The notes beneath the pieces are model-generated. The model did not search any database. It was not told where the DNA came from and saw only the letters and a list, made by a program, of their open reading frames with translations. Both the position numbers and the translations under genes were made by a program. Below are positions 1 to 64,000 of a DNA stretch of 64,000 bases, in pieces. The number at the start of each line of letters is the position of its first letter. The first letter of the stretch is position 1. This DNA is from Pseudomonadota bacterium (GTDB taxonomy: Bacteria; Desulfobacterota; Desulfovibrionia; Desulfovibrionales; Desulfovibrionaceae): positions 1-64,000 of the forward strand of contig JAHIUW010000041.1 in the NCBI GenBank assembly GCA_018816865.1, written 5' to 3'.

Positions 1-60
1 AAAAGTCGGTTCTCAGAGCTTGCGAAGCGACAATGGTCCTTCAGTTGAAAATTTTCAGGT
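1..60. repeat. possible tail of a truncated copy of the nested-palindrome element
   Basis: Bases 23-33 (CGAAGCGACAA) are identical to 44421-44431, the conserved tail of the repeat copy near 44.4 kb, and are followed by an arm-like stretch containing TTTTCAGG, which resembles the arm of the copy near 49.5 kb. The rest of the copy would lie before the window start. The match is short, so this is only suggestive. Confidence 0.3.
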
Positions 61-103
61 CGAAAGTCGCCTGGATTTTCGAAAAATATGGTTGAAATTT
101 CGA

Positions 104-118
104 GCCAACAACGTTGGC
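104..118. promoter_or_regulatory. inverted repeat upstream of the two-component operon
   Basis: GCCAAC-AAC-GTTGGC is a perfect 6-bp inverted repeat 121 bases before the response-regulator start. It could be an operator or a short hairpin in the leader. It does not resemble the E. coli CpxR box. No confident promoter was identified here. Confidence 0.3.
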
Positions 119-239
119 AACACTTATTCACGGATTCAGGTGATTCCCTTAATAAAACTTAAGGGGAAATAGCGCCTTCCAGCGTTTCACAAAGCAGGAG
201 GATATGAGTAAAGAAGGAGGCAACGGGGAGGGGTGCACC

Positions 240-962
240 ATGAGGGACAAAATGGAACGAATCCTGGTCATCGACGATGATATGGAACTGTGCACTCTGC
301 TTACGGAGTATCTGACCCCTGAGGGGTTCGCCATCACCACCGAGAACGACGGCGAGAAGGGACTGGCCGCAGCAAAGAGAGGCCAGCATGATTTGATAAT
401 TCTGGATGTCATGCTGCCCGGGATGAACGGCTTTGACGTCCTGCACAGCCTGCGCGAGGCGTCATCCGTCCCGGTGATCATGCTTACGGCTCGCGGAGAG
501 GATGTGGACCGCGTGGTTGGCCTGGAAATGGGTGCGGACGACTACCTGCCCAAGCCCTTTTTGCCCAGGGAGCTTGTGGCGCGTATCCGGGCCATCCTGC
601 GTCGCGCCCGACGCGAAGGCCCCGTTGCAGGGACCCAAAGGACCTTGCGCGTCGGCGATGTGGAAATCGACACCGGGGCCCGCATGGCCATGGTCGGCGG
701 CAAATCCACGCGCCTAACGGATGCCGAATTCGTGATTCTGGAGAAACTGCTGGCCGAAGCCGGGGGCGTGGTCTCCCGCGAGCAACTCAGCCTGGCGGCC
801 CTGGGACGCGAGGCTGGTCCCGAAGACCGTAGCCTGGATGTCCATATCAGCAATCTGCGCCGCAAACTCGGCAAGGCCTGCAATGGAGTTCCACGCATCA
901 AGGCCGTACGGGGTTCAGGCTATCTGTACACCCTGCCCCTCAACTCCGAAGTCCACCAATAG
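240..962 (+). CDS. OmpR/PhoB-family response regulator, CpxR-like
   Basis: A 240-residue DNA-binding response regulator and likely partner of the histidine kinase 11 bases downstream. The receiver domain (about residues 6-118) has the acidic pocket IDDD, the phosphorylatable Asp56 in LDVMLPG and Lys105 in the KPF motif. A winged-helix OmpR effector domain (about 140-232) ends with the typical RGSGYLY. The start at 240 is preferred because GGGAGGGG lies 6-7 bases upstream. An ATG at 204 has AGGAGG only 2 bases away and would add 12 residues unlike the family. Domain architecture and pairing with a CpxA-like kinase suggest envelope-stress or metal sensing; the actual signal is not visible. Confidence 0.9.
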   Translation: MRDKMERILVIDDDMELCTLLTEYLTPEGFAITTENDGEKGLAAAKRGQHDLIILDVMLPGMNGFDVLHSLREASSVPVIMLTARGEDVDRVVGLEMGADDYLPKPFLPRELVARIRAILRRARREGPVAGTQRTLRVGDVEIDTGARMAMVGGKSTRLTDAEFVILEKLLAEAGGVVSREQLSLAALGREAGPEDRSLDVHISNLRRKLGKACNGVPRIKAVRGSGYLYTLPLNSEVHQ

Positions 963-973
963 AGGACAAGCCC

Positions 974-2410
974 TTGTTCCGCAGTCTCTACGGCAAGATT
1001 TTTCTCTGGTTCTTCCTGACTGTGGTCCTAGGATTCGTGGCGACGATCCTGGCGGCCTACCTCTTCAACCTGCCCGGTGGGCCTCAGGATATCGGCCCCA
1101 TTGCCAGATTGAATGACATAACAGCCCACGGCATGGCCCGTGCTTACGAGAAAGACGGACGACAAGGTCTTCTTGACTATCTCGAATCATTTGAGGACGA
1201 TACACACTGCAACGCACGGCTCTTCGACGCCCAGGGCAACGAACTTTCCGGCCTTGCGGTGTCTCCCAAGATCCAAAAGGCCATGCAGGCCCATCTGACC
1301 GCGCCCAGGCCCGAACTTCCCAAGCGGGATTTCAAGGCCCGGCCTGCCTGGGACCGCCCTCCCGGGCCGCCACCAGGGATGGATCGCATGAGTCATGCCC
1401 AGACGACTCAATCCCAGCGTTTCATGTCCCCACGGGGTCACCTCTATCTGGCCGTCATCCAGTTCCCCAGTCCATGGCATTTCATTAAAATGCAATTCGG
1501 CCACAGACCTCCCATACGACTGGCTGTCTTCCTGCTGGCAGGCTTCTTCCTGTCCTATCTGCTGGCCCGCTATCTGACCAAGCCGGTACGCAAATTACAA
1601 CAGGCCGCACGCAAGCTGGGGCATGGCGACCTCTCGGCCCGCGTGGCCGAAGACAAACACATGAACTATCGCGAGTTCAAGGAATTGGGGCACGAATTCA
1701 ACCGCATGGCAGAACGGGTCGAAAAACTGGTGCGCTCCCAGCAGCAGCTCATCCGCGACATTTCCCACGAGCTGCGCTCCCCGTTGACCCGGATGAAACT
1801 CTCCCTGGAACTGGCCCGCAAACGGGCGGACCCCATCTGCCAGGCCGAACTGGACCGCATCGAGAGGGATGCCGCACGCCTGGAGGAGCTGGTGGGCCAG
1901 TCCCTGGCCTTTGCCCAAATGGACAAGCTGGAAGACGACCTGGAACTGGAGAGAATCAATCTGGGCTCCATGCTTGTGTCCGTGGCCAGCGACGTCGACC
2001 TGGAAGCCCAGGTCAAAAACGTGACCTTAGCCATGAACGTCAAGACCGTGGTCATGTTGGATGCCAACAGGGAGTTGCTGCGCCGGATTCTGGAGAACAT
2101 CCTGCGCAACGCCGTACGCCACTGCCCGCCCGGCAAGAGCGTCGAGGCAGTTCTCTCTACGGACGAAGCAGTCACTCAGGCCGTCATCACGATCAGGGAC
2201 CATGGAGCGGGGGTTCCCGAAGAGCATCTCTCGGAACTTTTCAAACCGTTTTTCCGTTCCGAGGCTTCCCGGGACAGGGGAACGGGCGGCACAGGGCTTG
2301 GCCTTGCCATCGCCTGGCGTGCGGTCACAATGCATGGCGGAGTTATTTCAGTTGCCAATGCCGAGGACGGCGGTCTGGTGGTGGAGGTCAGACTTCCGCT
2401 GCCTGCCTGA
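974..2410 (+). CDS. sensor histidine kinase, CpxA-like
   Basis: A 478-residue membrane histidine kinase. TM1 is at about 9-31, followed by a periplasmic sensor of about 150 residues, TM2 at about 182-201, HAMP (about 200-253), a HisKA domain with phospho-acceptor His265 in ISHELRSPL, and HATPase_c with the N box (RNAVRH) and GTGLGLAI-type G box. The start is TTG at 974, preceded by AGAGGA. The periplasmic part carries a Pro/Met/His-rich stretch (about 125-141, RPPGPPPGMDRMSH) that could bind a metal; this is inference. It follows the response regulator directly, so the two form one operon. Confidence 0.9.
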   Translation: MFRSLYGKIFLWFFLTVVLGFVATILAAYLFNLPGGPQDIGPIARLNDITAHGMARAYEKDGRQGLLDYLESFEDDTHCNARLFDAQGNELSGLAVSPKIQKAMQAHLTAPRPELPKRDFKARPAWDRPPGPPPGMDRMSHAQTTQSQRFMSPRGHLYLAVIQFPSPWHFIKMQFGHRPPIRLAVFLLAGFFLSYLLARYLTKPVRKLQQAARKLGHGDLSARVAEDKHMNYREFKELGHEFNRMAERVEKLVRSQQQLIRDISHELRSPLTRMKLSLELARKRADPICQAELDRIERDAARLEELVGQSLAFAQMDKLEDDLELERINLGSMLVSVASDVDLEAQVKNVTLAMNVKTVVMLDANRELLRRILENILRNAVRHCPPGKSVEAVLSTDEAVTQAVITIRDHGAGVPEEHLSELFKPFFRSEASRDRGTGGTGLGLAIAWRAVTMHGGVISVANAEDGGLVVEVRLPLPA

Positions 2411-2674
2411 GGCACCGCCTTCGTCTTCCCCCTGCTCTGCCCCGAACCCCCGCGTACCCCGGTCTCGGAACACCCTGTTTACTCAAGAGCCACGGCAAGG
2501 CCACAAGCCGCGGTTCGGTGCGACCAGGGCTCCCTGCCACCGCAAAAACCCCTCACCTTCTCCCCTTCCCGCCAAGGGGCACGGCCGCTTAACATTCGCA
2601 CTTGGCCAAGCAGTCGATTTTCTGACGATGGACTTTCCGCTCATGCCTGCCATGGATTCGAGACCCGTATGCCC
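2411..2674. other. intergenic stretch without a recognisable gene
   Basis: This is the space between the convergent kinase and HxlR genes. It is C-rich with no convincing ribosome-binding site plus open frame and no repeat. The kinase has no obvious U-tract terminator of its own here. Confidence 0.6.
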
Positions 2675-2707
2675 AAAAAAATAGGCCGTGATCCTGCAAT
2701 CACGGCC
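2675..2707 (-). terminator. Rho-independent terminator of the hxlR gene
   Basis: Arms GGCCGTGAT (2684-2692) and ATCACGGCC (2699-2707) form a strong hairpin. On the minus strand it is followed by a run of T (A-run 2675-2681). A very similar stem terminates the secG/tRNA-Leu unit near 15.7 kb. Confidence 0.85.
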
Positions 2708-2733
2708 CGTTTCATCGCTTGTGGCAAACGCCC

Positions 2734-3192
2734 TCAGGAATCAAAGCAAATGGTTTCTTCCCCAATCCCTTTGGTCGGTGCCGGGTCTTCATACCCCTGC
2801 TCCGGCGGAAACTGCCCAACGCCGCCAAGGTGCCGCTCAAAGTCCACCCCCCAGGAGCGCATCTCCATCAGGATCGGCAGCAGACTGCGCCCCAGGTCGG
2901 TCAGGGAATATTCCACGCGTGGCGGCACCTCGCGATAGACCTCGCGGTGCACCATGCCGTCGGCCTCCAGTTCGCGCAGTTGGCGGGTGAGCATACGCTC
3001 GGTGATTTCAGCCATGCCTCGCCGCAATTCGCCAAAGCGCAAGACATCCCTGAGCCCCAGATGGTAGAGAATGATCGGCTTCCACTTGCCGCCGATGACG
3101 GACAGCGTCAGTTCGAAATAGCAGCGGTAGGAGCGCTCCCCCAATTGTTTTGTCTTGCAGGGGGTGATGGCATTCCCCGGTTCCCTGGTCAT
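2734..3192 (-). CDS. HxlR/MarR-like winged-helix transcriptional regulator
   Basis: A 152-residue HxlR-family regulator. The winged helix spans about 24-108, with the family hallmarks GGKWKPIILYHL, RFGELRR, ITERMLTRQLRELEADG and PRVEYSLTDLG. Cys12 and Cys24 precede and begin the domain; in redox or electrophile sensors of this family such as YodB or HypR an N-terminal Cys is the sensor, so a similar role is possible here. It is divergent from the flavoprotein gene at 3310, and a perfect inverted repeat lies between them. The simplest reading is that it represses itself and the flavoprotein under oxidant or electrophile stress; the regulatory logic is inferred. Confidence 0.9.
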   Translation of the reverse strand: MTREPGNAITPCKTKQLGERSYRCYFELTLSVIGGKWKPIILYHLGLRDVLRFGELRRGMAEITERMLTRQLRELEADGMVHREVYREVPPRVEYSLTDLGRSLLPILMEMRSWGVDFERHLGGVGQFPPEQGYEDPAPTKGIGEETICFDS

Positions 3193-3203
3193 GGCGCCCT
3201 CAT

Positions 3204-3244
3204 ACTATACAGGATGTAAGTACAGCACAAAAAAGTCTGTACTT
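3204..3244. promoter_or_regulatory. candidate HxlR operator with overlapping divergent promoter
   Basis: AAGTACAG (3218-3225) and CTGTACTT (3237-3244) form a perfect 8-bp inverted repeat with an 11-base A-rich spacer. A minus-strand -10 TATAGT lies at 3204-3209 (seen as ACTATA), so bound regulator would cover the hxlR promoter -35 area. It also lies just upstream of a weak plus-strand promoter (TTGTGC 3243-3248, 17-base spacer, CATACG). Confidence 0.65.
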
Positions 3245-3309
3245 GTGCGAGTTGCATGTGCGTGGCATACGCTGAGGGAAAGCGAAACGTCAACAGCAAG
3301 GAGACACAG

Positions 3310-3933
3310 ATGTACGCAGTGGCATTCAACGGCAGCCCCCGAAAAGGCGGCAACACCCAGCAGTTGCTGGAAGCGACCCTGGCCCCGCTCGCCAAGGCTG
3401 GCTGGGAAACCGAACTGGTCCAGGTGGGCGGCAAGAGCATCAGAGGCTGCACAGCCTGTTTCAAGTGCTTGGAGAAAAAAGACGGGCGCTGCTCGATCAA
3501 GAAAGACATCGTCAACGACTGCATCGAAAAGATGGCCAGGGCCGATGCCATCATTATCGGTTCGCCCACCTACTTCGCCGCAGTGGCCTCGGACATCAAG
3601 GCCCTCATCGACCGCTCCGGATTTGTGGCCCATGTAAACGGCGGCATGTTTGCGGGCAAGGTCGGGGCGGCTGTGGTGGCTGTGCGCCGCGGCGGAGCCA
3701 CCCATGTCTTTGACACCATCAACCACATGTTCCAGATGTCGCGCATGGTTCTGCCCGGTTCCACTTACTGGAACATGGGTTATGGACTGAACAAGGGGGA
3801 TGTGGCCCAGGACACAGAGGGGCTGGCCAATATGCACAACCTGGGCGAGATGATCGGCTGGGTGGCTGGTGCCTTGGCCCCGGTGATGGGCAAGCTGCCC
3901 CAGCCCGGAGGGGCTGCACGCGAGGAAGGCTAG
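3310..3933 (+). CDS. iron-sulfur flavoprotein / NADPH-dependent FMN reductase family
   Basis: A 207-residue flavodoxin-fold protein. The FMN phosphate loop is GSPRKGGNT (residues 8-16). Cys47, Cys50, Cys53 and Cys61 make the compact C-x2-C-x2-C-x7-C pattern that binds a 4Fe-4S cluster in iron-sulfur flavoproteins of anaerobes. GSPTYFAAVASDIKALIDR is the usual second flavin segment. The start at 3310 has AAGGAG 6 bases upstream. It is the divergent partner of the HxlR regulator and probably its target. A role in reducing quinones, oxygen species or other electrophiles is inferred from family and context. Confidence 0.85.
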   Translation: MYAVAFNGSPRKGGNTQQLLEATLAPLAKAGWETELVQVGGKSIRGCTACFKCLEKKDGRCSIKKDIVNDCIEKMARADAIIIGSPTYFAAVASDIKALIDRSGFVAHVNGGMFAGKVGAAVVAVRRGGATHVFDTINHMFQMSRMVLPGSTYWNMGYGLNKGDVAQDTEGLANMHNLGEMIGWVAGALAPVMGKLPQPGGAAREEG

Positions 3934-4063
3934 GCAGGGGCGCGCGCCCCGGGCTTGGCAGTCGAAGCTCCTTTCCCTAACCAACAATTCTGGGGCGACT
4001 TGTCAGCCTCGTTGCTCAGAGGCCTAACCCCCAACTCCCCGACCAGCAACACAGTTCGCCCAC

Positions 4064-4100
4064 AAACAGGGCTGCATCGAGTCGCTGCAGCCCTGTTTTT
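4064..4100 (+). terminator. Rho-independent terminator of the flavoprotein gene
   Basis: Arms AAACAGGGCTGCA (4064-4076) and TGCAGCCCTGTTT (4086-4098) form a 13-bp stem followed by T5. The intervening 3934-4063 contains only a GC palindrome (GGGGCGCGCGCCCC) and no gene. Confidence 0.9.
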
Positions 4101-4201
4101 ATTGAAGACCTCTGAAAAATGAGCCTGAGGCCTTTCGGGTCGAGACTTGAGGGTTCAAAAGGTCGAATGACATCCCTGGACGGCCCTTTCCGCCGAGCCT
4201 G

Positions 4202-4230
4202 TTGCTTGTTCTCCCTTCCAGGGGCATAAT
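4202..4230 (+). promoter_or_regulatory. sigma-70-type promoter of the GNAT-deacetylase gene
   Basis: TTGCTT (4202-4207), a 17-base spacer and CATAAT (4225-4230), about 52 bases before the coding start. The region 4101-4201 holds no gene. Confidence 0.55.
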
Positions 4231-4282
4231 TGATTTTTAACACATCTTGCCAAGCATCAACTCCAAACAGGATCGCCACGAC

Positions 4283-6037
4283 ATGTTCAAAATCAGACCG
4301 ATATACGACACCAGGCTACCCATCGACCGCGCGGCAGTGGTCAAGGTGCAGGAACTGATGCGCGAACGGTTTCCGCTGCTGTCCGACCACGAGGTCGATC
4401 AACTGCCCGATCTGATCGCCAATCCTTTCATCAAGCACTACCGCTCCATCCTCTTCGTGGCGGAGAACGGTCGCGGCGAACTGCGCGGCTTCGCCCTGCT
4501 TTGTCATTTCCCGGACTTAAGCTTCTGCGTGCTCGATTTCATCTCCGTGAGTCAACTGCACGGCGGTGGCGGCATCGGCTCGGTCCTCTATGAAAGAATC
4601 CGCGAAGAGGCCCTGGCTCTGGGCGACACGGCCCTGTTCTTCGAGTGTCTGCCCGATGAGAAGGAGCTTTGCGCCTCGCCGGATATCCTCAAAGAGAACA
4701 AGGCACGGCTCAAGTTTTACGAACGCTACGGAGCGCGGCCCATCATCGGCACGGCCTATGAGACGCCGCTTACCCCCGGCGACGACTGCCCTCCGTATCT
4801 GGTGGTGGACCCGCTGGGCAGGAGCCTGAAGCTGACCCGCACACGCATCCGGGCCATCGTGCGCGCCTTCCTGACCCGCAAGTACGCCGGCGTCTGCCCG
4901 CCGGAATACACGGACATGGTCGTCAAGTCCTTCACCAAGGGTGAACTGGAACTCCGCCCGCCGCGCTATGTACCCCAGACCGAGGTGGAGAGTCAGCCCA
5001 TCTCACGCCTGAGCCCGGACAAACGCATCGCCCTGATCACCAATGACAGGCACGACATCCACCACGTCCGCGAGCGGGGGTATGTAGAGGCCCCCGTGCG
5101 CATCTCCAAGATCACCAAAGAACTGGAGAAGAGCGGCCTTTTCGAGAGTATCCCCATCCGACACTATCCCGAGTCCTTCATCACCGCCGTGCATGACGCC
5201 GATTACGTGGGCTATTTCAAGCGGGTCTGCGCCGGGCTGCCCGAGAATAAATCCATCTATCCCTACGTCTTCCCCATCCGCAACGCCTCGCGCCCACCCC
5301 GAGAGCTGCCCGTTCGCGCCGGCTATTATTGCATGGACACCTTCACCCCACTCAATGCCAATGCCTGGAAGGCGGCCAAGCGCGCCGTGGACTGCGGACT
5401 CACGGCGGCAGACACCCTCCTCTCCGGAAGCAGACTGGCCTACGCCCTGGTCCGTCCGCCCGGCCATCACGCCGAGCGCAAGGCCTTCGGCGGCTTCTGC
5501 TACTTCAACACCGCAGCCATCGCCGCGCACCACCTGTCGTCTCTCGGGCCCATCGCCGTGCTGGACATCGACTACCATCACGGCAACGGCACCCAGAACA
5601 TTTTCTACAAACGCGACGATGTGCTCACCGTCTCCATCCATGGGCATCCGCGGTTCGCCTACCCCTATTTCAGCGGCTTCACCGAGGAGACCGGTCGGGG
5701 CCCCGGCGAGGGCTTCAACAGGAATTTCCCTTTGCTGGAACGGGTGGATGGGGAGAAATATCACAACACACTGCGCCGTGCGTTGGCCCTGATCCGCGAC
5801 TTCAACCCCACGCTGCTGGTGATCTCCCTGGGCCTTGACCCGGCCAAGGGCGACCCAACAGGGACCTGGAGCCTGCAGGCAAAGGACTTTGCGACCAATG
5901 GCCTGCTCATCGGCGAACTGGGGCTGCGCACGCTGGTGGTGCAGGAAGGCGGCTACCTGATCCGATCCCTTGGCGTCAACGCCCGCAGTTTCTTCCAGGG
6001 ACTCCACGAAGGGGCAATCAAGGCCATCCGCCGCTAA
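4283..6037 (+). CDS. fusion of GNAT acetyltransferase and HDAC-family (acetylpolyamine amidohydrolase-like) deacetylase
   Basis: A 584-residue two-domain protein. Residues 1 to about 170 form a GNAT domain with the acetyl-CoA loop GGGGIGSVLYERI. Residues about 255-575 form an arginase/deacetylase-fold HDAC domain with RPPGHHAE (active-site His pair), DIDYHHGNGT (metal Asp and His), and YPYFSGFTEETG..GEGFNRNFP, which resembles bacterial acetylpolyamine amidohydrolases more than eukaryotic HDAC1. Both domains look intact, so one polypeptide would both add and remove acetyl groups, perhaps on polyamines or protein lysines; the substrate is unknown. The ATG at 4283 is preferred over an upstream TTG at 4247. 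The gene stands alone with its own promoter. Confidence 0.85.
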   Translation: MFKIRPIYDTRLPIDRAAVVKVQELMRERFPLLSDHEVDQLPDLIANPFIKHYRSILFVAENGRGELRGFALLCHFPDLSFCVLDFISVSQLHGGGGIGSVLYERIREEALALGDTALFFECLPDEKELCASPDILKENKARLKFYERYGARPIIGTAYETPLTPGDDCPPYLVVDPLGRSLKLTRTRIRAIVRAFLTRKYAGVCPPEYTDMVVKSFTKGELELRPPRYVPQTEVESQPISRLSPDKRIALITNDRHDIHHVRERGYVEAPVRISKITKELEKSGLFESIPIRHYPESFITAVHDADYVGYFKRVCAGLPENKSIYPYVFPIRNASRPPRELPVRAGYYCMDTFTPLNANAWKAAKRAVDCGLTAADTLLSGSRLAYALVRPPGHHAERKAFGGFCYFNTAAIAAHHLSSLGPIAVLDIDYHHGNGTQNIFYKRDDVLTVSIHGHPRFAYPYFSGFTEETGRGPGEGFNRNFPLLERVDGEKYHNTLRRALALIRDFNPTLLVISLGLDPAKGDPTGTWSLQAKDFATNGLLIGELGLRTLVVQEGGYLIRSLGVNARSFFQGLHEGAIKAIRR

Positions 6038-6073
6038 AGACTTGATCAACGCCCAGCAAGCGTCCTTTGACGC

Positions 6074-6106
6074 AAAAACCCAGGGGCCGCCTTAATGGGC
6101 GGCCCC
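6074..6106 (-). terminator. terminator hairpin between convergent genes
   Basis: GGGGCCGCC (6083-6091) pairs with GGCGGCCCC (6098-6106). On the minus strand it is followed after GGG by T5, so it would end transcripts of the mscS-like gene, leaving a 3' UTR of about 190 bases. It may also weakly stop the deacetylase mRNA. The rest of 6038-6265 shows no gene. Confidence 0.7.
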
Positions 6107-6265
6107 AAACTGTTTGCATCCCTTGCCTACGTATCGCCTGCGCAGCCTTCGAACATCGCGCGCGGAGACTGCCCCAGATTGAGGAGGCCACGGTCGAATT
6201 GCCGAGGGTAATTTGTCCTCTGCCGGACCGCCGCGCCCGAAGTATTGGACAGGACCGTTGGTTGC

Positions 6266-7327
6266 TCAGGCCTTCCCCGAATTCTTGGAGTCCTTCTCGG
6301 GCTCCTGCCGCAGCAATAACCTTGTTTGGGGCAACCCTTCGGGGTGCTCCCGTTGCAGGTACTCCAGAAGTCGTTCACGCACCAGACAACGCAGATCCCA
6401 ACACTTGGACGCATCCTGGGCGCTGACCAGGGCCCGCAGGATCATGCCTTTGTCCCCGGCTTCCGTGACCTGTAGTCCACAAGTCTTGCCATCCCAAAGG
6501 CCTGCGGCCTGTCCGCGACAGATGGCTTCGAGTTCCTTTCGGACCTCCTCGACGGGCACGGTGTAATCCACGGTCAGAAAGACGGTGCCGAGAATCTCGG
6601 CACTAGTCCTTGTCCAGTTCTGGAAAGGCTGTTCCAGAAAATGGCTCACGGGAACAACCAGCCTTCGCAGGTCCCAGATCCTGACAACCACGTAAGACAG
6701 TGTGATTTCCTCGATGCGTCCCCACTCCCCTTCGACGATGACCACGTCATCCAGTCGGATGGGCTGGGTAATCGCCAACTGGATTCCGGCAATGAAGGCC
6801 CCGATGGTCTTCTGGGCCGACAGCCCGAGAATCAGGCCCGCAATCCCCGCGGAGGCGAAAAGCCCCTTGCCCAGGGATTCAAGACGCTCAAAGGTCATGA
6901 AGATGCCCGAGACCGCCAACAGCACGGCCACAACCAGGACCACACGCTGGAAGATCCGAAACTGGGTATGCACCTGCCTGGCACGCAGGTTGTCCTCGGC
7001 CGCGATATCGAATCGCGTCAGGAGATAATCCTTGAGGACAAACGTCAGCCGGTACAACAGCAGACCACAGGTCGCGATGGTCAGGATGGCAATGAAATGA
7101 GCGATGGCATCTGCGGTGGAGCCGGATTCGAGCCCGAATCCCAGGACGTACTGCAGAGCAAGCAGGCCTGCGAGAAACAGCAGGGACAGACCGCAATGCC
7201 TGCGGAACGAATCAAAAATCATCGCCCCGCCCTGCCTGCGCAGCCAACGGCGAAGGACGGGGAACAACAGTATTCCCATCAGGGCCACGGCCCCCAGCGC
7301 CATCCATCTGGCCTGCCAGCTTTCCAT
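6266..7327 (-). CDS. MscS-family mechanosensitive ion channel
   Basis: A 353-residue small-conductance mechanosensitive channel protein. Hydrophobic segments lie at about 8-26, 45-67, 76-98 and 127-148. The pore helix region LFASAGIAGLILGLSAQKTIGAFIAG is followed by the MscS beta-domain motif ITQPIRLDDVVIVEGEWGRIEEITLSYVVVRIWDLRRLVVPVSHF. It would release solutes on hypo-osmotic shock. The gene follows a universal stress protein gene on the same strand (13-base gap), suggesting joint expression. The C terminus is charged and probably cytoplasmic. Confidence 0.92.
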   Translation of the reverse strand: MESWQARWMALGAVALMGILLFPVLRRWLRRQGGAMIFDSFRRHCGLSLLFLAGLLALQYVLGFGLESGSTADAIAHFIAILTIATCGLLLYRLTFVLKDYLLTRFDIAAEDNLRARQVHTQFRIFQRVVLVVAVLLAVSGIFMTFERLESLGKGLFASAGIAGLILGLSAQKTIGAFIAGIQLAITQPIRLDDVVIVEGEWGRIEEITLSYVVVRIWDLRRLVVPVSHFLEQPFQNWTRTSAEILGTVFLTVDYTVPVEEVRKELEAICRGQAAGLWDGKTCGLQVTEAGDKGMILRALVSAQDASKCWDLRCLVRERLLEYLQREHPEGLPQTRLLLRQEPEKDSKNSGKA

Positions 7328-7340
7328 GGACTCTCCTTGT

Positions 7341-7784
7341 CTAGGTCTTGGGTCGCACAGTGATCACCGGCACGGGGGAACTCTTGATCACCTGATCGGC
7401 CACCGAACCGAACAAGACTCTGTGAATACCCGTCTTGCCGTGGGTTCCCATGAGGATCAGGTCGCTCCCCTGCTGCACCGCCATCTCCACGATGGCTTCC
7501 GCCGGATATCCATAAACGACATGCCCGTCGGCTTCGATCTCCCGGCGGACTGTGGTCAGCAGTTTGCGCATCTTCTTTTCGGCACCAGCCGTGAGGTCCG
7601 CGATGATGTGCATCACGTCATCGTTCTCCACCCCGAACGGCAAATGGACGGCGAGGTCCGGAGCCACATACAGGAATTCGATCTCGGCTCCCAGCCCCCT
7701 GCCAAATTCCAGGGCATAGTCGATGAGCTGCTCATGAATATCGGAAAAATCCACAGGGCACAGAATCTTCTTCAGGATAGGCAC
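7341..7784 (-). CDS. universal stress protein (UspA family)
   Basis: A 147-residue Usp-fold protein beginning with the first strand KKILCPVDFSD and carrying the ATP-binding signature GTHGKTG-x9-GSVADQVIKSSPVPV. I place the start at GTG 7784 because AGGAGA (7795-7800) lies 10 bases upstream and 147 residues is the usual Usp length. An in-frame start at 7838 would add 18 residues (PSPAAAPGTNSQGEDEQ) with no family counterpart. It is co-oriented with the MscS gene. The substrate or partner is not evident. Confidence 0.85.
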   Translation of the reverse strand: MPILKKILCPVDFSDIHEQLIDYALEFGRGLGAEIEFLYVAPDLAVHLPFGVENDDVMHIIADLTAGAEKKMRKLLTTVRREIEADGHVVYGYPAEAIVEMAVQQGSDLILMGTHGKTGIHRVLFGSVADQVIKSSPVPVITVRPKT

Positions 7785-8044
7785 CTGTTCATCTTCTCCT
7801 TGGCTGTTTGTCCCCGGAGCAGCCGCAGGAGACGGCATTACGCGGGGCGGCAGGTCATGATTCCCTTACAGTATCAACACATTCCCAAGGAGAGCGCAAT
7901 CAGTTCCCGGAAAATCCAGTCCTGCACAGAAACAACTTCGCAGCGCCCCGACGATGAGGCACATTCGTCGGAGTCGAGCCACGGGACCTTGGCCCTTGGT
8001 TCAGCAAGGGAAGCGGCTTCTGCAGCGAAAAGCCCCTGCCCCTG

Positions 8045-11000
8045 CTAATAGTCCCGTTTCCAGTACAGCCCAAGGCCGCCATTGTCCCTGCCGGACTGCC
8101 CATGCAGTCCGATGTCGGGCGTGACTTCCACATCGACGGAGACATTGTCCTCACCTGTCTCCAGGTCATGTTGCAGCTCCAGATACACCCGTTCGTCGAC
8201 GTACTTTCCCGCGCCAACGCGCATACCCTTCCCCGTGGCGCTTTCCGAGACATCCAACTGGTCAAGGCCCGTCATGGAACGCAAAGTCCCCAGGGGGTCC
8301 AGCCCGGTCCCTGAACCCGACAACTGACGCAGGGCGGAAGCCAACTGGATGGCCTGCATGGGGGAAAGGGTAGTCAGCGACCTCCCGAAAAGGACTCGGG
8401 CCATGATCTCGTCGGTGGGCAGGGACGGCGTGGACTCCAGCCTCAAGGTAAAGGCGTTGGCCGGGCCGTTCAGCATGGCCTTGACCTCGATGTTCGCCAG
8501 CGTGGCCACGGCCGAGACATCGAGGTCCGGGATCACCCCGGCCCCCGTAAATCTCAAGGAGCCCTCGCTAATCGCGAACAGTCGGTCCAGAAAACGGAAT
8601 TGCCCACGCACGACGTTGAGATTACCACCCAGGGACGGTTCGGCCGATGTACCCCCGAGTTCCAAGGCACCCCGGAATTCGGCATCCAGGCCCCGTCCCC
8701 GAACGAGAAACCGGCCAGGGACCTTGATGGTGCCCGACAAGCCCAGAGGGGCGAAGGGGCGCCGTTGCTGCAAGGAGCCTTGCCCCCTGTCCGGCAGATT
8801 GATCTCACGGATATCCAGTTCGCTGACGGACGAGGGCAACTGATCAGGGATGTCGAGATGACCGTCGATGATGGTCAAGCTACTTTCGATCCGCCCGTCT
8901 GCACCAAGCAGGGTCAGCTTGACGGGTCCCGTGGCGGTGATCCCCGCGAGCTCATTCCTGAGCAGCCTGGCCCGATCCAGCTCCATCTCCAGCACCGCCG
9001 GATCGCCTGACAGAGGCGCCCAGTTCCCGGTGATGCGCACGCTTCCACCATTGCCGTCTCCGGCCGTCACTGGACCGAGAAGAACGTCGCCATCCTGCAG
9101 TGTGGCGACACCGTTGGCATCGGACAGGATGATTCCGTAGCGGGTGTGCTCGTAGCGTCCGTGCAGCAGTTTGGCGCTGCCAAAGGCCTTGGGGGCTTGG
9201 GTCTGCCCCGCAAGGGATGCGTCGATCCGGACCCGTCCGGAGACGAGTTGTTCCTCGTCACGCACCAGCAGGGAAACCAGCGCCAAATCGATGTCTCCCT
9301 GCAACTGCCCGGAAATCTCTCCTGCGCCGGGGATGAAACCAACCTCGCGCAAGTCGATGCGCGCAGGCCAGAACAGGCGACCCTCAAGGTCTCCCGCCTG
9401 TTCACTCTGCAAGACAACAGTACCCGCCAACCCCGCCCCCTGGGTACGGATTTCGGCCTTGAGACTCGCGGAAAGGCCGTCCTCCCCTTCCCGGACCTGC
9501 TGCTGAAGCAATACCGAAATCAGCATCTCCAGCGAAGGGGCCGTTGGATCGCCCCTCAGATGCAGTTGCCCTTGGGCCTCGCCGTCCAGAGGCAGACCGG
9601 CCCAAGCCGCAAGAGGTGTCAGCGGCAAGGCCGTTGCCTGGGCCGAAAGCTCGATGCTTGCCGCATCCATGACCCCTTGCACGGCCAGTCGCCCGCGTCC
9701 CAGCGTCAGGTCCAGGGCCGGACAGCGCCAGCCGCCGCGCCCCCAAGAGACCTCGCAGGGAGGTTGCAGGGCCACAGGCAAAGACGCCCACCGGCCTTGC
9801 AGTGAGCGAACCGTCAATCGCCCCTCATCCGTGCCAAAAGCCAGGACTCCCGCAGCTTGCAGATCAAAAGGCGTGGCTTGCGTGCCCCTGGCCTGTGCGC
9901 CCAGGTCCAGGGCGTTCGCAGAGCCGCTGATCTCGGCGCTCAGGCTGGAGAGACCGATGCCTCCCAGGGTTCCCCGCTCGATTTGGGCCGAGGCCCGGAT
10001 CCGGGGGCTCTCAAACAGGTCGGACAAGGTGCCCTTGGCCTTGAGGACCCCAAACCAGGCCACCTCGAAACCCCAGTTCTGCGCCGTCAGCTCGAATTCC
10101 ACGTCCTGTCCGGCGCGACCGGCATCCAGACGGGCGCTGAGTCTGGCCGAGGGGCTACCGGATGGCTCCTGGACGTCGCCCAAGGTCAGGTCCAGCTGCC
10201 CCCGGGCGACGTCCCCGGAAAGCGGCAGGGACAGCTTCCCCTGAGCCTGTGCGCGCAGGACCTCCTGCCGAGGCTGTCCGGGGAGTTGCTCTCCAAACAC
10301 AAGGTCCCCCTGCCCGTTGAATGACAGACTGACCGGCCCGAGAGATCGTTTCGCCTCTGCCCGGAGATCCAGATTCCTGACCTGAACCCCGGCCAGGGTC
10401 CCCTGCCCGACCTGGGCCTCGGCCTGCATCTGGAATGCGTCGGGTCGTCCCGTGGCCCGCAGCCCAATCCTGACGGCCCGCAGGAGCGCGGCGCGCGAGT
10501 CCATGGGAATAGTCAGCTTTTGCAGCGTCAAATCCAGGTCCACTGTCCCGGTCTCCTTGACAATATCCCAGCTTCCCTGGCCCTCTGCCCGATTGTCTGA
10601 CGCCACGAGCGCCAGCCTGTCGAGACGCAAGGCCCCCTGACCATAGCTCAATCCGGCCTCCACGCTGGCCGTCTTGCCCATGACGGCCAGCAAAGAGGAA
10701 GCGGCGGTTGCCTTGGGCGTAAGCTCCGCTGTCAGGCGCGCCGAACCCGTGGGTTCTGCAAACATCCAAAGGAGGTCGGCCTTGACCAAGGTCCCCATGT
10801 CCAGGCTGGGCGGGATACCCGCAAAGGACAGACCGTCGGTCTTGAGACTCAGCACGGCCTGCAATTGCGCCTCGGAAATCCGACCCTGCCCCGAGAGCTG
10901 GAGCCCCTCGCCCGGCTGGCTCAGACTCAGGTCCCTGAACTCCGCCCCGCCCGGGGCGGACACCAGGTCAACCACCAGGCGACCGGCACCGAGAGCGAGC

Positions 11001-12328
11001 CCGGACACCTCGGCTCCGGTCCACTCGGCATCGAGACTCACAGCCGCCGAGGCAAGGGGCCAGACCGTGCCCGAGACCTTGAATGCAGGCCCTTGCAGCC
11101 CAAATCCTTCACGGCGAAGCCCTGCGACACCGGCTGTGGCCTCAAATCGAATGGTCTCGCTGTTGCCCAGGGCAGAGAGACGCAATGCGGACAGGCCCTG
11201 CACGTCCAGGCCCGTCAACGCGGCTAGGCGTTGACCGCTGACGGCAGTGAGGGTTCCGTCGAGCCCCAAGGCCCCGTCCGCCAGCTGGTACGTTCCCGCA
11301 AGGGAGGCACTGCCCCCAGCGAAATCCAGGCCCAACTGCCTGAGGCGCAACAGACCCTCGGCTTCAAGACCCAGTTCGGCGCGCAGGGCATAGTCCCGCC
11401 CGGCCAGTTCCTCCACTGTGCCGGGCAGGAAACCGGGCTGAAAGCTCAGGCTGCCGTCCAGCTTCATGAAGGGCAGCGATTGTCCCGGAAGGCTGCGCAC
11501 AGCGGCCTTGAGAAGCCCTACCTTCCCCGCCTCGATCCTGATATCGCCGCCCAGGGCCGCCAGGGGACCTTCCAAAGCGACGCTGGCCTGGGCAGGGGTT
11601 CGGGGCAGGGACGCCAGCAGGGCCAAACCACCCTCCGGGTCATCCAATTCCAGGCGCAGCCGAAGCGCGTCACCAGGGCGATCCCAATCCACGGACGCCG
11701 TGAGCCTGCCGCTGGTCTCTCCCTGGCCCTGCACCTGCAACCGGGTCTGCAACCCGTCGACTGAACAGTCGTAGAGGCCCTCAAGGCCGTAACTCAAGGC
11801 CGTGCCCGCCACGGCGGGGTCCAGCTCAAGCCTGGAAACCAGCAGGGCCGCGATGCGGCCCACGGGCGGCACCAAACTATCCCGTCCCTCCCCGAAGGCC
11901 TCTTCCTCCGGCGGTGTGCCCGCCTCGGGAAGCCTGAGGAGGCGCACGGCCCCGGCCCGGACCTCGGCGAGGTTCAACCGCCAGCGCAGCAAGTCGGACA
12001 GGGACACGGACAAACGGAGATCCTCGGCCACCAGCCAGGGACCATTCGCGTCCGACAGCTCCAGGCCCGCGGCGCGGATCCCGCCGCCCCAGTCGAGATC
12101 GAGTTGACGCAGGGACAGTCGATACGGGGCCTGCTCTCTGGTCAGAGAGGCCAGGGCCGAGGCCAAGAGATCCCCTCCCGCCGGGCTGAGCAGCAGGACA
12201 AGGGCGACGCCGACAAGCAGAAGCGCACCGGCAAGGGCCAAGAGTGCCCGTCTGACCCACGGACGGCGGGGCCGACCCGCCTCAGAAGGCTTGTCCGATT
12301 CCTGCATAGACTTGAAATGCATCATCAA
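8045..12328 (-). CDS. tamB: translocation and assembly module inner-membrane protein TamB
   Basis: A 1427-residue TamB/AsmA-like protein. One N-terminal membrane anchor (about 29-49) is followed by a very long periplasmic beta-rich region, then the C-terminal TamB (DUF490) domain with motifs such as ELGGTSAEPSLGGNLNVVRGQFRFLDRLFAISEGSLRFTG and the typical end LQHDLETGEDNVSVDVEVTPDIGLHGQSG. TamB spans the periplasm and works with the Omp85 protein TamA in outer-membrane protein assembly or lipid transport. Its start overlaps the end of tamA by up to 47 bases; an in-frame ATG at 12307 is an alternative start. Confidence 0.93.
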   Translation of the reverse strand: MMMHFKSMQESDKPSEAGRPRRPWVRRALLALAGALLLVGVALVLLLSPAGGDLLASALASLTREQAPYRLSLRQLDLDWGGGIRAAGLELSDANGPWLVAEDLRLSVSLSDLLRWRLNLAEVRAGAVRLLRLPEAGTPPEEEAFGEGRDSLVPPVGRIAALLVSRLELDPAVAGTALSYGLEGLYDCSVDGLQTRLQVQGQGETSGRLTASVDWDRPGDALRLRLELDDPEGGLALLASLPRTPAQASVALEGPLAALGGDIRIEAGKVGLLKAAVRSLPGQSLPFMKLDGSLSFQPGFLPGTVEELAGRDYALRAELGLEAEGLLRLRQLGLDFAGGSASLAGTYQLADGALGLDGTLTAVSGQRLAALTGLDVQGLSALRLSALGNSETIRFEATAGVAGLRREGFGLQGPAFKVSGTVWPLASAAVSLDAEWTGAEVSGLALGAGRLVVDLVSAPGGAEFRDLSLSQPGEGLQLSGQGRISEAQLQAVLSLKTDGLSFAGIPPSLDMGTLVKADLLWMFAEPTGSARLTAELTPKATAASSLLAVMGKTASVEAGLSYGQGALRLDRLALVASDNRAEGQGSWDIVKETGTVDLDLTLQKLTIPMDSRAALLRAVRIGLRATGRPDAFQMQAEAQVGQGTLAGVQVRNLDLRAEAKRSLGPVSLSFNGQGDLVFGEQLPGQPRQEVLRAQAQGKLSLPLSGDVARGQLDLTLGDVQEPSGSPSARLSARLDAGRAGQDVEFELTAQNWGFEVAWFGVLKAKGTLSDLFESPRIRASAQIERGTLGGIGLSSLSAEISGSANALDLGAQARGTQATPFDLQAAGVLAFGTDEGRLTVRSLQGRWASLPVALQPPCEVSWGRGGWRCPALDLTLGRGRLAVQGVMDAASIELSAQATALPLTPLAAWAGLPLDGEAQGQLHLRGDPTAPSLEMLISVLLQQQVREGEDGLSASLKAEIRTQGAGLAGTVVLQSEQAGDLEGRLFWPARIDLREVGFIPGAGEISGQLQGDIDLALVSLLVRDEEQLVSGRVRIDASLAGQTQAPKAFGSAKLLHGRYEHTRYGIILSDANGVATLQDGDVLLGPVTAGDGNGGSVRITGNWAPLSGDPAVLEMELDRARLLRNELAGITATGPVKLTLLGADGRIESSLTIIDGHLDIPDQLPSSVSELDIREINLPDRGQGSLQQRRPFAPLGLSGTIKVPGRFLVRGRGLDAEFRGALELGGTSAEPSLGGNLNVVRGQFRFLDRLFAISEGSLRFTGAGVIPDLDVSAVATLANIEVKAMLNGPANAFTLRLESTPSLPTDEIMARVLFGRSLTTLSPMQAIQLASALRQLSGSGTGLDPLGTLRSMTGLDQLDVSESATGKGMRVGAGKYVDERVYLELQHDLETGEDNVSVDVEVTPDIGLHGQSGRDNGGLGLYWKRDY

Positions 12329-14150
12329 TATCCTTTCGCCTGTTCAGCGGCAGGGCAACATCGAGCCTGAAGGGACCAAAGGCGGTGAAATACCTGACCC
12401 CACAGCCCACACCCCAAAAGAAGTCCCCTGCCAGATCGGGGAGGCGATCCGGATAGGCCGCACCCCCGTCAACGAAGGCCACCAGCCCCCAAACATCATC
12501 CAGGCGCAACCGCCCCTCCAGGGCCAGCTCCAGCGAGGACTGTCCTCCCACGGGTTCGCCGTCCTCCAATTCTCCGGCCTTCTGGTAGGCATAGCCCCGC
12601 ACCGAGCCGCCTCCTCCAGCATAGTAACGCAGATCCGCCGGGACACCTTCCAGAGAACCACCCTGGATGGAGGCCACCGAAGCCCTCAGGCCAAAGGTCA
12701 AGGGGCTTCCGGAATACGGGAGTTGGACCCCTCCCACACTCAACCGGCTGCGGACAAATCCCGATTGTTCGTTCAAGATATCCAGATAAGGGGTTGTGGA
12801 CAGGGCAATAAAACCCCCATGGGACGGATCGAGGATGTCGTCCCGATTGTCGAACCTCAGCAGCAAGGGCAGATAGACCAGACCGTAGGTTTCGGTGTCA
12901 TCAAGGACCTCGTCCCTGAGGAACGAGACCCGCAACCCAAGCCCCGCGCCGATCTCGGTCCGGGGATTGAGCCTGCGCATCAGCATGGCCGAGGTATCGC
13001 CCGAGGACGAGACATAGGCCTCCGTTCGCTCCCTGGAGCCGTCGAGCCTGACGACCAAGTCCTGATCAGGGTCGAACAGGCCGGGCTTTCTGAACTCCAA
13101 ACCGCCGTTTTGGCGGGAGTCATCGGCCCTCAATTCGGCAGACAGCTTCTCGCCCGCTCCGGCAATGTTGCGATGCTCCCAACGTAGCAGTCCGCCAGGG
13201 CCGAAATCCGAGCTATAGTCCGCTCCCATACGGATGGAACGATACTGCCGTGGCGAAGTCCCAAACGCCACATCCAATTTACCAGCAGGGCTGACCTGCC
13301 CCGAGTGATCGGGGATGACCCTGCTGAAAAGCCCACTGGCGAAGAGGGCCTTGCTGGCCTGCTCCACCAGGGAAACACGGAACAGGTCGCCTTCTTTCCA
13401 GGGGATGAGGCCCCGAAGATAGCCCGTATCCACCTCCGTCTCATCCGGAAACAAGGTCGCACCAAAGGACGCGCGGGGCCCTGCCTCCACGCGCAGAATG
13501 ACATCAACCTTGCCCCGGGCGTGATCGGCCACGACCTCGGTCGTGGGTTCGCCATGCTGCGGGTATCCGTTGTCAGCCAAGGCCTGCCCCAACTGACGGA
13601 CCGCCTTGACGATGTCGTCCGAGGCAAAGGGCTGCCCCGACACCAGGCCTGTTCTCTCGGAGTCCACCCCCTGGACCGCCATTGCCGGGTGGACGACGAG
13701 TTCCACCGACCCCAGGGTGAACCGAGGTCCCGGGGTCAGCTCGAAGACCACGAGCACATCCTTGTCCTGCTCCACCCGAACGTCCGTCTGGGCCTGAAAA
13801 TACCCGAAGGCCTTGAGCACAGAGTGAATGGCCGACAGGTCCCCCCGGGCACGTCTGCGGAGCAGGGCCATGGAATCGGGCAATACGGAGCGCTTCTCAT
13901 AGGTCTTTGAGACCTGTTCGACGAGGCCGGACAAAGCGGGTTCCAACAGACCTCTGAATTCGACACGATACCCTGATGCGCCCATGGCCCCACCGCTCAA
14001 GGTCATGACCAAGATGACGCACAACAGCATGGGTCGAAGCGCCGGCAACGACTTCGAGGCAATGGCCACAGCCAGGAGCGGCAGCAGGGAAAGCCTCCGC
14101 CGCAGTCTTGCCCAAGGAAACCGGAGCATCACTGAAAGAGTTGAAATCAT
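12282..14150 (-). CDS. tamA: outer-membrane assembly protein TamA (Omp85 family)
   Basis: About 622 residues. An export signal containing LPALRPMLLCVILVMTLSGGAMGASG is followed by POTRA domains (FGYFQAQTDVRVEQD, LGQALADNGYPQHGEP) and a C-terminal Omp85 barrel with GGGGSVRGYAYQKAGEL, matching the conserved loop-6 VRGY/F motif. It is the outer-membrane half of the TAM complex with the downstream overlapping tamB. Start choice is uncertain: ATG 14150 follows a GGGGCGGG stretch, whereas ATG 14030 would place the hydrophobic signal right at the N terminus. A still earlier ATG at 14189 is unlikely. Confidence 0.9.
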   Translation of the reverse strand: MISTLSVMLRFPWARLRRRLSLLPLLAVAIASKSLPALRPMLLCVILVMTLSGGAMGASGYRVEFRGLLEPALSGLVEQVSKTYEKRSVLPDSMALLRRRARGDLSAIHSVLKAFGYFQAQTDVRVEQDKDVLVVFELTPGPRFTLGSVELVVHPAMAVQGVDSERTGLVSGQPFASDDIVKAVRQLGQALADNGYPQHGEPTTEVVADHARGKVDVILRVEAGPRASFGATLFPDETEVDTGYLRGLIPWKEGDLFRVSLVEQASKALFASGLFSRVIPDHSGQVSPAGKLDVAFGTSPRQYRSIRMGADYSSDFGPGGLLRWEHRNIAGAGEKLSAELRADDSRQNGGLEFRKPGLFDPDQDLVVRLDGSRERTEAYVSSSGDTSAMLMRRLNPRTEIGAGLGLRVSFLRDEVLDDTETYGLVYLPLLLRFDNRDDILDPSHGGFIALSTTPYLDILNEQSGFVRSRLSVGGVQLPYSGSPLTFGLRASVASIQGGSLEGVPADLRYYAGGGGSVRGYAYQKAGELEDGEPVGGQSSLELALEGRLRLDDVWGLVAFVDGGAAYPDRLPDLAGDFFWGVGCGVRYFTAFGPFRLDVALPLNRRKDIDDAFQVYAGIGQAF

Positions 14151-14374
14151 CCCGCCCCGCCGTTCATGTTGATGAATGCATCGCTGCATGGGCCATATTA
14201 CAGGGCAATCCGAACCGGAAGCAAGCGGACCAAAAAACGCAGTCCATCATCAACCAAGACCCTGTCTGAGGGTTCGAAAACTGGTTCGGAATTGTCCCCT
14301 GAACAGGAACTCCCCCTGGCTCAGGATAGCCCATTCATCCTGACAGGGTTCGGGGCGCTTGTCCCCGTGCTTAT

Positions 14375-14788
14375 TTGCTCCCTCACGATACGTCCGGCCT
14401 GCACAATCCCTTGAGACACGCCTCTGGCCATGGGCTGCCTCCGGCAGCTTATGAAACCAGCTATCCAGGGGGACAGGCACAAACCTGGATCAAGGCCGAG
14501 CGTCACGTACAGGTCGTCACCGAGTTGATGAACGATCTCACCAGTCGGGGCCACGAGTGCCTGGCCGAGGTCCGCGCCCGGGCCGAAGCCCTCGGCGTGA
14601 ACCTGGAGACCATGAATACCAACGGCCTGGCCCCCGAGGTCATCACCCGCGTGGCCAAGGAGCGCGGCGCCACGCTGATCGTCATGAGTTCCCACGGCCA
14701 GACGGGCTTGCGCCGCCTGCTCATGGGAGGCGTCACGTCCAAGGTCATCAAGCTCGCCCCCTGCCCTATTTATATCTCGCGCACCTGA
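14375..14788 (+). pseudogene. degraded universal stress protein gene
   Basis: The reading frame ends with a good Usp C-terminal half (EVITRVAKERGATLIVMSSHGQTGLRRLLMGG..KLAPCPIYISRT, with the ATP-binding SSHGxTG-x9-G signature). The front starts abruptly at LLPHDTSG, the usual first strand, with helix 1 shortened and strand 2 missing (about 30 residues). There is no ATG/GTG and no Shine-Dalgarno near the only possible start, TTG 14375. In a neighbouring frame GTG CTT ATT (14367-14375) looks like the lost first codons of strand 1, so a one-base loss plus internal deletion would explain it. The 14190-14374 stretch upstream holds nothing else recognisable. Confidence 0.6.
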
Positions 14789-14940
14789 CCCGCTTCACCC
14801 GCGGACCGGGACCATCTGTCTTGGTGAAACGAGTGCTGCCTCCCCCGCCCGCCGGAAGAGTCCTCATACGACAAAGGCCCATGCCCCCTTCCAACGGGTC
14901 CACAGACTCCTTCCCACACTCCATTTCCACATCATTTTTC

Positions 14941-14968
14941 TTGCAACCCTGCCCTTTGGTGATAATAT
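14941..14968 (+). promoter_or_regulatory. promoter upstream of the Hsp20-like mini-gene
   Basis: TTGCAA (14941-14946), a 16-base spacer and TAATAT (14963-14968). Downstream the leader (about 100 bases, AT-rich) contains GGTAACAA (15000-15007) pairing perfectly with TTGTTACC (15044-15051), a long-loop hairpin ending 13 bases before AGGAGG. No CIRCE element is seen. Confidence 0.5.
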
Positions 14969-15077
14969 CCACAAAACTGTCGCTGCCCCCAGAACGACTG
15001 GTAACAAATAAAAAACTACCTATTACTATCCAACATCAGAACATTGTTACCCATTTGAAACCGCAGGAGGAGAAGAC

Positions 15078-15227
15078 ATGCTGAAGCACTGGTTTCCCAC
15101 ACTGCGCCGCCAAGCGGAAGAATCGTTACGGCCCGTGGGCATCAGTTTCAAGAAGGGCGTGCTCCATGTGACCCTGCCCAAGGCCGAACCTTCCCAGCTG
15201 GCACAAAAAATCAAGATCGAAAGCTAG
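15078..15227 (+). CDS. 49-residue protein matching the C-terminal strands of small heat-shock proteins (Hsp20)
   Basis: A very short frame with a near-ideal AGGAGG (15065-15070) 7 bases before ATG. Residues about 21-49 read ISFKKGVLHVTLPKAEPS then QKIKIES, which matches the end of the alpha-crystallin domain (the A-x-x-x-G-V-L-like hallmark followed by TLPKAE) and the I-x-I-type tail that binds neighbouring subunits. The rest of the domain (about 70 residues) is absent; the first 20 residues (MLKHWFPTLRRQAEESLRPV) are basic-amphipathic. It has its own promoter and structured leader, so it may be a real mini-chaperone or regulator, or a remnant that kept its expression signals. Confidence 0.6.
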   Translation: MLKHWFPTLRRQAEESLRPVGISFKKGVLHVTLPKAEPSQLAQKIKIES

Positions 15228-15275
15228 ATCTCAATGACCTGGCAACCGATCCCATCAGAAAAGGAGAGTCAACCG

Positions 15276-15542
15276 ATGAGTAGCACCCCAAGAACCGCGA
15301 CCAAGAGTTCCCGGAAATCCACAGTGGCCCCAAAGACGAAGCCTCCCGCAAGGGCCAAGGGAGCGAAGGCATCCAAGGGCGACGGCAAAGAAGCCCTGTG
15401 GGCCCGCGTGGAGGCCGTGCGCATGGCTCAGCTGCAGGAGGGCAACTTCGATTGCTTTGCCACAGCCAATGCCGGACACTGCGACCAGGACGGCTGTCTG
15501 TACCGTTCCGACTGCTTGAGTTTCGCCAAGAAGATGGCTTGA
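15276..15542 (+). CDS. small Cys-rich protein of unknown function
   Basis: 88 residues, starting at ATG 15276 after AAGGAGAG about 10 bases upstream. The first 37 residues are a Lys/Ala/Pro/Ser-rich basic tail. The second half is a compact domain with a hydrophobic helix (EALWARVEAVRMAQLQEG) followed by four Cys in FDCF-x8-HCDQDGCLYRSDCLSF (spacing C-x8-C-x4-C-x5-C), which could hold a metal or cluster. I do not recognise a named family. It lies 48 bases after the Hsp20-like mini-gene on the same strand and may share its transcript. Confidence 0.7.
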   Translation: MSSTPRTATKSSRKSTVAPKTKPPARAKGAKASKGDGKEALWARVEAVRMAQLQEGNFDCFATANAGHCDQDGCLYRSDCLSFAKKMA

Positions 15543-15699
15543 CGGAGTCGTCCCCCGACAAGAGGGGCATGAGCGACTAAGCCGTCCGACAGGACCAGGG
15601 AGGGACAACAGCAACCCCGCCGGGCAACATTTCTTCTGCAGCGTCTCCCCCCGGGCATGGGAATCGACACGAAGCCGTCCCCTCTTGCGTCTGGCGCAA

Positions 15700-15736
15700 T
15701 AAAAGCGGGCCGTGATCCTTACGATCACGGCCCGCT
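15700..15736 (-). terminator. terminator of the secG/tRNA-Leu transcript
   Basis: AGCGGGCCGTGATC (15704-15717) pairs perfectly with GATCACGGCCCGCT (15723-15736). On the minus strand it is followed by CTTTTATT. It lies 10 bases past the tRNA 3' end, and its stem core is shared with the hxlR terminator. Confidence 0.9.
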
Positions 15737-15745
15737 GATAAACTA

Positions 15746-15832
15746 TGGTGCCGAAGGGGAGACTCGAACTCCCACGAGGTTTCCCCCACTACCCCCTCAA
15801 GATAGCGTGTCTACCAGTTCCACCACTTCGGC
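15746..15832 (-). tRNA. tRNA-Leu (anticodon GAG), CCA encoded
   Basis: An 87-base class II tRNA. The acceptor arms GCCGAAG and CTTCGGC pair perfectly, followed by discriminator A and an encoded CCA. It has a D-loop GGTGGAACTGGTAGACAC, anticodon stem-loop CTATC-TTGAGGG-GGTAG giving anticodon GAG, a long variable arm, and the T arm GGGAGTTCGAGTCTCCC. It sits 25 bases downstream of secG on the same strand, as is common for secG-tRNA-Leu arrangements. Confidence 0.96.
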
Positions 15833-15857
15833 ACGAATTGAATGAGGGGTCAAAATC

Positions 15858-16250
15858 CTATTGGGCAGCACCTTCCGGCTTGGCCAGATCATCCGAACCA
15901 GCAGGCTCGGAAGGACTGGCGCCGATGTCGTCCACGCCCTGTTGCGGCTGGACCGGGACAGCGACGGCGGGAACGGCTGGCTCCTCGATCTGGATGTCGC
16001 CAGTCATGATGGAGTCGCCCGAGGGTTTGGAGCTGATGAGAACGTTGTACACAAGCGAGGTCACCAGGAAGGTGGCGGCCAAAAAGGCGGTCAGCTTGGT
16101 CAGCAGGCCTCCGGCACCGGAGCTGCCGAACACGGTGCTGGAACCGCCGCCGAAAATAACGCCCATGCCTTCCTTGCCCGACTGAAGCAGTACGAGCACA
16201 ATCAGGATCAGGCACGCGATGATGTGCAGAGTAAGAACCAGGGCTTCCAA
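15858..16250 (-). CDS. secG: preprotein translocase subunit SecG
   Basis: 130 residues. Two membrane helices (about 4-24 and 52-72) enclose the conserved SecG loop LVLLQSGKEGMGVIFGGGSSTVFGSSGAGGLLTKLTAF. The C terminus is an extended acidic/Ala/Pro-rich tail, longer than in E. coli. It is an accessory subunit of the SecYEG channel in the inner membrane. The start is TTG at 16250, fixed by AGGAGG 7 bases upstream. It follows tpiA (39-base gap) and precedes tRNA-Leu in a minus-strand operon. Confidence 0.95.
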   Translation of the reverse strand: MEALVLTLHIIACLILIVLVLLQSGKEGMGVIFGGGSSTVFGSSGAGGLLTKLTAFLAATFLVTSLVYNVLISSKPSGDSIMTGDIQIEEPAVPAVAVPVQPQQGVDDIGASPSEPAGSDDLAKPEGAAQ

Positions 16251-16289
16251 GTGAATTCCTCCTAAACGATTCGGCGTCCCAAAACGGAA

Positions 16290-17045
16290 CTATCCCGCCA
16301 GGACGATCTGGCTGAAACTGTCAGCCTTCAAGCTCGCGCCTCCTACCAGTACTCCGTCGACATTGTCAAGATATATGATCTCTGAAGCGTTGCCCGCCTT
16401 GACGCTGCCGCCATACTGGATGCGCATTTCGTTGCCCTTTACACCAAATATCTCCACAAGCACGGAGCGCACAAAACCGTGCGCCTGGACGATTTCCTCG
16501 GGTCCGGCAACTTCACCCGTGCCGATGGCCCAGACAGGCTCGTAGGCCACGCTCAGGCGCTGTGGAGCCACGTCCCTGGGCACGTCGGCAAGGCCGACCT
16601 CAAGCTGACGCTGCAGGACCTCGTGCACCTTGCCCGCGCGACGCTCGGCAATGAGTTCACCGACGCACAGGATCATGGACAACCCCTGCTCCAACCCAAA
16701 GGCGGTCTTGCGCCCCACCAAGGCATCGTCCTCGCCCAGGACATGCCTGCGCTCGGAGTGCCCAGCCAGGGCATAGGTGCAGCGAGCGTCCTTGAGCATG
16801 CGCGGGGAGATCTCGCCGGTGAAGGCTCCTTCCAACTCGGGATAGAAGTTCTGCCCGCCGAGGAAAAACCCCGCCGTGCCCTCGAAGGCCCCGGCCACAG
16901 CCGACAGAGCCGTAAACGGAGGGATCACCAGCACCTCGCGGTCCGCAGGAACGATTCCACACAGCCTGACCAACTCCTCGGCGGTCTCGCGCGCCTCGGA
17001 AGCGGTCTTGAACATCTTCCAGTTGGCAGCCATGAGCTTTCTCAT
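16290..17045 (-). CDS. tpiA: triosephosphate isomerase
   Basis: A 251-residue TIM barrel interconverting dihydroxyacetone phosphate and glyceraldehyde 3-phosphate. Visible active-site elements are Asn-x-Lys in MAANWKMFK, catalytic His in LAGHSERR, catalytic Glu in AYEPVWAIGTG, and phosphate-binding GGSVKAGN and GVLVGGASL. Full length for the family. ATG 17045 has GGAGGT 7 bases upstream, lying inside the end of pgk (3-base intergenic gap), so translation is probably coupled to pgk. Confidence 0.97.
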   Translation of the reverse strand: MRKLMAANWKMFKTASEARETAEELVRLCGIVPADREVLVIPPFTALSAVAGAFEGTAGFFLGGQNFYPELEGAFTGEISPRMLKDARCTYALAGHSERRHVLGEDDALVGRKTAFGLEQGLSMILCVGELIAERRAGKVHEVLQRQLEVGLADVPRDVAPQRLSVAYEPVWAIGTGEVAGPEEIVQAHGFVRSVLVEIFGVKGNEMRIQYGGSVKAGNASEIIYLDNVDGVLVGGASLKADSFSQIVLAG

Positions 17046-17048
17046 GAT

Positions 17049-18227
17049 CTAGACCTCCAGCGCCTTGAATGCGGGCAATTCCTTGCCCTCCATGAATTCC
17101 AGGAACGATCCGCCGCCCGTGGAAATGAACGTCACCTTGTCCGTCAGTCCGGCAAGTTTCAGGCAGGCGCCCGTGTCGCCGCCGCCGATGATGGTCAGGG
17201 CGTCCAGGTCAGCCACGGCCTTGGCCAGCCCCACGGAGCCCTTGCCGAAGACCGGATTCTCGAACAGGCCCACAGGGCCGTTCCAGACCACGGTGCGGGC
17301 GTCCTCCAGGGCCTTGGCCCAGCGCTTGACCGACTCGGGCCCGGCGTCGAGCACCATTTGATCGTCGCCGATGGCGTCGATGGGCACGGTGCCCGCGGTC
17401 TTCGTGTCGTCCGGGCCATAGCCCAGCACCACGTCCACGGGCAGCAACAGCTCCACACCCTTGGTCCGGGCATCAGCCATGATATTCTTGGCGGCCTCGA
17501 CCAGGTCGGGCTCAGCCAGGGATTTGCCCACGCCGTGGCCCATGGCCAGGAAGAACGTGTTGGCCATGGCCCCGCCGATAATGATCCGGTTGACCTTGGA
17601 CAGCATGTTCTGAATGATCGCCAACTTGGACGAGACCTTGGCCCCGCCGGAGATGGCCACATAGGGTCGGGCGGGTTTCTGCAAGGACTCTCCCAAAAAT
17701 TCCCATTCCTTCTTCAGCAGGAAGCCCCCGCATTTCTCCTTGGTGTAGGCGGGAATGCCCGTCATGGAGGCGTGGGCGCGGTGCGCAGTGCCAAAGGCGT
17801 CGCAACAATAAACGTCGCACAGGGACGCCAGGGCCTTGGCAAAGAGCTGATCCCCGCCCTCCTCGCCCGCGTGATAGCGCAGATTCTCCAGCATCAGGAT
17901 TTCGCCGGGAGCCACCGCGGCGGCCAGGGCCTCGACCTCGGGACCCACGCAATCCGGGGCCATCTTCACGGGACGGCCCAACAGCTCGGACAAGCGCCGG
18001 GCCACCGGGGCCAGAGAATACTCGGGCATCACCTTGCCCTTGGGCTTGCCCAAATGGGAACACAGGATCAAGGCGGCACCGTTTTTCAGGGCGTATTCCA
18101 GCGTCGCCAGACTGCCCTGGATGCGGTTGTCGTCGGTGATGACCCCGTCCTTGATGGGGACGTTATAATCCACCCGGATCAGGACCTTCTTGCCGGACAG
18201 ATCCATCTGATCGATAAAGCGAATCAC
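17049..18227 (-). CDS. pgk: phosphoglycerate kinase
   Basis: 392 residues, the usual length. It starts LSGKKVLIRVDYNVPIKDG (substrate-binding signature) and has GGAKVSSKL, WNGPVGLFE and GGGDTGACL (nucleotide-binding) motifs, carrying out the ATP-forming step of lower glycolysis. The start is taken as GTG 18227 because AAGGAG lies 7 bases upstream; the frame is open further up to 18317, but that extension (AAAAAPNTNPQARRR) is non-homologous and overlaps rimI. It is upstream of tpiA in the same operon; gapdh is not in the window. Confidence 0.96.
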   Translation of the reverse strand: MIRFIDQMDLSGKKVLIRVDYNVPIKDGVITDDNRIQGSLATLEYALKNGAALILCSHLGKPKGKVMPEYSLAPVARRLSELLGRPVKMAPDCVGPEVEALAAAVAPGEILMLENLRYHAGEEGGDQLFAKALASLCDVYCCDAFGTAHRAHASMTGIPAYTKEKCGGFLLKKEWEFLGESLQKPARPYVAISGGAKVSSKLAIIQNMLSKVNRIIIGGAMANTFFLAMGHGVGKSLAEPDLVEAAKNIMADARTKGVELLLPVDVVLGYGPDDTKTAGTVPIDAIGDDQMVLDAGPESVKRWAKALEDARTVVWNGPVGLFENPVFGKGSVGLAKAVADLDALTIIGGGDTGACLKLAGLTDKVTFISTGGGSFLEFMEGKELPAFKALEV

Positions 18228-18288
18228 GGCTCGTCTCCTTGCCTGAGGGTTGGTATTGGGCGCGGCTGCGGCCGCCTGCGTTCTTGTA

Positions 18289-18774
18289 CTACGCACCGCC
18301 GAGATTATCCAGATCAAGGCACATCAAAATGGCGTCTTCCCCGTTATCAGGGTAGTAGCCCTTGCGCACACCGGTTTCCTGAAAACCGAAAGATGCGTAC
18401 AGGGCCCGAGCCGCCGCATTGCCGAAGCGTACTTCCAAATGTGCGTTTTGTATGCCCATTTTTCGACAGATTTGCAAGACGAGAGACAGCAGCCGCCGCC
18501 CCGTTCCGCGCCTGCGCCCCTGGGGGGCCACGGCGATGTTCAGGATCTCCATCTCGTCCAGCACGTGGTAGAACGAACAGTAGGCCACAAGTTCCTCGCC
18601 GTCCTTGAGCCCAAAAACCTTAAAGACCTCACGCTCGAGCCCGAGCAAAAACTGCTCCTCCTTCCAGGGCGCGCTGAAACACTGCTGCTCCAAGGCCACC
18701 AGGGGAGCCAGGTCTGCGACCCCCAAGCGGTGGAAAGTCAGTTCTTCGCTGGACCGCACATCCTGTTTGCTCAT
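18289..18774 (-). CDS. rimI: ribosomal protein S18-alanine N-acetyltransferase RimI
   Basis: A 161-residue single-domain GNAT. The acetyl-CoA loop is VAPQGRRRGTGRRLL; the RimI-like segments are CFSAPWKEEQF, EILNIAV, LEVRFGNAAARALYASFGFQETGVRKGYYPDNGEDAILM. It acetylates the N-terminal Ala of ribosomal protein S18, or acts as a broader N-terminal acetylase as in many bacteria. It sits 61 bases upstream of pgk on the same strand and is divergent from the Nudix gene (54-base gap). Confidence 0.9.
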   Translation of the reverse strand: MSKQDVRSSEELTFHRLGVADLAPLVALEQQCFSAPWKEEQFLLGLEREVFKVFGLKDGEELVAYCSFYHVLDEMEILNIAVAPQGRRRGTGRRLLSLVLQICRKMGIQNAHLEVRFGNAAARALYASFGFQETGVRKGYYPDNGEDAILMCLDLDNLGGA

Positions 18775-18828
18775 GCGAGGGGCCTTTGCTATAGGTTGGC
18801 AGGGTCAAAAGACCCACCACACTCTGCC

Positions 18829-19368
18829 ATGCAACACCAACACAAACAATCGGAACAACACCCCGAATCCATCGAAATCATGGATTCCAACGACAGGCCC
18901 CTCGGGGTCATGCCCTTGGACGAGGCCCATCGTCAGGGTCTGCCGCACCGCTCGGTGTTGGTCATGCTCTACGACCAGGGTGGCAGGGTCTACCTGCAAC
19001 GGCGCAGCCACTCCAAATCCGTATATCCAGGCCGCTGGGATCTTTCCGCCACCGGCCACGTCAAGGCCGGCGAATCGCGCCAGGGAGCTGCCTTGCGTGA
19101 ACTGGAGGAAGAACTTCGGGTCCGCGCCTCAAGCCTGACCCTGCTGACCGAGGTCGCCGCCTGCCCGGAAACCCACTGGGAATTCGTGACCCTGTTTGCC
19201 GCGGCCGGAGTCGTCGGTGAGCCCTCGCCCAACCCCGACGAGGTCATGGACGGCATGTACCTCGACCGTGATGAGTTGGAGTCCATGATCGGCAATTTCC
19301 GGGAGATGCTGACCCCGGCCCTGGTCGCGGCCTGGGAAGGCGGCTACATCTACTCCCTCGAAGACTGA
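18829..19368 (+). CDS. Nudix hydrolase (YfcD / IPP-isomerase-like group)
   Basis: 179 residues. The Nudix box spans residues 76-98, with G76, E82, R90-E91, E94-E95, Leu replacing the usual Gly near its end. The upstream segment (EIMDSNDRPLGV.., HRSVLVMLYDQGGRVYLQRRS, YPGRWDLSATGHV) matches the YfcD-like group related to isopentenyl-diphosphate isomerase. The substrate is probably a nucleoside or isoprenoid diphosphate; this cannot be resolved here. Neither ATG 18829 nor the internal ATG at 18880 has a clear Shine-Dalgarno. Confidence 0.85.
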   Translation: MQHQHKQSEQHPESIEIMDSNDRPLGVMPLDEAHRQGLPHRSVLVMLYDQGGRVYLQRRSHSKSVYPGRWDLSATGHVKAGESRQGAALRELEEELRVRASSLTLLTEVAACPETHWEFVTLFAAAGVVGEPSPNPDEVMDGMYLDRDELESMIGNFREMLTPALVAAWEGGYIYSLED

Positions 19369-19416
19369 CCCCGCCCGGGGGACAAATCCCGCCCCAAGGC
19401 CAGCCTCGCAAAAAGG

Positions 19417-20211
19417 CTAGTCCCGCCCGAGAATCAAACCACTCAACTGGGCATGCAGCCGCCCGTTGCTGACCAGGATGTCCGGGGCTCCGGGCGTATA
19501 GGGAGTAATGCCGTCGAACCGGGTCACCGCGCCCCCGGCCTCCTCCACCAGCAGCCATCCCGCAGCCGTATCCCATGGCTTCAGGCGCATCTCATAGAAT
19601 GCATCCAGGCGGCCACAGGCCGTGTAGGCCAGGTCCACGGCGGCCGCGCCCATGCGCCGCACCCCACGCGTGGCGGGCAGCACCCGGGCCAGGGCCGCGA
19701 TGATGCTCTCAACATCCTCTGCCACGGAATACGGGAAACCGGTGGCCACCAAGGCGTTGACGGGCAGAATCGTATCCGTGACCCGCATCGGCTCGCCGTT
19801 CAGGAAGGCCCCTTCCCCACGCACGGCGTAAAAGGTCTCGTCCAGCAACGGGATGGAGATGATGCCCATTTCCACCTTTCCCGCATGCCACAGGCCCACG
19901 GAGACGGCCACCATGGGCAGGCCGTGAGCAAAATTGGTGGTTCCGTCCAGGGGGTCGATGATCCAGGTCAGTTCCCCTGGCTCAAGACTCTCGGCGCTTT
20001 CCTCGGCCATGAATCCGGCGTCGGGCAGGACCGGCGCAAGGCGCTGCTTCAGAAGATTCTCAACGGCCAGGTCCGTTTCCGTCACCAGATCGATGCGGCC
20101 CTTCATGGTGATGGTCTTGGGCCGGGTTCGGGCTACCTTGATCAGCTCCCCGGCCTCGTACACGGCGGTCAGGGCCTGGGCCAGCAACACGGGGGTCACG
20201 AAATCGCTCAT
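19417..20211 (-). CDS. suhB: inositol-1-monophosphatase family protein SuhB
   Basis: A 264-residue member of the Mg-dependent, lithium-sensitive phosphatase family. Metal-binding motifs are EES (MAEESAESL), WIIDPLDGTTNFAHG and the C-terminal WDTAAGWLLVEEAGG. It could hydrolyse inositol phosphates; in E. coli SuhB also joins rRNA antitermination complexes. It lies downstream of the mreB terminator on the same strand and converges with the Nudix gene (48-base gap, no clear terminator seen). Confidence 0.92.
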   Translation of the reverse strand: MSDFVTPVLLAQALTAVYEAGELIKVARTRPKTITMKGRIDLVTETDLAVENLLKQRLAPVLPDAGFMAEESAESLEPGELTWIIDPLDGTTNFAHGLPMVAVSVGLWHAGKVEMGIISIPLLDETFYAVRGEGAFLNGEPMRVTDTILPVNALVATGFPYSVAEDVESIIAALARVLPATRGVRRMGAAAVDLAYTACGRLDAFYEMRLKPWDTAAGWLLVEEAGGAVTRFDGITPYTPGAPDILVSNGRLHAQLSGLILGRD

Positions 20212-20238
20212 TTGCTTCCTCCCGGGGAGAGTCCCCGC

Positions 20239-20263
20239 AAAAAAGGCGGCCCGAAGGCCGCCT
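20239..20263 (-). terminator. terminator of mreB
   Basis: GGCGGCC (20245-20251) and GGCCGCC (20256-20262) with a 4-base loop. On the minus strand it is followed by T6. It separates mreB from suhB; suhB would then need its own promoter or readthrough. Confidence 0.9.
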
Positions 20264-20303
20264 GTCGATCATTATTGGCTTGAAGCCTTCGGTCCCAGTC
20301 CTG

Positions 20304-21329
20304 CTAGTTGATGTAGACCTTGCTGTAGGTCTTGAGATCATCAAGGGTTCGGCCGGTGCCCCGAACCACGGTGGTCAACGGATCGTCGTCAACGATGACG
20401 GTCAGATTCGTCTCGCGAGCCAGGAGCACGTCCAGCCCCTTGAGCAGTGCGCCGCCACCCGCCAGCAACAAACCGTTGGTGGCGATGTCGCCCACCAGTT
20501 CAGGCGGGGTCTTTTCCAGAGCGCGCTTCACGGCCATGACAATGGCCATCACGGGCTCATGGATGGCCTCGCGGATATTGGCATCGGTAATCTCGATGCG
20601 GCGCGGAGTGCCGTCCACCATGTTCTTGCCGGAGACCTCTCCGCGCAGTGTTTCTGGCAGCGGATAGGCCGAACCCAGGGCGATCTTGATGCGTTCGGCC
20701 TGGTTCTCGCCGATGAGCATCTGAAACTTGTCCTGGAAATAGCGTTGCACGGCCTCGTTCATCTCGTCTCCAGCCACCCGGGCGGACTCGGCGTAGGCCA
20801 CGGCGGAAAGCGAGATCACGGCGACCTCGGTGGTCCCGCCACCGATATCCACCACCATGTTGCCGATGGGCTCATGGATGGGCAGTCCGGCACCGATGGC
20901 CGCGGCCATGGGTTCCTCCACCAGCTTCACCTCGCGCACCCCGGATTGCAGGGCCGATTCGATGACCGCCCGCTTCTCCACCTGGGTGATGCCCGTGGGC
21001 ACACAGATCACGATCCGGGGTTTGATCAGGGACAAGCCCTTGATGGCCTTCTTCACGAAGAAGGAGATCATCTCCTTGGTCACCTCGAAATCCGCGATCA
21101 CGCCGTCCTTCAGGGGACGGATGGCCTTGATGCGGTCAGGGGTCCGGCCCAGGAAATCCTTGGCCTCCCTGCCCACGGCAATGATGTTCCCATTGTACGC
21201 ATCCATGGCCACCACCGATGGCTCATTGAGCACGATGCCGTCCTTGGGCGTGTACAAAAGGGTGTTGGCCGTGCCCAGGTCCATGGCCAAATCCTTGCCC
21301 AGCAGACCCAGAAGATGCTTGAATATCAT
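20304..21329 (-). CDS. mreB: rod shape-determining protein MreB
   Basis: 341 residues, the usual MreB length. Actin-fold nucleotide motifs are MDLGTANTLLY (phosphate 1), VVDIGGGTTEVAVISL (phosphate 2), and LLLAGGGALLKGLD (adenosine). It polymerises under the inner membrane to direct lateral wall synthesis. ATG 21329 is preceded by GGGGAG. Unlike the common mreBCD operon, no mreC follows: the next gene is suhB beyond a terminator. A GAF protein gene lies upstream on the same strand. Confidence 0.97.
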   Translation of the reverse strand: MIFKHLLGLLGKDLAMDLGTANTLLYTPKDGIVLNEPSVVAMDAYNGNIIAVGREAKDFLGRTPDRIKAIRPLKDGVIADFEVTKEMISFFVKKAIKGLSLIKPRIVICVPTGITQVEKRAVIESALQSGVREVKLVEEPMAAAIGAGLPIHEPIGNMVVDIGGGTTEVAVISLSAVAYAESARVAGDEMNEAVQRYFQDKFQMLIGENQAERIKIALGSAYPLPETLRGEVSGKNMVDGTPRRIEITDANIREAIHEPVMAIVMAVKRALEKTPPELVGDIATNGLLLAGGGALLKGLDVLLARETNLTVIVDDDPLTTVVRGTGRTLDDLKTYSKVYIN

Positions 21330-21369
21330 GGGATCTCCCCTTTTTACTCTAGGGTTTGTCCACAAGTTT

Positions 21370-21398
21370 ATTATATAAAAGTCTAGAAATTCTTCTAA
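21370..21398 (-). promoter_or_regulatory. promoter of mreB
   Basis: On the minus strand TTAGAA (21393-21398) and a consensus TATAAT (21370-21375) are separated by 17 bases, in an AT-rich stretch about 40 bases before the mreB ATG. Confidence 0.7.
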
Positions 21399-21457
21399 TA
21401 ATGTATGTCTATATACAATTCAAAACCGCACGGCAAGAGAAAGCGAAAGGGGACAGC

Positions 21458-22459
21458 CTATTTACCGGGATGGGCCAACCTGGTGCGGAGATAGAGATTT
21501 TCCAGAAACAGCGAAAGATTGTCCGAGGCCATCTCCACGAAAGTCTTCATGGACGGGGTGACCGGAACCAGATCAGTATGGCTCATGACCAGTACGCCAC
21601 GGGTCTTCTTGTGGATCATGAGCGGCAGCAGGACAAGACTCTTCAGGGGGGGGGTGGGCAGGTTGCGGCCAAAAAGCGACTGTCCCGCCGGGCAGCAATC
21701 TTTTTCACCCGAAAACATGGGCTGCCCGCTGCTGAAGACCCAGCCGATCAGCCCACTCTTGATGGGCAGACGATCCGGGGTCTCCGCACCTTGCGGGAAA
21801 AAGCCATCGGGGACGCCTTCCAGGAAGTAGCTCTTACCCAACTCGTCCCGCTCGGCGAGGAAACAGGAGGAGAAGCCGGTGGTCTGCGATACGACCCCCA
21901 GAAAATGCCCCAGATAGGTGGACCAACGGGGATAGTGTTTGCGCAGGGCGCTGATCACCTGCAGCGCGCTGTAATAGCACTGCTCGGCCTCGCCCTGGTC
22001 GGCGCGGAAGACGCTGGATTTGATATCGCAGGCCAAGCGGGCGAACAAGTCCAATATCTTCATATCCTTGTCGCTGAAGGAATACGTCCTGCGGGAGTCA
22101 AGACACAGGGCCCCACCCAAAGGCAGAGGGCAGCCCATGAAGGCCTTGATATTGTTCTCGGCATTGTCGACGTAGTAACCGAGGTGGCTTTTGCTGCGGT
22201 CGAAATTGTTGATCAGCAATGGTTTCTGGTTACGCAGAATCCAGCCGACCAATCCCTGTCCGGGGAGGATGACGGTCTGGTCGGCGATATGATCACCCAG
22301 ACTGAATTTGGCTGCCAGGGCAAAGCCGTCGCCTCCCCCCGCATCCGGCAGAAACAGGACCGAGGAGTAGGCGTCGAACACACTGCCGACGACGTTCAGG
22401 AATTTCTCTAGGCTATTGGAATCCATTGCAGCGCTGTCTTGCTCCCTTCCATGGTCCAC
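21458..22459 (-). CDS. GAF-domain protein, likely signalling or sensory
   Basis: 333 residues, no membrane segment. Two GAF-like modules can be traced: about 25-160 (SSVLFLPDAGGGD..LGDHIADQTVILPGQGLVGWILRNQKPLLI..MGCPLP..GALCLDS..YSFSDKDMKILDLFARL) and about 185-320 (SSCFLAERDELG..KSGLIGWVFSSGQPMF..LVLLPLMIHKKTRGVLVMSH). GAF domains bind small molecules or mediate dimer signalling; no output domain is attached, so it may work with a partner. The start 22459 has AGGTG ideally placed; ATG 22426 is an alternative. Proximity to mreB hints at, but does not prove, a cell-shape link. Confidence 0.75.
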   Translation of the reverse strand: MDHGREQDSAAMDSNSLEKFLNVVGSVFDAYSSVLFLPDAGGGDGFALAAKFSLGDHIADQTVILPGQGLVGWILRNQKPLLINNFDRSKSHLGYYVDNAENNIKAFMGCPLPLGGALCLDSRRTYSFSDKDMKILDLFARLACDIKSSVFRADQGEAEQCYYSALQVISALRKHYPRWSTYLGHFLGVVSQTTGFSSCFLAERDELGKSYFLEGVPDGFFPQGAETPDRLPIKSGLIGWVFSSGQPMFSGEKDCCPAGQSLFGRNLPTPPLKSLVLLPLMIHKKTRGVLVMSHTDLVPVTPSMKTFVEMASDNLSLFLENLYLRTRLAHPGK

Positions 22460-22543
22460 CTGCGGACCGTCTGGAAAACTACTCCAGCGACGATCTATTG
22501 AACAGTCTTTTTTCTGCGCCTGTCACCACGGGTAGATGTCCGA

Positions 22544-22990
22544 TCAAGCGGTGGCCGTTGCAAACCCTGCCCCTCCCCGGTCTCTGCCATGTCCACCCAT
22601 CGCCCTGGCACCCCAGAAATGCAAGACGGCAGAGAAGCGCTGACAATCAGACCGGGACCCGCAATCCGGCGACAGGACCGTACCCTTCGCTGGCGGCGGC
22701 CATTCCAGGCGCAGCGTCCTTTGCCGGGCTTGAGCCTCGGACGGCCCCTCTGGCGCTCGCATCCCAGCAAGAGATACAACCACACCGTCGACCGCAGCGA
22801 ACGTCCTCGCCGGGCGGAACACCCGGTTTCGCCTCCCCTCCAGCAACCAAGGGACAACATCGCCGTCGTTTCGGCTCCAGCTGCCTCCTGTTGAATCAGC
22901 CCCAGACACAACTCTCTCCCTGAGTCCACGAGCGTGGCACGGCCAATAACCCAAAACTATTCGCAGCGCAAAGAACAACCCCAGCATCAT
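22544..22990 (-). other. unexplained 0.7-kb region with a doubtful exported-protein frame
   Basis: Between the GAF gene and the promoter at 23081 I find no secure gene. The best minus-strand frame begins MPLPMMLGLFFALRIVLGYW, which could be a signal peptide, and later contains VVSLAGMRAPEG-like text faintly reminiscent of nuclease-type (SNc) folds. It has no Shine-Dalgarno, is Arg/Gly/Pro-rich, and the second minus-strand frame is equally open, as expected of shadow frames in GC-rich DNA. It may be a decayed gene. No hairpin with a T-run was seen. Confidence 0.25.
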
Positions 22991-23080
22991 GGGCAACGGC
23001 ATCGAACACGGGCTGTTTGAACAGCTTCGGCACCTGCATTTTCCCATGTGAGATTTTTTATACATTATCTCGACTTTATA

Positions 23081-23109
23081 TTGTCAATAGCCGGCAGGCC
23101 AGCTACACT
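23081..23109 (+). promoter_or_regulatory. sigma-70-type promoter for the unknown gene and gcvT
   Basis: TTGTCA (23081-23086), exactly 17 bases, then TACACT (23104-23109), after an AT-rich stretch. It lies about 75 bases before the ATG at 23188. Confidence 0.65.
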
Positions 23110-23187
23110 AACAGCCAAGGCGTCGCAGGCAACCTCAGGACTATGATTGTGACGCATCATCTCTACCGGAGGCATCAAGGCAAGGGC

Positions 23188-24933
23188 ATGACATTCAATT
23201 GGGATCAGGCGTTCACAAAAGTCAGGGAATTCAATCTGCACAGTGCAGGCGCAGACGATGTGCCCGTTCAGATTGCCACCCTTGCAGGACTCAAGCGCTA
23301 TCTCGATTGGACCCAGGTCAAGAACTGTCTGCTCAAGCCCTATTTCGAATCCGAGAACTACCCCTTGGTCGAATCCCGGGAATTGTTGCCTTCCTTTGAA
23401 TCCGACCCCTTCGAATACGCCCATCTGCCGGGTTTCTCCATGGTGGCCCTGGGCCGCCCCCTAAGCTACTTCTCCGAGATCTTCCAGTTCGATATCCTGC
23501 ACGACCTGCTGGGCGAATCCGACATCGGCCTGGACCATGCCTGCCCCCTGGAACGCGCCGTGCAAACCCAGAATAGGCAGGCCTTCCTGCACCGCCTCCC
23601 CAAGTACCTCCAGGACGACTTCAAAAAAGACTTCGTGCGCCAGGACCTGACCGCCCTTGAAAACTACCCGAAAGTGCTCAGATACTTGTTGGAGATGGAC
23701 AGGGCCCATGTCCTTGCCAAGGACAAGGGCGGCAACTTCCATCTGGCGGGGGTCTATGCCTCCCTGCCCTCGGATCTGGACACGGAGATCAAACGCTACG
23801 GCCTGAAGATCGGCAAATTTTCGGTGGGCGACAACGTGCGCTATGAATTGAACCGCCTGTTCGTCTACCAGTTCATGATGGAACTCTACGGATTCCCCAT
23901 CGTTTCCGAGCGCCGAACTTCAAGCGCCCTGTTCTCGCGCCGCCTGCAGCGCATGGGCGAGGACTTCATGGTGCGTGTGCTGGGCCAAAGCGACCGCACC
24001 ATCACCACGCTCTATTCGCACCCGCTGTCCAAGCGCTATCCCAGGGTGGAGAAGATTGCCCTGGTCCAGGTGGACCCGGACATGAAGGACGCCCTGCGCA
24101 TGCTTGGCCAGGGCCGCTACTTCGTGGACAAGAAAAAACGCGTGGTGATCCTGCGCGTGGTCTACCGCCAGCATAAATACAATGCAGACAACGTCCGCCA
24201 GGACCGTGCCCTGTCCGTGCTGCGCCAGGAAGTGATCCATCCCCTGTCCGGAAGGATCAACGACCGGGTGAACATCATCAAGGACGCCTCCAACATGTTC
24301 CTGCGCCTGAACGACATCGTTCGCGGCGAATTCACGGGGCGCATCGTCTACAAGCGCAACGAAGTGGTGGAAAACACCGACACGGACGAAAAGCGCCTGA
24401 AATTCCTGTTCGCCTGGCTCTCCAAGCACCAGCGCCGGATCATCGGCTACACCGACGATTTCTACTCCAACGTGGTCAAGGTCCTGGACAACTATCTGCT
24501 CAATCCCGAGCACTATGAAGTCTTCAACACCTTGAACGACCTCTACCAGGAGGTCTGGTCCAAATACAGCTACATCCAGCAGGCCAGAAAGACCCAGCTC
24601 CTGGAGAACCTGAGCCGACGCATGCACCGCGGTCAGCGTATCGGGTATCTGGAGATGTTGGAGACCATGAACGAGATCCTGCACCAGCTCAAATTTGAAA
24701 TAGTGAATTATTTTGAGGAGCTTGTGGATCGAGTCATCGCCATCGTGGAAAACATTCTGCACGACCCCTACCTGGTGCGCAAATACGTTTCCCAGAAGGA
24801 AGATCCCCTCTCCGGATACGGACTGGAAGTCCGCCGCAACTACGGCCGTCTGGTCGCCCAGCTTGACGAATTCAACTCCATCCGCAAGTCTCGCACAGAA
24901 CAGGGTGACAAGCCGCGGGCTCATGCTGTATAA
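23188..24933 (+). CDS. large conserved-looking protein of unknown function
   Basis: 581 residues; I do not recognise a family. No signal peptide or membrane helix is visible. It is rich in charged and aromatic residues and appears alpha-helical, with long helical stretches in the second half (for example LSVLRQEVIHPLSGRINDRV and YLEMLETMNEILHQLKFEIV). Codon composition is like the neighbours, arguing for a vertically inherited gene. ATG 23188 follows AAGG; ATG 23143 in frame would add 15 basic residues. gcvT follows after 51 bases on the same strand, so the two probably share the promoter at 23081. Confidence 0.75.
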   Translation: MTFNWDQAFTKVREFNLHSAGADDVPVQIATLAGLKRYLDWTQVKNCLLKPYFESENYPLVESRELLPSFESDPFEYAHLPGFSMVALGRPLSYFSEIFQFDILHDLLGESDIGLDHACPLERAVQTQNRQAFLHRLPKYLQDDFKKDFVRQDLTALENYPKVLRYLLEMDRAHVLAKDKGGNFHLAGVYASLPSDLDTEIKRYGLKIGKFSVGDNVRYELNRLFVYQFMMELYGFPIVSERRTSSALFSRRLQRMGEDFMVRVLGQSDRTITTLYSHPLSKRYPRVEKIALVQVDPDMKDALRMLGQGRYFVDKKKRVVILRVVYRQHKYNADNVRQDRALSVLRQEVIHPLSGRINDRVNIIKDASNMFLRLNDIVRGEFTGRIVYKRNEVVENTDTDEKRLKFLFAWLSKHQRRIIGYTDDFYSNVVKVLDNYLLNPEHYEVFNTLNDLYQEVWSKYSYIQQARKTQLLENLSRRMHRGQRIGYLEMLETMNEILHQLKFEIVNYFEELVDRVIAIVENILHDPYLVRKYVSQKEDPLSGYGLEVRRNYGRLVAQLDEFNSIRKSRTEQGDKPRAHAV

Positions 24934-24984
24934 GGCATGCGCACGCTGAATGCCACCCTTCTCCCTTTCCCCTAGGAGGATCCG

Positions 24985-26067
24985 TTGTCAGATCTCTTGA
25001 AAACCCCTCTGCATGCCTGGCATGTGGAACATGGCGCCAAGATGGTCCCCTTTGCCGGGTGGGACATGCCCGTGCAATACACCGGCATCCTGGAAGAACA
25101 CCACCACACCCGCACCAAGGCCTCGATCTTCGATATCTGCCACATGGGTGAATTCAAGCTCATGGGCGCCAAGGCCAAATCCGCGCTGGCATCCATCGTC
25201 ACCCATAACCTGAATACCCTGGGTCCCGGGCGCTGCCGCTATGGCTTCCTGCTCAATGAACAGGGCGGCATACTGGATGACCTGATCGTCTATTGCCTGG
25301 CCGACAACGAATACATGCTCGTGGTCAACGGCGCCCGCTCGGATGGCGACTATGCCTGGATCAAGTCCCACCTGCCCGAGGACATGTTCTTCGAGAACAT
25401 CTCGGACATGACGGCCAAGATCGATCTCCAAGGCCCAGAAGCCTGCAAGGTCCTCAATCGCCTGATGGGCGAGGACTGGAGCTTTCTGTCCTATTTTTCC
25501 TGCAAGAAGGACGAGTTCGACGGCGACCCGCTGCTCATCAGCCGCACCGGATACACCGGCGAGTTGGGATACGAGCTCTACCTGCGCGAAGACAAGGCCC
25601 TCAAGCTCTGGAACAAGCTGGCCTCCATCTCGGGCGTCAAGCCCGCAGGCCTTGGCGCACGTGACACCCTGCGCCTGGAGATGGGCATGGCCCTCTACGG
25701 CCAGGACCTGGACGAGCACCACACCCCCGCCGAGGCGGGCATGGGCTCTTTCCTGAAATCCGAGGCCGATTACATCGGCAAGGCCCACGCCCTGGATGTC
25801 CGCGAAAGCCTGATCCCCCTGACCCTGGAAGGCCGGCGTGCCGCGCGCCACGACGATCCGGTACTGCTGCCCTCGGGCGAAGAAGTCGGCCGGGTGACCA
25901 GCGGTTCCTTCGCCCCCAGCCTGGGGCACTCGGTGGCTCTGGCCTATGTGAAGTCCGAACACGCCGCGCAGGATGAATTCCTGCTGGGCAAGGGCAACAA
26001 GAAGCTCACGGGCAAAAAGGCCGACCTGCCTTTCTACACCCAGGGCACGGCCCGCATCAAACTCTAA
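24985..26067 (+). CDS. gcvT: aminomethyltransferase (glycine cleavage T-protein)
   Basis: 360 residues, standard length. It shows VPFAGWDMPVQY, FDICHMGEFKLMG, NGARSDGDYAWI, the SRTGYTGELGYELYL motif and the C-terminal GRRAARHDDPV..VGRVTSGSFAPSLGHSVALAYV. It transfers the methylene group from the H-protein-bound intermediate to tetrahydrofolate, releasing ammonia. The start is TTG 24985 with AGGAGG 5 bases upstream. The other glycine-cleavage genes are not in this window, and the 51-base gap upstream is too small for a glycine riboswitch. A terminator follows. Confidence 0.95.
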   Translation: MSDLLKTPLHAWHVEHGAKMVPFAGWDMPVQYTGILEEHHHTRTKASIFDICHMGEFKLMGAKAKSALASIVTHNLNTLGPGRCRYGFLLNEQGGILDDLIVYCLADNEYMLVVNGARSDGDYAWIKSHLPEDMFFENISDMTAKIDLQGPEACKVLNRLMGEDWSFLSYFSCKKDEFDGDPLLISRTGYTGELGYELYLREDKALKLWNKLASISGVKPAGLGARDTLRLEMGMALYGQDLDEHHTPAEAGMGSFLKSEADYIGKAHALDVRESLIPLTLEGRRAARHDDPVLLPSGEEVGRVTSGSFAPSLGHSVALAYVKSEHAAQDEFLLGKGNKKLTGKKADLPFYTQGTARIKL

Positions 26068-26093
26068 CCCGCACAAGTTTCGCAATCATTCCG

Positions 26094-26124
26094 GGCCCCG
26101 CCGTGCTGCACGGCGGGGCCTTTT
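26094..26124 (+). terminator. terminator of gcvT
   Basis: GGCCCCGCCGTG (26094-26105) pairs with CACGGCGGGGCC (26109-26120), followed by T4. Confidence 0.9.
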
Positions 26125-26170
26125 GCGTGGCAACCCCCACCCTACGCACAGAGTCTCCCCCTCAGCAGTC

Positions 26171-26200
26171 TTGTATTTCAAGGCGAATTGATGGCATACT
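26171..26200 (+). promoter_or_regulatory. promoter of the hybrid sensor kinase gene
   Basis: TTGTAT (26171-26176), an 18-base spacer and CATACT (26195-26200), 44 bases before the ATG at 26244. Confidence 0.5.
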
Positions 26201-26243
26201 GCAACATGCCCACAACCGCCGGAGAAAAACAGGATCCCACGCA

Positions 26244-28979
26244 ATGATCCTCCATGAGACACCACACGGTCCTTCCTTCAACCCCACACGAGGCCTTGCC
26301 GCCCTTTGTGCACTCTGCCTGCTGGCAGGGCTATTGCTCACCCCGCAAATCACTCGGGCTGACGAAACACCCAATACTTTAGCCCCAATCATCGGCGAAC
26401 GATCAGTCCTGATCCTCAATTCCTATCACCGCGGATACAAATGGAGCGACGACATCGTCGCAGGCATTGAGTCGGTGTTCGCTTCCTCCGAGAACATCAA
26501 GCTGCACCATGAATACATGGATACAAAGCACGTTTTCAGCGACAGCTACCAGAAGATGCTGACCGAGTATCTGTCGCTGAAATACAGTTTCATGCGCTAC
26601 GACCTGGTCATCGCCTCGGACAACAACGCCCTGGATTTCATCCAGGCCAACCGGGATGAGCTGTTTCCCGGTGTGCCCATCGTCTTTTGCGGCATCAACT
26701 ATCTCAAACCAGCAGACCTCCAAGGGCTTGCCCTCTCCACAGGGGTCCGTGAGGATGCCGACCTGACGGCCAACATCGAACTGATCCGCAAGCTGCATCC
26801 CAATATGCAGCGGCTGATTATGATCGTGGACCGAACCCCCACGGGTCTGCGGGTGCGCGCCGAGGCCGAAAGAATCACGGCCAAGAGCTATCAAGATATG
26901 GAGTTCATCATCTGGGATAGCATGACCATCCGGGAACTGCTGACCGCCGTCAGGACACTTCGCGAGGGCGACGTCCTGTTCCTGGCCCCCCTCTTCCGGG
27001 ACAGCAGCGGACAGTTCTTCGAATACGACGAGTCCGCGCACCTGATCACCTCCACCGCCAGTGTCCCCGTGTATGGTGCCTGGGATTTCAACTTGGGGCA
27101 CGGCATCGTGGGCGGCATGATGACCACGGGCAGGACCCAGGGCGAAACCGCCGCCAAGCTCGCCCTGCGCATCCTGTCCGGAGAGCCGGTGAAGGACATC
27201 CCGGTGGTCTCCACCCCCCCCGCGATCCCCATGTTCGACCACGACCTCCTGGTCCGTTTCAACATCCCCGAGTCCTCCCTGCCCCCGGGCAGCGAGATCA
27301 TCAACAAGCCCATGTCCCTATACCAAGAGCACAGGACAAAGATTTTCGTCATCGTCGCCCTGCTGACCTTCATGACCTGCATCATCATCGCCCTGCTGAT
27401 CGCCATTTCACGGAGCAGAAGGATCCAGGCAGAGTTGGAAAAAAGCGAGGCCGGGCTGAGGCAAATCATCGACACCATCCCCCACGCCATCTCCGCCCGG
27501 AACGCCCAGGGCCGCTTCCTGCTCGCCAACAAGGCCGTGGCTGAGCGGTTGGGCACCACCGTGGAGCAATTGACGGGCAAACTCCTTGCGGACGTCCATC
27601 CAGTCCCGGAGCAAGCCCGCAAGACCCTGGACTCCGACCGCCAGGTCATCACCCAGGGCCAGGCCCTGTTCATTCCGGAGGAATCCCGGCAGCTGGAAGG
27701 CAGACAAATCTGGACCCAAACCACCAAGCTGCCCTATGTGGCGTCACGCACCGGCGACCATGCCGTGCTGTGCATCTCCATGGACATCACGGACAGAAAG
27801 CTCGCTGAAGAGTATCTGCAGCATTCCCAACGCTTCATCCAAGGTCTCATCGATTCTCAGCCCTCGCTCGTGGTGGGCGTCGATTCGCAGTGCCGAGTGC
27901 TGCACTGGAACAGACGGGCCGAAATCGATACAGGCATCTTCGCCGATCAGGCGCAAGGCATGGATCTGTTCGAGGCGCTGCCCGGACTCCAAAAATTGCG
28001 GAGCCTCATCACCCGGGCCGTTGCCAGGGAAAAATCATACCAGGCCTCCAAAGTCCCCTTCCAGTCCGAGAAGCAGGTACGCTACGAGGACGTCACCGTC
28101 TCCCCCCTGCTTGCCGCAGGCCAGGGCGGGGCCGTGATCCGCATCGACGATGTGACCGATCGGATACGCATTGAAGAAATCATGATCCAGACCGAAAAAA
28201 TGATGTCCGTAGGAGGCATGGCCGCAGGCATGGCCCATGAATTGAACAACCCCCTTGGGGCCATTTTGCAGGGCATCCAGAACCTGGAACGGCGCATCTC
28301 CCCCGCCCTGCCCGCCAACTTGAAGGCCGCGGCCGAGAATCAGATCACCCTGGAGGGCCTTGCGGGCTACATGACGGCAAGAAAGATCGACCAGATGCTG
28401 CTCGGCATCCGGGAATCGGCCATCAGGGCCTCGTCCATCATCCGCAATATGCTGGACTTCTCCCGCAAGAGCGAATCCCAGCTGGTGCAAACGAGCATCA
28501 ACCCCCTGATCGACACGGTGCTCAATCTTTCCTCAAGCGATTACGATCTCAAGAAACTATATGATTTCAGAAAGATAGAAATCGTAAAAGACTATGCGCC
28601 TGACCTTCCCCTGATTCCGGTGACCATCACCGAGATCGAACAGGTGCTCCTCAACCTGTTCAAGAACGCCGCCCACGCCCTCGCGGACTGGACGGATATC
28701 CCCCACGCCCCCGTCATCACCCTGCGCACACGTGATGAAAAGGACCACGTGCGCATCGAGGTCCAGGACAACGGCCCGGGGCTGGCCCCGGAAATCCGCA
28801 AACGCGTCTTCGAGCCCTTCTTCACCACCAAGGCCCCAGGCGTGGGCACCGGACTGGGGCTGTCGGTCTCCTACTTCATCATCACCCAAAACCACCACGG
28901 CACCTTCAGTGTGCGCTCACGCCCCGGCCAGGGGGCGACCTTCATCATCCGGCTGCCCAAGGAATGCCCCCAGCCCTAG
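26244..28979 (+). CDS. sensor histidine kinase with ABC-type substrate-binding sensor domain and PAS domains
   Basis: 911 residues. Signal peptide or anchor at about 17-38, then a periplasmic domain (about 50-355) resembling ABC transporter substrate-binding proteins of the COG2984 type (SVLILNSYHRGYKWSDDI, GVPIVFCGINYL, VPVYGAWDFNLGHGIVGGMMTTG). A TM helix lies at about 367-389, two PAS modules at about 400-640, and a HisKA-type helix with phospho-acceptor His in GMAHELNNPLGAIL (about 663). HATPase_c follows with NLFKNAAHAL and GTGLGLSVSYFII. It has no receiver domain and no regulator gene beside it, so it is an orphan kinase. The ligand is unknown. Confidence 0.88.
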   Translation: MILHETPHGPSFNPTRGLAALCALCLLAGLLLTPQITRADETPNTLAPIIGERSVLILNSYHRGYKWSDDIVAGIESVFASSENIKLHHEYMDTKHVFSDSYQKMLTEYLSLKYSFMRYDLVIASDNNALDFIQANRDELFPGVPIVFCGINYLKPADLQGLALSTGVREDADLTANIELIRKLHPNMQRLIMIVDRTPTGLRVRAEAERITAKSYQDMEFIIWDSMTIRELLTAVRTLREGDVLFLAPLFRDSSGQFFEYDESAHLITSTASVPVYGAWDFNLGHGIVGGMMTTGRTQGETAAKLALRILSGEPVKDIPVVSTPPAIPMFDHDLLVRFNIPESSLPPGSEIINKPMSLYQEHRTKIFVIVALLTFMTCIIIALLIAISRSRRIQAELEKSEAGLRQIIDTIPHAISARNAQGRFLLANKAVAERLGTTVEQLTGKLLADVHPVPEQARKTLDSDRQVITQGQALFIPEESRQLEGRQIWTQTTKLPYVASRTGDHAVLCISMDITDRKLAEEYLQHSQRFIQGLIDSQPSLVVGVDSQCRVLHWNRRAEIDTGIFADQAQGMDLFEALPGLQKLRSLITRAVAREKSYQASKVPFQSEKQVRYEDVTVSPLLAAGQGGAVIRIDDVTDRIRIEEIMIQTEKMMSVGGMAAGMAHELNNPLGAILQGIQNLERRISPALPANLKAAAENQITLEGLAGYMTARKIDQMLLGIRESAIRASSIIRNMLDFSRKSESQLVQTSINPLIDTVLNLSSSDYDLKKLYDFRKIEIVKDYAPDLPLIPVTITEIEQVLLNLFKNAAHALADWTDIPHAPVITLRTRDEKDHVRIEVQDNGPGLAPEIRKRVFEPFFTTKAPGVGTGLGLSVSYFIITQNHHGTFSVRSRPGQGATFIIRLPKECPQP

Positions 28980-29066
28980 GGAACCTCCCTGAAAACGGTT
29001 GCCCTTCGTTTCCCCGCAGGCTAGAAAAACTGCAGCCTTTTTGTCCATTCAACCCCGATAAACAGC

Positions 29067-29786
29067 ATGCATACCTTTTTCCTCGATACCGGGCATTGGC
29101 TTGAGCCGTATGCCCTCACGGGCCAGGAAGCCCATCACCTCTCCAGAGTCCTGCGCCTTGGCCCGGGCGCCCAGGTGCACCTCATCGACGGTGCGGGCCG
29201 GGAAGGAACCTTCCGCGTGGACGACGTCGCCAAAAACCGCGTGGGGTTGACCCCTCTGTCCGTTGTTGAAACCCCGGCTCCGTCGCCGCGCGTGGTCCTG
29301 GCCTTGGGCTGGACCAAAGGCCTGCGCCGGGGCTGGCTGCTGGAAAAAGCCGTGGAGCTCCAGGCAGGTGGGCTGTGGTTCTGGCAGGCCGAGCATAGCC
29401 AGGGCCGGGTCCCCGACGCCCCCAAGGAGACCTGGTCCGGCAAGCTGATGGCCGGGGCCAAGCAATGCGGCAATCCCTGGCTACCGGAGCTCAGGACCCT
29501 GCCCGGCGGCCTCAAGGAGTTGATCGAGGCCGGCAAGAATTTCGAGCGGACCTTCGTGCTGCATGAGGACCGCCGCGCAGGTGCTCCCTTGTCGCCCTCC
29601 GAAGTGACAGCGGGTGGCGACGCGCTGTGCGTACTCGGGCCCGAGGGCGGCTTTGCCCCGGGTGAGGCCCAGGCCCTGATGGACGCCGGCTTCAGCCCGA
29701 TCAGCCTGGGGCCCAGCGTCCTGCGTTGGGAGACCGCCGCCCTGGCGACCTTGTCCCTGTTCTGGTGGGGAGGCCAACATGCTTGA
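29067..29786 (+). CDS. rsmE: 16S rRNA (uracil1498-N3)-methyltransferase
   Basis: 239 residues, SPOUT fold. It has the N-terminal PUA-like part HTFFLD..ALTGQEAHHLSRVLRLGPGAQVHLIDG, then the trefoil-knot AdoMet region ending in VLGPEGGFAPGEAQALMDAGFSPISLGPSVLRWETAAL, the RsmE signature. Methylates U1498 of 16S rRNA. Its end overlaps the start of rarA by 8 bases, so the two are translationally coupled. Confidence 0.95.
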   Translation: MHTFFLDTGHWLEPYALTGQEAHHLSRVLRLGPGAQVHLIDGAGREGTFRVDDVAKNRVGLTPLSVVETPAPSPRVVLALGWTKGLRRGWLLEKAVELQAGGLWFWQAEHSQGRVPDAPKETWSGKLMAGAKQCGNPWLPELRTLPGGLKELIEAGKNFERTFVLHEDRRAGAPLSPSEVTAGGDALCVLGPEGGFAPGEAQALMDAGFSPISLGPSVLRWETAALATLSLFWWGGQHA

Positions 29787-31023
29787 GAACCCGCGCAATC
29801 CTGGCGATCCCCCGCCGACCCAGCCGCTGGCGGACAAGGTCCGCCCCCGCAATTTCGACGAATTCATCGGCCAGTCCCACATCCGGGCCACCATCGAGGC
29901 CATGGGCAAGGCCGACCGCCTGTCCAGCCAGCTGTTCATCGGCCCGCCGGGCTGCGGAAAATCCACCCTGGCCATGCTGATGGCCGCGCAGAGCGGCCTG
30001 GCGTTTGTGCGCGTCTCCGCGCCCGAGGCCGGGTTGGTCGAGCTCCGCAAACGCATCAAGGGGGGCGTGCGCCTGCTGATCCTGGACGAACTGCACCGCT
30101 TCTCCAAGGCGCAGCAGGACTTCTTCCTGCCCATCCTGGAGTCCGGCGAGGTCACACTGCTGGCCACCACCACCGAAAACCCATCCTTCTCGGTGACGCG
30201 CCAGCTGCTCTCGCGGCTGCACGTGCACAAGCTGCGCGCCCTGACGCGCGCCGAATTACAGGAAATCGCCAAACGCGGAGCCCTGGCCCTGAAGGCCGAC
30301 ATCCCGGAGGAGAGCCTGGCAGTGTTGGCTTCGGTGGGCCACGGCGACGCCCGCACCCTGCTGAACCTCGTGGAATACGCAGCTCAGATGCCCGAGGACC
30401 AGCGCCAGCCCGAAAAACTCCAGGTCCTGCTCCCGGAAATGGTGATCCGCGGCGACCGGGACGGGGACTCGCACTATGAGCTGGCCAGTGCGCTGATCAA
30501 GTCCATCCGCGGCTCGGACCCGGATGCGGCGGTCTATTATCTGGCCTGTCTGCTAGAAAGCGGCGAGGACCCTCGCTTCGTGACCCGGCGCCTGATCCTC
30601 TCGGCCGGGGAGGACATCGGCCTAGCGGACCCCCAGGCCCTGCAAATGGCCGTGGCCTGTCAACAGGCCGTGGAGTTCGTGGGCATGCCCGAGGGCTTCA
30701 TCCCCATGGCCGAGGCCGTCGTCTACCTCTCGCTGGCGAAAAAAAGCAATTCCACCTACATGGCCTACCGCTACGCCTCGGCCGAGGTGCGCAAGAACGG
30801 GACCCGGCCCGTGCCCCTGCACCTGCGCAACGCCCCCACCAAGCTGCAACAGGAATGGGGCTACAAGGAAGGCTACCAATATCCCCATGATTTCCAGGGC
30901 GGCTGGGTGCCCCAGCAGTACCTGCCCGACGAGGTTCAGGGGAAAAGCTTCTACCGCCCCAGGGACGAGGGCCAGGAACCCAAGCTCAGTGCCTGGTGGA
31001 AGAACCTGACCAAGCGCAGATAA
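29779..31023 (+). CDS. rarA: replication-associated recombination protein A (MgsA/RarA), AAA+ ATPase
   Basis: 414 residues. Walker A GPPGCGKST, Walker B LILDELHRF, sensor 1 ATTTENPSF, and arginine-finger region SRLHV. The C-terminal RarA tetramerisation part includes SIRGSDPDAAVYYLACLLESGEDP and the end YKEGYQYPHDFQGGWVPQQYLPDEVQGKSFYRP, which is diagnostic. It acts at stalled replication forks. The start lies within the end of rsmE. Confidence 0.95.
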   Translation: MLENPRNPGDPPPTQPLADKVRPRNFDEFIGQSHIRATIEAMGKADRLSSQLFIGPPGCGKSTLAMLMAAQSGLAFVRVSAPEAGLVELRKRIKGGVRLLILDELHRFSKAQQDFFLPILESGEVTLLATTTENPSFSVTRQLLSRLHVHKLRALTRAELQEIAKRGALALKADIPEESLAVLASVGHGDARTLLNLVEYAAQMPEDQRQPEKLQVLLPEMVIRGDRDGDSHYELASALIKSIRGSDPDAAVYYLACLLESGEDPRFVTRRLILSAGEDIGLADPQALQMAVACQQAVEFVGMPEGFIPMAEAVVYLSLAKKSNSTYMAYRYASAEVRKNGTRPVPLHLRNAPTKLQQEWGYKEGYQYPHDFQGGWVPQQYLPDEVQGKSFYRPRDEGQEPKLSAWWKNLTKRR

Positions 31024-31164
31024 TCCGCACCGCGCCATGCACGCCCTCACGGGCAACACTGCAATTGTCTTGCGCTTCTCTTCCCCAAAGGGCAGTATAC
31101 AATCAGGAAACCTCATGTGCCATGCGCATCCTGATCCTCTTGACTCCGTCACAAGGAGAAGCCC

Positions 31165-32214
31165 ATGCCCGAGAACGCACCCGCCGCTGTCCCACAGACC
31201 ATGGAACAGGCCGAGCAGTTACTGAAATCCCTCTTGCGCCAGCATGACCTGAAGCATCCCCTGACCGCCATGCTGCTGGAGGCGGGCATCAATGCCCTGT
31301 CCAGGGAAATAGCGGTCCGCCCCAAGGATTTCCGCCCCAGAGAAGACAACTTGGGCCAACCCGCCGTTCCCCAGGAAAAACCGGATATGAAGGGACTCGC
31401 CGAGAGCGTCTCCCTCCCGGCCTTGCCCGAGGTGGCCGTCCAGCTGGAACGCGTCACCCTGGACCCCAGGTCCTCGGCCCAGGACGTGGCCGAAGTCATC
31501 GGCCTGGATCCCAGCCTCTCCACGATCCTGCTGCACATCGTGAACAGCGCCTTCTACAGTTTTCCCACCAAGATCGATTCCATCCCCCGCGCCGTGTCCG
31601 TCGTGGGCACCTCACAACTGCACGCCCTGGCCCTGGGGCGCATGGTTCTGAACATGGCCAACGAGCTGCCGCCCAAGCACTTCAATATGGATGTCTATTG
31701 GGAGCATTGCGTGGCCACGGGAGTGATTTCCAGGGAACTGGCCACACTGTGCGGACTGCCTGGACCGGAACGGCACTTCCTGGCGGGCCTGCTGCACGAC
31801 ATCGGCAAGCTGGCCCTGGCCAAGTCCCTGCCTCACCATGCCGAGGCTCTGAACGCCATGCTGCATCACAGTGTGCCTCACATTGCCGAGGAAGCGATTC
31901 TCGGCTTCAATCATGCCCGGTTCGGGGCCATGATCCTGCGCAAGTGGGACATCCCCTACCAGATCGTAGAGGCCGTGGCGCACCATCATCACCCCGAAGA
32001 AGCCCAGCACCCCGAAGGCGCGCGCATCCTGCACCTGGCGGATATCATCGCCCGAACCCTGGTGATTCCCAGTGCGGACGTGCCCCTGATCCCACCCCTG
32101 TCCCAAGGTGCGTGGTCGGCCTTGGGCCTGGAGCCGCAGCAACTGGCAGGGGTGTTGGGAGGACTGGAAAGCAAGATGCGGGAGTTGGTGAAGATCCTGG
32201 TGGGCAAGGACTAG
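31165..32214 (+). CDS. HDOD-domain protein
   Basis: 349 residues. An N-terminal region of about 75 residues precedes an HDOD domain at about 80-285: LPALPEVAVQLERV, ASDVAEVIGLDPSLSTILLHIVNSAFYSF-type motif, SVVGTSQLHALALGRMV, HFLAGLLHDIGKLALAKSLP (degenerate HD metal motif) and HARFGAMILRKWDIPYQIVEAVAHHHHPEEA. Such proteins are signalling or regulatory and usually catalytically inactive. ATG 31165 has AAGGAG 7 bases upstream. It converges with the next gene with only 4 bases between stop codons. Confidence 0.9.
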   Translation: MPENAPAAVPQTMEQAEQLLKSLLRQHDLKHPLTAMLLEAGINALSREIAVRPKDFRPREDNLGQPAVPQEKPDMKGLAESVSLPALPEVAVQLERVTLDPRSSAQDVAEVIGLDPSLSTILLHIVNSAFYSFPTKIDSIPRAVSVVGTSQLHALALGRMVLNMANELPPKHFNMDVYWEHCVATGVISRELATLCGLPGPERHFLAGLLHDIGKLALAKSLPHHAEALNAMLHHSVPHIAEEAILGFNHARFGAMILRKWDIPYQIVEAVAHHHHPEEAQHPEGARILHLADIIARTLVIPSADVPLIPPLSQGAWSALGLEPQQLAGVLGGLESKMRELVKILVGKD

Positions 32215-32218
32215 TTGG

Positions 32219-33358
32219 TCAGCGAATCCGGCCACGAGCGTCAACGCGCAATTCCTGCGACGCGCCTGCGGGGCCAACCAACAGCATTCGCTCCCTGAGG
32301 CCGGCCACCACGCAGGAATGATTGGGCAGGATGCGGACCCTGCCGCCGATGGTCAGATCCGAGTTGCCTCTCCTGATCCAGCCGTGCTCCTCGGAGAGCC
32401 GCCCGATGCTCAGGGCCATGCCCAGGGAGCCATCCCCTCGCACGGGATAGGCCAGCCCGAAGTCCACAGCTCCGGCCCCATGGGCCCCGCCATCGCTGGA
32501 CAGGGTCTTGGACCCGGCGTCGATGATCAACCAATCGTCGTTGGCGCTGATCACGCTGGCCAGCACGGTCAAAGCCACCTCGCTCTCTTTTGCCAACCCC
32601 AGACGCACCGGTGTTCGATCAAGAAACACATAGTTCCCGGGCCGAATCTCGGTGATGCCTTCGTAGTCGTCGCTGGCCAGCACCGTGGGTGTGCTGCCCA
32701 CGCTGACCTCGGGCACGGGCAGCTCAATCCCTTCCAGCACGGCCCTGGCTTGGCGCATGAGTGCGGCTTCGGTCCTGACCACGGCGCGGACCTCGGCAGC
32801 ATCCTTGGCCGCGTAGGCCTGACCGGCGTGGGACAGGATACCCCTGAACTCCAGGTGCGGTGAGTTGTGAATGCGCGCGCCCAACCGTGCCACAGCCGGG
32901 GAATCAGTCGCCACGCCACAGCGATGCAGGCCCACGTCGATCTTCAGCAAGACAGGAACCACCCGCCCACTCCGCCGACCCGCCTGATGCAGGGCCGTGA
33001 CGCCCGCCTCCGAGTCCGCCAGGCAACGCACATCGCAGCCATGCTCCGCTCCCGCGGCCAACAGCCGGTCCAGCTTGGCCCCATCGATCACCGGATAGGC
33101 GCAGGTCACACTGGGAATCCCGGCGCGCACGAAGACCAGGGCCTCGTCCACCTTGGACGCCGTGACACCGCAGGCCCCGGCCCGCATCTGCATGCGCGCG
33201 ATCTCCACGCTCTTGTGGGTCTTGATGTGCGGGCGCACGGCCAGGCCGAAGCGCCGCCCGATGGCGGCCACACGTGCGATGTTTGCGCTCAGCCGCTCAC
33301 TGTCCACGAGCACGCAGGGGGTTTCGATCTCGCTGGGAAGGGGTCCGAAATCAGGCAT
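32219..33358 (-). CDS. PLP-dependent D-threonine-aldolase / D-serine-dehydratase-like enzyme (alanine racemase fold)
   Basis: 379 residues, fold-type III. PLP lysine in AVRPHIKTHKSVEIA, strand LVDSERLSANIARVA, KIDVGLHRCGV, GILSHAGQAY, VSVGSTPTVL, then a C-terminal beta domain with GSKTLSSDGGAHGAG and a metal-binding motif near ILPNHSCVVAGLRERMLLVG (His and Cys ligands, as in D-threonine aldolases). The preferred start is ATG 33358 (MPDFGPLPSEIETPCVLVD). The substrate, likely a D-beta-hydroxy amino acid, cannot be told from sequence alone. Confidence 0.88.
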   Translation of the reverse strand: MPDFGPLPSEIETPCVLVDSERLSANIARVAAIGRRFGLAVRPHIKTHKSVEIARMQMRAGACGVTASKVDEALVFVRAGIPSVTCAYPVIDGAKLDRLLAAGAEHGCDVRCLADSEAGVTALHQAGRRSGRVVPVLLKIDVGLHRCGVATDSPAVARLGARIHNSPHLEFRGILSHAGQAYAAKDAAEVRAVVRTEAALMRQARAVLEGIELPVPEVSVGSTPTVLASDDYEGITEIRPGNYVFLDRTPVRLGLAKESEVALTVLASVISANDDWLIIDAGSKTLSSDGGAHGAGAVDFGLAYPVRGDGSLGMALSIGRLSEEHGWIRRGNSDLTIGGRVRILPNHSCVVAGLRERMLLVGPAGASQELRVDARGRIR

Positions 33359-33408
33359 GGGCAATTCCCCAAGAAACAAAAGTTTCCCATATCAATTCCA
33401 GGAAAGGC

Positions 33409-34704
33409 CTACTTGCCGCCGTACTGCTTCTTCCATTCATCGAGGAACAGCACGGCGGTCTCGATATCCGACAACTTTCCGCTCTGCCGACGCACTGCGG
33501 CGATCAGGTCCTCGAAAGACACGGTGCTGGGCAGGTTCAGCCTGTCCAGAAGGGCTATGAGCTGTTCCTTCAGGTCCTGCGGGAAATCCTTCATGGTGTC
33601 CGCGGCCTTGCGGCGCGGTGTGGGCCAGCCCGGACGGCGCGAGGCGATGAAATCGATCAGGGTCTGCATGCGATGGGCATAGGTGTGCTCGGCCAGCACC
33701 TTCTCGCGCCCGCGCTGGGCGATCTGTGTCCGCTCCTCGGAGTGCGTCAGGTAATAATCAATCTTCTCCATCAGGTCCGGCATGCTGTCAAAGGTCGCCA
33801 GTTCGTCCGAATGGAACATGTCGAACAGCAGCCCGCGCTCGTCCACCAGCTGGAACGCCCCGCAGGCGGCCAGCTCGAAGGTGCGTGGGTTGACGAAATC
33901 CCCCCTGCTGACCAGCTGCTCGCTCTGCACGCTGGAGTGCAGGTTCAGGTTGATGCGCGAGGCGTTGAAGATCTTCACACACTCCTCGGAGGTGATGCGC
34001 CTGCCGCCCAGTTGCAGGTGACGCTCCAGGGTGGGATCGCCGTCCCACTCCGTGCCCCAAAGCTTGAAGTCATACCTGATGAGCTGGCGGAAGGCCTGGC
34101 GGCGGTTGGGATAGCCCGCGCCCATGAAGGACAGATCCGAGCCAAAGGTCCTGCAGTCCACACTGGACAACTCCAGGGGCTTGTGGAAGTCGGGATCGGC
34201 GGCCAGGGGCAGGTACACGGCATTGGGCTGGCCCACCTTCTCCAATTCCTCGAAGAACGGGTCCTCCTGGATGATGGCGAAGGCATCGTACAACGGCGCA
34301 AAGCCCTTCCAGTAGGTGAAGATCCGAAAGTCCTCAACGAACCACATGGCCGTGGCCACCCCGTCCTTGCGCAGCCTGCGCAGGGTCTGCGAATCCAGCG
34401 GGGCCTGCGCCAGGGAGAGCACCAGATCCGGCTCGAAACTCTCGACCTTGGCGTAAATGGCCTGCGAGACCACCTGCAAAAAACCGTTTTCCAACTGCCC
34501 CAGGTTCTGGGAGGAGACGCTCAAATCCTTCAGCGCCGTGAACGCGGGATGAAAGGCCGGGGCCTCGAACACATCCACCAGATGCCCCAGGGAACGAAGT
34601 GCACGCACGCAGTAGCGCCCCACGGACAGCGAACCGCCATACAGGGGCAACACGACAAGCACACGCAGCGGGCGCGTGGGGGGGGTCTCGGGGGTCACTG
34701 TCAT
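33409..34704 (-). CDS. CgeB-type glycosyltransferase
   Basis: 431 residues, GT-B fold. N-terminal Rossmann part VLVVLPLYGGSLSVGRYCVRALRSLGHLVDVFEAP; a middle segment TAMWFVEDFRIFTYWKGFAPLYDAFAIIQEDPFFEEL; C-terminal nucleotide-sugar region INLNLHSSVQSEQLVSRGDFVNPRTFELAACGAFQLVDER. This order is typical of CgeB-like (DUF3880 plus glycosyl transferase group 1) enzymes that act on lipopolysaccharide, flagellin or other surface glycans. It overlaps the upstream GT9 gene by 4 bases and probably shares its glycan pathway. Confidence 0.85.
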   Translation of the reverse strand: MTVTPETPPTRPLRVLVVLPLYGGSLSVGRYCVRALRSLGHLVDVFEAPAFHPAFTALKDLSVSSQNLGQLENGFLQVVSQAIYAKVESFEPDLVLSLAQAPLDSQTLRRLRKDGVATAMWFVEDFRIFTYWKGFAPLYDAFAIIQEDPFFEELEKVGQPNAVYLPLAADPDFHKPLELSSVDCRTFGSDLSFMGAGYPNRRQAFRQLIRYDFKLWGTEWDGDPTLERHLQLGGRRITSEECVKIFNASRINLNLHSSVQSEQLVSRGDFVNPRTFELAACGAFQLVDERGLLFDMFHSDELATFDSMPDLMEKIDYYLTHSEERTQIAQRGREKVLAEHTYAHRMQTLIDFIASRRPGWPTPRRKAADTMKDFPQDLKEQLIALLDRLNLPSTVSFEDLIAAVRRQSGKLSDIETAVLFLDEWKKQYGGK

Positions 34705-35990
34705 GCCTGGTCCCTCTCGGAGTTCTTCATGAATTCGAACAGATCAGTGGGCAACACGCCGCGGTCCAGCATCCAGTCCTGCTCCTCGAACAGCTCGCAG
34801 GCCAGCTCATGATCCGGGTCCCCACCCATGGGCAGGCCAAGCCAGGAGCCGATCAACTGCCTGAACTTCAGGCGGCGCGGGGCAAGCGGGTCCTCGCCCA
34901 GGACCGGGCGATAGACGACGCCCAGCGGATCGAATCCGCTGACCAGTCCCAGCAGCCCCTCGGGAATCTCGAAGGCCGCGTTGCCGGACAGGTGCCGAAC
35001 CAGATCGCGGGCGGCAAACGGAGCCGCACATTTCACCGCATACGGACACGGGGCCGACTCCAGACAGGGGGCGCAGCCCTCGGCGGTCTGCCAGACACGG
35101 TGGCCCATGCCATAGGGGCCGGTCTCCCAGCACCAGGCCGAGGACAGGAAAAAGGCATGCACGGGAACCCCCAGATGCGCGGCCAGATGCATGGTCCCGG
35201 TGTCCGGGGTCAGTACGGCGTCCAGGCCGGTCAGCTCGTCGATCAGCCCGGACCAATCCGTAAGCCCCACCCGATCCACGGTCTTGGCGCGGATGGCCGA
35301 GGGCAGGACGCTCAGTATCTCCTTGGCCAGGCCTTGCTCGGCCTTGGAACCCAGCAGTACCACCCGCTCGGCGCGGATGCCCTGGGTCACGGCGGCAGCC
35401 AAAGTGGACAAGACCCCAGGCGACAGCGAACGGCGCGTCTCACGCCCGGCCAGGACCACACCCACACCCTTTCCGCCACGCTGGGCAATGGGATTGACCG
35501 CGCCCGGGGTCACGGGCTGCGCGGCGAACAGGCCCCAGAAATCCACCAGGTTCAGCCCGGCGAAACGCCTGTACCGCGTCCAGCGCATGGCCATGTCCTG
35601 CCACAGGCCGCGGCGCTCATGCCCGTGCTCCAGGCGGTAGCCGACTACGATGGCCGGATCGAACAGCCCGGAGACGGCCACGTTCAGGCCGGAGAAATTG
35701 AGGTTGTAGACCCGCTCGAAATCCAGGTCGCGCAACGTGGCAAACACGGGCAGATTGGCGGCGGCGGCCTGGGCCGCCGTGCCCACGCCCGAGGCATGGG
35801 CCGTCAGGGCATGCACCACGACCCCGGGATAGACCAGGGCGGCCAATTCGGCCATGGAGCGGTCCACGGCCAGATGAACCTCCAGCCCGGGATCGGCCAT
35901 GAGCGTGGCCATGAGCCGCTTGGTCTGCATCAGATCGCCGAACCGGGCGAGTTGGATCACGAGATGGCGCTGGGCCGGGGTGTCGGGCAT
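34701..35990 (-). CDS. glycosyltransferase family 9 (heptosyltransferase-like)
   Basis: 429 residues from ATG 35990 (PAQRHLVIQLARFGDLMQTKRLMATLM). GT9 features: LARFGDLMQ at the N terminus, GREARR-like VLAGRETRRSLSPG, VLLGSKAEQGLAKEIL and the donor-site region GLDAVLTPDTGTMHLAAHLGVPVHAFFLSSAW. It is longer than E. coli WaaC because of a C-terminal extension with a Cys-rich stretch (GCAPCLESAPCPYAVKCAAPF) of unknown role. It probably builds inner core or another surface glycan together with the overlapping CgeB-type enzyme. Confidence 0.9.
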   Translation of the reverse strand: MPDTPAQRHLVIQLARFGDLMQTKRLMATLMADPGLEVHLAVDRSMAELAALVYPGVVVHALTAHASGVGTAAQAAAANLPVFATLRDLDFERVYNLNFSGLNVAVSGLFDPAIVVGYRLEHGHERRGLWQDMAMRWTRYRRFAGLNLVDFWGLFAAQPVTPGAVNPIAQRGGKGVGVVLAGRETRRSLSPGVLSTLAAAVTQGIRAERVVLLGSKAEQGLAKEILSVLPSAIRAKTVDRVGLTDWSGLIDELTGLDAVLTPDTGTMHLAAHLGVPVHAFFLSSAWCWETGPYGMGHRVWQTAEGCAPCLESAPCPYAVKCAAPFAARDLVRHLSGNAAFEIPEGLLGLVSGFDPLGVVYRPVLGEDPLAPRRLKFRQLIGSWLGLPMGGDPDHELACELFEEQDWMLDRGVLPTDLFEFMKNSERDQA

Positions 35991-36094
35991 GGACTCCGTC
36001 GCTTGCTGGAGACGTTGGACAACAGCCCGGAAACTATCGCAGATAGGCCAACGGGGCAAGGACCAGCCCCGCGCCGAACCGTCATTATCTCCTT

Positions 36095-36123
36095 TTGCAG
36101 ATGCACGATGGTTCTGCTATGTA
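36095..36123 (+). promoter_or_regulatory. promoter very close to the sirC-like start (possibly leaderless)
   Basis: TTGCAG (36095-36100), 17 bases, TATGTA (36118-36123); transcription would start about at the ATG (36130). No Shine-Dalgarno precedes this ATG, consistent with a leaderless mRNA. Confidence 0.45.
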
Positions 36124-36129
36124 ACCGCG

Positions 36130-36807
36130 ATGCGACATTATCCTGCATTTCTGAGTTCATCGTGCCTGTCCTGCCTCGTGGTTGGAGCCGGAGAGGTGGG
36201 CCTGCGAAAACTTGGTACCCTGACTGACTGCGGGGCGAATAACATCCTTGTCTTGGACACCCAGGCCCCTTCCGTCCGCATGGCGACCCTGGCCAAGGTT
36301 CCGGGCGTACGTTTCGAGCAGCGCGAATTCCGTCCCTCGGATCTGATGGGACGCAACCTGGTGTTCGCCTGCACCTCCGACGCCACGCTCAACGCCAAGA
36401 TCGGCTGTCTGGCCCGGGAACGGGGCCTGCTGGTCAACCTGTCCGACGCCCCACAGCTGAGCACCTTCGTCGTGCCCAGCACCGTGTCTCAGGGGCCTCT
36501 GACCGTGGCCTTCTCCACCGGCGGGGCCAGCCCGGCCATGGCCAAGCGCATCCGCACCGAAATGGAGGAACACTTTGGGCCCCAGTATGGCTTGTTTTTG
36601 CAGCTCATGGAGCGTATCAGACCACTGGTCCTCGGGATGGGCCTCCCCACGGCTGAGAACAGCGACCTTTTTCGCGCCCTGACCGCCTCGAACCTGCTTG
36701 TACTGCTGGCTTCCCAGGACCGGCAAGGCGTGGAAACCGAACTTGCGAACCTTCTGCCCGGGCCGCTCTCCGGGCGCATTGCGGAGTTGTTGGATGGAAT
36801 TTGCTAA
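36130..36807 (+). CDS. precorrin-2 dehydrogenase (siroheme synthase N-terminal domain-like)
   Basis: 225 residues. NAD-binding VVGAGEVGLRKLGTL at about 16-31, LVFACTSDATLNAKIGCLARERGLLVNLSDAPQLSTFVVPSTVSQGPLTVAFSTGGASPAMAKRIRTEME, the SirC/Met8/CysG-N signature. It oxidises precorrin-2 to sirohydrochlorin, and may or may not insert iron. It is followed by hemX-like (14-base overlap) and hemA, placing it in the siroheme/heme pathway, which in sulfate reducers also feeds heme synthesis via siroheme and supplies sulfite reductase. Confidence 0.9.
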   Translation: MRHYPAFLSSSCLSCLVVGAGEVGLRKLGTLTDCGANNILVLDTQAPSVRMATLAKVPGVRFEQREFRPSDLMGRNLVFACTSDATLNAKIGCLARERGLLVNLSDAPQLSTFVVPSTVSQGPLTVAFSTGGASPAMAKRIRTEMEEHFGPQYGLFLQLMERIRPLVLGMGLPTAENSDLFRALTASNLLVLLASQDRQGVETELANLLPGPLSGRIAELLDGIC

Positions 36808-37615
36808 TCTCATTGAGATAGGCGTTGTCGCATTATACCTGAGCGGCGCGGCCCTGTATCCGGTTGCAATGCTGAAGCGCAAGCCTGCGCTGATGCGGCT
36901 GGCCGGACTGACCGCAGGCGGCGGATTCGCCCTGCACACCCTATGCATCGGCCTGATGTTCGCCAGCACCAAGCAGATGACCTTCACTCAGGGCGGGCTG
37001 TATTTCAGCCTCATGGCCTGGATGCTGCTCCTGGTGTTCTTCGTGACCTCCTGGCGCAAGAAGCTGGAGTTCATGGGCTTGGCGGCCTCGCCTTTGGCCC
37101 TGCTGCTCTATCTGTCCTCCATCGCCCTGCCCGACAGTGTGGTCAAGATGCCCGAGACCTTCTCTGGCCTGTTCTTCACACTGCACATCGGTTCGCTGTT
37201 CGTGAGCCTCTCGCTGCTGGCCATGGCTTTCGCCGCCGGGGCATTGTTCCTGAACATCGAGAAAAAGATCAAGACCAAGGAAAAAATCGAGGGATTCCAC
37301 AAGGACCTGCCCAGCCTGAACACCTTTGATCTGGCCAACAAATGGGCCGTAAACTGGGGATTTCCGCTCTATTCCCTGGGGCTGCTGGCCGGTTTTGTCT
37401 GGGGGCGCTTCACCTGGGGCAAGCTGCTCACCTGGGACCCCAAAGAGATCGTCTCGCTGCTCATCTGGACGCTCTACGCCTACCTGTTCCATCAGCGCCT
37501 GGCCAGGGGTTGGCGCGGCGGCAAGGCGGCCAAACTGGCAATGCTGGTCTTCGTGTTCTCCATCGCCTCGCTCGTGGGCGTGAATTTCCTTACTCAATCT
37601 CACCATAATTTCTAG
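36794..37615 (+). CDS. HemX/CcsA-like cytochrome c assembly membrane protein
   Basis: 273 residues with about eight membrane helices. The conserved periplasmic heme-handling motif region reads FTWGKLLTWDPKEIVSLLIWTLYAYLFHQRL, with family His residues in the helices (LHTLCIG, LHIGSLF, LFHQRL). It belongs to the CcmC/CcsA/HemX superfamily. The overlap with the sirC-like gene and the 9-base spacing to hemA suggest a HemX-type role tied to HemA level or heme handling rather than a stand-alone cytochrome maturation system, but that is inference. Confidence 0.88.
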   Translation: MEFANLIEIGVVALYLSGAALYPVAMLKRKPALMRLAGLTAGGGFALHTLCIGLMFASTKQMTFTQGGLYFSLMAWMLLLVFFVTSWRKKLEFMGLAASPLALLLYLSSIALPDSVVKMPETFSGLFFTLHIGSLFVSLSLLAMAFAAGALFLNIEKKIKTKEKIEGFHKDLPSLNTFDLANKWAVNWGFPLYSLGLLAGFVWGRFTWGKLLTWDPKEIVSLLIWTLYAYLFHQRLARGWRGGKAAKLAMLVFVFSIASLVGVNFLTQSHHNF

Positions 37616-37624
37616 TACAAACCT

Positions 37625-38998
37625 ATGGATCAAACTCTCTACCTCATCGGACTCAACCACAAGACTGCGGGCGTCGAAATCCGCGAGTCCTATGCCCTGA
37701 CGGATTGCGATCCCCGGGCCTTGGGGCTCGTGACCGACACCGGCCCGGTTTCCGAAGCCGTCCTGCTTTCCACCTGCAATCGCGTGGAAATACTGGCTGT
37801 TGCGGATCCGGGCACACCCCCTGAGACCGTTCTTGAGTTCTGGGCAAAGGCCTGCGACGGCAACGTGAACACCCTTTCACCCCACGTCTATGTGCACACC
37901 GGCCTGGACGCCGTACGCCACCTGTTCACCGTGGCTTCCAGCCTGGACTCCATGATCATGGGCGAACCACAGATCCTGGGGCAGCTGAAGGACGCCTACC
38001 GCAACTCCGTGGAACACGGCACCTCGCGCGTGGTCCTGAACCGTCTGCTGCACAAGGCCTTCACCGTGGGCAAGCGCGTGCGCACCGAGACGGCCATCGC
38101 CTCATCGGCGGTGTCCATCAGCTATGCGGCCGTGGAGTTGGCCAAGAAGATCTTCGGCGACATGGGCGAGAACACCGCCCTGCTCATCGGTGCGGGCGAA
38201 ATGGCCGAACTGGCCGCCATGCATCTGGTCAACGCGGGCATCAAGGAAGTGCTGGTCTCCAACCGGACCTTCTCCCGGGCCGAGGAACTGGCCGGACGAT
38301 TCAAGGGCCGAGCCATCGAGTTCAGCGAGCTGTTGCAACGCCTGCCCGAGGCGGACATCATCATTTCCTCCACGGGCGCCACCGAGGCCATCATCCACGC
38401 CAAGGACATCAAGCCCGTGCTCAAGGCGCGCAAGAACCGGCCCATGTTCTTCATCGACATCGCCGTGCCACGCGACATCGACCCGGACGTCAACGCCCTG
38501 GACAACGTCTACCTCTACGACATCGACGATCTGAAGGAAGTGGTCGAGGAAAACATGGCCCAGCGCCGCGAGGAAGCCGTGAAGGCCGAAGCCATCATCG
38601 AATCCGAAACCTCGCGCTTCGCCCTGTGGCTGGAGTCCCTGGATTTGAAGCCCACCATCGTGGAACTTCTGGAACAAGGCCAGACAATCGGCCGCCGCGA
38701 ACTGGCCAAGACCCTGAAGCGCCTTGGCCCGGACCTGCCCCGGGAGACCGAGGAGGCCCTGGAAACACTGGTCGCCTCGCTGGTGCACAAGCTCTACCAC
38801 GAGCCCATCAATTTTCTGAAACGCCGCACCCAGGAAGAAGGCAAGGCCGAACGTTTCATCGACGCCACGCGCCGCATGTTCAACCTGGACCAGGAGCAGA
38901 TCCCCGGTGACGCCCACCTGGAGCGCAAGCCGGGCCTGGCCCGACAACGAGACTGTACGCTGCCCCCGGACGGGGGCGACATAGACGACGGGCAATAA
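37625..38998 (+). CDS. hemA: glutamyl-tRNA reductase
   Basis: 457 residues. Catalytic Cys in LLSTCNRVEI, His-containing GLNHKTAGVEIRE, the GEPQILGQLKDAY motif, NADPH-binding LIGAGEMAELAAMHLV and the C-terminal dimerisation helices ending LYHEPINFLKRRTQEE. It is the first committed step of tetrapyrrole synthesis. The last about 40 residues (QIPGDAHLERKPGLARQRD..) extend beyond the family core. Third gene of the sirC-like/hemX-like/hemA operon. Confidence 0.96.
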   Translation: MDQTLYLIGLNHKTAGVEIRESYALTDCDPRALGLVTDTGPVSEAVLLSTCNRVEILAVADPGTPPETVLEFWAKACDGNVNTLSPHVYVHTGLDAVRHLFTVASSLDSMIMGEPQILGQLKDAYRNSVEHGTSRVVLNRLLHKAFTVGKRVRTETAIASSAVSISYAAVELAKKIFGDMGENTALLIGAGEMAELAAMHLVNAGIKEVLVSNRTFSRAEELAGRFKGRAIEFSELLQRLPEADIIISSTGATEAIIHAKDIKPVLKARKNRPMFFIDIAVPRDIDPDVNALDNVYLYDIDDLKEVVEENMAQRREEAVKAEAIIESETSRFALWLESLDLKPTIVELLEQGQTIGRRELAKTLKRLGPDLPRETEEALETLVASLVHKLYHEPINFLKRRTQEEGKAERFIDATRRMFNLDQEQIPGDAHLERKPGLARQRDCTLPPDGGDIDDGQ

Positions 38999-39031
38999 AT
39001 AATGACCAACAACCTTGGATAATTAACAACA

Positions 39032-39149
39032 GGCCGTTCAAGAAGATGCACGTGCAAGGAGAATGATCAATCAAGACCGAGGCGTACTCTCACGTACGTC
39101 AGGATTTGATTATCACAACCACGCGGCAATCATGCACTCTTCAACAGCC
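39032..39149. repeat. nested-palindrome element, copy A
   Basis: Outer arms GGCCGTTCAAGA (39032-39043) and TCTTCAACAGCC (39138-39149), 10 of 12 pairs. Inner hairpin: AATCAA (39069-39074) with TTGATT (39106-39111), and CGTAC (39083-39087) with GTACG (39094-39098). Conserved tail GCAATCATGC (39126-39135) is identical to copy C. It lies between hemA and the small gene at 39175, oriented opposite to copy D. Confidence 0.8.
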
Positions 39150-39174
39150 GCCTATGATCAGAAGGACAGACAAG

Positions 39175-39510
39175 ATGCGTTCCTATATCATTGACGAACT
39201 CGCCACCGACGATCTGGAGCGTTTCCAGAAGCACCTGACCACCAAGACCGATCCTGCCTCCATGCAGGGCATTTTCTGGATGAACCTGCCAGAACACATG
39301 CTGAGTGCAGAGCAACGCGAGCACACCGGCGATTGCGGGCCCCACGCCTTTGGCATCGAGATCGGCGAGGACAGTGTGACCCTGGAACTGCTGGTGCGCG
39401 GCCGAGGACGGATGCGCTGCTCCTGCGTGACCTATGCGGATGCCGAGCAGCGCGCCTGGGGCATCGACGCCCTGGACTCGATGTTCAAGGAACTGGACAT
39501 CCCCGTTTGA
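39175..39510 (+). CDS. small cytoplasmic protein of unknown function
   Basis: 111 residues starting at ATG 39175 with AGAAGGA about 8 bases upstream. It is acidic (LATDDLERFQKHL, DELAT), with a Cys pair in RMRCSCVTYADAEQRAWGIDALDSMFKEL and a His/Cys stretch EHTGDCGPHAFGIEIGEDSVTLELLVRGRG. No signal or membrane segment. I do not recognise the family. It is bracketed by two copies of the nested-palindrome element (A upstream, D starting at the first base after its stop). Confidence 0.7.
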   Translation: MRSYIIDELATDDLERFQKHLTTKTDPASMQGIFWMNLPEHMLSAEQREHTGDCGPHAFGIEIGEDSVTLELLVRGRGRMRCSCVTYADAEQRAWGIDALDSMFKELDIPV

Positions 39511-39636
39511 CAGGAAGGGCATAAACGGCAACTTGCTTCGTTGCCTCAAAACGTTCAAACTCTTACGTATGGCATCAATACGCTGCGAGCTTGAACGTTT
39601 CTCGCGCCCCGCACCTCACCATTTCTGCCCTTCCTG
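39511..39636 (+). repeat. nested-palindrome element, copy D
   Basis: Begins at the base after the stop codon of the 39175 gene. Outer arms CAGGAAGGGCA (39511-39521) and TGCCCTTCCTG (39626-39636) are perfectly complementary. Inner stem AAACGTTCAA (39549-39558) with TTGAACGTTT (39591-39600) is perfect over 10 bp; apical CGTAT (39566-39570) pairs with ATACG (39578-39582). The tail, read on the minus strand, is GCAACGAAGCAA, as in copy C. It could also serve as a 3'-end structure; there is no U-tract. Confidence 0.85.
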
Positions 39637-39671
39637 TCTTCTAGGGTGAATGATTCACTACCGGAGACCCC

Positions 39672-40706
39672 ATGCCCATCCCCGACCGCCTCCCCCAAAC
39701 CTTGCAGGAGATGCCCCCCCAGGCGGCGCATTTCTGCCTGGAGGTGGAACGCTTCCTGCGAGAGGAACCGGGGCTTCAGCTGACTGACAAAACCATCGTC
39801 TGCGCCTTTTCCGGGGGCCTGGATTCAGCGGTGCTGCTCACGACCCTCAATGCCCTGGCCCCGCGCCTGGGCTGCACGCTCCTGGCCGCCCATCTGGATC
39901 ACGGCCTGCGCCCCGAATCCCACCTTGAGGCCGACCACGCCAACGCCTTCTGCAAGGCCCTGGGGGTGCCCTGCATCACCGGCCGCGAGGACGTGGTAAC
40001 CAGGACCTCAGGCGGCAAGGGCATCGAAGAGGCCGCCCGTGAGGCGCGCTATGCCTTTCTGTCCCGCGTCAGGAATGAGGCCGCTGCCGACCTCATCGCC
40101 CAGGGCCACCAGCTGAACGATCTGGCCGAGGACGTGCTGATGCGCCTGACGCGCGGGTCGGGCTGGCCGCAGCTGGGCGGGATGCGCTGCTTCGACCCTG
40201 CCCGGAGCCTCCTGCGCCCGCTGCTCCTGACCCCACGAGCGGACATCGAGTCCCAGGCCAGGGAACTGGGCCTGCCCTGGGTGGAGGACCCCTCGAACCA
40301 GGACCAGGCCTACCTGCGCAACCGCATGCGACAAAACGTCCTGCCGTTGCTCGTGCAGGAGAACCCAAATTTTCTGCAAGCCGTGGCCAGCCTGTGGCGC
40401 GGTTCCCGCCAGGACCGTGCATTCTTCGATTCCGAGGTCCAAAAAAGGCTCGCGGCCTTGCCCGACCCCACGTTTTTGCCCCGCCCCCATCTGGAAGAAC
40501 TGCCCGCGGCCCTGCGCCTGCGCCTGTACAAGGCCTGCCTGGAAGCCCTGGGACCAGGCCAACCCCTGGCCGAGAGCCTGAACCGGCTGGACGTGTCCTT
40601 TTGCGAGGGCCAAGGCGGCAAGACCATCCAGTTTCCAGGCCACAAGCAGGCCAAACTCAGCGCCCGGGGCATCGCCTTTTCAGTCAACCTGCGGGCACGC
40701 GATTGA
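39672..40706 (+). CDS. tilS: tRNA(Ile)-lysidine synthetase
   Basis: 344 residues. PP-loop motif CAFSGGLDSAVLLTTL, AHLDHGLRPESHLEADHANAFC, IAQGHQLNDLAEDVLMRLTRGSG and WVEDPSNQDQAYLRNRMRQNVLP are the TilS hallmarks. Adds lysine to C34 of tRNA-Ile(CAU) so that it reads AUA. It is slightly short, lacking much of the C-terminal domain of E. coli TilS, as in many bacteria. GGAGA precedes ATG 39672. Confidence 0.95.
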   Translation: MPIPDRLPQTLQEMPPQAAHFCLEVERFLREEPGLQLTDKTIVCAFSGGLDSAVLLTTLNALAPRLGCTLLAAHLDHGLRPESHLEADHANAFCKALGVPCITGREDVVTRTSGGKGIEEAAREARYAFLSRVRNEAAADLIAQGHQLNDLAEDVLMRLTRGSGWPQLGGMRCFDPARSLLRPLLLTPRADIESQARELGLPWVEDPSNQDQAYLRNRMRQNVLPLLVQENPNFLQAVASLWRGSRQDRAFFDSEVQKRLAALPDPTFLPRPHLEELPAALRLRLYKACLEALGPGQPLAESLNRLDVSFCEGQGGKTIQFPGHKQAKLSARGIAFSVNLRARD

Positions 40707-40770
40707 GCCCCGCCGAGGGCTGCAGCCCTGTTGAACCACAGTATCTTTTCGTCCCAACGGCCCGAGCCCA

Positions 40771-40799
40771 TTGACAGAGGCAGTCGCAAGAGATAGGTA
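40771..40799 (+). promoter_or_regulatory. promoter of adk
   Basis: Consensus TTGACA (40771-40776), 17 bases, TAGGTA (40794-40799), about 36 bases before the adk GTG start. Confidence 0.7.
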
Positions 40800-40835
40800 G
40801 CTTTGTGAAATTTTTAATTTGTAGGAGGAAACCTC

Positions 40836-41501
40836 GTGAATATTCTGATTTTCGGCCCCAACGGCTCCGGTAAAGGCACCCAGGGCACCCTGGCCAAGGA
40901 CAAATACGGCCTCGACCACATCGAGTCCGGCGCCATTTTCCGCAAGCACATCGGCGGCGGCACCGAACTGGGCATGAAGGCCAAGGAATACATCAACAAG
41001 GGCGAGCTCGTTCCTGACGACATCACCATCCCGATGGTCCTGGACGTTCTGGCCGATGCCAAGAACGGCTGGCTGCTCGACGGTTTCCCCCGCTCCCTGG
41101 TGCAGGCCGAGAAGCTTTGGGATGCCCTGCAGAAGGACGACGTTGAACTGAACTACGTCATCGAGATCAAGCTGCCCCGCAACATCGCCAGGGACCGCAT
41201 CATGGGTCGCCGCCTCTGCGAGAACAACCCCAACCACCCCAACAACATCGGCATCCCGGTCATCGCCCCCGACGGCGACAAGTGCCGCGTGTGCGGTGGT
41301 GCCCTGTCCTCGCGTGCCGACGACCAGGATGCGGACGCCATCAACAAGCGCCACGACATCTACTACGACGAGACCACCGGTACCATGGCCGGCTGCCTGT
41401 TCTACAAGAACATGCCGAACGCCACCTTCAAGTACATCGAGCTCGACGGCGAGTTGAGCATCAATGTCATCAAGGAATACCTGATGAGCCAGCTCGTCTA
41501 G
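40836..41501 (+). CDS. adk: adenylate kinase with metal-binding LID
   Basis: 221 residues. P-loop FGPNGSGKGTQ, NMP-binding SGAIFRKHIGGG, LDGFPRSLVQAEKLWD. The LID carries a Cys-x-His-Cys-Cys set: RRLCENNPNHPNN and later KCRVCGG, so it should bind Zn, Co or Fe as reported for Desulfovibrio adenylate kinases. It balances ATP, ADP and AMP, which matters in sulfate reducers because sulfate activation consumes ATP to AMP level energy. The start is GTG 40836 with AGGAGG 7 bases upstream. A strong tandem terminator follows. Confidence 0.96.
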   Translation: MNILIFGPNGSGKGTQGTLAKDKYGLDHIESGAIFRKHIGGGTELGMKAKEYINKGELVPDDITIPMVLDVLADAKNGWLLDGFPRSLVQAEKLWDALQKDDVELNYVIEIKLPRNIARDRIMGRRLCENNPNHPNNIGIPVIAPDGDKCRVCGGALSSRADDQDADAINKRHDIYYDETTGTMAGCLFYKNMPNATFKYIELDGELSINVIKEYLMSQLV

Positions 41502-41517
41502 TTCCCTTTGTCCATCA

Positions 41518-41570
41518 CAGCCCGAGGGCTGTTTTCAGGCCCCTGATGCGCAAGCATCGGGGGCCTTTTT
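41518..41570 (+). terminator. tandem terminators of adk
   Basis: First a short hairpin ACAGCCC-GA-GGGCTGT followed by T3; then AGGCCCCTGATGC (41537-41549), loop GCAA and GCATCGGGGGCCT (41554-41566) followed by T5. The second stem recurs almost unchanged at 41848-41877. Confidence 0.92.
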
Positions 41571-41717
41571 CGTGACCGACGAAATCCTGAGAGGCCTGCC
41601 CGACACCGAACTTCCCTGCACTTGTCACGGCCCCGGCACCTCGGCCCGATCATTTCTGTCAGGATCAGCTCGTCCCTTTCGCCCCCTCTCTGCCACCCAC
41701 AACCAAGCGAGGATTGG

Positions 41718-41831
41718 ATGATCGACTGGAACAGGGCAACGCTGATCGAATGGTACCCAAAGCTTGCAGTCCTGTACGCCGGCACGGGCCTGATGGGATT
41801 CTGGTGCGTGTACCTCGGGCTGACGATCTAG
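41718..41831 (+). CDS. 37-residue predicted membrane mini-protein
   Basis: Begins at ATG 41718 with GAGG 6 bases upstream and encodes MIDWNRATLIEWYPKLAVLY then AGTGLMGFWCVYLGLTI. One membrane helix can be drawn from about residue 15 to 36, with a charged N terminus. It is too short for homology claims. It sits alone between two near-identical hairpins (41537 and 41848), which suggests a separate small transcription unit. Reality is supported by the ribosome-binding site and hydrophobic pattern only. Confidence 0.5.
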   Translation: MIDWNRATLIEWYPKLAVLYAGTGLMGFWCVYLGLTI

Positions 41832-41847
41832 AATCTGGAAGAATTAT

Positions 41848-41877
41848 AGGCCCCTGGTGCGCAAGCATCAGGGGCCT
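41848..41877. repeat. second copy of the adk terminator stem
   Basis: AGGCCCCTGGTGC (41848-41860), loop GCAA, GCATCAGGGGCCT (41865-41877). It differs from the adk terminator stem at two positions and has no T-run on either side, so by itself it may be an attenuating hairpin or a duplicated terminator that lost its U-tract. Confidence 0.75.
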
Positions 41878-41953
41878 GACGTGGTGCGTCAAACGTACTC
41901 CCGGAGGACACAAAAAACTTCCATCGCTGGTCGTTTTCGGCTACCCACAGCCC

Positions 41954-42808
41954 ATGAGCAACCATACCCTGCGCATCGGGCAAATCAGCTATCTGAACGT
42001 GCTGCCCCTGTATCATCACCTGAAGCGGATCTTCCCGGCCACCGAGGACATCGAATACATCTCCGGGCATCCCTCCGAGATGAACGCCCTGTTGGCCCAA
42101 GGCGCACTGGATGCGGCCCCGGCCTCGGCCTTCGAATACCTGCGCGACGCCGAACGCTATCGCCTGCTGCCTGATCTTTCCATCACCGCCTCCCATGGCC
42201 CGGTCAAGAGCGTGCTGTTGGTCAGCCCCGTGCCTCTGTGCGATCTTCCCGCCTGGATGAAGACTCACGGCAACGCCATCAGCGTGACCAGCGCCACGGC
42301 CAGCTCGATGGCGCTGCTGAAGGTCCTCTGGAAGTATTTCTGGAAGCTGCCCGAGGCCGATTGGTGCGACATCGAACCGGGCACGGGCCTTGAATACGGG
42401 CGTCCATTTCTGGAGATCGGCAACTTTGCGCTGCGCAACTACCTGAACCCGCCACAGGGCTGGCAGCTCATCGATCTGGCGGATGAATGGAAGCGGCACA
42501 CGAACCTGCCCTTCGTGTTCGCGGTCTGGATCGTCAGGCGGGGGTTGAATGAGGCCCAGCGGGAGCTGCTGGCGGACGTGCACGCGGCGTTGATGCACTG
42601 CAAGGCCTCGTGCCACGAGTCCCTGGACGAGATCGCCGAACTCCCGGGCATCAAGAACTGGATCGACCGCGACGGCGTGGAAAGCTACCTCTCCACCCTG
42701 GGCTACGACCTGGGGCCACAGGAGATGGCCTCCCTGGCCCTGTTCGGGGACTACTGCACCAAGCTGGGACTGATCCAGGGGATGCCGGGCTTGAGCTGGG
42801 CGCTGTAG
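41954..42808 (+). CDS. mqnA: chorismate dehydratase MqnA (futalosine menaquinone pathway)
   Basis: 284 residues, periplasmic-binding-protein-like fold used in the cytoplasm. RIGQISYLNVLPLYHHL at the N terminus, HPSEMNALLAQGALDAAPASAFEYLRDAERYRLLPDLSITASHGPVKSVLLVS and SATASSMALLKVLW are MqnA hallmarks. It converts chorismate to 3-enolpyruvylbenzoate, the first step of the alternative menaquinone route. ATG 41954 lacks an obvious Shine-Dalgarno; the frame is open upstream but without a better start. Confidence 0.92.
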   Translation: MSNHTLRIGQISYLNVLPLYHHLKRIFPATEDIEYISGHPSEMNALLAQGALDAAPASAFEYLRDAERYRLLPDLSITASHGPVKSVLLVSPVPLCDLPAWMKTHGNAISVTSATASSMALLKVLWKYFWKLPEADWCDIEPGTGLEYGRPFLEIGNFALRNYLNPPQGWQLIDLADEWKRHTNLPFVFAVWIVRRGLNEAQRELLADVHAALMHCKASCHESLDEIAELPGIKNWIDRDGVESYLSTLGYDLGPQEMASLALFGDYCTKLGLIQGMPGLSWAL

Positions 42809-42824
42809 CTAACCAAATACATTT

Positions 42825-43601
42825 TTAATCTGCCTCTTCTTCGATTTTCTTTAATATATCTTTCATTATTGATACCTCATTGAGCATAACCTCCATTTTC
42901 GGACATTCATCAATAAAAGCATTGTTAAATGTCTTACGTTCAATACCTTGGACAATTCGCTGAAGAGAGGACATGAAATCATAATAAATTCTCATCTTTG
43001 AATGCATCTCGCTAATTTTACATTCATATTTTTCGATAATTTCTTTCAATGAAAAGTTTGTTTTTCCTTCAGATGAGAAGCATACAGCCGCATAAAAATC
43101 ATCTCTAACAAGATCAGAATATTCTCTAACTTTAGCCAATAATAATTGGTATATACTCCACTGTATATCTGATCCAAACAACCTTTTCATACGATAATGG
43201 ACATCAGTTCCAAATGGAATAATTTCAACGTCAGAAAAACCTCTTTCAAAATAAGATCTATCAGTACTACAATTTGAATCTCTATACATTTTTAATATCT
43301 GCAAACTTCTTGCCCAGTTCATTGCCTGGCAGTTTAATGCCAAATCAACGTCAGAGATAAATTTAATCAATCCATCTTCAAAGTATAACTGACGATTATG
43401 ATCACATCTTCCTTGCACTAAATACTGTCTCATACCAAAGTAGTACGCAGCAAAAGCACCAATAAACGCAAAAAACAATGTTTTAACATCACTGGATGAA
43501 AACACCGAGGAAAAAACATAGCAAAAATCATTATACAATGTATTTCTTTCAATAGGATTAGTATCTGCTGAATTCACACAATATATACTAAAAATACTCA
43601 T
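42825..43601 (-). CDS. AT-rich orphan gene: membrane-anchored protein of unknown function
   Basis: 258 residues from ATG 43601 (GAGG 6 bases upstream). Base composition is sharply different: A and T dominate and codons end in A/T (many AAA, ATA, TTT), unlike all neighbours, so recent horizontal acquisition is likely. One membrane helix at about residues 41-58 (TLFFAFIGAFAAYYFGM) precedes a cytoplasmic alpha-helical domain rich in aromatic and charged residues (WARSLQILKMYRDS, CKISEMHSKMRIYYDFMSSLQRIVQ) and a coiled-coil-like C terminus (KMEVMLNEVSIMKDILKKIEEE). I recognise no family. It fits exactly between mqnA (16 bases) and ktrA-like (18 bases) without damaging either. A defence or effector role is only a guess from the one-TM plus helical layout. 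Confidence 0.8.
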   Translation of the reverse strand: MSIFSIYCVNSADTNPIERNTLYNDFCYVFSSVFSSSDVKTLFFAFIGAFAAYYFGMRQYLVQGRCDHNRQLYFEDGLIKFISDVDLALNCQAMNWARSLQILKMYRDSNCSTDRSYFERGFSDVEIIPFGTDVHYRMKRLFGSDIQWSIYQLLLAKVREYSDLVRDDFYAAVCFSSEGKTNFSLKEIIEKYECKISEMHSKMRIYYDFMSSLQRIVQGIERKTFNNAFIDECPKMEVMLNEVSIMKDILKKIEEEAD

Positions 43602-43619
43602 CTCTGGCCTCAATTTATG

Positions 43620-44282
43620 TTAGGGTTTCAGCTTCTCCAGCATCTCCTCCTGAACAATCACCACCAGTTCGTCGCCCATGTTCAACACATCATCCGCGCC
43701 GGGCAGGTAGGTATAATCATTCTCGGCAGCTCCCGCCTTGCGCACAGCAACAACCTGCACTCTGAATTTCTTGGACAGGTCCAGATCACGCAGGGTCTTG
43801 CCCGCCCACTCATTCACAGTGAGCTTCTGCATCAGCACACCCTGACCGAACTGCATGTATTCGATGAGTCCCGGGTTGGTCAGCTGCAAGGCCACCTGAT
43901 GCGCGCCGTAGCGTTCCGGGAAAAAGACCTCGTCCCCGCCGATCTTGCGCAGCACCTTTTCGTGCTCCCAGGAGATGGCCTTGACCCAGACCTTGCCCAC
44001 CCCGAGTTCCTTCAGATGCAGGCAGATCAGGATGCTGGCCTCCATGGCCGATCCGACGCTGACCACCACGTTTTGCAACTCTGCAAACCCCAGCTGCTCC
44101 AGGACATTCTTGTCCATGGCATCGCCCTGATAGACCTGGGTCAAAGCCTCCTGGGCGCGGCGCACGTTGTCCGGGTTGCCATCCAGCCCCACCACCTGAT
44201 GCCCGAGCTCCATCAGTCGCTGGGCCAGGAAGAACCCGAATTTCCCCAGGCCGACCACTCCGATTTCAAGCTGATTATGCAT
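43620..44282 (-). CDS. KtrA/TrkA-type potassium uptake regulatory subunit (RCK domain)
   Basis: 220 residues. RCK-N Rossmann domain IGVVGLGKFGFFLAQRLMELGHQVVGLDGNP binding NAD(H) or ATP/ADP, then an RCK-C domain (LTVNEWAGKTLRDLDLSKKFRVQVVAVRKAG..LPGADDVLNMGDELVVIV). Single-RCK length is typical of KtrA. ATG 44282 has GGAG 8 bases upstream. It gates the membrane subunit encoded just upstream on the same strand (44459-45823); repeat copy B lies between the two genes. Confidence 0.9.
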   Translation of the reverse strand: MHNQLEIGVVGLGKFGFFLAQRLMELGHQVVGLDGNPDNVRRAQEALTQVYQGDAMDKNVLEQLGFAELQNVVVSVGSAMEASILICLHLKELGVGKVWVKAISWEHEKVLRKIGGDEVFFPERYGAHQVALQLTNPGLIEYMQFGQGVLMQKLTVNEWAGKTLRDLDLSKKFRVQVVAVRKAGAAENDYTYLPGADDVLNMGDELVVIVQEEMLEKLKP

Positions 44283-44334
44283 CGACTTTCTCCAATGGCT
44301 CAAATGAAATCATTCTCTCTATCTCTCTAGCACA

Positions 44335-44458
44335 CAGGATGATCAAAAGGGGGCGGATGCAAGGAGTAAGGAAGGATCAAGGTCGACGCGTACTCCACGT
44401 ACGCGAGAATTTGATCCTTCCGAAGCGACAACACAGATGTACCCTTTTCATCATCCTG
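44335..44458 (-). repeat. nested-palindrome element, copy B
   Basis: Outer arms CAGGATGATCAAAAGGG (44335-44351) and CCCTTTTCATCATCCTG (44442-44458), 16 of 17 pairs. Inner stem AAGGATCAA (44372-44380) with TTGATCCTT (44411-44419) is perfect; apical CGCGTAC (44387-44393) with GTACGCG (44399-44405) is perfect. Tail CGAAGCGACAAC follows the hairpin. The element ends at the base adjoining the stop codon of the minus-strand TrkH-like gene, the same polarity relative to its gene as copy D. Confidence 0.88.
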
Positions 44459-45823
44459 CTAGCCCATGGGCAGGCGCTTCTCCGGCCATAAAAACAGCTC
44501 CTTGCGTTGCATATCGTGCAGCAGGGAAATGAACACAATGGGTCCCAAACGGCCCACGAACATCAACACCGTGATCACCAGTTTGCCCGGCACGCTCAGG
44601 TGCGGCGTCAGGCCAGTGGACAGGCCCACCGTGGCAAAGGCGCTGACACATTCGAACAGGATTTCCAGGAACAGACCGCGAGTCTGATTGTGCGGCACGG
44701 CCCCGATCTCCGTAATGGACAGCAGCAGCGCGGACAGGCCGATGAAGACCATGCCGAACATGATCAGCGTCAGGGCATCGTTCATGCTGGCCTCGTCCAG
44801 GGCAAAGCGCTTCGCCACCACTGCCTGCTTACGCCCCCGCAGGCGCGCCAGGCAGAAGGCCACCAACGCCCTGAAGGTCGTCGTCTTGACGCCACCCGCG
44901 CACGATCCCGGCGAGCCGCCGATGAACATCAGGCCCATCATCACCAGCAGTGAGATATTGGTCAGCCCAGCGATGTTCATGGTGTTGAATCCGGCGGTAC
45001 GGCAGGTCACGGACTGGAAGACCGAGGCCAGAAATTCCTCGGCATGGGAAAATTGCCCCTGGTGCAGGGCGAATTCGGCCAAAAAGATGAACAGAGTCCC
45101 ACCCGCGATGAGCCAGAAGCTGGTGGAGAGCACGATCCGGGTGTGCCAGGACAGACACTGAACCCGGGCAGCGCGGTCCCGCAGACGGATGCGCCCCACC
45201 CGCTCGGCCAGTTCCAGCAGCACCGCAAAGCCCAACCCTCCCAGCACGATGAGCACCATGAAGGTCAGATTGACCCCCGCATGGGTCTTCCAGGCCACCA
45301 GGCTGTCACCCTGCAGGGCAAAGCCCGCATTGCAGAAGGCGGAGACCGCATGGAACAACGCTGAAAACGGGTCGAAGGCCACGGGATCGAAGAGGTGCAG
45401 GCTCAAGGCGCCCAGCAGTTCCAGCAGCAGACAGGCCAGCACCACTTGGCGCAAAAAGCTCACCATACTGAAGGTCGGGTCGTGTAGCAGGGTCTGGCGC
45501 ATGGCCAGCCGGTCCGAGAGGGAGATCCGCCGACGCCAGAGCAGGAACAACAGGCTGGAATAGGTCATGATGCCCAGCCCGCCCAGCTGGATCAATCCCA
45601 GGATCACTCCATGCCCTGTGGAGGTGAAAAAGGTCCCCGTGTCCACCACGGCCAAGCCGGTGACGCAGACGGCGGATGTGGCGGTGAACAGGGCGTCCAC
45701 CACGGACAGCCCACCACCCGCCTGGCAGGCGTCGAGCAGTAACAGCCCCGTCCCAACCACAATGGCCAGGGCGAAACCGAAGATGAGCATCAGGGAAGGG
45801 GAACCATGTTTAAACAGTCTCAT
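44459..45823 (-). CDS. KtrB/TrkH-family potassium uptake membrane subunit
   Basis: 454 residues, about ten membrane segments arranged as four M-P-M repeats. Selectivity-filter loops: SAVCVTGLAVVD, SAFCNAGFALQ, CRTAGFNTMN and SAFATVGLSTGLT, each with the filter glycine. Together with the KtrA-like protein it would form a Ktr-type potassium channel. The start ATG 45823 is favoured (MRLFKHGSPSLML) over TTG 45844; neither has a strong Shine-Dalgarno. Confidence 0.92.
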   Translation of the reverse strand: MRLFKHGSPSLMLIFGFALAIVVGTGLLLLDACQAGGGLSVVDALFTATSAVCVTGLAVVDTGTFFTSTGHGVILGLIQLGGLGIMTYSSLLFLLWRRRISLSDRLAMRQTLLHDPTFSMVSFLRQVVLACLLLELLGALSLHLFDPVAFDPFSALFHAVSAFCNAGFALQGDSLVAWKTHAGVNLTFMVLIVLGGLGFAVLLELAERVGRIRLRDRAARVQCLSWHTRIVLSTSFWLIAGGTLFIFLAEFALHQGQFSHAEEFLASVFQSVTCRTAGFNTMNIAGLTNISLLVMMGLMFIGGSPGSCAGGVKTTTFRALVAFCLARLRGRKQAVVAKRFALDEASMNDALTLIMFGMVFIGLSALLLSITEIGAVPHNQTRGLFLEILFECVSAFATVGLSTGLTPHLSVPGKLVITVLMFVGRLGPIVFISLLHDMQRKELFLWPEKRLPMG

Positions 45824-45988
45824 GGCTTCGGGATATACGCCCAACCCAGCGGGGTGTAAACGTATTGAGGTGGTATGTCCCTGGGAAAACGGGTGGTGTT
45901 ACGCCAGTGCAGAACTGGCTGCGACGACTCTCGCACAACAAGATTCCCCAACGGCGGGCCCCTTCTCGCGGGTCTGGCGTACGAGAGC

Positions 45989-47437
45989 CTATTTCCGCCA
46001 GAATTCAGGGACAAAGAGGATGATAACCGTATAAATCTCCAATCTTCCCAAAAGCATGCAGAAGACCAACAGCCATTTGGCCATGAGCGGCAGATGGGCA
46101 TAGTTGTCCGTGGGGCCGACCCCGCCCAGGCCCGGACCGATGTTGCCAATACTGGCAACCACGGCGGAGAAGGCCGTGACGATATCCACTCCCATGGCCG
46201 TCAACAGGAACGACGAAACGATGAACAGCCCCAAAAAGAGCATGAAGAACCCGGTGATGGAGGACAAAACCTCGGTCGGGACGTTGTGGCGGCCCAGCTT
46301 GACGCGGGTCACGGCACGCGGGTGGATGAGCCGGAACAACTCCTGATAGGCGAGTTTCAGGAGCAGCATGATGCGCATGCATTTGATGCCGCCGCCCGTG
46401 GAACCCGCACAGCCGCCCAGGAACATGAGCAGCAGGAGCAAGGCCTGTGGCAAGGGCGTCCACAGTTCATAGTCAGCCGTGGCGAAGCCCGTGGTGGTCA
46501 TGATGGATGCCACCTGGAAGGAGGCAAAGCGCAGGGCGTCGCCCAGGGACTCGTAGTTGTTGCCCCAGATACTCACAGTGGAGACCAGGGTGAAGATCAC
46601 GAACACCCCCAGGAAGAACCGGAACTCCGGGTCACGGAACATGACCGCCGGGCGGCCCCGCAGCACGTTGTAATGCAGGGTGAAGTTGGCCCCGGCAATG
46701 AGCATGAAGATGGTGATCACCGTGTCGAAATACACACTGTCATAAGCCGCGATGGAGGTGTTGCGCGTGGAAAAACCACCCGTGGCCATGGTCCCGAAGG
46801 TGTGGCACAGGGACTCGAACAGGTCCATGCCCCCGAACCACAAGAGCACTGTCTGCAGGACCGTGAACAGCAGATAGACCTTCCAGAGCAGCACGGCCGT
46901 GTCCTTGATGCGCGGCTTGAGCTTCTCGGCCACCGGGCCAGGGACCTCGGCCTTGTAGAGCTGCATACCGCCAACGCCCAGAAACGGCAGGATCGCCAGG
47001 GACAGCACGATGATACCCATGCCGCCGAGCCAATGCGTGAGCGACCGCCAGAACAGGATGCCCCGGGGCAAGGCCTCGATATCCGAGAGCACGCTGGCCC
47101 CGGTGGTGGTGAATCCGGACATGGACTCGAAGAAACAGTCCGTAAAGGTCGAAAATGTCTCGGCGAACCAGAACGGCAGCGCGCCCATGAGCGCAGCGGC
47201 AATCCAGCCCAGGGCCACGATGGCCATGCCTTCGCGATGATTCATGGCCAGGGCGTCCGGATTGCGGAATATGCGAAACAAGCCCCCGCCCACGCAGAGG
47301 GTCACGAGGATGGATTTCATGAGCGGCAGGGTCCCGGCATCGTCGTAATACACGGACCAAGCCAGGGCCAAGAGCATGGTCATGCCGATGGAGACCAGGA
47401 TCGCCCCAACCACGTACAGGGTGTATTTCCAACGCAT
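45989..47437 (-). CDS. trkH: Trk potassium uptake membrane subunit TrkH
   Basis: 482 residues, TrkH length. Filter loops SGFTTTGASVL, GTMATGGFSTRN, IMTTTGFATADY and ASIGNIGPGLG; WLGGMGIIVLSLAILPFLGVGGMQLYKAE is a TrkH signature. It imports potassium with TrkA, encoded one base upstream on the same strand. It is a separate paralogue from the KtrB-like gene at 44459. Confidence 0.95.
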   Translation of the reverse strand: MRWKYTLYVVGAILVSIGMTMLLALAWSVYYDDAGTLPLMKSILVTLCVGGGLFRIFRNPDALAMNHREGMAIVALGWIAAALMGALPFWFAETFSTFTDCFFESMSGFTTTGASVLSDIEALPRGILFWRSLTHWLGGMGIIVLSLAILPFLGVGGMQLYKAEVPGPVAEKLKPRIKDTAVLLWKVYLLFTVLQTVLLWFGGMDLFESLCHTFGTMATGGFSTRNTSIAAYDSVYFDTVITIFMLIAGANFTLHYNVLRGRPAVMFRDPEFRFFLGVFVIFTLVSTVSIWGNNYESLGDALRFASFQVASIMTTTGFATADYELWTPLPQALLLLLMFLGGCAGSTGGGIKCMRIMLLLKLAYQELFRLIHPRAVTRVKLGRHNVPTEVLSSITGFFMLFLGLFIVSSFLLTAMGVDIVTAFSAVVASIGNIGPGLGGVGPTDNYAHLPLMAKWLLVFCMLLGRLEIYTVIILFVPEFWRK

Positions 47438-47438
47438 C

Positions 47439-48803
47439 TTAGACGGACTCCAGCTTGACCTCGAGACGTTTCTCGATGCGGCTGATGGTCTTGCGCGTGG
47501 ACAGGATCACGATGCGATCTCCGGGCTTGATGACCGCGTCGCCAGAGGGGAACACGATCTCTCCACCACGTTGGATGGTCAGGATGAGCGCGCCCTTGGG
47601 CAGCTTCAGGTCCTTGATGGCCTTGTCCACCAGATCCGAACGCTCGGGCACGATGGCTTCCAGTGCCTCGGCCTCATCGCCCCTGATGGACGCGGCGGAA
47701 ATGACCATGCCCTTGCGCATGTATTGCAGGATGGAGTTGACCGCGCTCTGACGCGGGCTGACGATGTTCTCGATGCCAATGGCGCGCACCAGCGGGAAAT
47801 AGGCGAACTTGTTGATCCTCGTGACCGCCCGCTTGGCTCCCAGACTCTTGGCCAACAAAGACGTCAGGATGTTGGTCTCTTCATCTCCGGTCAAACTGAT
47901 CACCAGGTCCATTTCCTGCACGTTTTCCTCGCGCAGCAAGTCCTGATCGCGCCCCTCACCGTTGAGCACGATGGTCCCACTCAAATGCTGGGCCAGATAT
48001 TGACAACGATCGGCATCGCTTTCCACCAAACGGACGTGGTAGCGCCCCTCAAGGCGCTGAGCCAGGCGAAAACCGATGTAGCCTCCACCGATGATCAGCA
48101 CGCTCTTCACGGGCTCGGCCTTGCTGCCCAGGCGCGTCATGATCTCAAGGACACGGTCTTCCATGCACACGAAATAGACCAGGTCGCCCCGCTCGATAAC
48201 ATCCTCGCCCGAGGGAATGATCAATTTCTCGTCGCGCACGATGGCCGCAATGATCACCGAGACACCCTGCATCAGTTCGGGCAGATGGATCAGCTTGCGC
48301 CCGACCACGGGGCTTTCGCCCACCTTGTAGCCCACGAGCTTGACCCGGCCACCGGCGAAATCAATGATCTCCGAGGCCTGAGGCACGGCAACCACCTGTT
48401 CAATGGCCTTGACCACCTCCACATCGGGGTTGATGGTCTTGTCGATCTTCAACAGGTCCTTGACGCTGTGCTCGCCCACATTGACATAATCATCATTGCG
48501 GATCCGAGCCAGTTTCACGAGATCGGGAGCCAGGGCCGAGGCAAAGGTACAGGCGATGATGTTGATCTCATCGGAGTCGGTCACGGCCAGCAGCACATCG
48601 GCATTACGGATGCCCGCACTCTCGAGAACTGCGGGCGCAGACCCCGAGCCCTCGATGGTCTGCACATCAACGTATTCGATGATCCGTCTCAAGGCTTTGG
48701 GGTCCCTGTCGATGACCACGACATCCTTGGCCTCTGAGGACAGGCGACGGGCGATGTGAAATCCCACTTCTCCCGCGCCGATGATGATAACCTTCAATGA
48801 CAT
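47439..48803 (-). CDS. trkA: Trk system potassium uptake regulator TrkA
   Basis: 454 residues with two tandem RCK units: VIIIGAGEVGFHIARRLSSEAKDVVVIDRDP (first NAD-binding fold) and VLIIGGGYIGFRLAQRLEGRYHVRLVESD (second), each followed by an RCK-C domain (GVSVIIAAIVRDEKLIIPSG; GALILTIQRGGEIVFPSGDAVIKPGDRIVILS). It controls TrkH. Start ATG 48803 (MSLKVIIIGAG); in-frame ATG 48821 would add six residues. The gap to trkH is one base. Confidence 0.95.
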   Translation of the reverse strand: MSLKVIIIGAGEVGFHIARRLSSEAKDVVVIDRDPKALRRIIEYVDVQTIEGSGSAPAVLESAGIRNADVLLAVTDSDEINIIACTFASALAPDLVKLARIRNDDYVNVGEHSVKDLLKIDKTINPDVEVVKAIEQVVAVPQASEIIDFAGGRVKLVGYKVGESPVVGRKLIHLPELMQGVSVIIAAIVRDEKLIIPSGEDVIERGDLVYFVCMEDRVLEIMTRLGSKAEPVKSVLIIGGGYIGFRLAQRLEGRYHVRLVESDADRCQYLAQHLSGTIVLNGEGRDQDLLREENVQEMDLVISLTGDEETNILTSLLAKSLGAKRAVTRINKFAYFPLVRAIGIENIVSPRQSAVNSILQYMRKGMVISAASIRGDEAEALEAIVPERSDLVDKAIKDLKLPKGALILTIQRGGEIVFPSGDAVIKPGDRIVILSTRKTISRIEKRLEVKLESV

Positions 48804-48915
48804 CTCGCTTTGCTGATTCATCCAATGCGGCTTGCACCGCATGTATTCAGTATAGGATTTGCACGGGTAAATCCAGTCTCGGTCCGTTGTTTGAAAGTGG
48901 GAAAACCGGCCACGC

Positions 48916-48946
48916 AAAAAGCCCACCACACTTGCGTGGGGCGGGC
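48916..48946 (-). terminator. terminator of rpsT
   Basis: AGCCCACCAC (48920-48929) and GTGGGGCGGGCT (48935-48946) form a GC-rich hairpin followed on the minus strand by T5. It isolates rpsT from trkA-trkH. Confidence 0.85.
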
Positions 48947-48972
48947 TGAATTGCCGAATCGGTTGGCTGGAG

Positions 48973-49236
48973 CTAGCCGATCTTGTTGACGGCCAGATTC
49001 AGGCGGGAAATCCGACGGGCGGCTTGACGCCAGTGGATCACCTTCTTGGTGGCAGCCTTGTCCAGGATGGTCGTGGCGGTCTTCAGAGCGGCCTGAGCCA
49101 TCTCCATGTCCTTCACTTCCACGGCCTGGCGCACGGCCTTGACCACGTTCTTGATGCGAGTCCTGACGGCGCGGTTGCGCTCGTTACGTTTCAGGCTCTG
49201 GGAATGTCGCTTTACAGCGGACTTGTGGTTAGCCAA
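48973..49236 (-). CDS. rpsT: 30S ribosomal protein S20
   Basis: 87 residues from the TTG at 49236: [29 protein letters not shown], with the whole protein basic and helical as expected of S20, a 16S rRNA-binding protein. The start is placed at TTG because GGAGG lies 8 bases upstream; the preceding in-frame TTG (49251) would use the Shine-Dalgarno itself as codons. E. coli rpsT also starts with UUG and is autoregulated, so the rare start may be functional here too. Confidence 0.96.
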
Positions 49237-49260
49237 TGTCTTTTCCTCCAAAAAAATTAC

Positions 49261-49329
49261 ACAATGATTTGCTCATTGTCCTCAACAGTAGGGAGCAGGT
49301 CAATTATCTATTTCCCCTGCGCTTGTCAA
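49261..49329 (-). promoter_or_regulatory. rpsT promoter and leader hairpin
   Basis: Minus-strand TTGACA (seen as TGTCAA, 49324-49329), 17 bases, TAATTG (49301-49306). The leader contains TCATTGT/ACAATGA arms (49261-49267 and 49273-49279), ending just upstream of the Shine-Dalgarno, a candidate for S20 autoregulation. The remaining 49330-49412 shows no gene. Confidence 0.7.
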
Positions 49330-49412
49330 GCCATTATCCCCATTTTCCATGGACAGTCAATGCCAAAGCCCGAAATGAAACAAATCGACCAGCCGAATGT
49401 CCCTCCAACCAA

Positions 49413-49538
49413 AGAGGCCATTCAAAAATGGATGAGTGCCAGGCGCAAGGGAAAGCCAAGGCCGACGCGTATCTACTCATACGCGAGGATTTGGAATTCC
49501 CGCAGCAACGAAGCAATCATGCGGTTTTCAGCGGCCTA
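49413..49538 (-). repeat. nested-palindrome element, copy C
   Basis: Outer arms 49413-49438 and 49514-49538 are imperfectly complementary (shared pattern AGGCC-x2-T-x-AAAA-x2-G-x-ATGA). Inner stem: GGAA and CCAA (49450-49453, 49456-49459) pair with TTCC and TTGG (49497-49500, 49491-49494); apical CGCGTAT (49466-49472) pairs with ATACGCG (49479-49485). Tail GCAACGAAGCAATCATGC (49504-49521). It ends at the stop codon of the minus-strand glyS. Confidence 0.82.
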
Positions 49539-51629
49539 CTAGACCTGCAAGGCCGAGAAATCGGCCAGCCGACCCAGGCGTGAAACCAGGGCCTGCAAAA
49601 GATTCAAGCGGTTCAGGCGCAGGGTATCGTCCTCGCACATGACCATCACACCGTCAAAGAAGGCATCCACATCCGGACGCAGTTCGCCCAGCAGACCCAG
49701 CAGGCTTGCAAAATCAGCCTCGGCCCACAACTTGTCCCAGGTGGGAGCGATTTCATCCAGGTGGGAAGCCAAGGCCTTTTCCTGATCCTCCTCGAACAGG
49801 GAGGGATCATAGCCGCCAGTCAGTGTGACGCCCTCGGCGCCTCCCTGCTTGACGATGATGTTGGCAGCCCGCTTGAAGGTCAGCACGGCCTGCTGGAAAT
49901 CATCGCGACGACTGAATTCCGCCAGGGCCTCGATGCGCCTGGCCAGGGCGCACAGATCGGAGAACCCGGCCCCCAGGGCGGCCTCGACCACCAGGGTCTC
50001 GAAGCCCTTGCCCGTGAAGTAGGCCTTCAGGCGGCCAGCAAAAAAGTCCATCAGCTGGGCATGAATCTCTTCAGGCTCCAGCTTCCAGTTGATACCCTTG
50101 TAGGTGTCCTGCGCGGCCTTCAGCAGCTGGCCAAGGTCAATCTTCAGGTCGAAGTCCAGCACGATGCGAATGATGCCCAGGGCGGCACGGCGCAGTGCAT
50201 ACGGGTCGTTGGCACCTGTGGGCACCTTGCCCAGGCCAAAGCATCCGGCCAGGGTATCGGCCTTGTCCGCCATGGACAGGATGGCTCCGCACAAGCTCGA
50301 AGGCACAGGACTTCCAGGTCCGGCAGGCAGATACTGCTGGTACAGAGCGTCGGCCACGGCCTTGGACTCGCCCCGTCTGGCGGCATAAATGCCCCCCATG
50401 AGACCCTGGAGTTCGTCGAACTCGCCCACCATCCCGGACAACAGATCGGCCTTGGACAGACGACCAGCGCGGGCGGCATCGGCCTTGAGGGACGGATCGA
50501 TCCGTTCACCCAGATCGGCGCAAAGGATTTCCAGACGGCGGGTCTTATCACCCGTGCTGCCCAGGCCCTTCAGATAGATGACGTTGTCCAGTCCGGACAG
50601 CCAGTCATTCACCTCGGCAGCCAAATCGGTCTTCCAGAAGAATCGGGCGTCTTCCAGACGGGCGCGTAGTACGCGTTCCCAGCCCTTCTTGACCAAGGAC
50701 CGATCCTTGGGTTCCAGGTTCAAGGTGGAGATGAAGTGCGGCAGGAGCGTCCCGTCAGGGGCCTCCACGCCGAAGCTCTTCTGATGACTCTCCATGCTCG
50801 TCAACAGCACCTCGCGGGGCACTTCCAGGAACGAGGAGTCGAAGTCACCGAGGATGACCACGGGGGTCTCCACAAGCCCCACGACCTCGATCATCAGATC
50901 GTCCTTCCAGACAACGGAGCCACCCACTGCGGCAGCCAGTTCGTTGGCCTGCCTGCGGATGATGTCGCTGCGCTCATCGCGGCTGAGCACGACCTTGCAT
51001 TGCTCCCGGATCACGTCCTGATACGCGGCTGCGGCGGGCACTTCGAAGGGGCCTGGGCCGTGCACACGGTGCCCGCATGTCCTACGGCCAGACCTGATTC
51101 CGGCCACCTCGAAATCGACGACCTGCTCGTCCAGCAGGGCCAGGAGCCACTGGATGGGGCGGCCGAAACCGAAGTCGCCCGAGCCCCAGCGCATCTTCTT
51201 GGGAAACTGCAGGCCAGCGATGGCGGCCACGCAGATGCCGGGCAACAGGTCGATGCTCGTCCCGCCGCCCATGGTCTTCCTGACGGCCAGGTACTCGCCC
51301 TTGTCCGAGGTCTGGATGAAGCAGTCCGCGATGTCCACGCCCTGGGTCTTGGCAAAGCCCAAGGCCGCCTTGGAGGGCTGACCATCCTCGCCAAAGGCGA
51401 TGCGCCTGGGCGGGCCGGAGACAAGCTCCTCCTCACTACGCTGGGTCTGGGCCAAGCCATCGGCCACAACAACCACGCGCCGCGGCGTGGTGAAGGTCTC
51501 GACGGACTCGAACCCGATCAGAGCCTCTGTCAGACCCTTGCCGACGGCCTGCCCCAGGTCGTCGGACAACTTGGGGAAAAATCGCGCCGGGAGTTCCTCG
51601 GTGCCTATCTCAAGAATGAATATCGACAT
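49539..51629 (-). CDS. glyS: glycine-tRNA ligase beta subunit
   Basis: 696 residues, usual length. N-terminal ILEIGTEELPARFF, the tetrameric GlyRS beta signatures (GPPRRIAFGEDGQPSKAALGFAKTQG, PKKMRWGSGDFGFGRPIQWLLAL, MESHQKSFGVEAPDG) and a C-terminal DALR anticodon-binding region. It pairs with the alpha subunit encoded 25 bases upstream. The frame is open further to 51785, but the extension overlaps glyQ and has no homology. Confidence 0.96.
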   Translation of the reverse strand: MSIFILEIGTEELPARFFPKLSDDLGQAVGKGLTEALIGFESVETFTTPRRVVVVADGLAQTQRSEEELVSGPPRRIAFGEDGQPSKAALGFAKTQGVDIADCFIQTSDKGEYLAVRKTMGGGTSIDLLPGICVAAIAGLQFPKKMRWGSGDFGFGRPIQWLLALLDEQVVDFEVAGIRSGRRTCGHRVHGPGPFEVPAAAAYQDVIREQCKVVLSRDERSDIIRRQANELAAAVGGSVVWKDDLMIEVVGLVETPVVILGDFDSSFLEVPREVLLTSMESHQKSFGVEAPDGTLLPHFISTLNLEPKDRSLVKKGWERVLRARLEDARFFWKTDLAAEVNDWLSGLDNVIYLKGLGSTGDKTRRLEILCADLGERIDPSLKADAARAGRLSKADLLSGMVGEFDELQGLMGGIYAARRGESKAVADALYQQYLPAGPGSPVPSSLCGAILSMADKADTLAGCFGLGKVPTGANDPYALRRAALGIIRIVLDFDLKIDLGQLLKAAQDTYKGINWKLEPEEIHAQLMDFFAGRLKAYFTGKGFETLVVEAALGAGFSDLCALARRIEALAEFSRRDDFQQAVLTFKRAANIIVKQGGAEGVTLTGGYDPSLFEEDQEKALASHLDEIAPTWDKLWAEADFASLLGLLGELRPDVDAFFDGVMVMCEDDTLRLNRLNLLQALVSRLGRLADFSALQV

Positions 51630-51654
51630 TCGTTCGTCCTTCTCGCTTGTCGCC

Positions 51655-52524
<870 letters not shown>

Positions 52525-52575
52525 ATCGTCTCCTTTCTCGTCGCCCGTGTCGGGCCGAACTACTCGGGAAAAGCT

Positions 52576-53322
52576 TTAAATGCGTTGGAAGCGGCCGTCT
52601 TCCCAGGCCAGGCCCAGGTGGTAGCGCACCATGCCGTCAACGACGTCATACAGCTGCCTGCGGGCCACAGGCGAAGGCACCAGGGCATACCAATCTTCAG
52701 GCAAACCGGCCTTGACGGCCCGCAGGATATCCAGGGCTTCGCGCCCCAGGGGGATTCGCCTGCCCGGACCCTGCACATGCTCGGCGCAGGCCACTTGGCC
52801 CTGCTCCACAAGGAACACCGGCGCAGCGGCATTTCTTAAGTCTTTTCCGCAACGAGGGCAAGTGGACAGCGCGGGGCCGTAGCCCTGCACGAAGGCCACC
52901 TTGGCCCGGAACAGCACCGGGAACATGGGCGAGGAATCAGCCTCCGTGTCCAGCACCGATAGCGCAGCGGACACCAACTCGAAGCCCTCGCGGGAACCGC
53001 CGGGTCCCTCGTAGACAGATTCATAGAATTTCAGGCAGTTGGCCGCCCGGCCCAACATGCGCTGGTCGGTCCGCAGGTGGGGGTGGCTCAAAATGAGCGA
53101 ACCTTCCATCAGGTAGAGGTATTCGCCGCGGGGACTCTTTTTGAAATGGAAGAGCACATGGTTCAGAGGGTCCAGGCATCCCAGAAAGCGGCGACGGCTT
53201 TTGGACCCGCCGAAGGCGAAGGCTGTGAAGACGCCCCGCGAAGGAGTGGCGAGCCGAACCCAGATGTCGATCTCGCGGAAACGCCCCACCTTGAGGATCA
53301 GGGCCCGTTCCGTAAACTCCAT
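52576..53322 (-). CDS. recO: DNA repair protein RecO
   Basis: 248 residues. N-terminal OB fold (ERALILKVGRFREIDIWVRLATPSRGVFTAFAFGGSKSRRRFLGCLDPLNHVLF), helical middle, and a C-terminal zinc site: CPRCGKDL with Cys in QVACAEH. Acts with RecR in RecA loading during gap repair. ATG 53322 (MEFTERAL) starts 13 bases after the rodZ-like stop; a longer frame to 53430 overlaps that gene and is rejected. Confidence 0.9.
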   Translation of the reverse strand: MEFTERALILKVGRFREIDIWVRLATPSRGVFTAFAFGGSKSRRRFLGCLDPLNHVLFHFKKSPRGEYLYLMEGSLILSHPHLRTDQRMLGRAANCLKFYESVYEGPGGSREGFELVSAALSVLDTEADSSPMFPVLFRAKVAFVQGYGPALSTCPRCGKDLRNAAAPVFLVEQGQVACAEHVQGPGRRIPLGREALDILRAVKAGLPEDWYALVPSPVARRQLYDVVDGMVRYHLGLAWEDGRFQRI

Positions 53323-53335
53323 AACCCACCGACCG

Positions 53336-54244
53336 TCAGGGAGCGGAAAAGAGCAGGGTCTTGACCTGTCCGGACTGTGCGGCAAAGGAGTATGGTTCCC
53401 CGTTAAAGAGGACCTTGACGCCGCCGCCATTGCCCAGCTTGACCTCCAGGGTCTTGTGGAATCGGATCTGCTTGGACTGGCCGGGCTGGAGCATCACATC
53501 CACGGTAATGCCGTTCTTGGCATCTTCACCGCCATCGACCTGGGCCAGCAACCAGCAGGGTTCCTTGGCCTCGACGAGCACACGCTGCCGGGAATCGGTG
53601 GGATCATTCCAGGTCTCGGCGCGCTCCGGCGCGACGGCGGCCTGGGTGGGAGCCACCGGAGCCGCCGTGGAAACCGGTTTGTCGCCCTGAAGAGGCGTTT
53701 CCTGGGCCTGAGGCTCATCCGCCGGCTGTTCCAGGGCAGGGGCAGAAGACTCCCCCTGGGCCGGAACAGTCTCTGGGGCAGGGGAAGCCGCTTGTGAGGC
53801 AACGGGTTGCTCCACGGCAGCCGGGCTATGAGAGTCGAGACCGGCTTCCGGTGCGGACGATGAAAACATGTAGATGGCCCCGCCAGCGATCATGGCCAGC
53901 AATGCCAGGGCCAAGACAAAGAGCTTGAAGCCATTGCCACCGATCTCAACCGAGCCTTGGGCCTCGAATTCAACCTCCGGCACTTCCTTGACGATATTGT
54001 CCCTGATCACGAATTCGCGACCCATGACTGCGGCGCATTCCTCGGGGTCCAGCTTCAACAGCTTGGCATAGTTGCGGGCAAACCCCTTGGCGTAGACGGG
54101 ATGGGGCAACCCACTGGTTTCTCCGTCTTCCAAGGCCGTCACGTTCGACTTGCTGATCTTGGTCCGCTGGACCACATCGTCGATGGTCAACCCCTGGCGC
54201 TCCCGTTCGCACCTGAAGTTTTCACCCATTTCCTTAAGATTCAT
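53336..54244 (-). CDS. RodZ-like helix-turn-helix membrane protein
   Basis: 302 residues. Cytoplasmic HTH_25-type domain at about 1-75 (MGENFRCERERQGLTIDDVVQRTKISKSNVTALEDGE..LPHPVYAKGFARNYAKLLKLDPEE), one TM helix at about 107-126 (LALLAMIAGGAIYMF), a long Ala/Pro/Glu-rich periplasmic linker, and a C-terminal DUF4115 domain (EAKEPCWLLAQVDG..TVDVMLQPGQSKQIRF..VKVLFNGEPYSF). RodZ connects MreB filaments to the wall machinery; mreB itself is at 20.3 kb in this window. Confidence 0.9.
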   Translation of the reverse strand: MNLKEMGENFRCERERQGLTIDDVVQRTKISKSNVTALEDGETSGLPHPVYAKGFARNYAKLLKLDPEECAAVMGREFVIRDNIVKEVPEVEFEAQGSVEIGGNGFKLFVLALALLAMIAGGAIYMFSSSAPEAGLDSHSPAAVEQPVASQAASPAPETVPAQGESSAPALEQPADEPQAQETPLQGDKPVSTAAPVAPTQAAVAPERAETWNDPTDSRQRVLVEAKEPCWLLAQVDGGEDAKNGITVDVMLQPGQSKQIRFHKTLEVKLGNGGGVKVLFNGEPYSFAAQSGQVKTLLFSAP

Positions 54245-54276
54245 TCACTGGCTCCCGTTGGCTTCAGGCGCTGGGC

Positions 54277-55245
54277 CTAAAGCTTGATGTCAACAACCGC
54301 TTCGGAGCGGAGGCCGTCCATATACTCATTAAAACGATCTTCCAACTGTTGCTGGCTGAGCTTCTCACGAATCTCTTCCTGAACGGCCGGATCAAACTCA
54401 CGGGATTCACCGCCGACCAGAGACACGAACTTGAGGATCGCCCCAAATTCCTTGAACCTGAAGGCCTGACTCATCTCGCCAGGCTGGACCTTTTCAAGGG
54501 CGTCACGCCAATCCTGAGTCATGCTGCCCCAGTCAAGGATGCCGATATTCCCGCCCTGGTCAGAACCCGGGCCCTGAGAATACTTGCCGGCCACTTCGGC
54601 AAAGGTCGATTTTCCCTTGCCGATGTCCTCACGCAATCGTTGCGCCTCTTCCAGGGTAGGCACCAGAATCACGGCGAGTTCGACCTGCTTGTCCTTGACG
54701 TATTCCTTGCGGTGCTCATCGAAGTACTGTTTGACCTCTTCGGCGCTGACAACAACTTTGCGCTTGACCATCACACCCAGCAGGCGGTGCTTGAGGATAT
54801 CACCTTTGAGCTTCTCCTTGTACTGGTCAAGGGTCATGCCTTCGAGCCTCAACTGGGCCTCAAACTCCTCTGCCGACATCTTGTTCCGGCTCTGCACCGA
54901 TTCAATTTCGTTGAGGATTTCGGTTTCCGTCACCGTAACGCCCAATTTCTCAACCTGTTGCTTGATCAGGATGTCCTGAACCATCTGTTCCAACAACTTC
55001 TTGCGGATGCTGATGATTGCAGCCTTGTCCTGGTCGGTAAGTTCGCGGCCCTGGAACCTTTCAAACACAGGCTTCATGCGTTCATTGATTTCGAACAGGG
55101 TAACGATCTCGCCATTGACCATGGCGGCAATGCGATCAACCACATCGCCGGCGATGGCCGGTTGCACACTCAGAAGCACCACCACAAGGATGGCAATACG
55201 GGTAATGAACAGCAACGGAGTCTCCTTCTTTCTGGGTGCGGGCAT
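54277..55245 (-). CDS. SurA-like periplasmic peptidyl-prolyl isomerase/chaperone
   Basis: 322 residues. Signal peptide at about 1-32 (LLFITRIAILVVVLLSVQPAIA), SurA N-terminal helical domain (VVDRIAAMVNGEIVTLFEINERMKPVFERFQG..MVQDILIKQQVEKLGVTVTETEIL), one parvulin domain at about 180-275 (VELAVILVPTLEEAQRL..FAEVAGKYSQGPGSDQGGNIGILDWGSM). It escorts unfolded outer-membrane proteins. The next gene upstream is a second protein of related design. Confidence 0.88.
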   Translation of the reverse strand: MPAPRKKETPLLFITRIAILVVVLLSVQPAIAGDVVDRIAAMVNGEIVTLFEINERMKPVFERFQGRELTDQDKAAIISIRKKLLEQMVQDILIKQQVEKLGVTVTETEILNEIESVQSRNKMSAEEFEAQLRLEGMTLDQYKEKLKGDILKHRLLGVMVKRKVVVSAEEVKQYFDEHRKEYVKDKQVELAVILVPTLEEAQRLREDIGKGKSTFAEVAGKYSQGPGSDQGGNIGILDWGSMTQDWRDALEKVQPGEMSQAFRFKEFGAILKFVSLVGGESREFDPAVQEEIREKLSQQQLEDRFNEYMDGLRSEAVVDIKL

Positions 55246-55373
55246 GCCGCCTCCGCATTCAAAATTGCATATCCGACGTCAAAGGATCAGATACCATTAC
55301 GTTCCAACTCTCCGCCGGTGACAGTCACTGGTTGCTGGGCGGTACCTGCCCGGGTACCGGACACAGCCCTCTC

Positions 55374-56450
55374 CTAAGATTTGGATTCCGGTATCTCGTC
55401 GAGGGGAATGGCCCCTTCCGGCGATTCGGGCATCACGTCGGGCGGGACCTCATCCTGCGATTCGAGTTCATCAGCAGACGGGATCTCCACCTCCGCAGGG
55501 GCCTCCTCCGTGGCGGATTCCTCGGTCATGAGCTTGAGCGGCAGGTGCGGAGAGACCTTGATCACGGCCACGGCCAGTGCCTCCTGCAGCCAGGAATCAA
55601 AGGATTCTCGCAGCTTCTGGTCCAAAAGCACCCGCTCCACCACAGGATAGGCCTGAGAGGGATCAAGGACCTTGGCCGGAATCCTTTCGGAAAAGACGAG
55701 GGCCTCAAAACCGTTCTCGCCGCTGATCACGGAACTGGCCTCGCCGACCCCAAGTCCCTTGAGGGCGTTCTTCCAGTTGACGGTCAGCCGATCCTCGCGC
55801 AACCGGATCTCCCGGATGACAAGGCGATCGAACCTGCCCTGGAGGGACTCCAGGCTCTCCCCCTTGCGGTAGAGGTTCAGGGCATTCTGGACGGCTTCGC
55901 GGCTGGGTCCGGAAACGAGCTGAAAACGGAGTCTGAGCGGGAGATAAAATTCCTGGATATGAGTCTTGTAGTAGGCCTCGGCCTCTTCGTAGCCGATGGT
56001 GATGTCAGGCCGCAGCACCTCGTTGAAAAACTTCTCCATGGCCAGTCTGTTGCGCAATTCCTGACGCCAGTACTGCAGGTCGAGATACTCTTCCACAAGG
56101 ACTTCTTCGAAGGCCCCCTCGGGATAGTCGGCCCGGATCACGGACTCGGCGGCGGCGACTTCGTCGTCGGTCACGGAGAACCCCAGAGTCTCCAGTTCCT
56201 GCGTCACAAGCTCCTGAACGATGAGATCGGTCAGAATCCCGCCGTAATCCTTCTTCAGGGCAACGACGCCTACTGTCTCCGCAGCGAAGGACAGCTTCTT
56301 GAAATCGTATTTAAGTTGAAGCTGTTCCAGGGTAATGGGTCGTCCATTGACGCGCGCAACAATGCCATTTTCCTCCTGGTCGCCATGGCAACCGGGCAGG
56401 CCGAACATCGCCACCAGCGTCAGGGCGAGGGCACAAATAATTCTTTTCAT
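55374..56450 (-). CDS. lipoprotein of the SurA/PpiD-like peptidyl-prolyl isomerase family
   Basis: 358 residues. Signal peptide with lipobox LPGC (Cys21), so a lipid-anchored periplasmic protein. VARVNGRPITLEQLQLKYDF is a SurA-N-like start, then a divergent PpiC region (LPLRLRFQLVSGPSREAVQNALNLYRKGESLESLQGRF..GEASSVISGENGFEALVFSERIPAK). Ends in an acidic Glu/Pro/Ser-rich tail of about 50 residues. Isomerase residues look degenerate, so a pure chaperone role is likely. Located between mfd and the SurA-like gene on the same strand. Confidence 0.8.
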   Translation of the reverse strand: MKRIICALALTLVAMFGLPGCHGDQEENGIVARVNGRPITLEQLQLKYDFKKLSFAAETVGVVALKKDYGGILTDLIVQELVTQELETLGFSVTDDEVAAAESVIRADYPEGAFEEVLVEEYLDLQYWRQELRNRLAMEKFFNEVLRPDITIGYEEAEAYYKTHIQEFYLPLRLRFQLVSGPSREAVQNALNLYRKGESLESLQGRFDRLVIREIRLREDRLTVNWKNALKGLGVGEASSVISGENGFEALVFSERIPAKVLDPSQAYPVVERVLLDQKLRESFDSWLQEALAVAVIKVSPHLPLKLMTEESATEEAPAEVEIPSADELESQDEVPPDVMPESPEGAIPLDEIPESKS

Positions 56451-56476
56451 AAGAATAATAGACCTTTGAGTACTTG

Positions 56477-59400
56477 CTACGCGAGATTGGCGTTTCCGGG
56501 TGTTGTAGCCCCAGGGAGAAGAGCGGTCAACGCCTTTTCCAGAGCGGCCAAGCCCTGGCGGACAGTGCCATCCGTCCGCACCCGAATCTCCAGTCTGCCC
56601 GGCGGCAGCAAACGGGCCTCATACTCACCTTGCTGCACAAAGGCCACGATCCTGTCCGAGGTGACCACGGTCGCGCCCTCGGCCCAGGTCAACACAGCCC
56701 TGACCGGCGAGACGTCCGCCTTGGACACCTGAAGGCGGCCCAGCAACAGCTTGAAGCGCAAGACGGCTAAAAAACGTTCCAGTGGAACAGGTAGCGGTCC
56801 GAACAGGTCGCGAATCTCAAAGGACAGCTCCTCCAGGGCGGCTGCCCCCATGGCCGAGGACAGGGCCTTGTAATAGCGTAGCCGCTCCTGTGTATCGGGG
56901 ATATATTCCTCGGGGATGTGCGCCTCGAACATGAAATTCAATTCGGGACTGGTCTCCTGCAGCAGGTCTTCGCCACGCAGGCGACGCACTTCCTCTTCCA
57001 GCATCTCCAGATACATGTCCAGACCAACCTTGGCCACGGTCCCGGTCTGGGCCTCGCCCAGGATATTGCCGGCCCCGCGAAGCCGCAGGTCTTCCATGGC
57101 CACCTGGAAGCCGGCCCCAAGATAGTCCATGTCCAAGATGACCTGCAACCGCTTGCGTGAAGGTTCGGGCAGACCGTCCAGGGACGGGATCACGAAATAG
57201 GCATAGGCTTGACGGGAGCTGCGCCCCACCCTGCCCCTGAGCTGATACAGCTGCCCCAGACCGAACAACTGGGCCTGATCCACGATCAGCGTATTGGCGC
57301 GGGCAAAATCAAGCCCCGACTCGATGATGGCCGTGCAGACCAGAATATCCAGTTCCCCGTGCCAGAATTGATGGATGGTCTCCTCCAACTCGTGCTCCTT
57401 CATCTGGCCGTGGGCCATGCCGACACGGGCGTCCGGGGCCAATTCCCGCACATAATCGAGCACCTGGGGCAGGGATCTGACCCGGTTATGGACCCAAAAA
57501 ACCTGGCCCTTGCGTTCCAGTTCACGCGCCAGGATGGCCTTGAGCGGTTCCTTGTCCCGTTCCAGCAGAGAGGTGAACACGGGCTTACGATCCAGAGGCG
57601 GCGTTTCCATGACCGACAATCCGCGGATTCCAGCCAGGGACAGCTGCAAAGTCCGCGGGATGGGGGTCGCCGTCAAGGTCAGCACGTCGATGTTCTTGCG
57701 CATCTCCTTGATGCGCTCCTTGTGGCGCACCCCGAAACGCTGTTCCTCGTCCAGGATCAGCAGCCCCAGATTGGGGAGGACCACATCCTTGGACAGCATA
57801 CGATGGGTGCCGATCAGGATATCCACCTGCCCCCGAACCGCGGCCTCCAGGGTCAGTTTCTGGCTGGCCCGCGAGACAAAGCGACTGAGCATAGACACAT
57901 TCAGGGGATAGCCCTCCATGCGCCGCTTGAAATTCTGGTAATGCTGTTCGGCCAGCACCGTGGTCGGGCACAACAGCGCCACCTGCCGCCCGGCCATGGC
58001 GGCTCGAAAGGCTGCACGCATGGCCACCTCGGTCTTGCCGAAACCCACGTCTCCGCAGACCAGGCGGTCCATGGGCGCCTGCTTGTCCATATCGGCCATG
58101 ACGTCGCGGATGGCCCCTTCCTGATCCGGGGTCTCCTCAAAACCGAAAGACGCCTCGAACTCGGCGTATTCGTCCCCGCCTGATTCATAGACATAGCCCT
58201 TGGCCACCTGGCGGAAGGCATACATCTCCACCAGTTCACGGGCGACCATCTCCACGGCCTTGCGTGCCCGGGATTTGGCGCGAGTCCAGGCCGCGCCGCC
58301 CATCTTGTCCAGGGCGGGAGCGGCCCCCTCCGGGCCCTTGAAGCGCTGCACCACGGCCAGGCGATCCACGGGCAGGTAGAGCTTGTCCTCCCCGGAATAG
58401 GTCAACAGCAGGTAATCGTTGGAGACACCGCCCAGTTCCAGACGGAACAGGCCCTCGAACCGCGCCAGCCCCCAATCCCGGTGCACCAGCAGATCGCCAG
58501 GGCTCAGATCCTCATGGGTGGAGAGCCCCTTGAATTTCTTGTCCGCGCTGGGCAGGTGTGCCCCGCGCGGGGTGGGTTGCAGCACGTCCTCGGACAGGAC
58601 CAGCACGTTGTTCCAAGTCAGTTCCAAACCCTTGCGCATGGGCGAAACCAGGGCAAACAGCCCCTTGCCCGCAGAGACGTACTCCGTGGCGGGGACGATC
58701 CCGTCCTGTGCCGCCAGCTTCATGAACTTGCGGCGTGAGGTCTCGGTACGGAAACTCAGAATCGTCTGCGGCCGCTCTCGCGTCCATTTGCGCAATGATT
58801 CCAGCAAGGCGTGCCAGGGGCGGTTGCGATCCTCCGGCTTCCAGAAAAGATCGTCGAAGGAATGCACCGCCTTTTCAGGCAGATCCACTCCGTCCTTCTT
58901 TTCGCCGATGGTCAGGTCTTCGAAATGAATCTGCGCCCTGTCCATCCAGGACTGACGCGCCCGCTCCCCGGTTTCCAGCAACTGAGCCCTGGGGGGACGC
59001 CAGCCATTCAGTTCCGCCTCATCATCCAGACGTCCGGTCCAGGCCCATTCGGCCTCATCCAGTCGGGTGCGCAAGGTCCCCGCCCCGCACAGCAGCCAGA
59101 CGGCATCACGCGGCAGCCACTGGCTCAGCGCAGACGGCTGTTCGTAATAGAGCCCCGGCCGGGTCATGCCGTTGGTGGACTCGATCCGGCGCTGCAACAC
59201 CTCGCAGGCCTGCCCGGAGAGCTCGCCGATGCCCTTCAACCGTTTCCATTTAGCCTGGGCCGCCTCCACCAGGGCCGGCGTCAGCAGCGCCGGGGCGCAG
59301 GGCAGAATCACCGCCCGAGCAAGCTCCGCCCGGGAGCGCTGGGTTGCCACATCGAACAACCGGATGTCCTCCAAGCTGTCGCCGAAAAACTCGAAACGCA

Positions 59401-59953
59401 GCGGATCGGCGTACCCCGGGGCATACAGGTCCAGGATATCGCCGCGCATGGCGATCTCGCCAGGGCGGGTCACCCGTGAAACCCGCTCATACCCCCACAG
59501 GGCGAACTGCTCCAGCAACTCGTCCAGCAGCAGCTCCTCGCCCTTGGCAAGGATCAGATGATGATGATCCAGGATATCGGTGGGTGGCCACTTGGGCAGC
59601 AGATTGTCCACGGACAGCAACACACCGCGCGGGCCGGAGCCGTGCGCCAGCCCGTACAGTCCGGCCCAACGCCCGGCCCAGCGGCCGGGGTCGACGGATT
59701 GCGCCGGATAGGGCGGCAGCATCGTCCAGGGATTGTCGGGAAAGGCCTTGCTTCCGCCCGGAGTCATGAGCTCCAGCAGGGCCTTGACCTGAAGCAGTTC
59801 ACGCGCACCGGGGACGACAACAACGACACTACGGCCACGGGACAATAGTCCCGCAGCTGCTGCGGCCTGGGAGCCGGGGCCGGATTTGTAGACCCGGAGG
59901 CTTCGCCCCGCTTCCGATGAAATGAAGGGGCGCAATAATTCGGGTAGAATCAC
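56477..59953 (-). CDS. mfd: transcription-repair coupling factor Mfd
   Basis: 1158 residues, full length. UvrB-like N-terminal module (GEIAMRGDILDLYAPG), RNA-polymerase-interacting CarD-like domain (LSPGDLLVHRDWGLARFEGLFRL), helicase motifs I-VI including GDVGFGKTEVAMRAAF, LLILDEEQRFGVRHKE and LRGRVGRSSRQAYAYF, then the TRCF C-terminal domain. It removes RNA polymerase stalled at lesions and recruits UvrA. The lipoprotein chaperone gene follows after 26 bases, probably in the same operon. Confidence 0.97.
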   Translation of the reverse strand: MILPELLRPFISSEAGRSLRVYKSGPGSQAAAAAGLLSRGRSVVVVVPGARELLQVKALLELMTPGGSKAFPDNPWTMLPPYPAQSVDPGRWAGRWAGLYGLAHGSGPRGVLLSVDNLLPKWPPTDILDHHHLILAKGEELLLDELLEQFALWGYERVSRVTRPGEIAMRGDILDLYAPGYADPLRFEFFGDSLEDIRLFDVATQRSRAELARAVILPCAPALLTPALVEAAQAKWKRLKGIGELSGQACEVLQRRIESTNGMTRPGLYYEQPSALSQWLPRDAVWLLCGAGTLRTRLDEAEWAWTGRLDDEAELNGWRPPRAQLLETGERARQSWMDRAQIHFEDLTIGEKKDGVDLPEKAVHSFDDLFWKPEDRNRPWHALLESLRKWTRERPQTILSFRTETSRRKFMKLAAQDGIVPATEYVSAGKGLFALVSPMRKGLELTWNNVLVLSEDVLQPTPRGAHLPSADKKFKGLSTHEDLSPGDLLVHRDWGLARFEGLFRLELGGVSNDYLLLTYSGEDKLYLPVDRLAVVQRFKGPEGAAPALDKMGGAAWTRAKSRARKAVEMVARELVEMYAFRQVAKGYVYESGGDEYAEFEASFGFEETPDQEGAIRDVMADMDKQAPMDRLVCGDVGFGKTEVAMRAAFRAAMAGRQVALLCPTTVLAEQHYQNFKRRMEGYPLNVSMLSRFVSRASQKLTLEAAVRGQVDILIGTHRMLSKDVVLPNLGLLILDEEQRFGVRHKERIKEMRKNIDVLTLTATPIPRTLQLSLAGIRGLSVMETPPLDRKPVFTSLLERDKEPLKAILARELERKGQVFWVHNRVRSLPQVLDYVRELAPDARVGMAHGQMKEHELEETIHQFWHGELDILVCTAIIESGLDFARANTLIVDQAQLFGLGQLYQLRGRVGRSSRQAYAYFVIPSLDGLPEPSRKRLQVILDMDYLGAGFQVAMEDLRLRGAGNILGEAQTGTVAKVGLDMYLEMLEEEVRRLRGEDLLQETSPELNFMFEAHIPEEYIPDTQERLRYYKALSSAMGAAALEELSFEIRDLFGPLPVPLERFLAVLRFKLLLGRLQVSKADVSPVRAVLTWAEGATVVTSDRIVAFVQQGEYEARLLPPGRLEIRVRTDGTVRQGLAALEKALTALLPGATTPGNANLA

Positions 59954-59976
59954 GTTGAGAATGACCTTATGGTGAT

Positions 59977-60017
59977 GAAAAAACAGAACCGCCGTTCCGC
60001 TTGCGCGGACACGGCGG
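59977..60017 (-). terminator. terminator of the cheW-like gene
   Basis: CCGCCGTTCCGC (59989-60000) and GCGGACACGGCGG (60005-60017) form a stem with one bulge; the minus strand continues into T6 (A-run 59978-59984). Confidence 0.85.
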
Positions 60018-60070
60018 CCCCAGGTGGCCGCGTTCCGCGGCCTTTGGATACGGTATTGTCCTGTCGCCGT

Positions 60071-60547
60071 CTAGGCCATGACAAGGATTTCCTTCTCTTC
60101 ACCGGACAGCAGACGATCGAGATCCAGCAGGATGAGCAGACGGTCTTCCAACTTGCCCACGCCGCTGATATACTCGGATTCCAGGCCGGAAACAACGGGC
60201 GGCGGCGGCTCGACAGTGTTCGAGGGAATCCGCAAGACCTCGGACACCGAGTCGACAACAAAGCCGACAACCATCTTGTTGATCTCGATGACAATGATCC
60301 GGGTATGTTTGTCGTGGATACGCGTCTCCAGACCAAAACGCTTGCGCAGGTCGATGATGGGGATCACGTTGCCGCGCAGATTGATCACCCCTTCAACAAA
60401 TTCCGGAGCCTTGGGCACCTTGGTGATCTCCATGGTGCGAATGATCTCCTGAACCTTGAGGATATCAACACCAAATTCCTCTTCGCCGATGGAGAACGTC
60501 ACGAGCTGGATCAGCTCGGCATCCTGTTTCTTCTGGATCTCGCTCAT
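60071..60547 (-). CDS. CheW-like chemotaxis coupling protein
   Basis: 158 residues forming a single CheW domain: LIQLVTFSIGEEEFGVDILKVQEIIR, APEFVEGVINLRGNVIPIIDLRKRFGL, RIIVIEINKMVVGFVVDSVSEVLRI, YISGVGKLEDRLLILLDLDRLLS. It links receptors to CheA. ATG 60547 has GAGGAG about 9 bases upstream; a longer frame from 60589 is not supported. No cheA or receptor gene lies nearby, so it belongs to a system elsewhere. Confidence 0.93.
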   Translation of the reverse strand: MSEIQKKQDAELIQLVTFSIGEEEFGVDILKVQEIIRTMEITKVPKAPEFVEGVINLRGNVIPIIDLRKRFGLETRIHDKHTRIIVIEINKMVVGFVVDSVSEVLRIPSNTVEPPPPVVSGLESEYISGVGKLEDRLLILLDLDRLLSGEEKEILVMA

Positions 60548-60608
60548 CTTATTTTCACTCCTCAGATTGCCCGGGATGGAGCAGTGCAAAAAACCGTCTT
60601 TGCGCTTT

Positions 60609-60636
60609 ATTTTACGAATATTTGATCAATATGCAA
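60609..60636 (-). promoter_or_regulatory. promoter of the cheW-like gene
   Basis: Minus-strand TTGCAT (60631-60636), 16 bases, TAAAAT (60609-60614). No sigma-28-type flagellar motif was seen. The rest of 60548-60817 is AT-rich divergent intergenic DNA with possible plus-strand -10 GATAAT around 60709. Confidence 0.5.
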
Positions 60637-60817
60637 CACATTTCAAGAGTTTCCATAACTATCATCGTCCAAGGGTTAAAAACAGTTTATACTTAGTGTA
60701 CTGAAATGATAATCTTAAATTACTCAGCACTCAGACTTGCCCTCATGCGCAGGCTCTTGTAAGGTCCGAATCTTCGTTTGCCCAAACACCGGGCAAGCCC
60801 AAGGAGGATCCTGTTTT

Positions 60818-61039
60818 ATGGCCCACTTTCTGCCCCAATCATCGAACTTTGCCCTCGAAGAGCAAATCAGGACCCTCGCCGATGACGAGTTGCTGGATTT
60901 CTGGGAAGAGGCTCAGCACCTGGAGAAATTTCTTGGGGATGAGTTGAGCGACGTCGGTTCCACTGTGGAATACGAACGCCTGATTCTCCTTGAACTTCAG
61001 TTCCGTTCCAGTCGCCGCAGCCTTCGTCTCCCGATCTGA
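60818..61039 (+). CDS. 73-residue protein of unknown function
   Basis: Starts at ATG 60818, with AAGGAGG (60801-60807) 10 bases upstream. Acidic and helical: EEQIRTLADDELLDFWEEAQ, HLEKFLGDELSDVGSTVEYERLILLELQFRS. No Cys, no membrane segment. I do not recognise a named family. Base composition is like the neighbours. It ends 55 bases before tRNA-Trp on the same strand but the tRNA has its own promoter. Confidence 0.7.
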   Translation: MAHFLPQSSNFALEEQIRTLADDELLDFWEEAQHLEKFLGDELSDVGSTVEYERLILLELQFRSSRRSLRLPI

Positions 61040-61048
61040 TAAAACTCC

Positions 61049-61077
61049 TTGCCATTTGGCTGGGATTCTCATAATTT
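61049..61077 (+). promoter_or_regulatory. promoter of tRNA-Trp
   Basis: TTGCCA (61049-61054), 17 bases, TAATTT (61072-61077), 17 bases before the tRNA 5' end. Confidence 0.65.
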
Positions 61078-61094
61078 CGCGCCCTTGACAGCGC

Positions 61095-61171
61095 AGGGGT
61101 GTAGCTCCAACGGCTAGAGCGCCGGTCTCCAAAACCGGATGTTGTGGGTTCGAATCCCCCCACCCCTGCCA
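61095..61171 (+). tRNA. tRNA-Trp (anticodon CCA), CCA end encoded
   Basis: 77 bases. Acceptor arms AGGGGTG/CACCCCT, D arm GCTCCAACGGCTAGAGC, anticodon stem CCGGT/ACCGG with loop CTCCAAA giving anticodon CCA, T arm GTGGGTTCGAATCCCCC, discriminator G and CCA. Confidence 0.97.
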
Positions 61172-61180
61172 CCACGAAAT

Positions 61181-61218
61181 CAAAAATCCCCGGTCCTTAT
61201 GGACCGGGGATTTTCTTT
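61181..61218 (+). terminator. terminator of tRNA-Trp
   Basis: AATCCCCGGTCC (61185-61196) pairs perfectly with GGACCGGGGATT (61201-61212) around a TTAT loop, followed by TTTCTTT. Confidence 0.93.
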
Positions 61219-61307
61219 GTGTACCCTGGTCTTCGGAGACCCCAATCAAATTCACGTCCCACCATCGCTTCCCCGCACACCAAGCCCGACCGCCCGGAAC
61301 CAAAACG

Positions 61308-61346
61308 CAAAAAGGGGCAAGCCCGACGAACGCGGTGCCTGCCCCT
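61308..61346 (-). terminator. terminator of ugd
   Basis: Read on the minus strand, GGGGCAGGC and GCTTGCCCC arms enclose a GC-rich loop and are followed by T5. It lies 36 bases past the ugd stop. No gene between here and the tRNA terminator. Confidence 0.8.
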
Positions 61347-61381
61347 CAAAGCGTTGAGCCAAAGACGATTGTTCCGGTTCC

Positions 61382-62719
61382 CTACTCGGGGTCGGGACGG
61401 CCGATGCAGAAATACGCGAAACCGGCGTCGGCCAGAACACGCGGGGAGTACAGATTGCGGCCATCAAAGATCAGCGGGGCCTTGAGGCTTTTCCGGAGGC
61501 GAGAGAAATCGGGATTACGGAACTGATTCCACTCGGTCACCACAGCCAGGGCATCGGCCCCGTCCAGGGCATCGTACTGATTCTCGACAATCTCCAACCC
61601 CTCGACGCCCGCCAGTTCTCCGGCGGCATTGGAACCGGCAACAGGATCGAATGCCCTGACGCGCATCCCCTTGGAGGTCAGGTACTTGATGGTCTCCAGG
61701 GAGGAGGCCTCGCGGATATCGTCGGTATTGGCCTTGAAGGCCAATCCCCACAAAGCCAGGGTCCGTCCCTCCAGGCCGCCCTGCTGGGCAAAATAACTCT
61801 CAATCTTCAGGGCAATGGCCAGTTTCTGACGATTGTTGACCTCATCCACCGCGGCCAGCAGCTGCGGTTCATGCCCCACCCCGCGCGCCGTGTTGATCAA
61901 CGCCCTGACATCCTTGGGAAAGCAGGAGCCACCGTAACCCACGCCGGGATAGATGAAATGATAACCGATGCGATGATCGGACCCGATTCCCAGGCGCACG
62001 TCGCGCACATCGGCCCCGACCTTCTCGCAGATCACGGATACTTCATTGATGAAGGAGATCTTTGTGGCCAGGATGCAATTGGCGGCATACTTGGTCATTT
62101 CGGCGCTACGCACCCCCATGACCATGACCTTCTCGCGGCTGCGCGCAAAGGGGGCATAGAGGGCACGCATGATCTCGGCGCTACGCTCATTTTCAGTACC
62201 CAGGATCACCCGGTCGGGCTTCATGAAGTCTGCGACCGCATCGCCCTCCTTCAGGAATTCGGGATTGGAAACCACGTCGAATTCAAGGGCCACGCCGCGC
62301 TTGGCCAGTTCTGCACCGATGATAGCGCGGACCTCATCGGCCGTGCCCACCGGCACGGTGGACTTGTCCACCACCACCAGCGGTTCGGTCATGGCTTGTC
62401 CGATCTCACGGGCCACCTGGTGCACGAAGCACAGGTCGCAGGAGCCGTCTGCGCGGCTGGGAGTACCCACGGTGATCAGCGCCACTCCGGCATCCTTGAG
62501 TCCCGCAGCCAGATCCGTGGTAAAGGACAAACGTCCCTCGACCCGGTTACGCGCGACCATCTCCTCCAACCCGGGTTCGTAGATGTGCACTTCCCCGTTG
62601 TTCAGACGTTCGACAACACCGGGATTGACATCCACGCAGCAGACATTGTTGCCCATTTCAGCAAAACAGGCCGCACTTACGAGGCCGACGTAGCCGGTGC
62701 CGACAATGCAGAGATTCAT
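61382..62719 (-). CDS. ugd: UDP-glucose 6-dehydrogenase
   Basis: 445 residues. NAD-binding IVGTGYVGLVSAACFAEMG at the N terminus; TVPVGTADEVRA; VSNPEFLKEGDAVADFMKPDRVILG; catalytic Cys in GYGGSCFPKDVRAL; C-terminal UDP-binding LALWGLAFKANTDDIREASSLE. Oxidises UDP-glucose to UDP-glucuronate for surface polysaccharides. It stands alone, divergent from pdxJ, with its own terminator. Confidence 0.96.
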   Translation of the reverse strand: MNLCIVGTGYVGLVSAACFAEMGNNVCCVDVNPGVVERLNNGEVHIYEPGLEEMVARNRVEGRLSFTTDLAAGLKDAGVALITVGTPSRADGSCDLCFVHQVAREIGQAMTEPLVVVDKSTVPVGTADEVRAIIGAELAKRGVALEFDVVSNPEFLKEGDAVADFMKPDRVILGTENERSAEIMRALYAPFARSREKVMVMGVRSAEMTKYAANCILATKISFINEVSVICEKVGADVRDVRLGIGSDHRIGYHFIYPGVGYGGSCFPKDVRALINTARGVGHEPQLLAAVDEVNNRQKLAIALKIESYFAQQGGLEGRTLALWGLAFKANTDDIREASSLETIKYLTSKGMRVRAFDPVAGSNAAGELAGVEGLEIVENQYDALDGADALAVVTEWNQFRNPDFSRLRKSLKAPLIFDGRNLYSPRVLADAGFAYFCIGRPDPE

Positions 62720-62870
62720 TCAGCTATCCTTTGTTATCACTACTTGCTTGATGAGATTCAGACTTCCGGAAGCGACGAACGTAGTCATGGGGCCATTCCA
62801 AGTCAATACTGTCACGCAAGTGTCCTTCCCTGCGAGAACCCAGACGCAGCGCCATTTTCCTTGACTTTCC

Positions 62871-62898
62871 TTGACTGTCGGGCACAATTTCAGATTAT
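62871..62898 (+). promoter_or_regulatory. promoter of pdxJ-acpS
   Basis: TTGACT (62871-62876), 16 bases, GATTAT (62893-62898), about 58 bases before the pdxJ ATG. A second TTGACT 10 bases upstream (62861) makes the exact -35 ambiguous. Confidence 0.5.
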
Positions 62899-62956
62899 TA
62901 CACCCACTTAAAGGGCCATGCCGCTTCAAACCCTCAATCCCTCCAGGAGGGGACCC

Positions 62957-63682
62957 ATGCCCTCGCTTGCAGTCAATATCGACCACATCGCCACCCTGCG
63001 CCAGGCGCGCCGGGGCAACGAGCCCGATCCGGTAACCGCCGCCCATCTGGCCGAACTGGCCGGAGCCCAGTGCATCATCTGCCACCTGCGCGAGGATCGC
63101 CGCCATATCCAGGACCGCGACCTGGCCCTGCTTCGCCAGACCGTGCAGACCCGGCTGAACCTGGAGATGGCCGCCACTCAGGAGATGCAGCGCATCTGCC
63201 TGGAAACCAGACCAGACATCATCTGCCTGGTCCCCGAAAAACGGGAAGAACTGACCACCGAAGGCGGCCTGGACGTGGCCTCGCGCGTGGAGGAAATCCG
63301 CGAGTTTCTGGCCCCGATCATTGCGCAGGACATCGAGACCAGTCTGTTCATCGACGCCGACACCAGACAGATCGAGGCCGCCAAGGCCACGGGCAGCGAG
63401 TACATCGAGATCCACACCGGCCACTACGCCGACGCCAAGGGCCGCGCAGCCACCAAGGCCGAGTTGGAAAAGATTCTCAGCGGGATCAGACTGGCCCAGG
63501 AAATCGGGCTGAAGGTCAACCTTGGTCATGGCCTGAACTACGTCAACGTACTGGCCTTTGCAGAGGTCTCCGGAATCAACGAGTATTCCATCGGGCACAG
63601 CATCATTGCCCGCGCCGCCTACGTGGGTATCGGGCAGGCAGTACGTGAAATGAACGAACTGGTTCGTTCATTCGTCTCTTGA
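62957..63682 (+). CDS. pdxJ: pyridoxine 5'-phosphate synthase
   Basis: 241 residues, TIM barrel. [81 protein letters not shown] and HGLNYVNV are the PdxJ signatures. Condenses 1-deoxyxylulose 5-phosphate with aminoacetone 3-phosphate in vitamin B6 synthesis. The start 62957 has AGGAGG about 7 bases upstream; a longer frame from 62918 is unsupported. acpS follows after 13 bases, as in many proteobacteria. Confidence 0.96.
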
Positions 63683-63695
63683 GGGCTGCAATACT

Positions 63696-64000
63696 ATGAT
63701 TATTGGTCTTGGCCTGGACATCGTGGAGATCGACCGCATCCGGCAATCGCTGGAGCGCTTCGGCGAGAGGTTCCTGAGCCGCATCCTGACCCCCGCCGAG
63801 ATCGAGACGCTGCGCGGCGACAGGGTGCGCTATCTGGCCGTGCGCTTCGCGGCCAAGGAAGCGGCCTCCAAGGCCCTCGGCACGGGCATCGCCCAAGGCG
63901 TGGGCTTCCAGGGCATGGAGATTCTGAACCTTCCCTCGGGCAAACCGGAACTCACCTTTTCCGATGGCGCGGCCCAACGCTGCCACGAACTCGGCGTGAC
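63696..64000 (+). CDS. acpS: holo-[acyl-carrier-protein] synthase, 3' end beyond window
   Basis: The first 101 residues are present: IIGLGLDIVEIDRIRQSLERFGERFLSRILTPAEIE, then VRYLAVRFAAKEAASKALGTGI, with the Mg-binding Asp and Glu of AcpS. Transfers phosphopantetheine from CoA to acyl carrier protein. It runs off the window end with about 20-25 residues missing. Partner of pdxJ in the same operon. Confidence 0.95.
   Translation, partial: MIIGLGLDIVEIDRIRQSLERFGERFLSRILTPAEIETLRGDRVRYLAVRFAAKEAASKALGTGIAQGVGFQGMEILNLPSGKPELTFSDGAAQRCHELGV

Follow-up and report, generated by a model that had tools for sequence, protein, structure and literature searches.

The described elements closest to the hairpin family reported here are the ERIC/IRU sequences of enterobacteria, which are MITE-like and about 127 bp long, and which passages of PMC2229807, on Yersinia, and of PMC10969869 present as transcribed together with genes and as affecting upstream mRNA in an orientation-dependent manner. 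As far as descriptions can be compared, our family differs from them in its clade, its 4-bp NTAN target duplication, its single long hairpin and its rule of lying flush with stop codons in the sense of the gene. The REP sequences of E. coli are likewise palindromes adjoining stop codons, and an earlier study, as cited in PMC12306157, reported ribosome stalling and lower translation where REP lies within 15 nt of the stop. According to the relevant passage of PMC3733652, however, REP units measure 20-40 bp, whereas the present units, at ~127 nt, lie outside this REP/BIME size, show mobility of the TIR/TSD type and mostly have a spacing of 0 nt. The Correia/NEMIS and RUP MITEs are small non-autonomous elements too; RNase III cleaves transcripts that contain Correia elements, and RUP target sites contain TA (passages of PMC2229807 and PMC10969869), but their hosts are others, and the passages compared describe no stop-flush sense rule.

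Intrinsic terminators also place a hairpin at the 3′ end of genes, and genes carrying our element have fewer other such terminators downstream. They consist, however, of a GC-rich hairpin followed by a U-tract, whereas no U-tract stands behind the present hairpin, and roughly one at-stop copy in three retains a T-tract within the 3′ arm. Judged by description, the family may resemble ERIC or stop-proximal REP in its working. Integron attC sites were considered as an identity and set aside. Among the publications listed by our literature searches, none dealt with this family. Scanning the window with Rfam 15 at the gathering score returned a single match, a tRNA, and none to the elements; at E ≤ 5, four element loci gave two matches far below the gathering score, to microRNA and snoRNA families.

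The elements of the window and their family

The window, a stretch of 64,000 nt, carries four copies (A-D) of one family of ~127-nt hairpins (Table 1). The initial annotation had proposed that three of them begin at stop codons with a fixed polarity, and this is borne out: the TGA of the small ORF, with which copy D is flush, is followed directly by CAGGAAGGGC; copy B opens on the final base of the TAG that ends the TrkH/KtrB-like gene; copy C adjoins the TAG of glyS; and all three share the orientation of their gene, the 5′ arm being next to the stop. Copy A, singled out there as an exception lying upstream of the small ORF, is indeed one, located 22 nt before the ATG of that ORF and, in addition, antisense to hemA, whose stop lies 30 nt away on the other side.

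Table 1. Coordinates of the hairpin elements and adjoining genes within the window.
Feature	Coordinates	Strand	Remark
Glutamyl-tRNA reductase (hemA)	37625..38998	+	3′ end facing copy A
Copy A	39029..39152	-	Antisense element
Small ORF	39175..39510	+	111 aa, without Pfam match, upstream of copy D
TGA stop	39508..39510	+	Adjoined by copy D
Copy D	39510..39637	+	~127-nt hairpin element; covariance-model match; gene sense
Minus-strand gene	43620..44282	-	Own ORF call; TAA stop without element in the window
Copy B	44334..44459	-	Sense element at TAG of TrkH/KtrB-like gene
TrkH/KtrB-like potassium transporter	44459..45844	-	Stop adjoined by copy B
Copy C	49413..49539	-	Sense element adjoining glyS TAG
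Glycyl-tRNA synthetase beta subunit (glyS)	49539..51785	-	Stop adjoined by copy C

In a congener (G001), copies B and C each have an orthologous element. The orthologue of copy D, at 972852, is a partial match and adjoins a TAA; identity between the two genomes is 0.88 over copy D, partial as it is in G001, vs 0.82 for the 150 nt upstream. The counterpart of copy A is much shortened. The minus-strand gene whose TAA is free of an element in the window ends in G001 with a TGA that carries one, at 969526, which makes this an insertion difference within the window.

A search of the whole genome with copy D returned 25 DNA matches, a count that takes in the self-match, the match to its reverse strand and some weak matches. 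Fifteen aligned sequences fold into a single long, imperfect hairpin; it has 40 pairs, and 33 of these have changed on both sides; pairing cells make up 92.7%, against 78.5% in shuffles, the observed covariation was reached by none of 500 shuffles, and the body of the hairpin contains conserved internal-loop bases. With a covariance model, we found at least 134 matches at E ≤ 1 in the genome of the window (G000), that is, at least 133 places after removal of a second-strand match, and at least 127 matches in at least 125 places at E ≤ 0.01 in G001; the thresholds of the two lists thus differ, and the copy numbers are lower bounds, at most 150 candidates per genome having been scored in the first look.

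Additional modules occur in some copies, one of ~52 nt at the apex and another of ~65 nt within the 5′ internal loop, seen at L014 (the G000:C33:11870 region) and, in G001, near 1707686 and in the 2815-2835 kb stretch; sequences similar to these modules occur at unrelated loci. At 17 places in G000 and G001, two elements lie no more than 40 nt apart, in all 17 on the same strand and head to tail.

Placement at stop codons

The stretches fetched from the two genomes cover 243 of the 258 places (15 lie outside them). Base rates are conditional, as each stretch was selected for containing elements; gene ends were taken from our own codon-score ORF caller. Counts were pooled over the genome of the window and the congener at bits ≥ 40, leaving out elements separated from the gene by another element (20/193 sense, 28/102 antisense). 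Sense elements facing a gene 3′ end start at -4 to +1 of the stop in 112 of 173 cases and at -25 to +10 in 156, and all 74 antisense elements are more than 20 nt away from the stop that they face. At least 72 loci are common to both genomes, so the independence assumed by pooled p-values is overstated; taken singly, and where both neighbours are known, the genomes have the start at -4 to +1 in 55/86 and 55/82. In 17 of the 173 sense elements the stop lies inside the outer stem (-25 to -7), several using the TGA of the element's own TTGAAAA. Altogether, 154 of the 229 classed copies are in sense at a stop; a count made per genome gives 76 and 77 sense-at-stop elements.

With rare exceptions the elements are intergenic: an overlap of more than 60 nt with a gene occurs in 1/130 in the genome of the window and 0/113 in G001, and a position between divergent genes in 1/122 and 0/112, respectively. 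Between tandem genes, they are in gene sense in 66/85 and 63/79. A preference for convergent genes was considered and rejected, since nothing goes beyond the 3′-end numbers: elements of G001 lie in 79 tandem and 33 convergent spacers, and its junctions comprise 414 tandem and 75 convergent ones, so that convergent ends make up 27% of all 3′ ends.

A second class is antisense. In 23 antisense copies the 5′ arm lies less than 60 nt from, or overlaps, the start of the next gene, and 15 of these are found 7-15 nt before that start, against the ribosome-binding site; copy A, at 22 nt, is near this class. A truncated copy in another genome, L242 (G025:979679), has its right end at the stop of a facing gene, in antisense.

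Mapping the genomic copies relative to stop codons and strand thus reveals both the stop enrichment and the strand bias that the initial annotation had set up as its test, and placement at stops with sense polarity is supported genome-wide and at orthologous stops of the congener. That annotation, correct on these two points, was without the mobile origin of the family, its fork-linked orientation in the congener and the antisense class before ribosome-binding sites.

Mobile origin and distribution in the phylum

A genome of the same order (G025) has 16 full-length copies that share at least 98.5% identity across 151 bp; 4-bp target duplications flank 14 of these, and all 14 conform to NTAN. 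Imperfect terminal inverted repeats are present in G025 (CAGTCCGTTGAAAAA / CTGAGTGTTGAAAAA) and at L014 in the genome of the window, and in mobile copies the inner hairpin lies between A-rich and T-rich tracts. One copy in the genome of the window, located at a TAG stop, retains the right end and a duplicated TTAG, and one insertion there has an empty site in G001, where a TAG stop is followed at once by the ribosome-binding site of the next gene. Among the old copies of G000 and G001, the right-end motif persists in at most 4 of 243, and no target duplication was detectable in 70 at-stop copies. The family is a MITE by kind: its 127-nt core, or 151 bp in the full mobile copy, is too short for a transposase, copies are many, and the terminal inverted repeats and target-site duplication come from the mobile copies. 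Searching four genomes for the end pattern brought up sites without a typical copy, and the two of these that were read proved to be damaged copies and not an autonomous element; further G025 sites were scanned for element copies alone.

The near-identical copies of G025 may give a view of placement at an early stage. Ten of the 16 lie away from stops, three in sense at stops (two flush) and three in antisense (two flush). Among 57 other G025 rows, which are BLAST rows with a few copies split in two, 18 are flush in sense (one of them also facing an antisense stop), six more lie in sense nearby and three are antisense. Flush sense placement does not differ significantly between the near-identical copies and the rest, either against the left-end rows (2/16 vs 18/48, p 0.07) or against all other rows (2/16 vs 18/57, p 0.2); the sense-to-antisense ratio is 3:3 vs 24:3 (p 0.06). 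These contrasts are no more than suggestive. The GC skew of the sampled G025 loci is weak and irregular.

Matches occur in 16 of 29 relatives and in 41 of 148 sampled genomes of the phylum, the genome of the window being included in both counts. The placement recurs in G058 and G044, which belong to two other families of the phylum: of the copies examined, 6/8 and 6/7, respectively, are in sense at stops, the seventh G044 copy adjoining two stops of opposite strands; G021 has 3/8. Sets that are near-identical by eye are placed differently, with 3 of 26 scored copies at stops in G004 and 1 of 6 in G162. The G044 copies are also alike by eye, yet at stops, so youth alone does not decide placement, and target habits may differ between variants (G004 and G162 vs G044). 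The ORF caller had little training sequence for G021, G058, G044 and G162, and five of the 60 loci of this phylum scan were skipped because their length did not suit an uncut locus.

The elements of G162 share the core and have different ends (GATGGCACCGTAAAAAG...) and, by eye, a longer duplication, whereas those of G025 end in CAG... with 4-bp NTAN. Among named records, the core occurs in MAGs of Desulfonatronospira and Desulfonatronovibrio and in a single MAG labelled Tepidibacillus. In the latter, Tepidibacillus decaturensis BL5_bin.8, six contigs carry the core (L276-L278, L280, L283, L284), through either mis-binning or transfer.

Proposed retention at stops

Our main reading, which we hold at a probability of about 0.47, is that a mobile hairpin inserts independently of stop codons and is retained at stops in gene sense for a 3′-end function. 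A MITE-type family whose body is a long imperfect hairpin would insert at NTAN with a 4-bp duplication, as the related genome G025 exhibits, and would not aim at stops. Copies that land in gene sense on a TAA or TAG stop, at its TA, would be kept, because the transcript then has a strong hairpin right behind the place where the ribosome stops. Such a process could leave the state seen in the genus of the window, where nearly all copies are without right end and duplication and about two thirds are in sense at a stop. On transcripts lacking an intrinsic terminator, the hairpin may at that position act as a 3′-end exonuclease barrier or be a site of processing by an RNase, and its arms would then co-evolve, possibly aided by DNA-level copying between them.

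A doubtful but serious competitor is that the copies are idle and owe their position to insertion bias and survivorship: insertion at NTAN, perhaps oriented by the replication fork, would leave the TA of a stop codon as the least harmful site in a gene-dense genome. The NTAN duplications agree with such an account, as does the over-use of TAG among adjoined stops (TAG/TAA/TGA 87/43/26, n = 156, vs 396/278/230 among all called genes). So does orientation in G001, where, with replichores set by the GC skew of the sampled stretches, the sense of the element is that of the leading strand in 94 of 118 cases, and genes on the leading strand carry a sense element at their stop with 3.3 times the odds of lagging-strand genes (62/323 vs 17/251, p 1.5e-5). 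Chance insertion at TA nevertheless falls short: if any TA of the spacer could be hit, then among the 112 elements that start at -3 or later and whose stop is TAA or TAG, 24.5 would be expected at the TA of that stop, and 85 are there. The near-identical G025 copies, moreover, show both orientations near stops and lie mostly elsewhere, and neutral copies should lose their pairing between species just as the right end has decayed, yet the pairing is kept. Since the G025 contrast is weak and G044, with copies alike by eye and at stops, speaks against a simple division into young and old, retention is weakened and survivorship strengthened; we still consider retention, not targeting, the likelier cause of the stop rule.

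The leading-strand preference itself is unexplained by a reading in terms of mRNA, and it extends to elements of G001 away from stops, 23 of 29 of which have leading-strand sense. In contig G001:C1 the sign of the GC skew of the sampled stretches changes near ~2.935 Mb and ~1.195 Mb; the better of two DnaA-like matches in G001 is at 254 kb and the second at 2.935 Mb.

Conservation and pairing of the arms

Between the two species, 72 loci could be paired one-to-one, 58 of them via both flanks; at least one pair (C31:134015) is probably mixed up with a neighbouring copy. An orthologous partner exists for 106 of 154 sense-at-stop copies vs 35 of 75 of the rest (p 0.0015; p 0.024 against antisense copies alone), both members of a pair being counted; 7 of 236 rows were dropped as they had no neighbour class. 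Among the 20 pairs whose identity is 84% or higher, both sides have changed in 40 cells, 34 of them from one Watson-Crick pair to another, where 12.8 two-sided changes of any kind would be expected from independent arms. Mean identity is 0.78 over all pairs vs 0.71 for random members, so that the less similar orthologues, differing nearly like random members, give an unclean test of co-evolution.

A helix selected in sense RNA is expected to tolerate G.U better than A.C. Among 9105 pair cells of 236 copies, G.U occurs 279 times vs 443 for A.C, or 215 vs 253 with six pair columns left out, which were set aside by eye after the data had been seen. In sense-at-stop copies A.C outnumbers G.U (294 > 159, p 2e-10), and it still does so without the six columns (162 > 121, p 0.017). 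These counts were made on alignments that lean to the structure of the model (A2, the best 150 of 155 matches, and A3). Part of the imbalance tracks the replication strand: in G001, again without the six columns, G.U/A.C is 110/100 for leading-strand copies vs 13/33 for lagging ones (p 0.003), a difference that looks like a replication-strand mutation bias. Selection on plain RNA was rejected for want of a G.U excess and because of this strand component. Pairing is maintained, but the pattern is not the one that selection for a helix in the sense RNA would usually be expected to leave.

This pattern leaves room for an explanation that we consider unlikely, in which the arms are matched at the DNA level by template switching or gene conversion within the palindrome or by a protein binding the extruded hairpin, leading-strand orientation reflects the single-stranded strand at the fork, and the gene-sense rule is secondary. 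G.U not exceeding A.C is in keeping with it, it accommodates the leading-strand bias away from stops, and paired indels are visible between the orthologous arms of one displayed pair (C20:36842 vs G001:1206970). Template switching, however, should erase internal mismatches, yet by eye these recur in other families of the phylum, and the explanation gives no reason why antisense elements near a facing stop are absent (0/74).

Transcript ends

A 3′-UTR role in mRNA end protection, termination or processing, as the initial annotation had suggested, is consistent with what lies downstream. Intrinsic-terminator-like sites are found within 150 nt past the element in 20/153 cases vs 59/203 for the comparison set (p 0.0003), and tandem spacers have, with the element removed, a median of 171.5 nt (n = 102) vs 49 nt (n = 469); fewer terminators and long spacers suggest that the elements stand at the ends of transcription units. 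The flush position in gene sense suggests, short of proof, that the cell uses the hairpins at mRNA ends.

The termination part of that suggestion fares worse. A portable transcription terminator, formed by the inner hairpin and the T-tract of the 3′ arm, is highly improbable: the scarcity of other terminators downstream and the A-rich and T-rich tracts around the inner hairpin of mobile copies speak for it, but the T-tract (at least 5 of 6) is kept in 52 of 154 at-stop copies, no better than in antisense ones (20/39), and a T-rich run follows within 12 nt behind the element in 4 of 153. We rejected intrinsic termination as the selected function on these grounds, the T-tract being poorly kept and no U-tract standing behind the hairpin.

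The first dozen bases behind the hairpin are rich in G and A. Because of this composition, the missing T-run and the terminator deficit, we favour, from sequence, a hairpin that would protect or process transcripts ended by other means. Rho, for example, could be such a means. The flush spacing, by analogy with stop-proximal REP and with ERIC in Yersinia, points to a coupling with the terminating ribosome.

Implications

Retention for a 3′-end function draws on stop polarity, the terminator deficit, better conservation, compensatory changes in the stem and the repetition of the placement in G058 and G044. It has to contend with the A.C excess, the off-stop leading-strand bias, the non-significant G025 contrast and the discord between G044, G004 and G162.

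A broader proposal is possible, although we put it forward tentatively and think it less likely than not: that a phylum-wide hairpin core, carried by mobile elements with different ends, has repeatedly been installed and kept as a standard mRNA 3′-end module, zero bases past the stop, where it replaces terminators. If this were true, the repeats of this phylum, which going by the named matches includes sulfate reducers, would be a transposon-supplied 3′-UTR system and not stray repeats. Many insertions of one mobile hairpin can here be compared with older, decayed copies massed in one orientation and at one position, which opens to direct test whether palindromic repeats of small size are mere junk or functional parts of 3′ UTRs.
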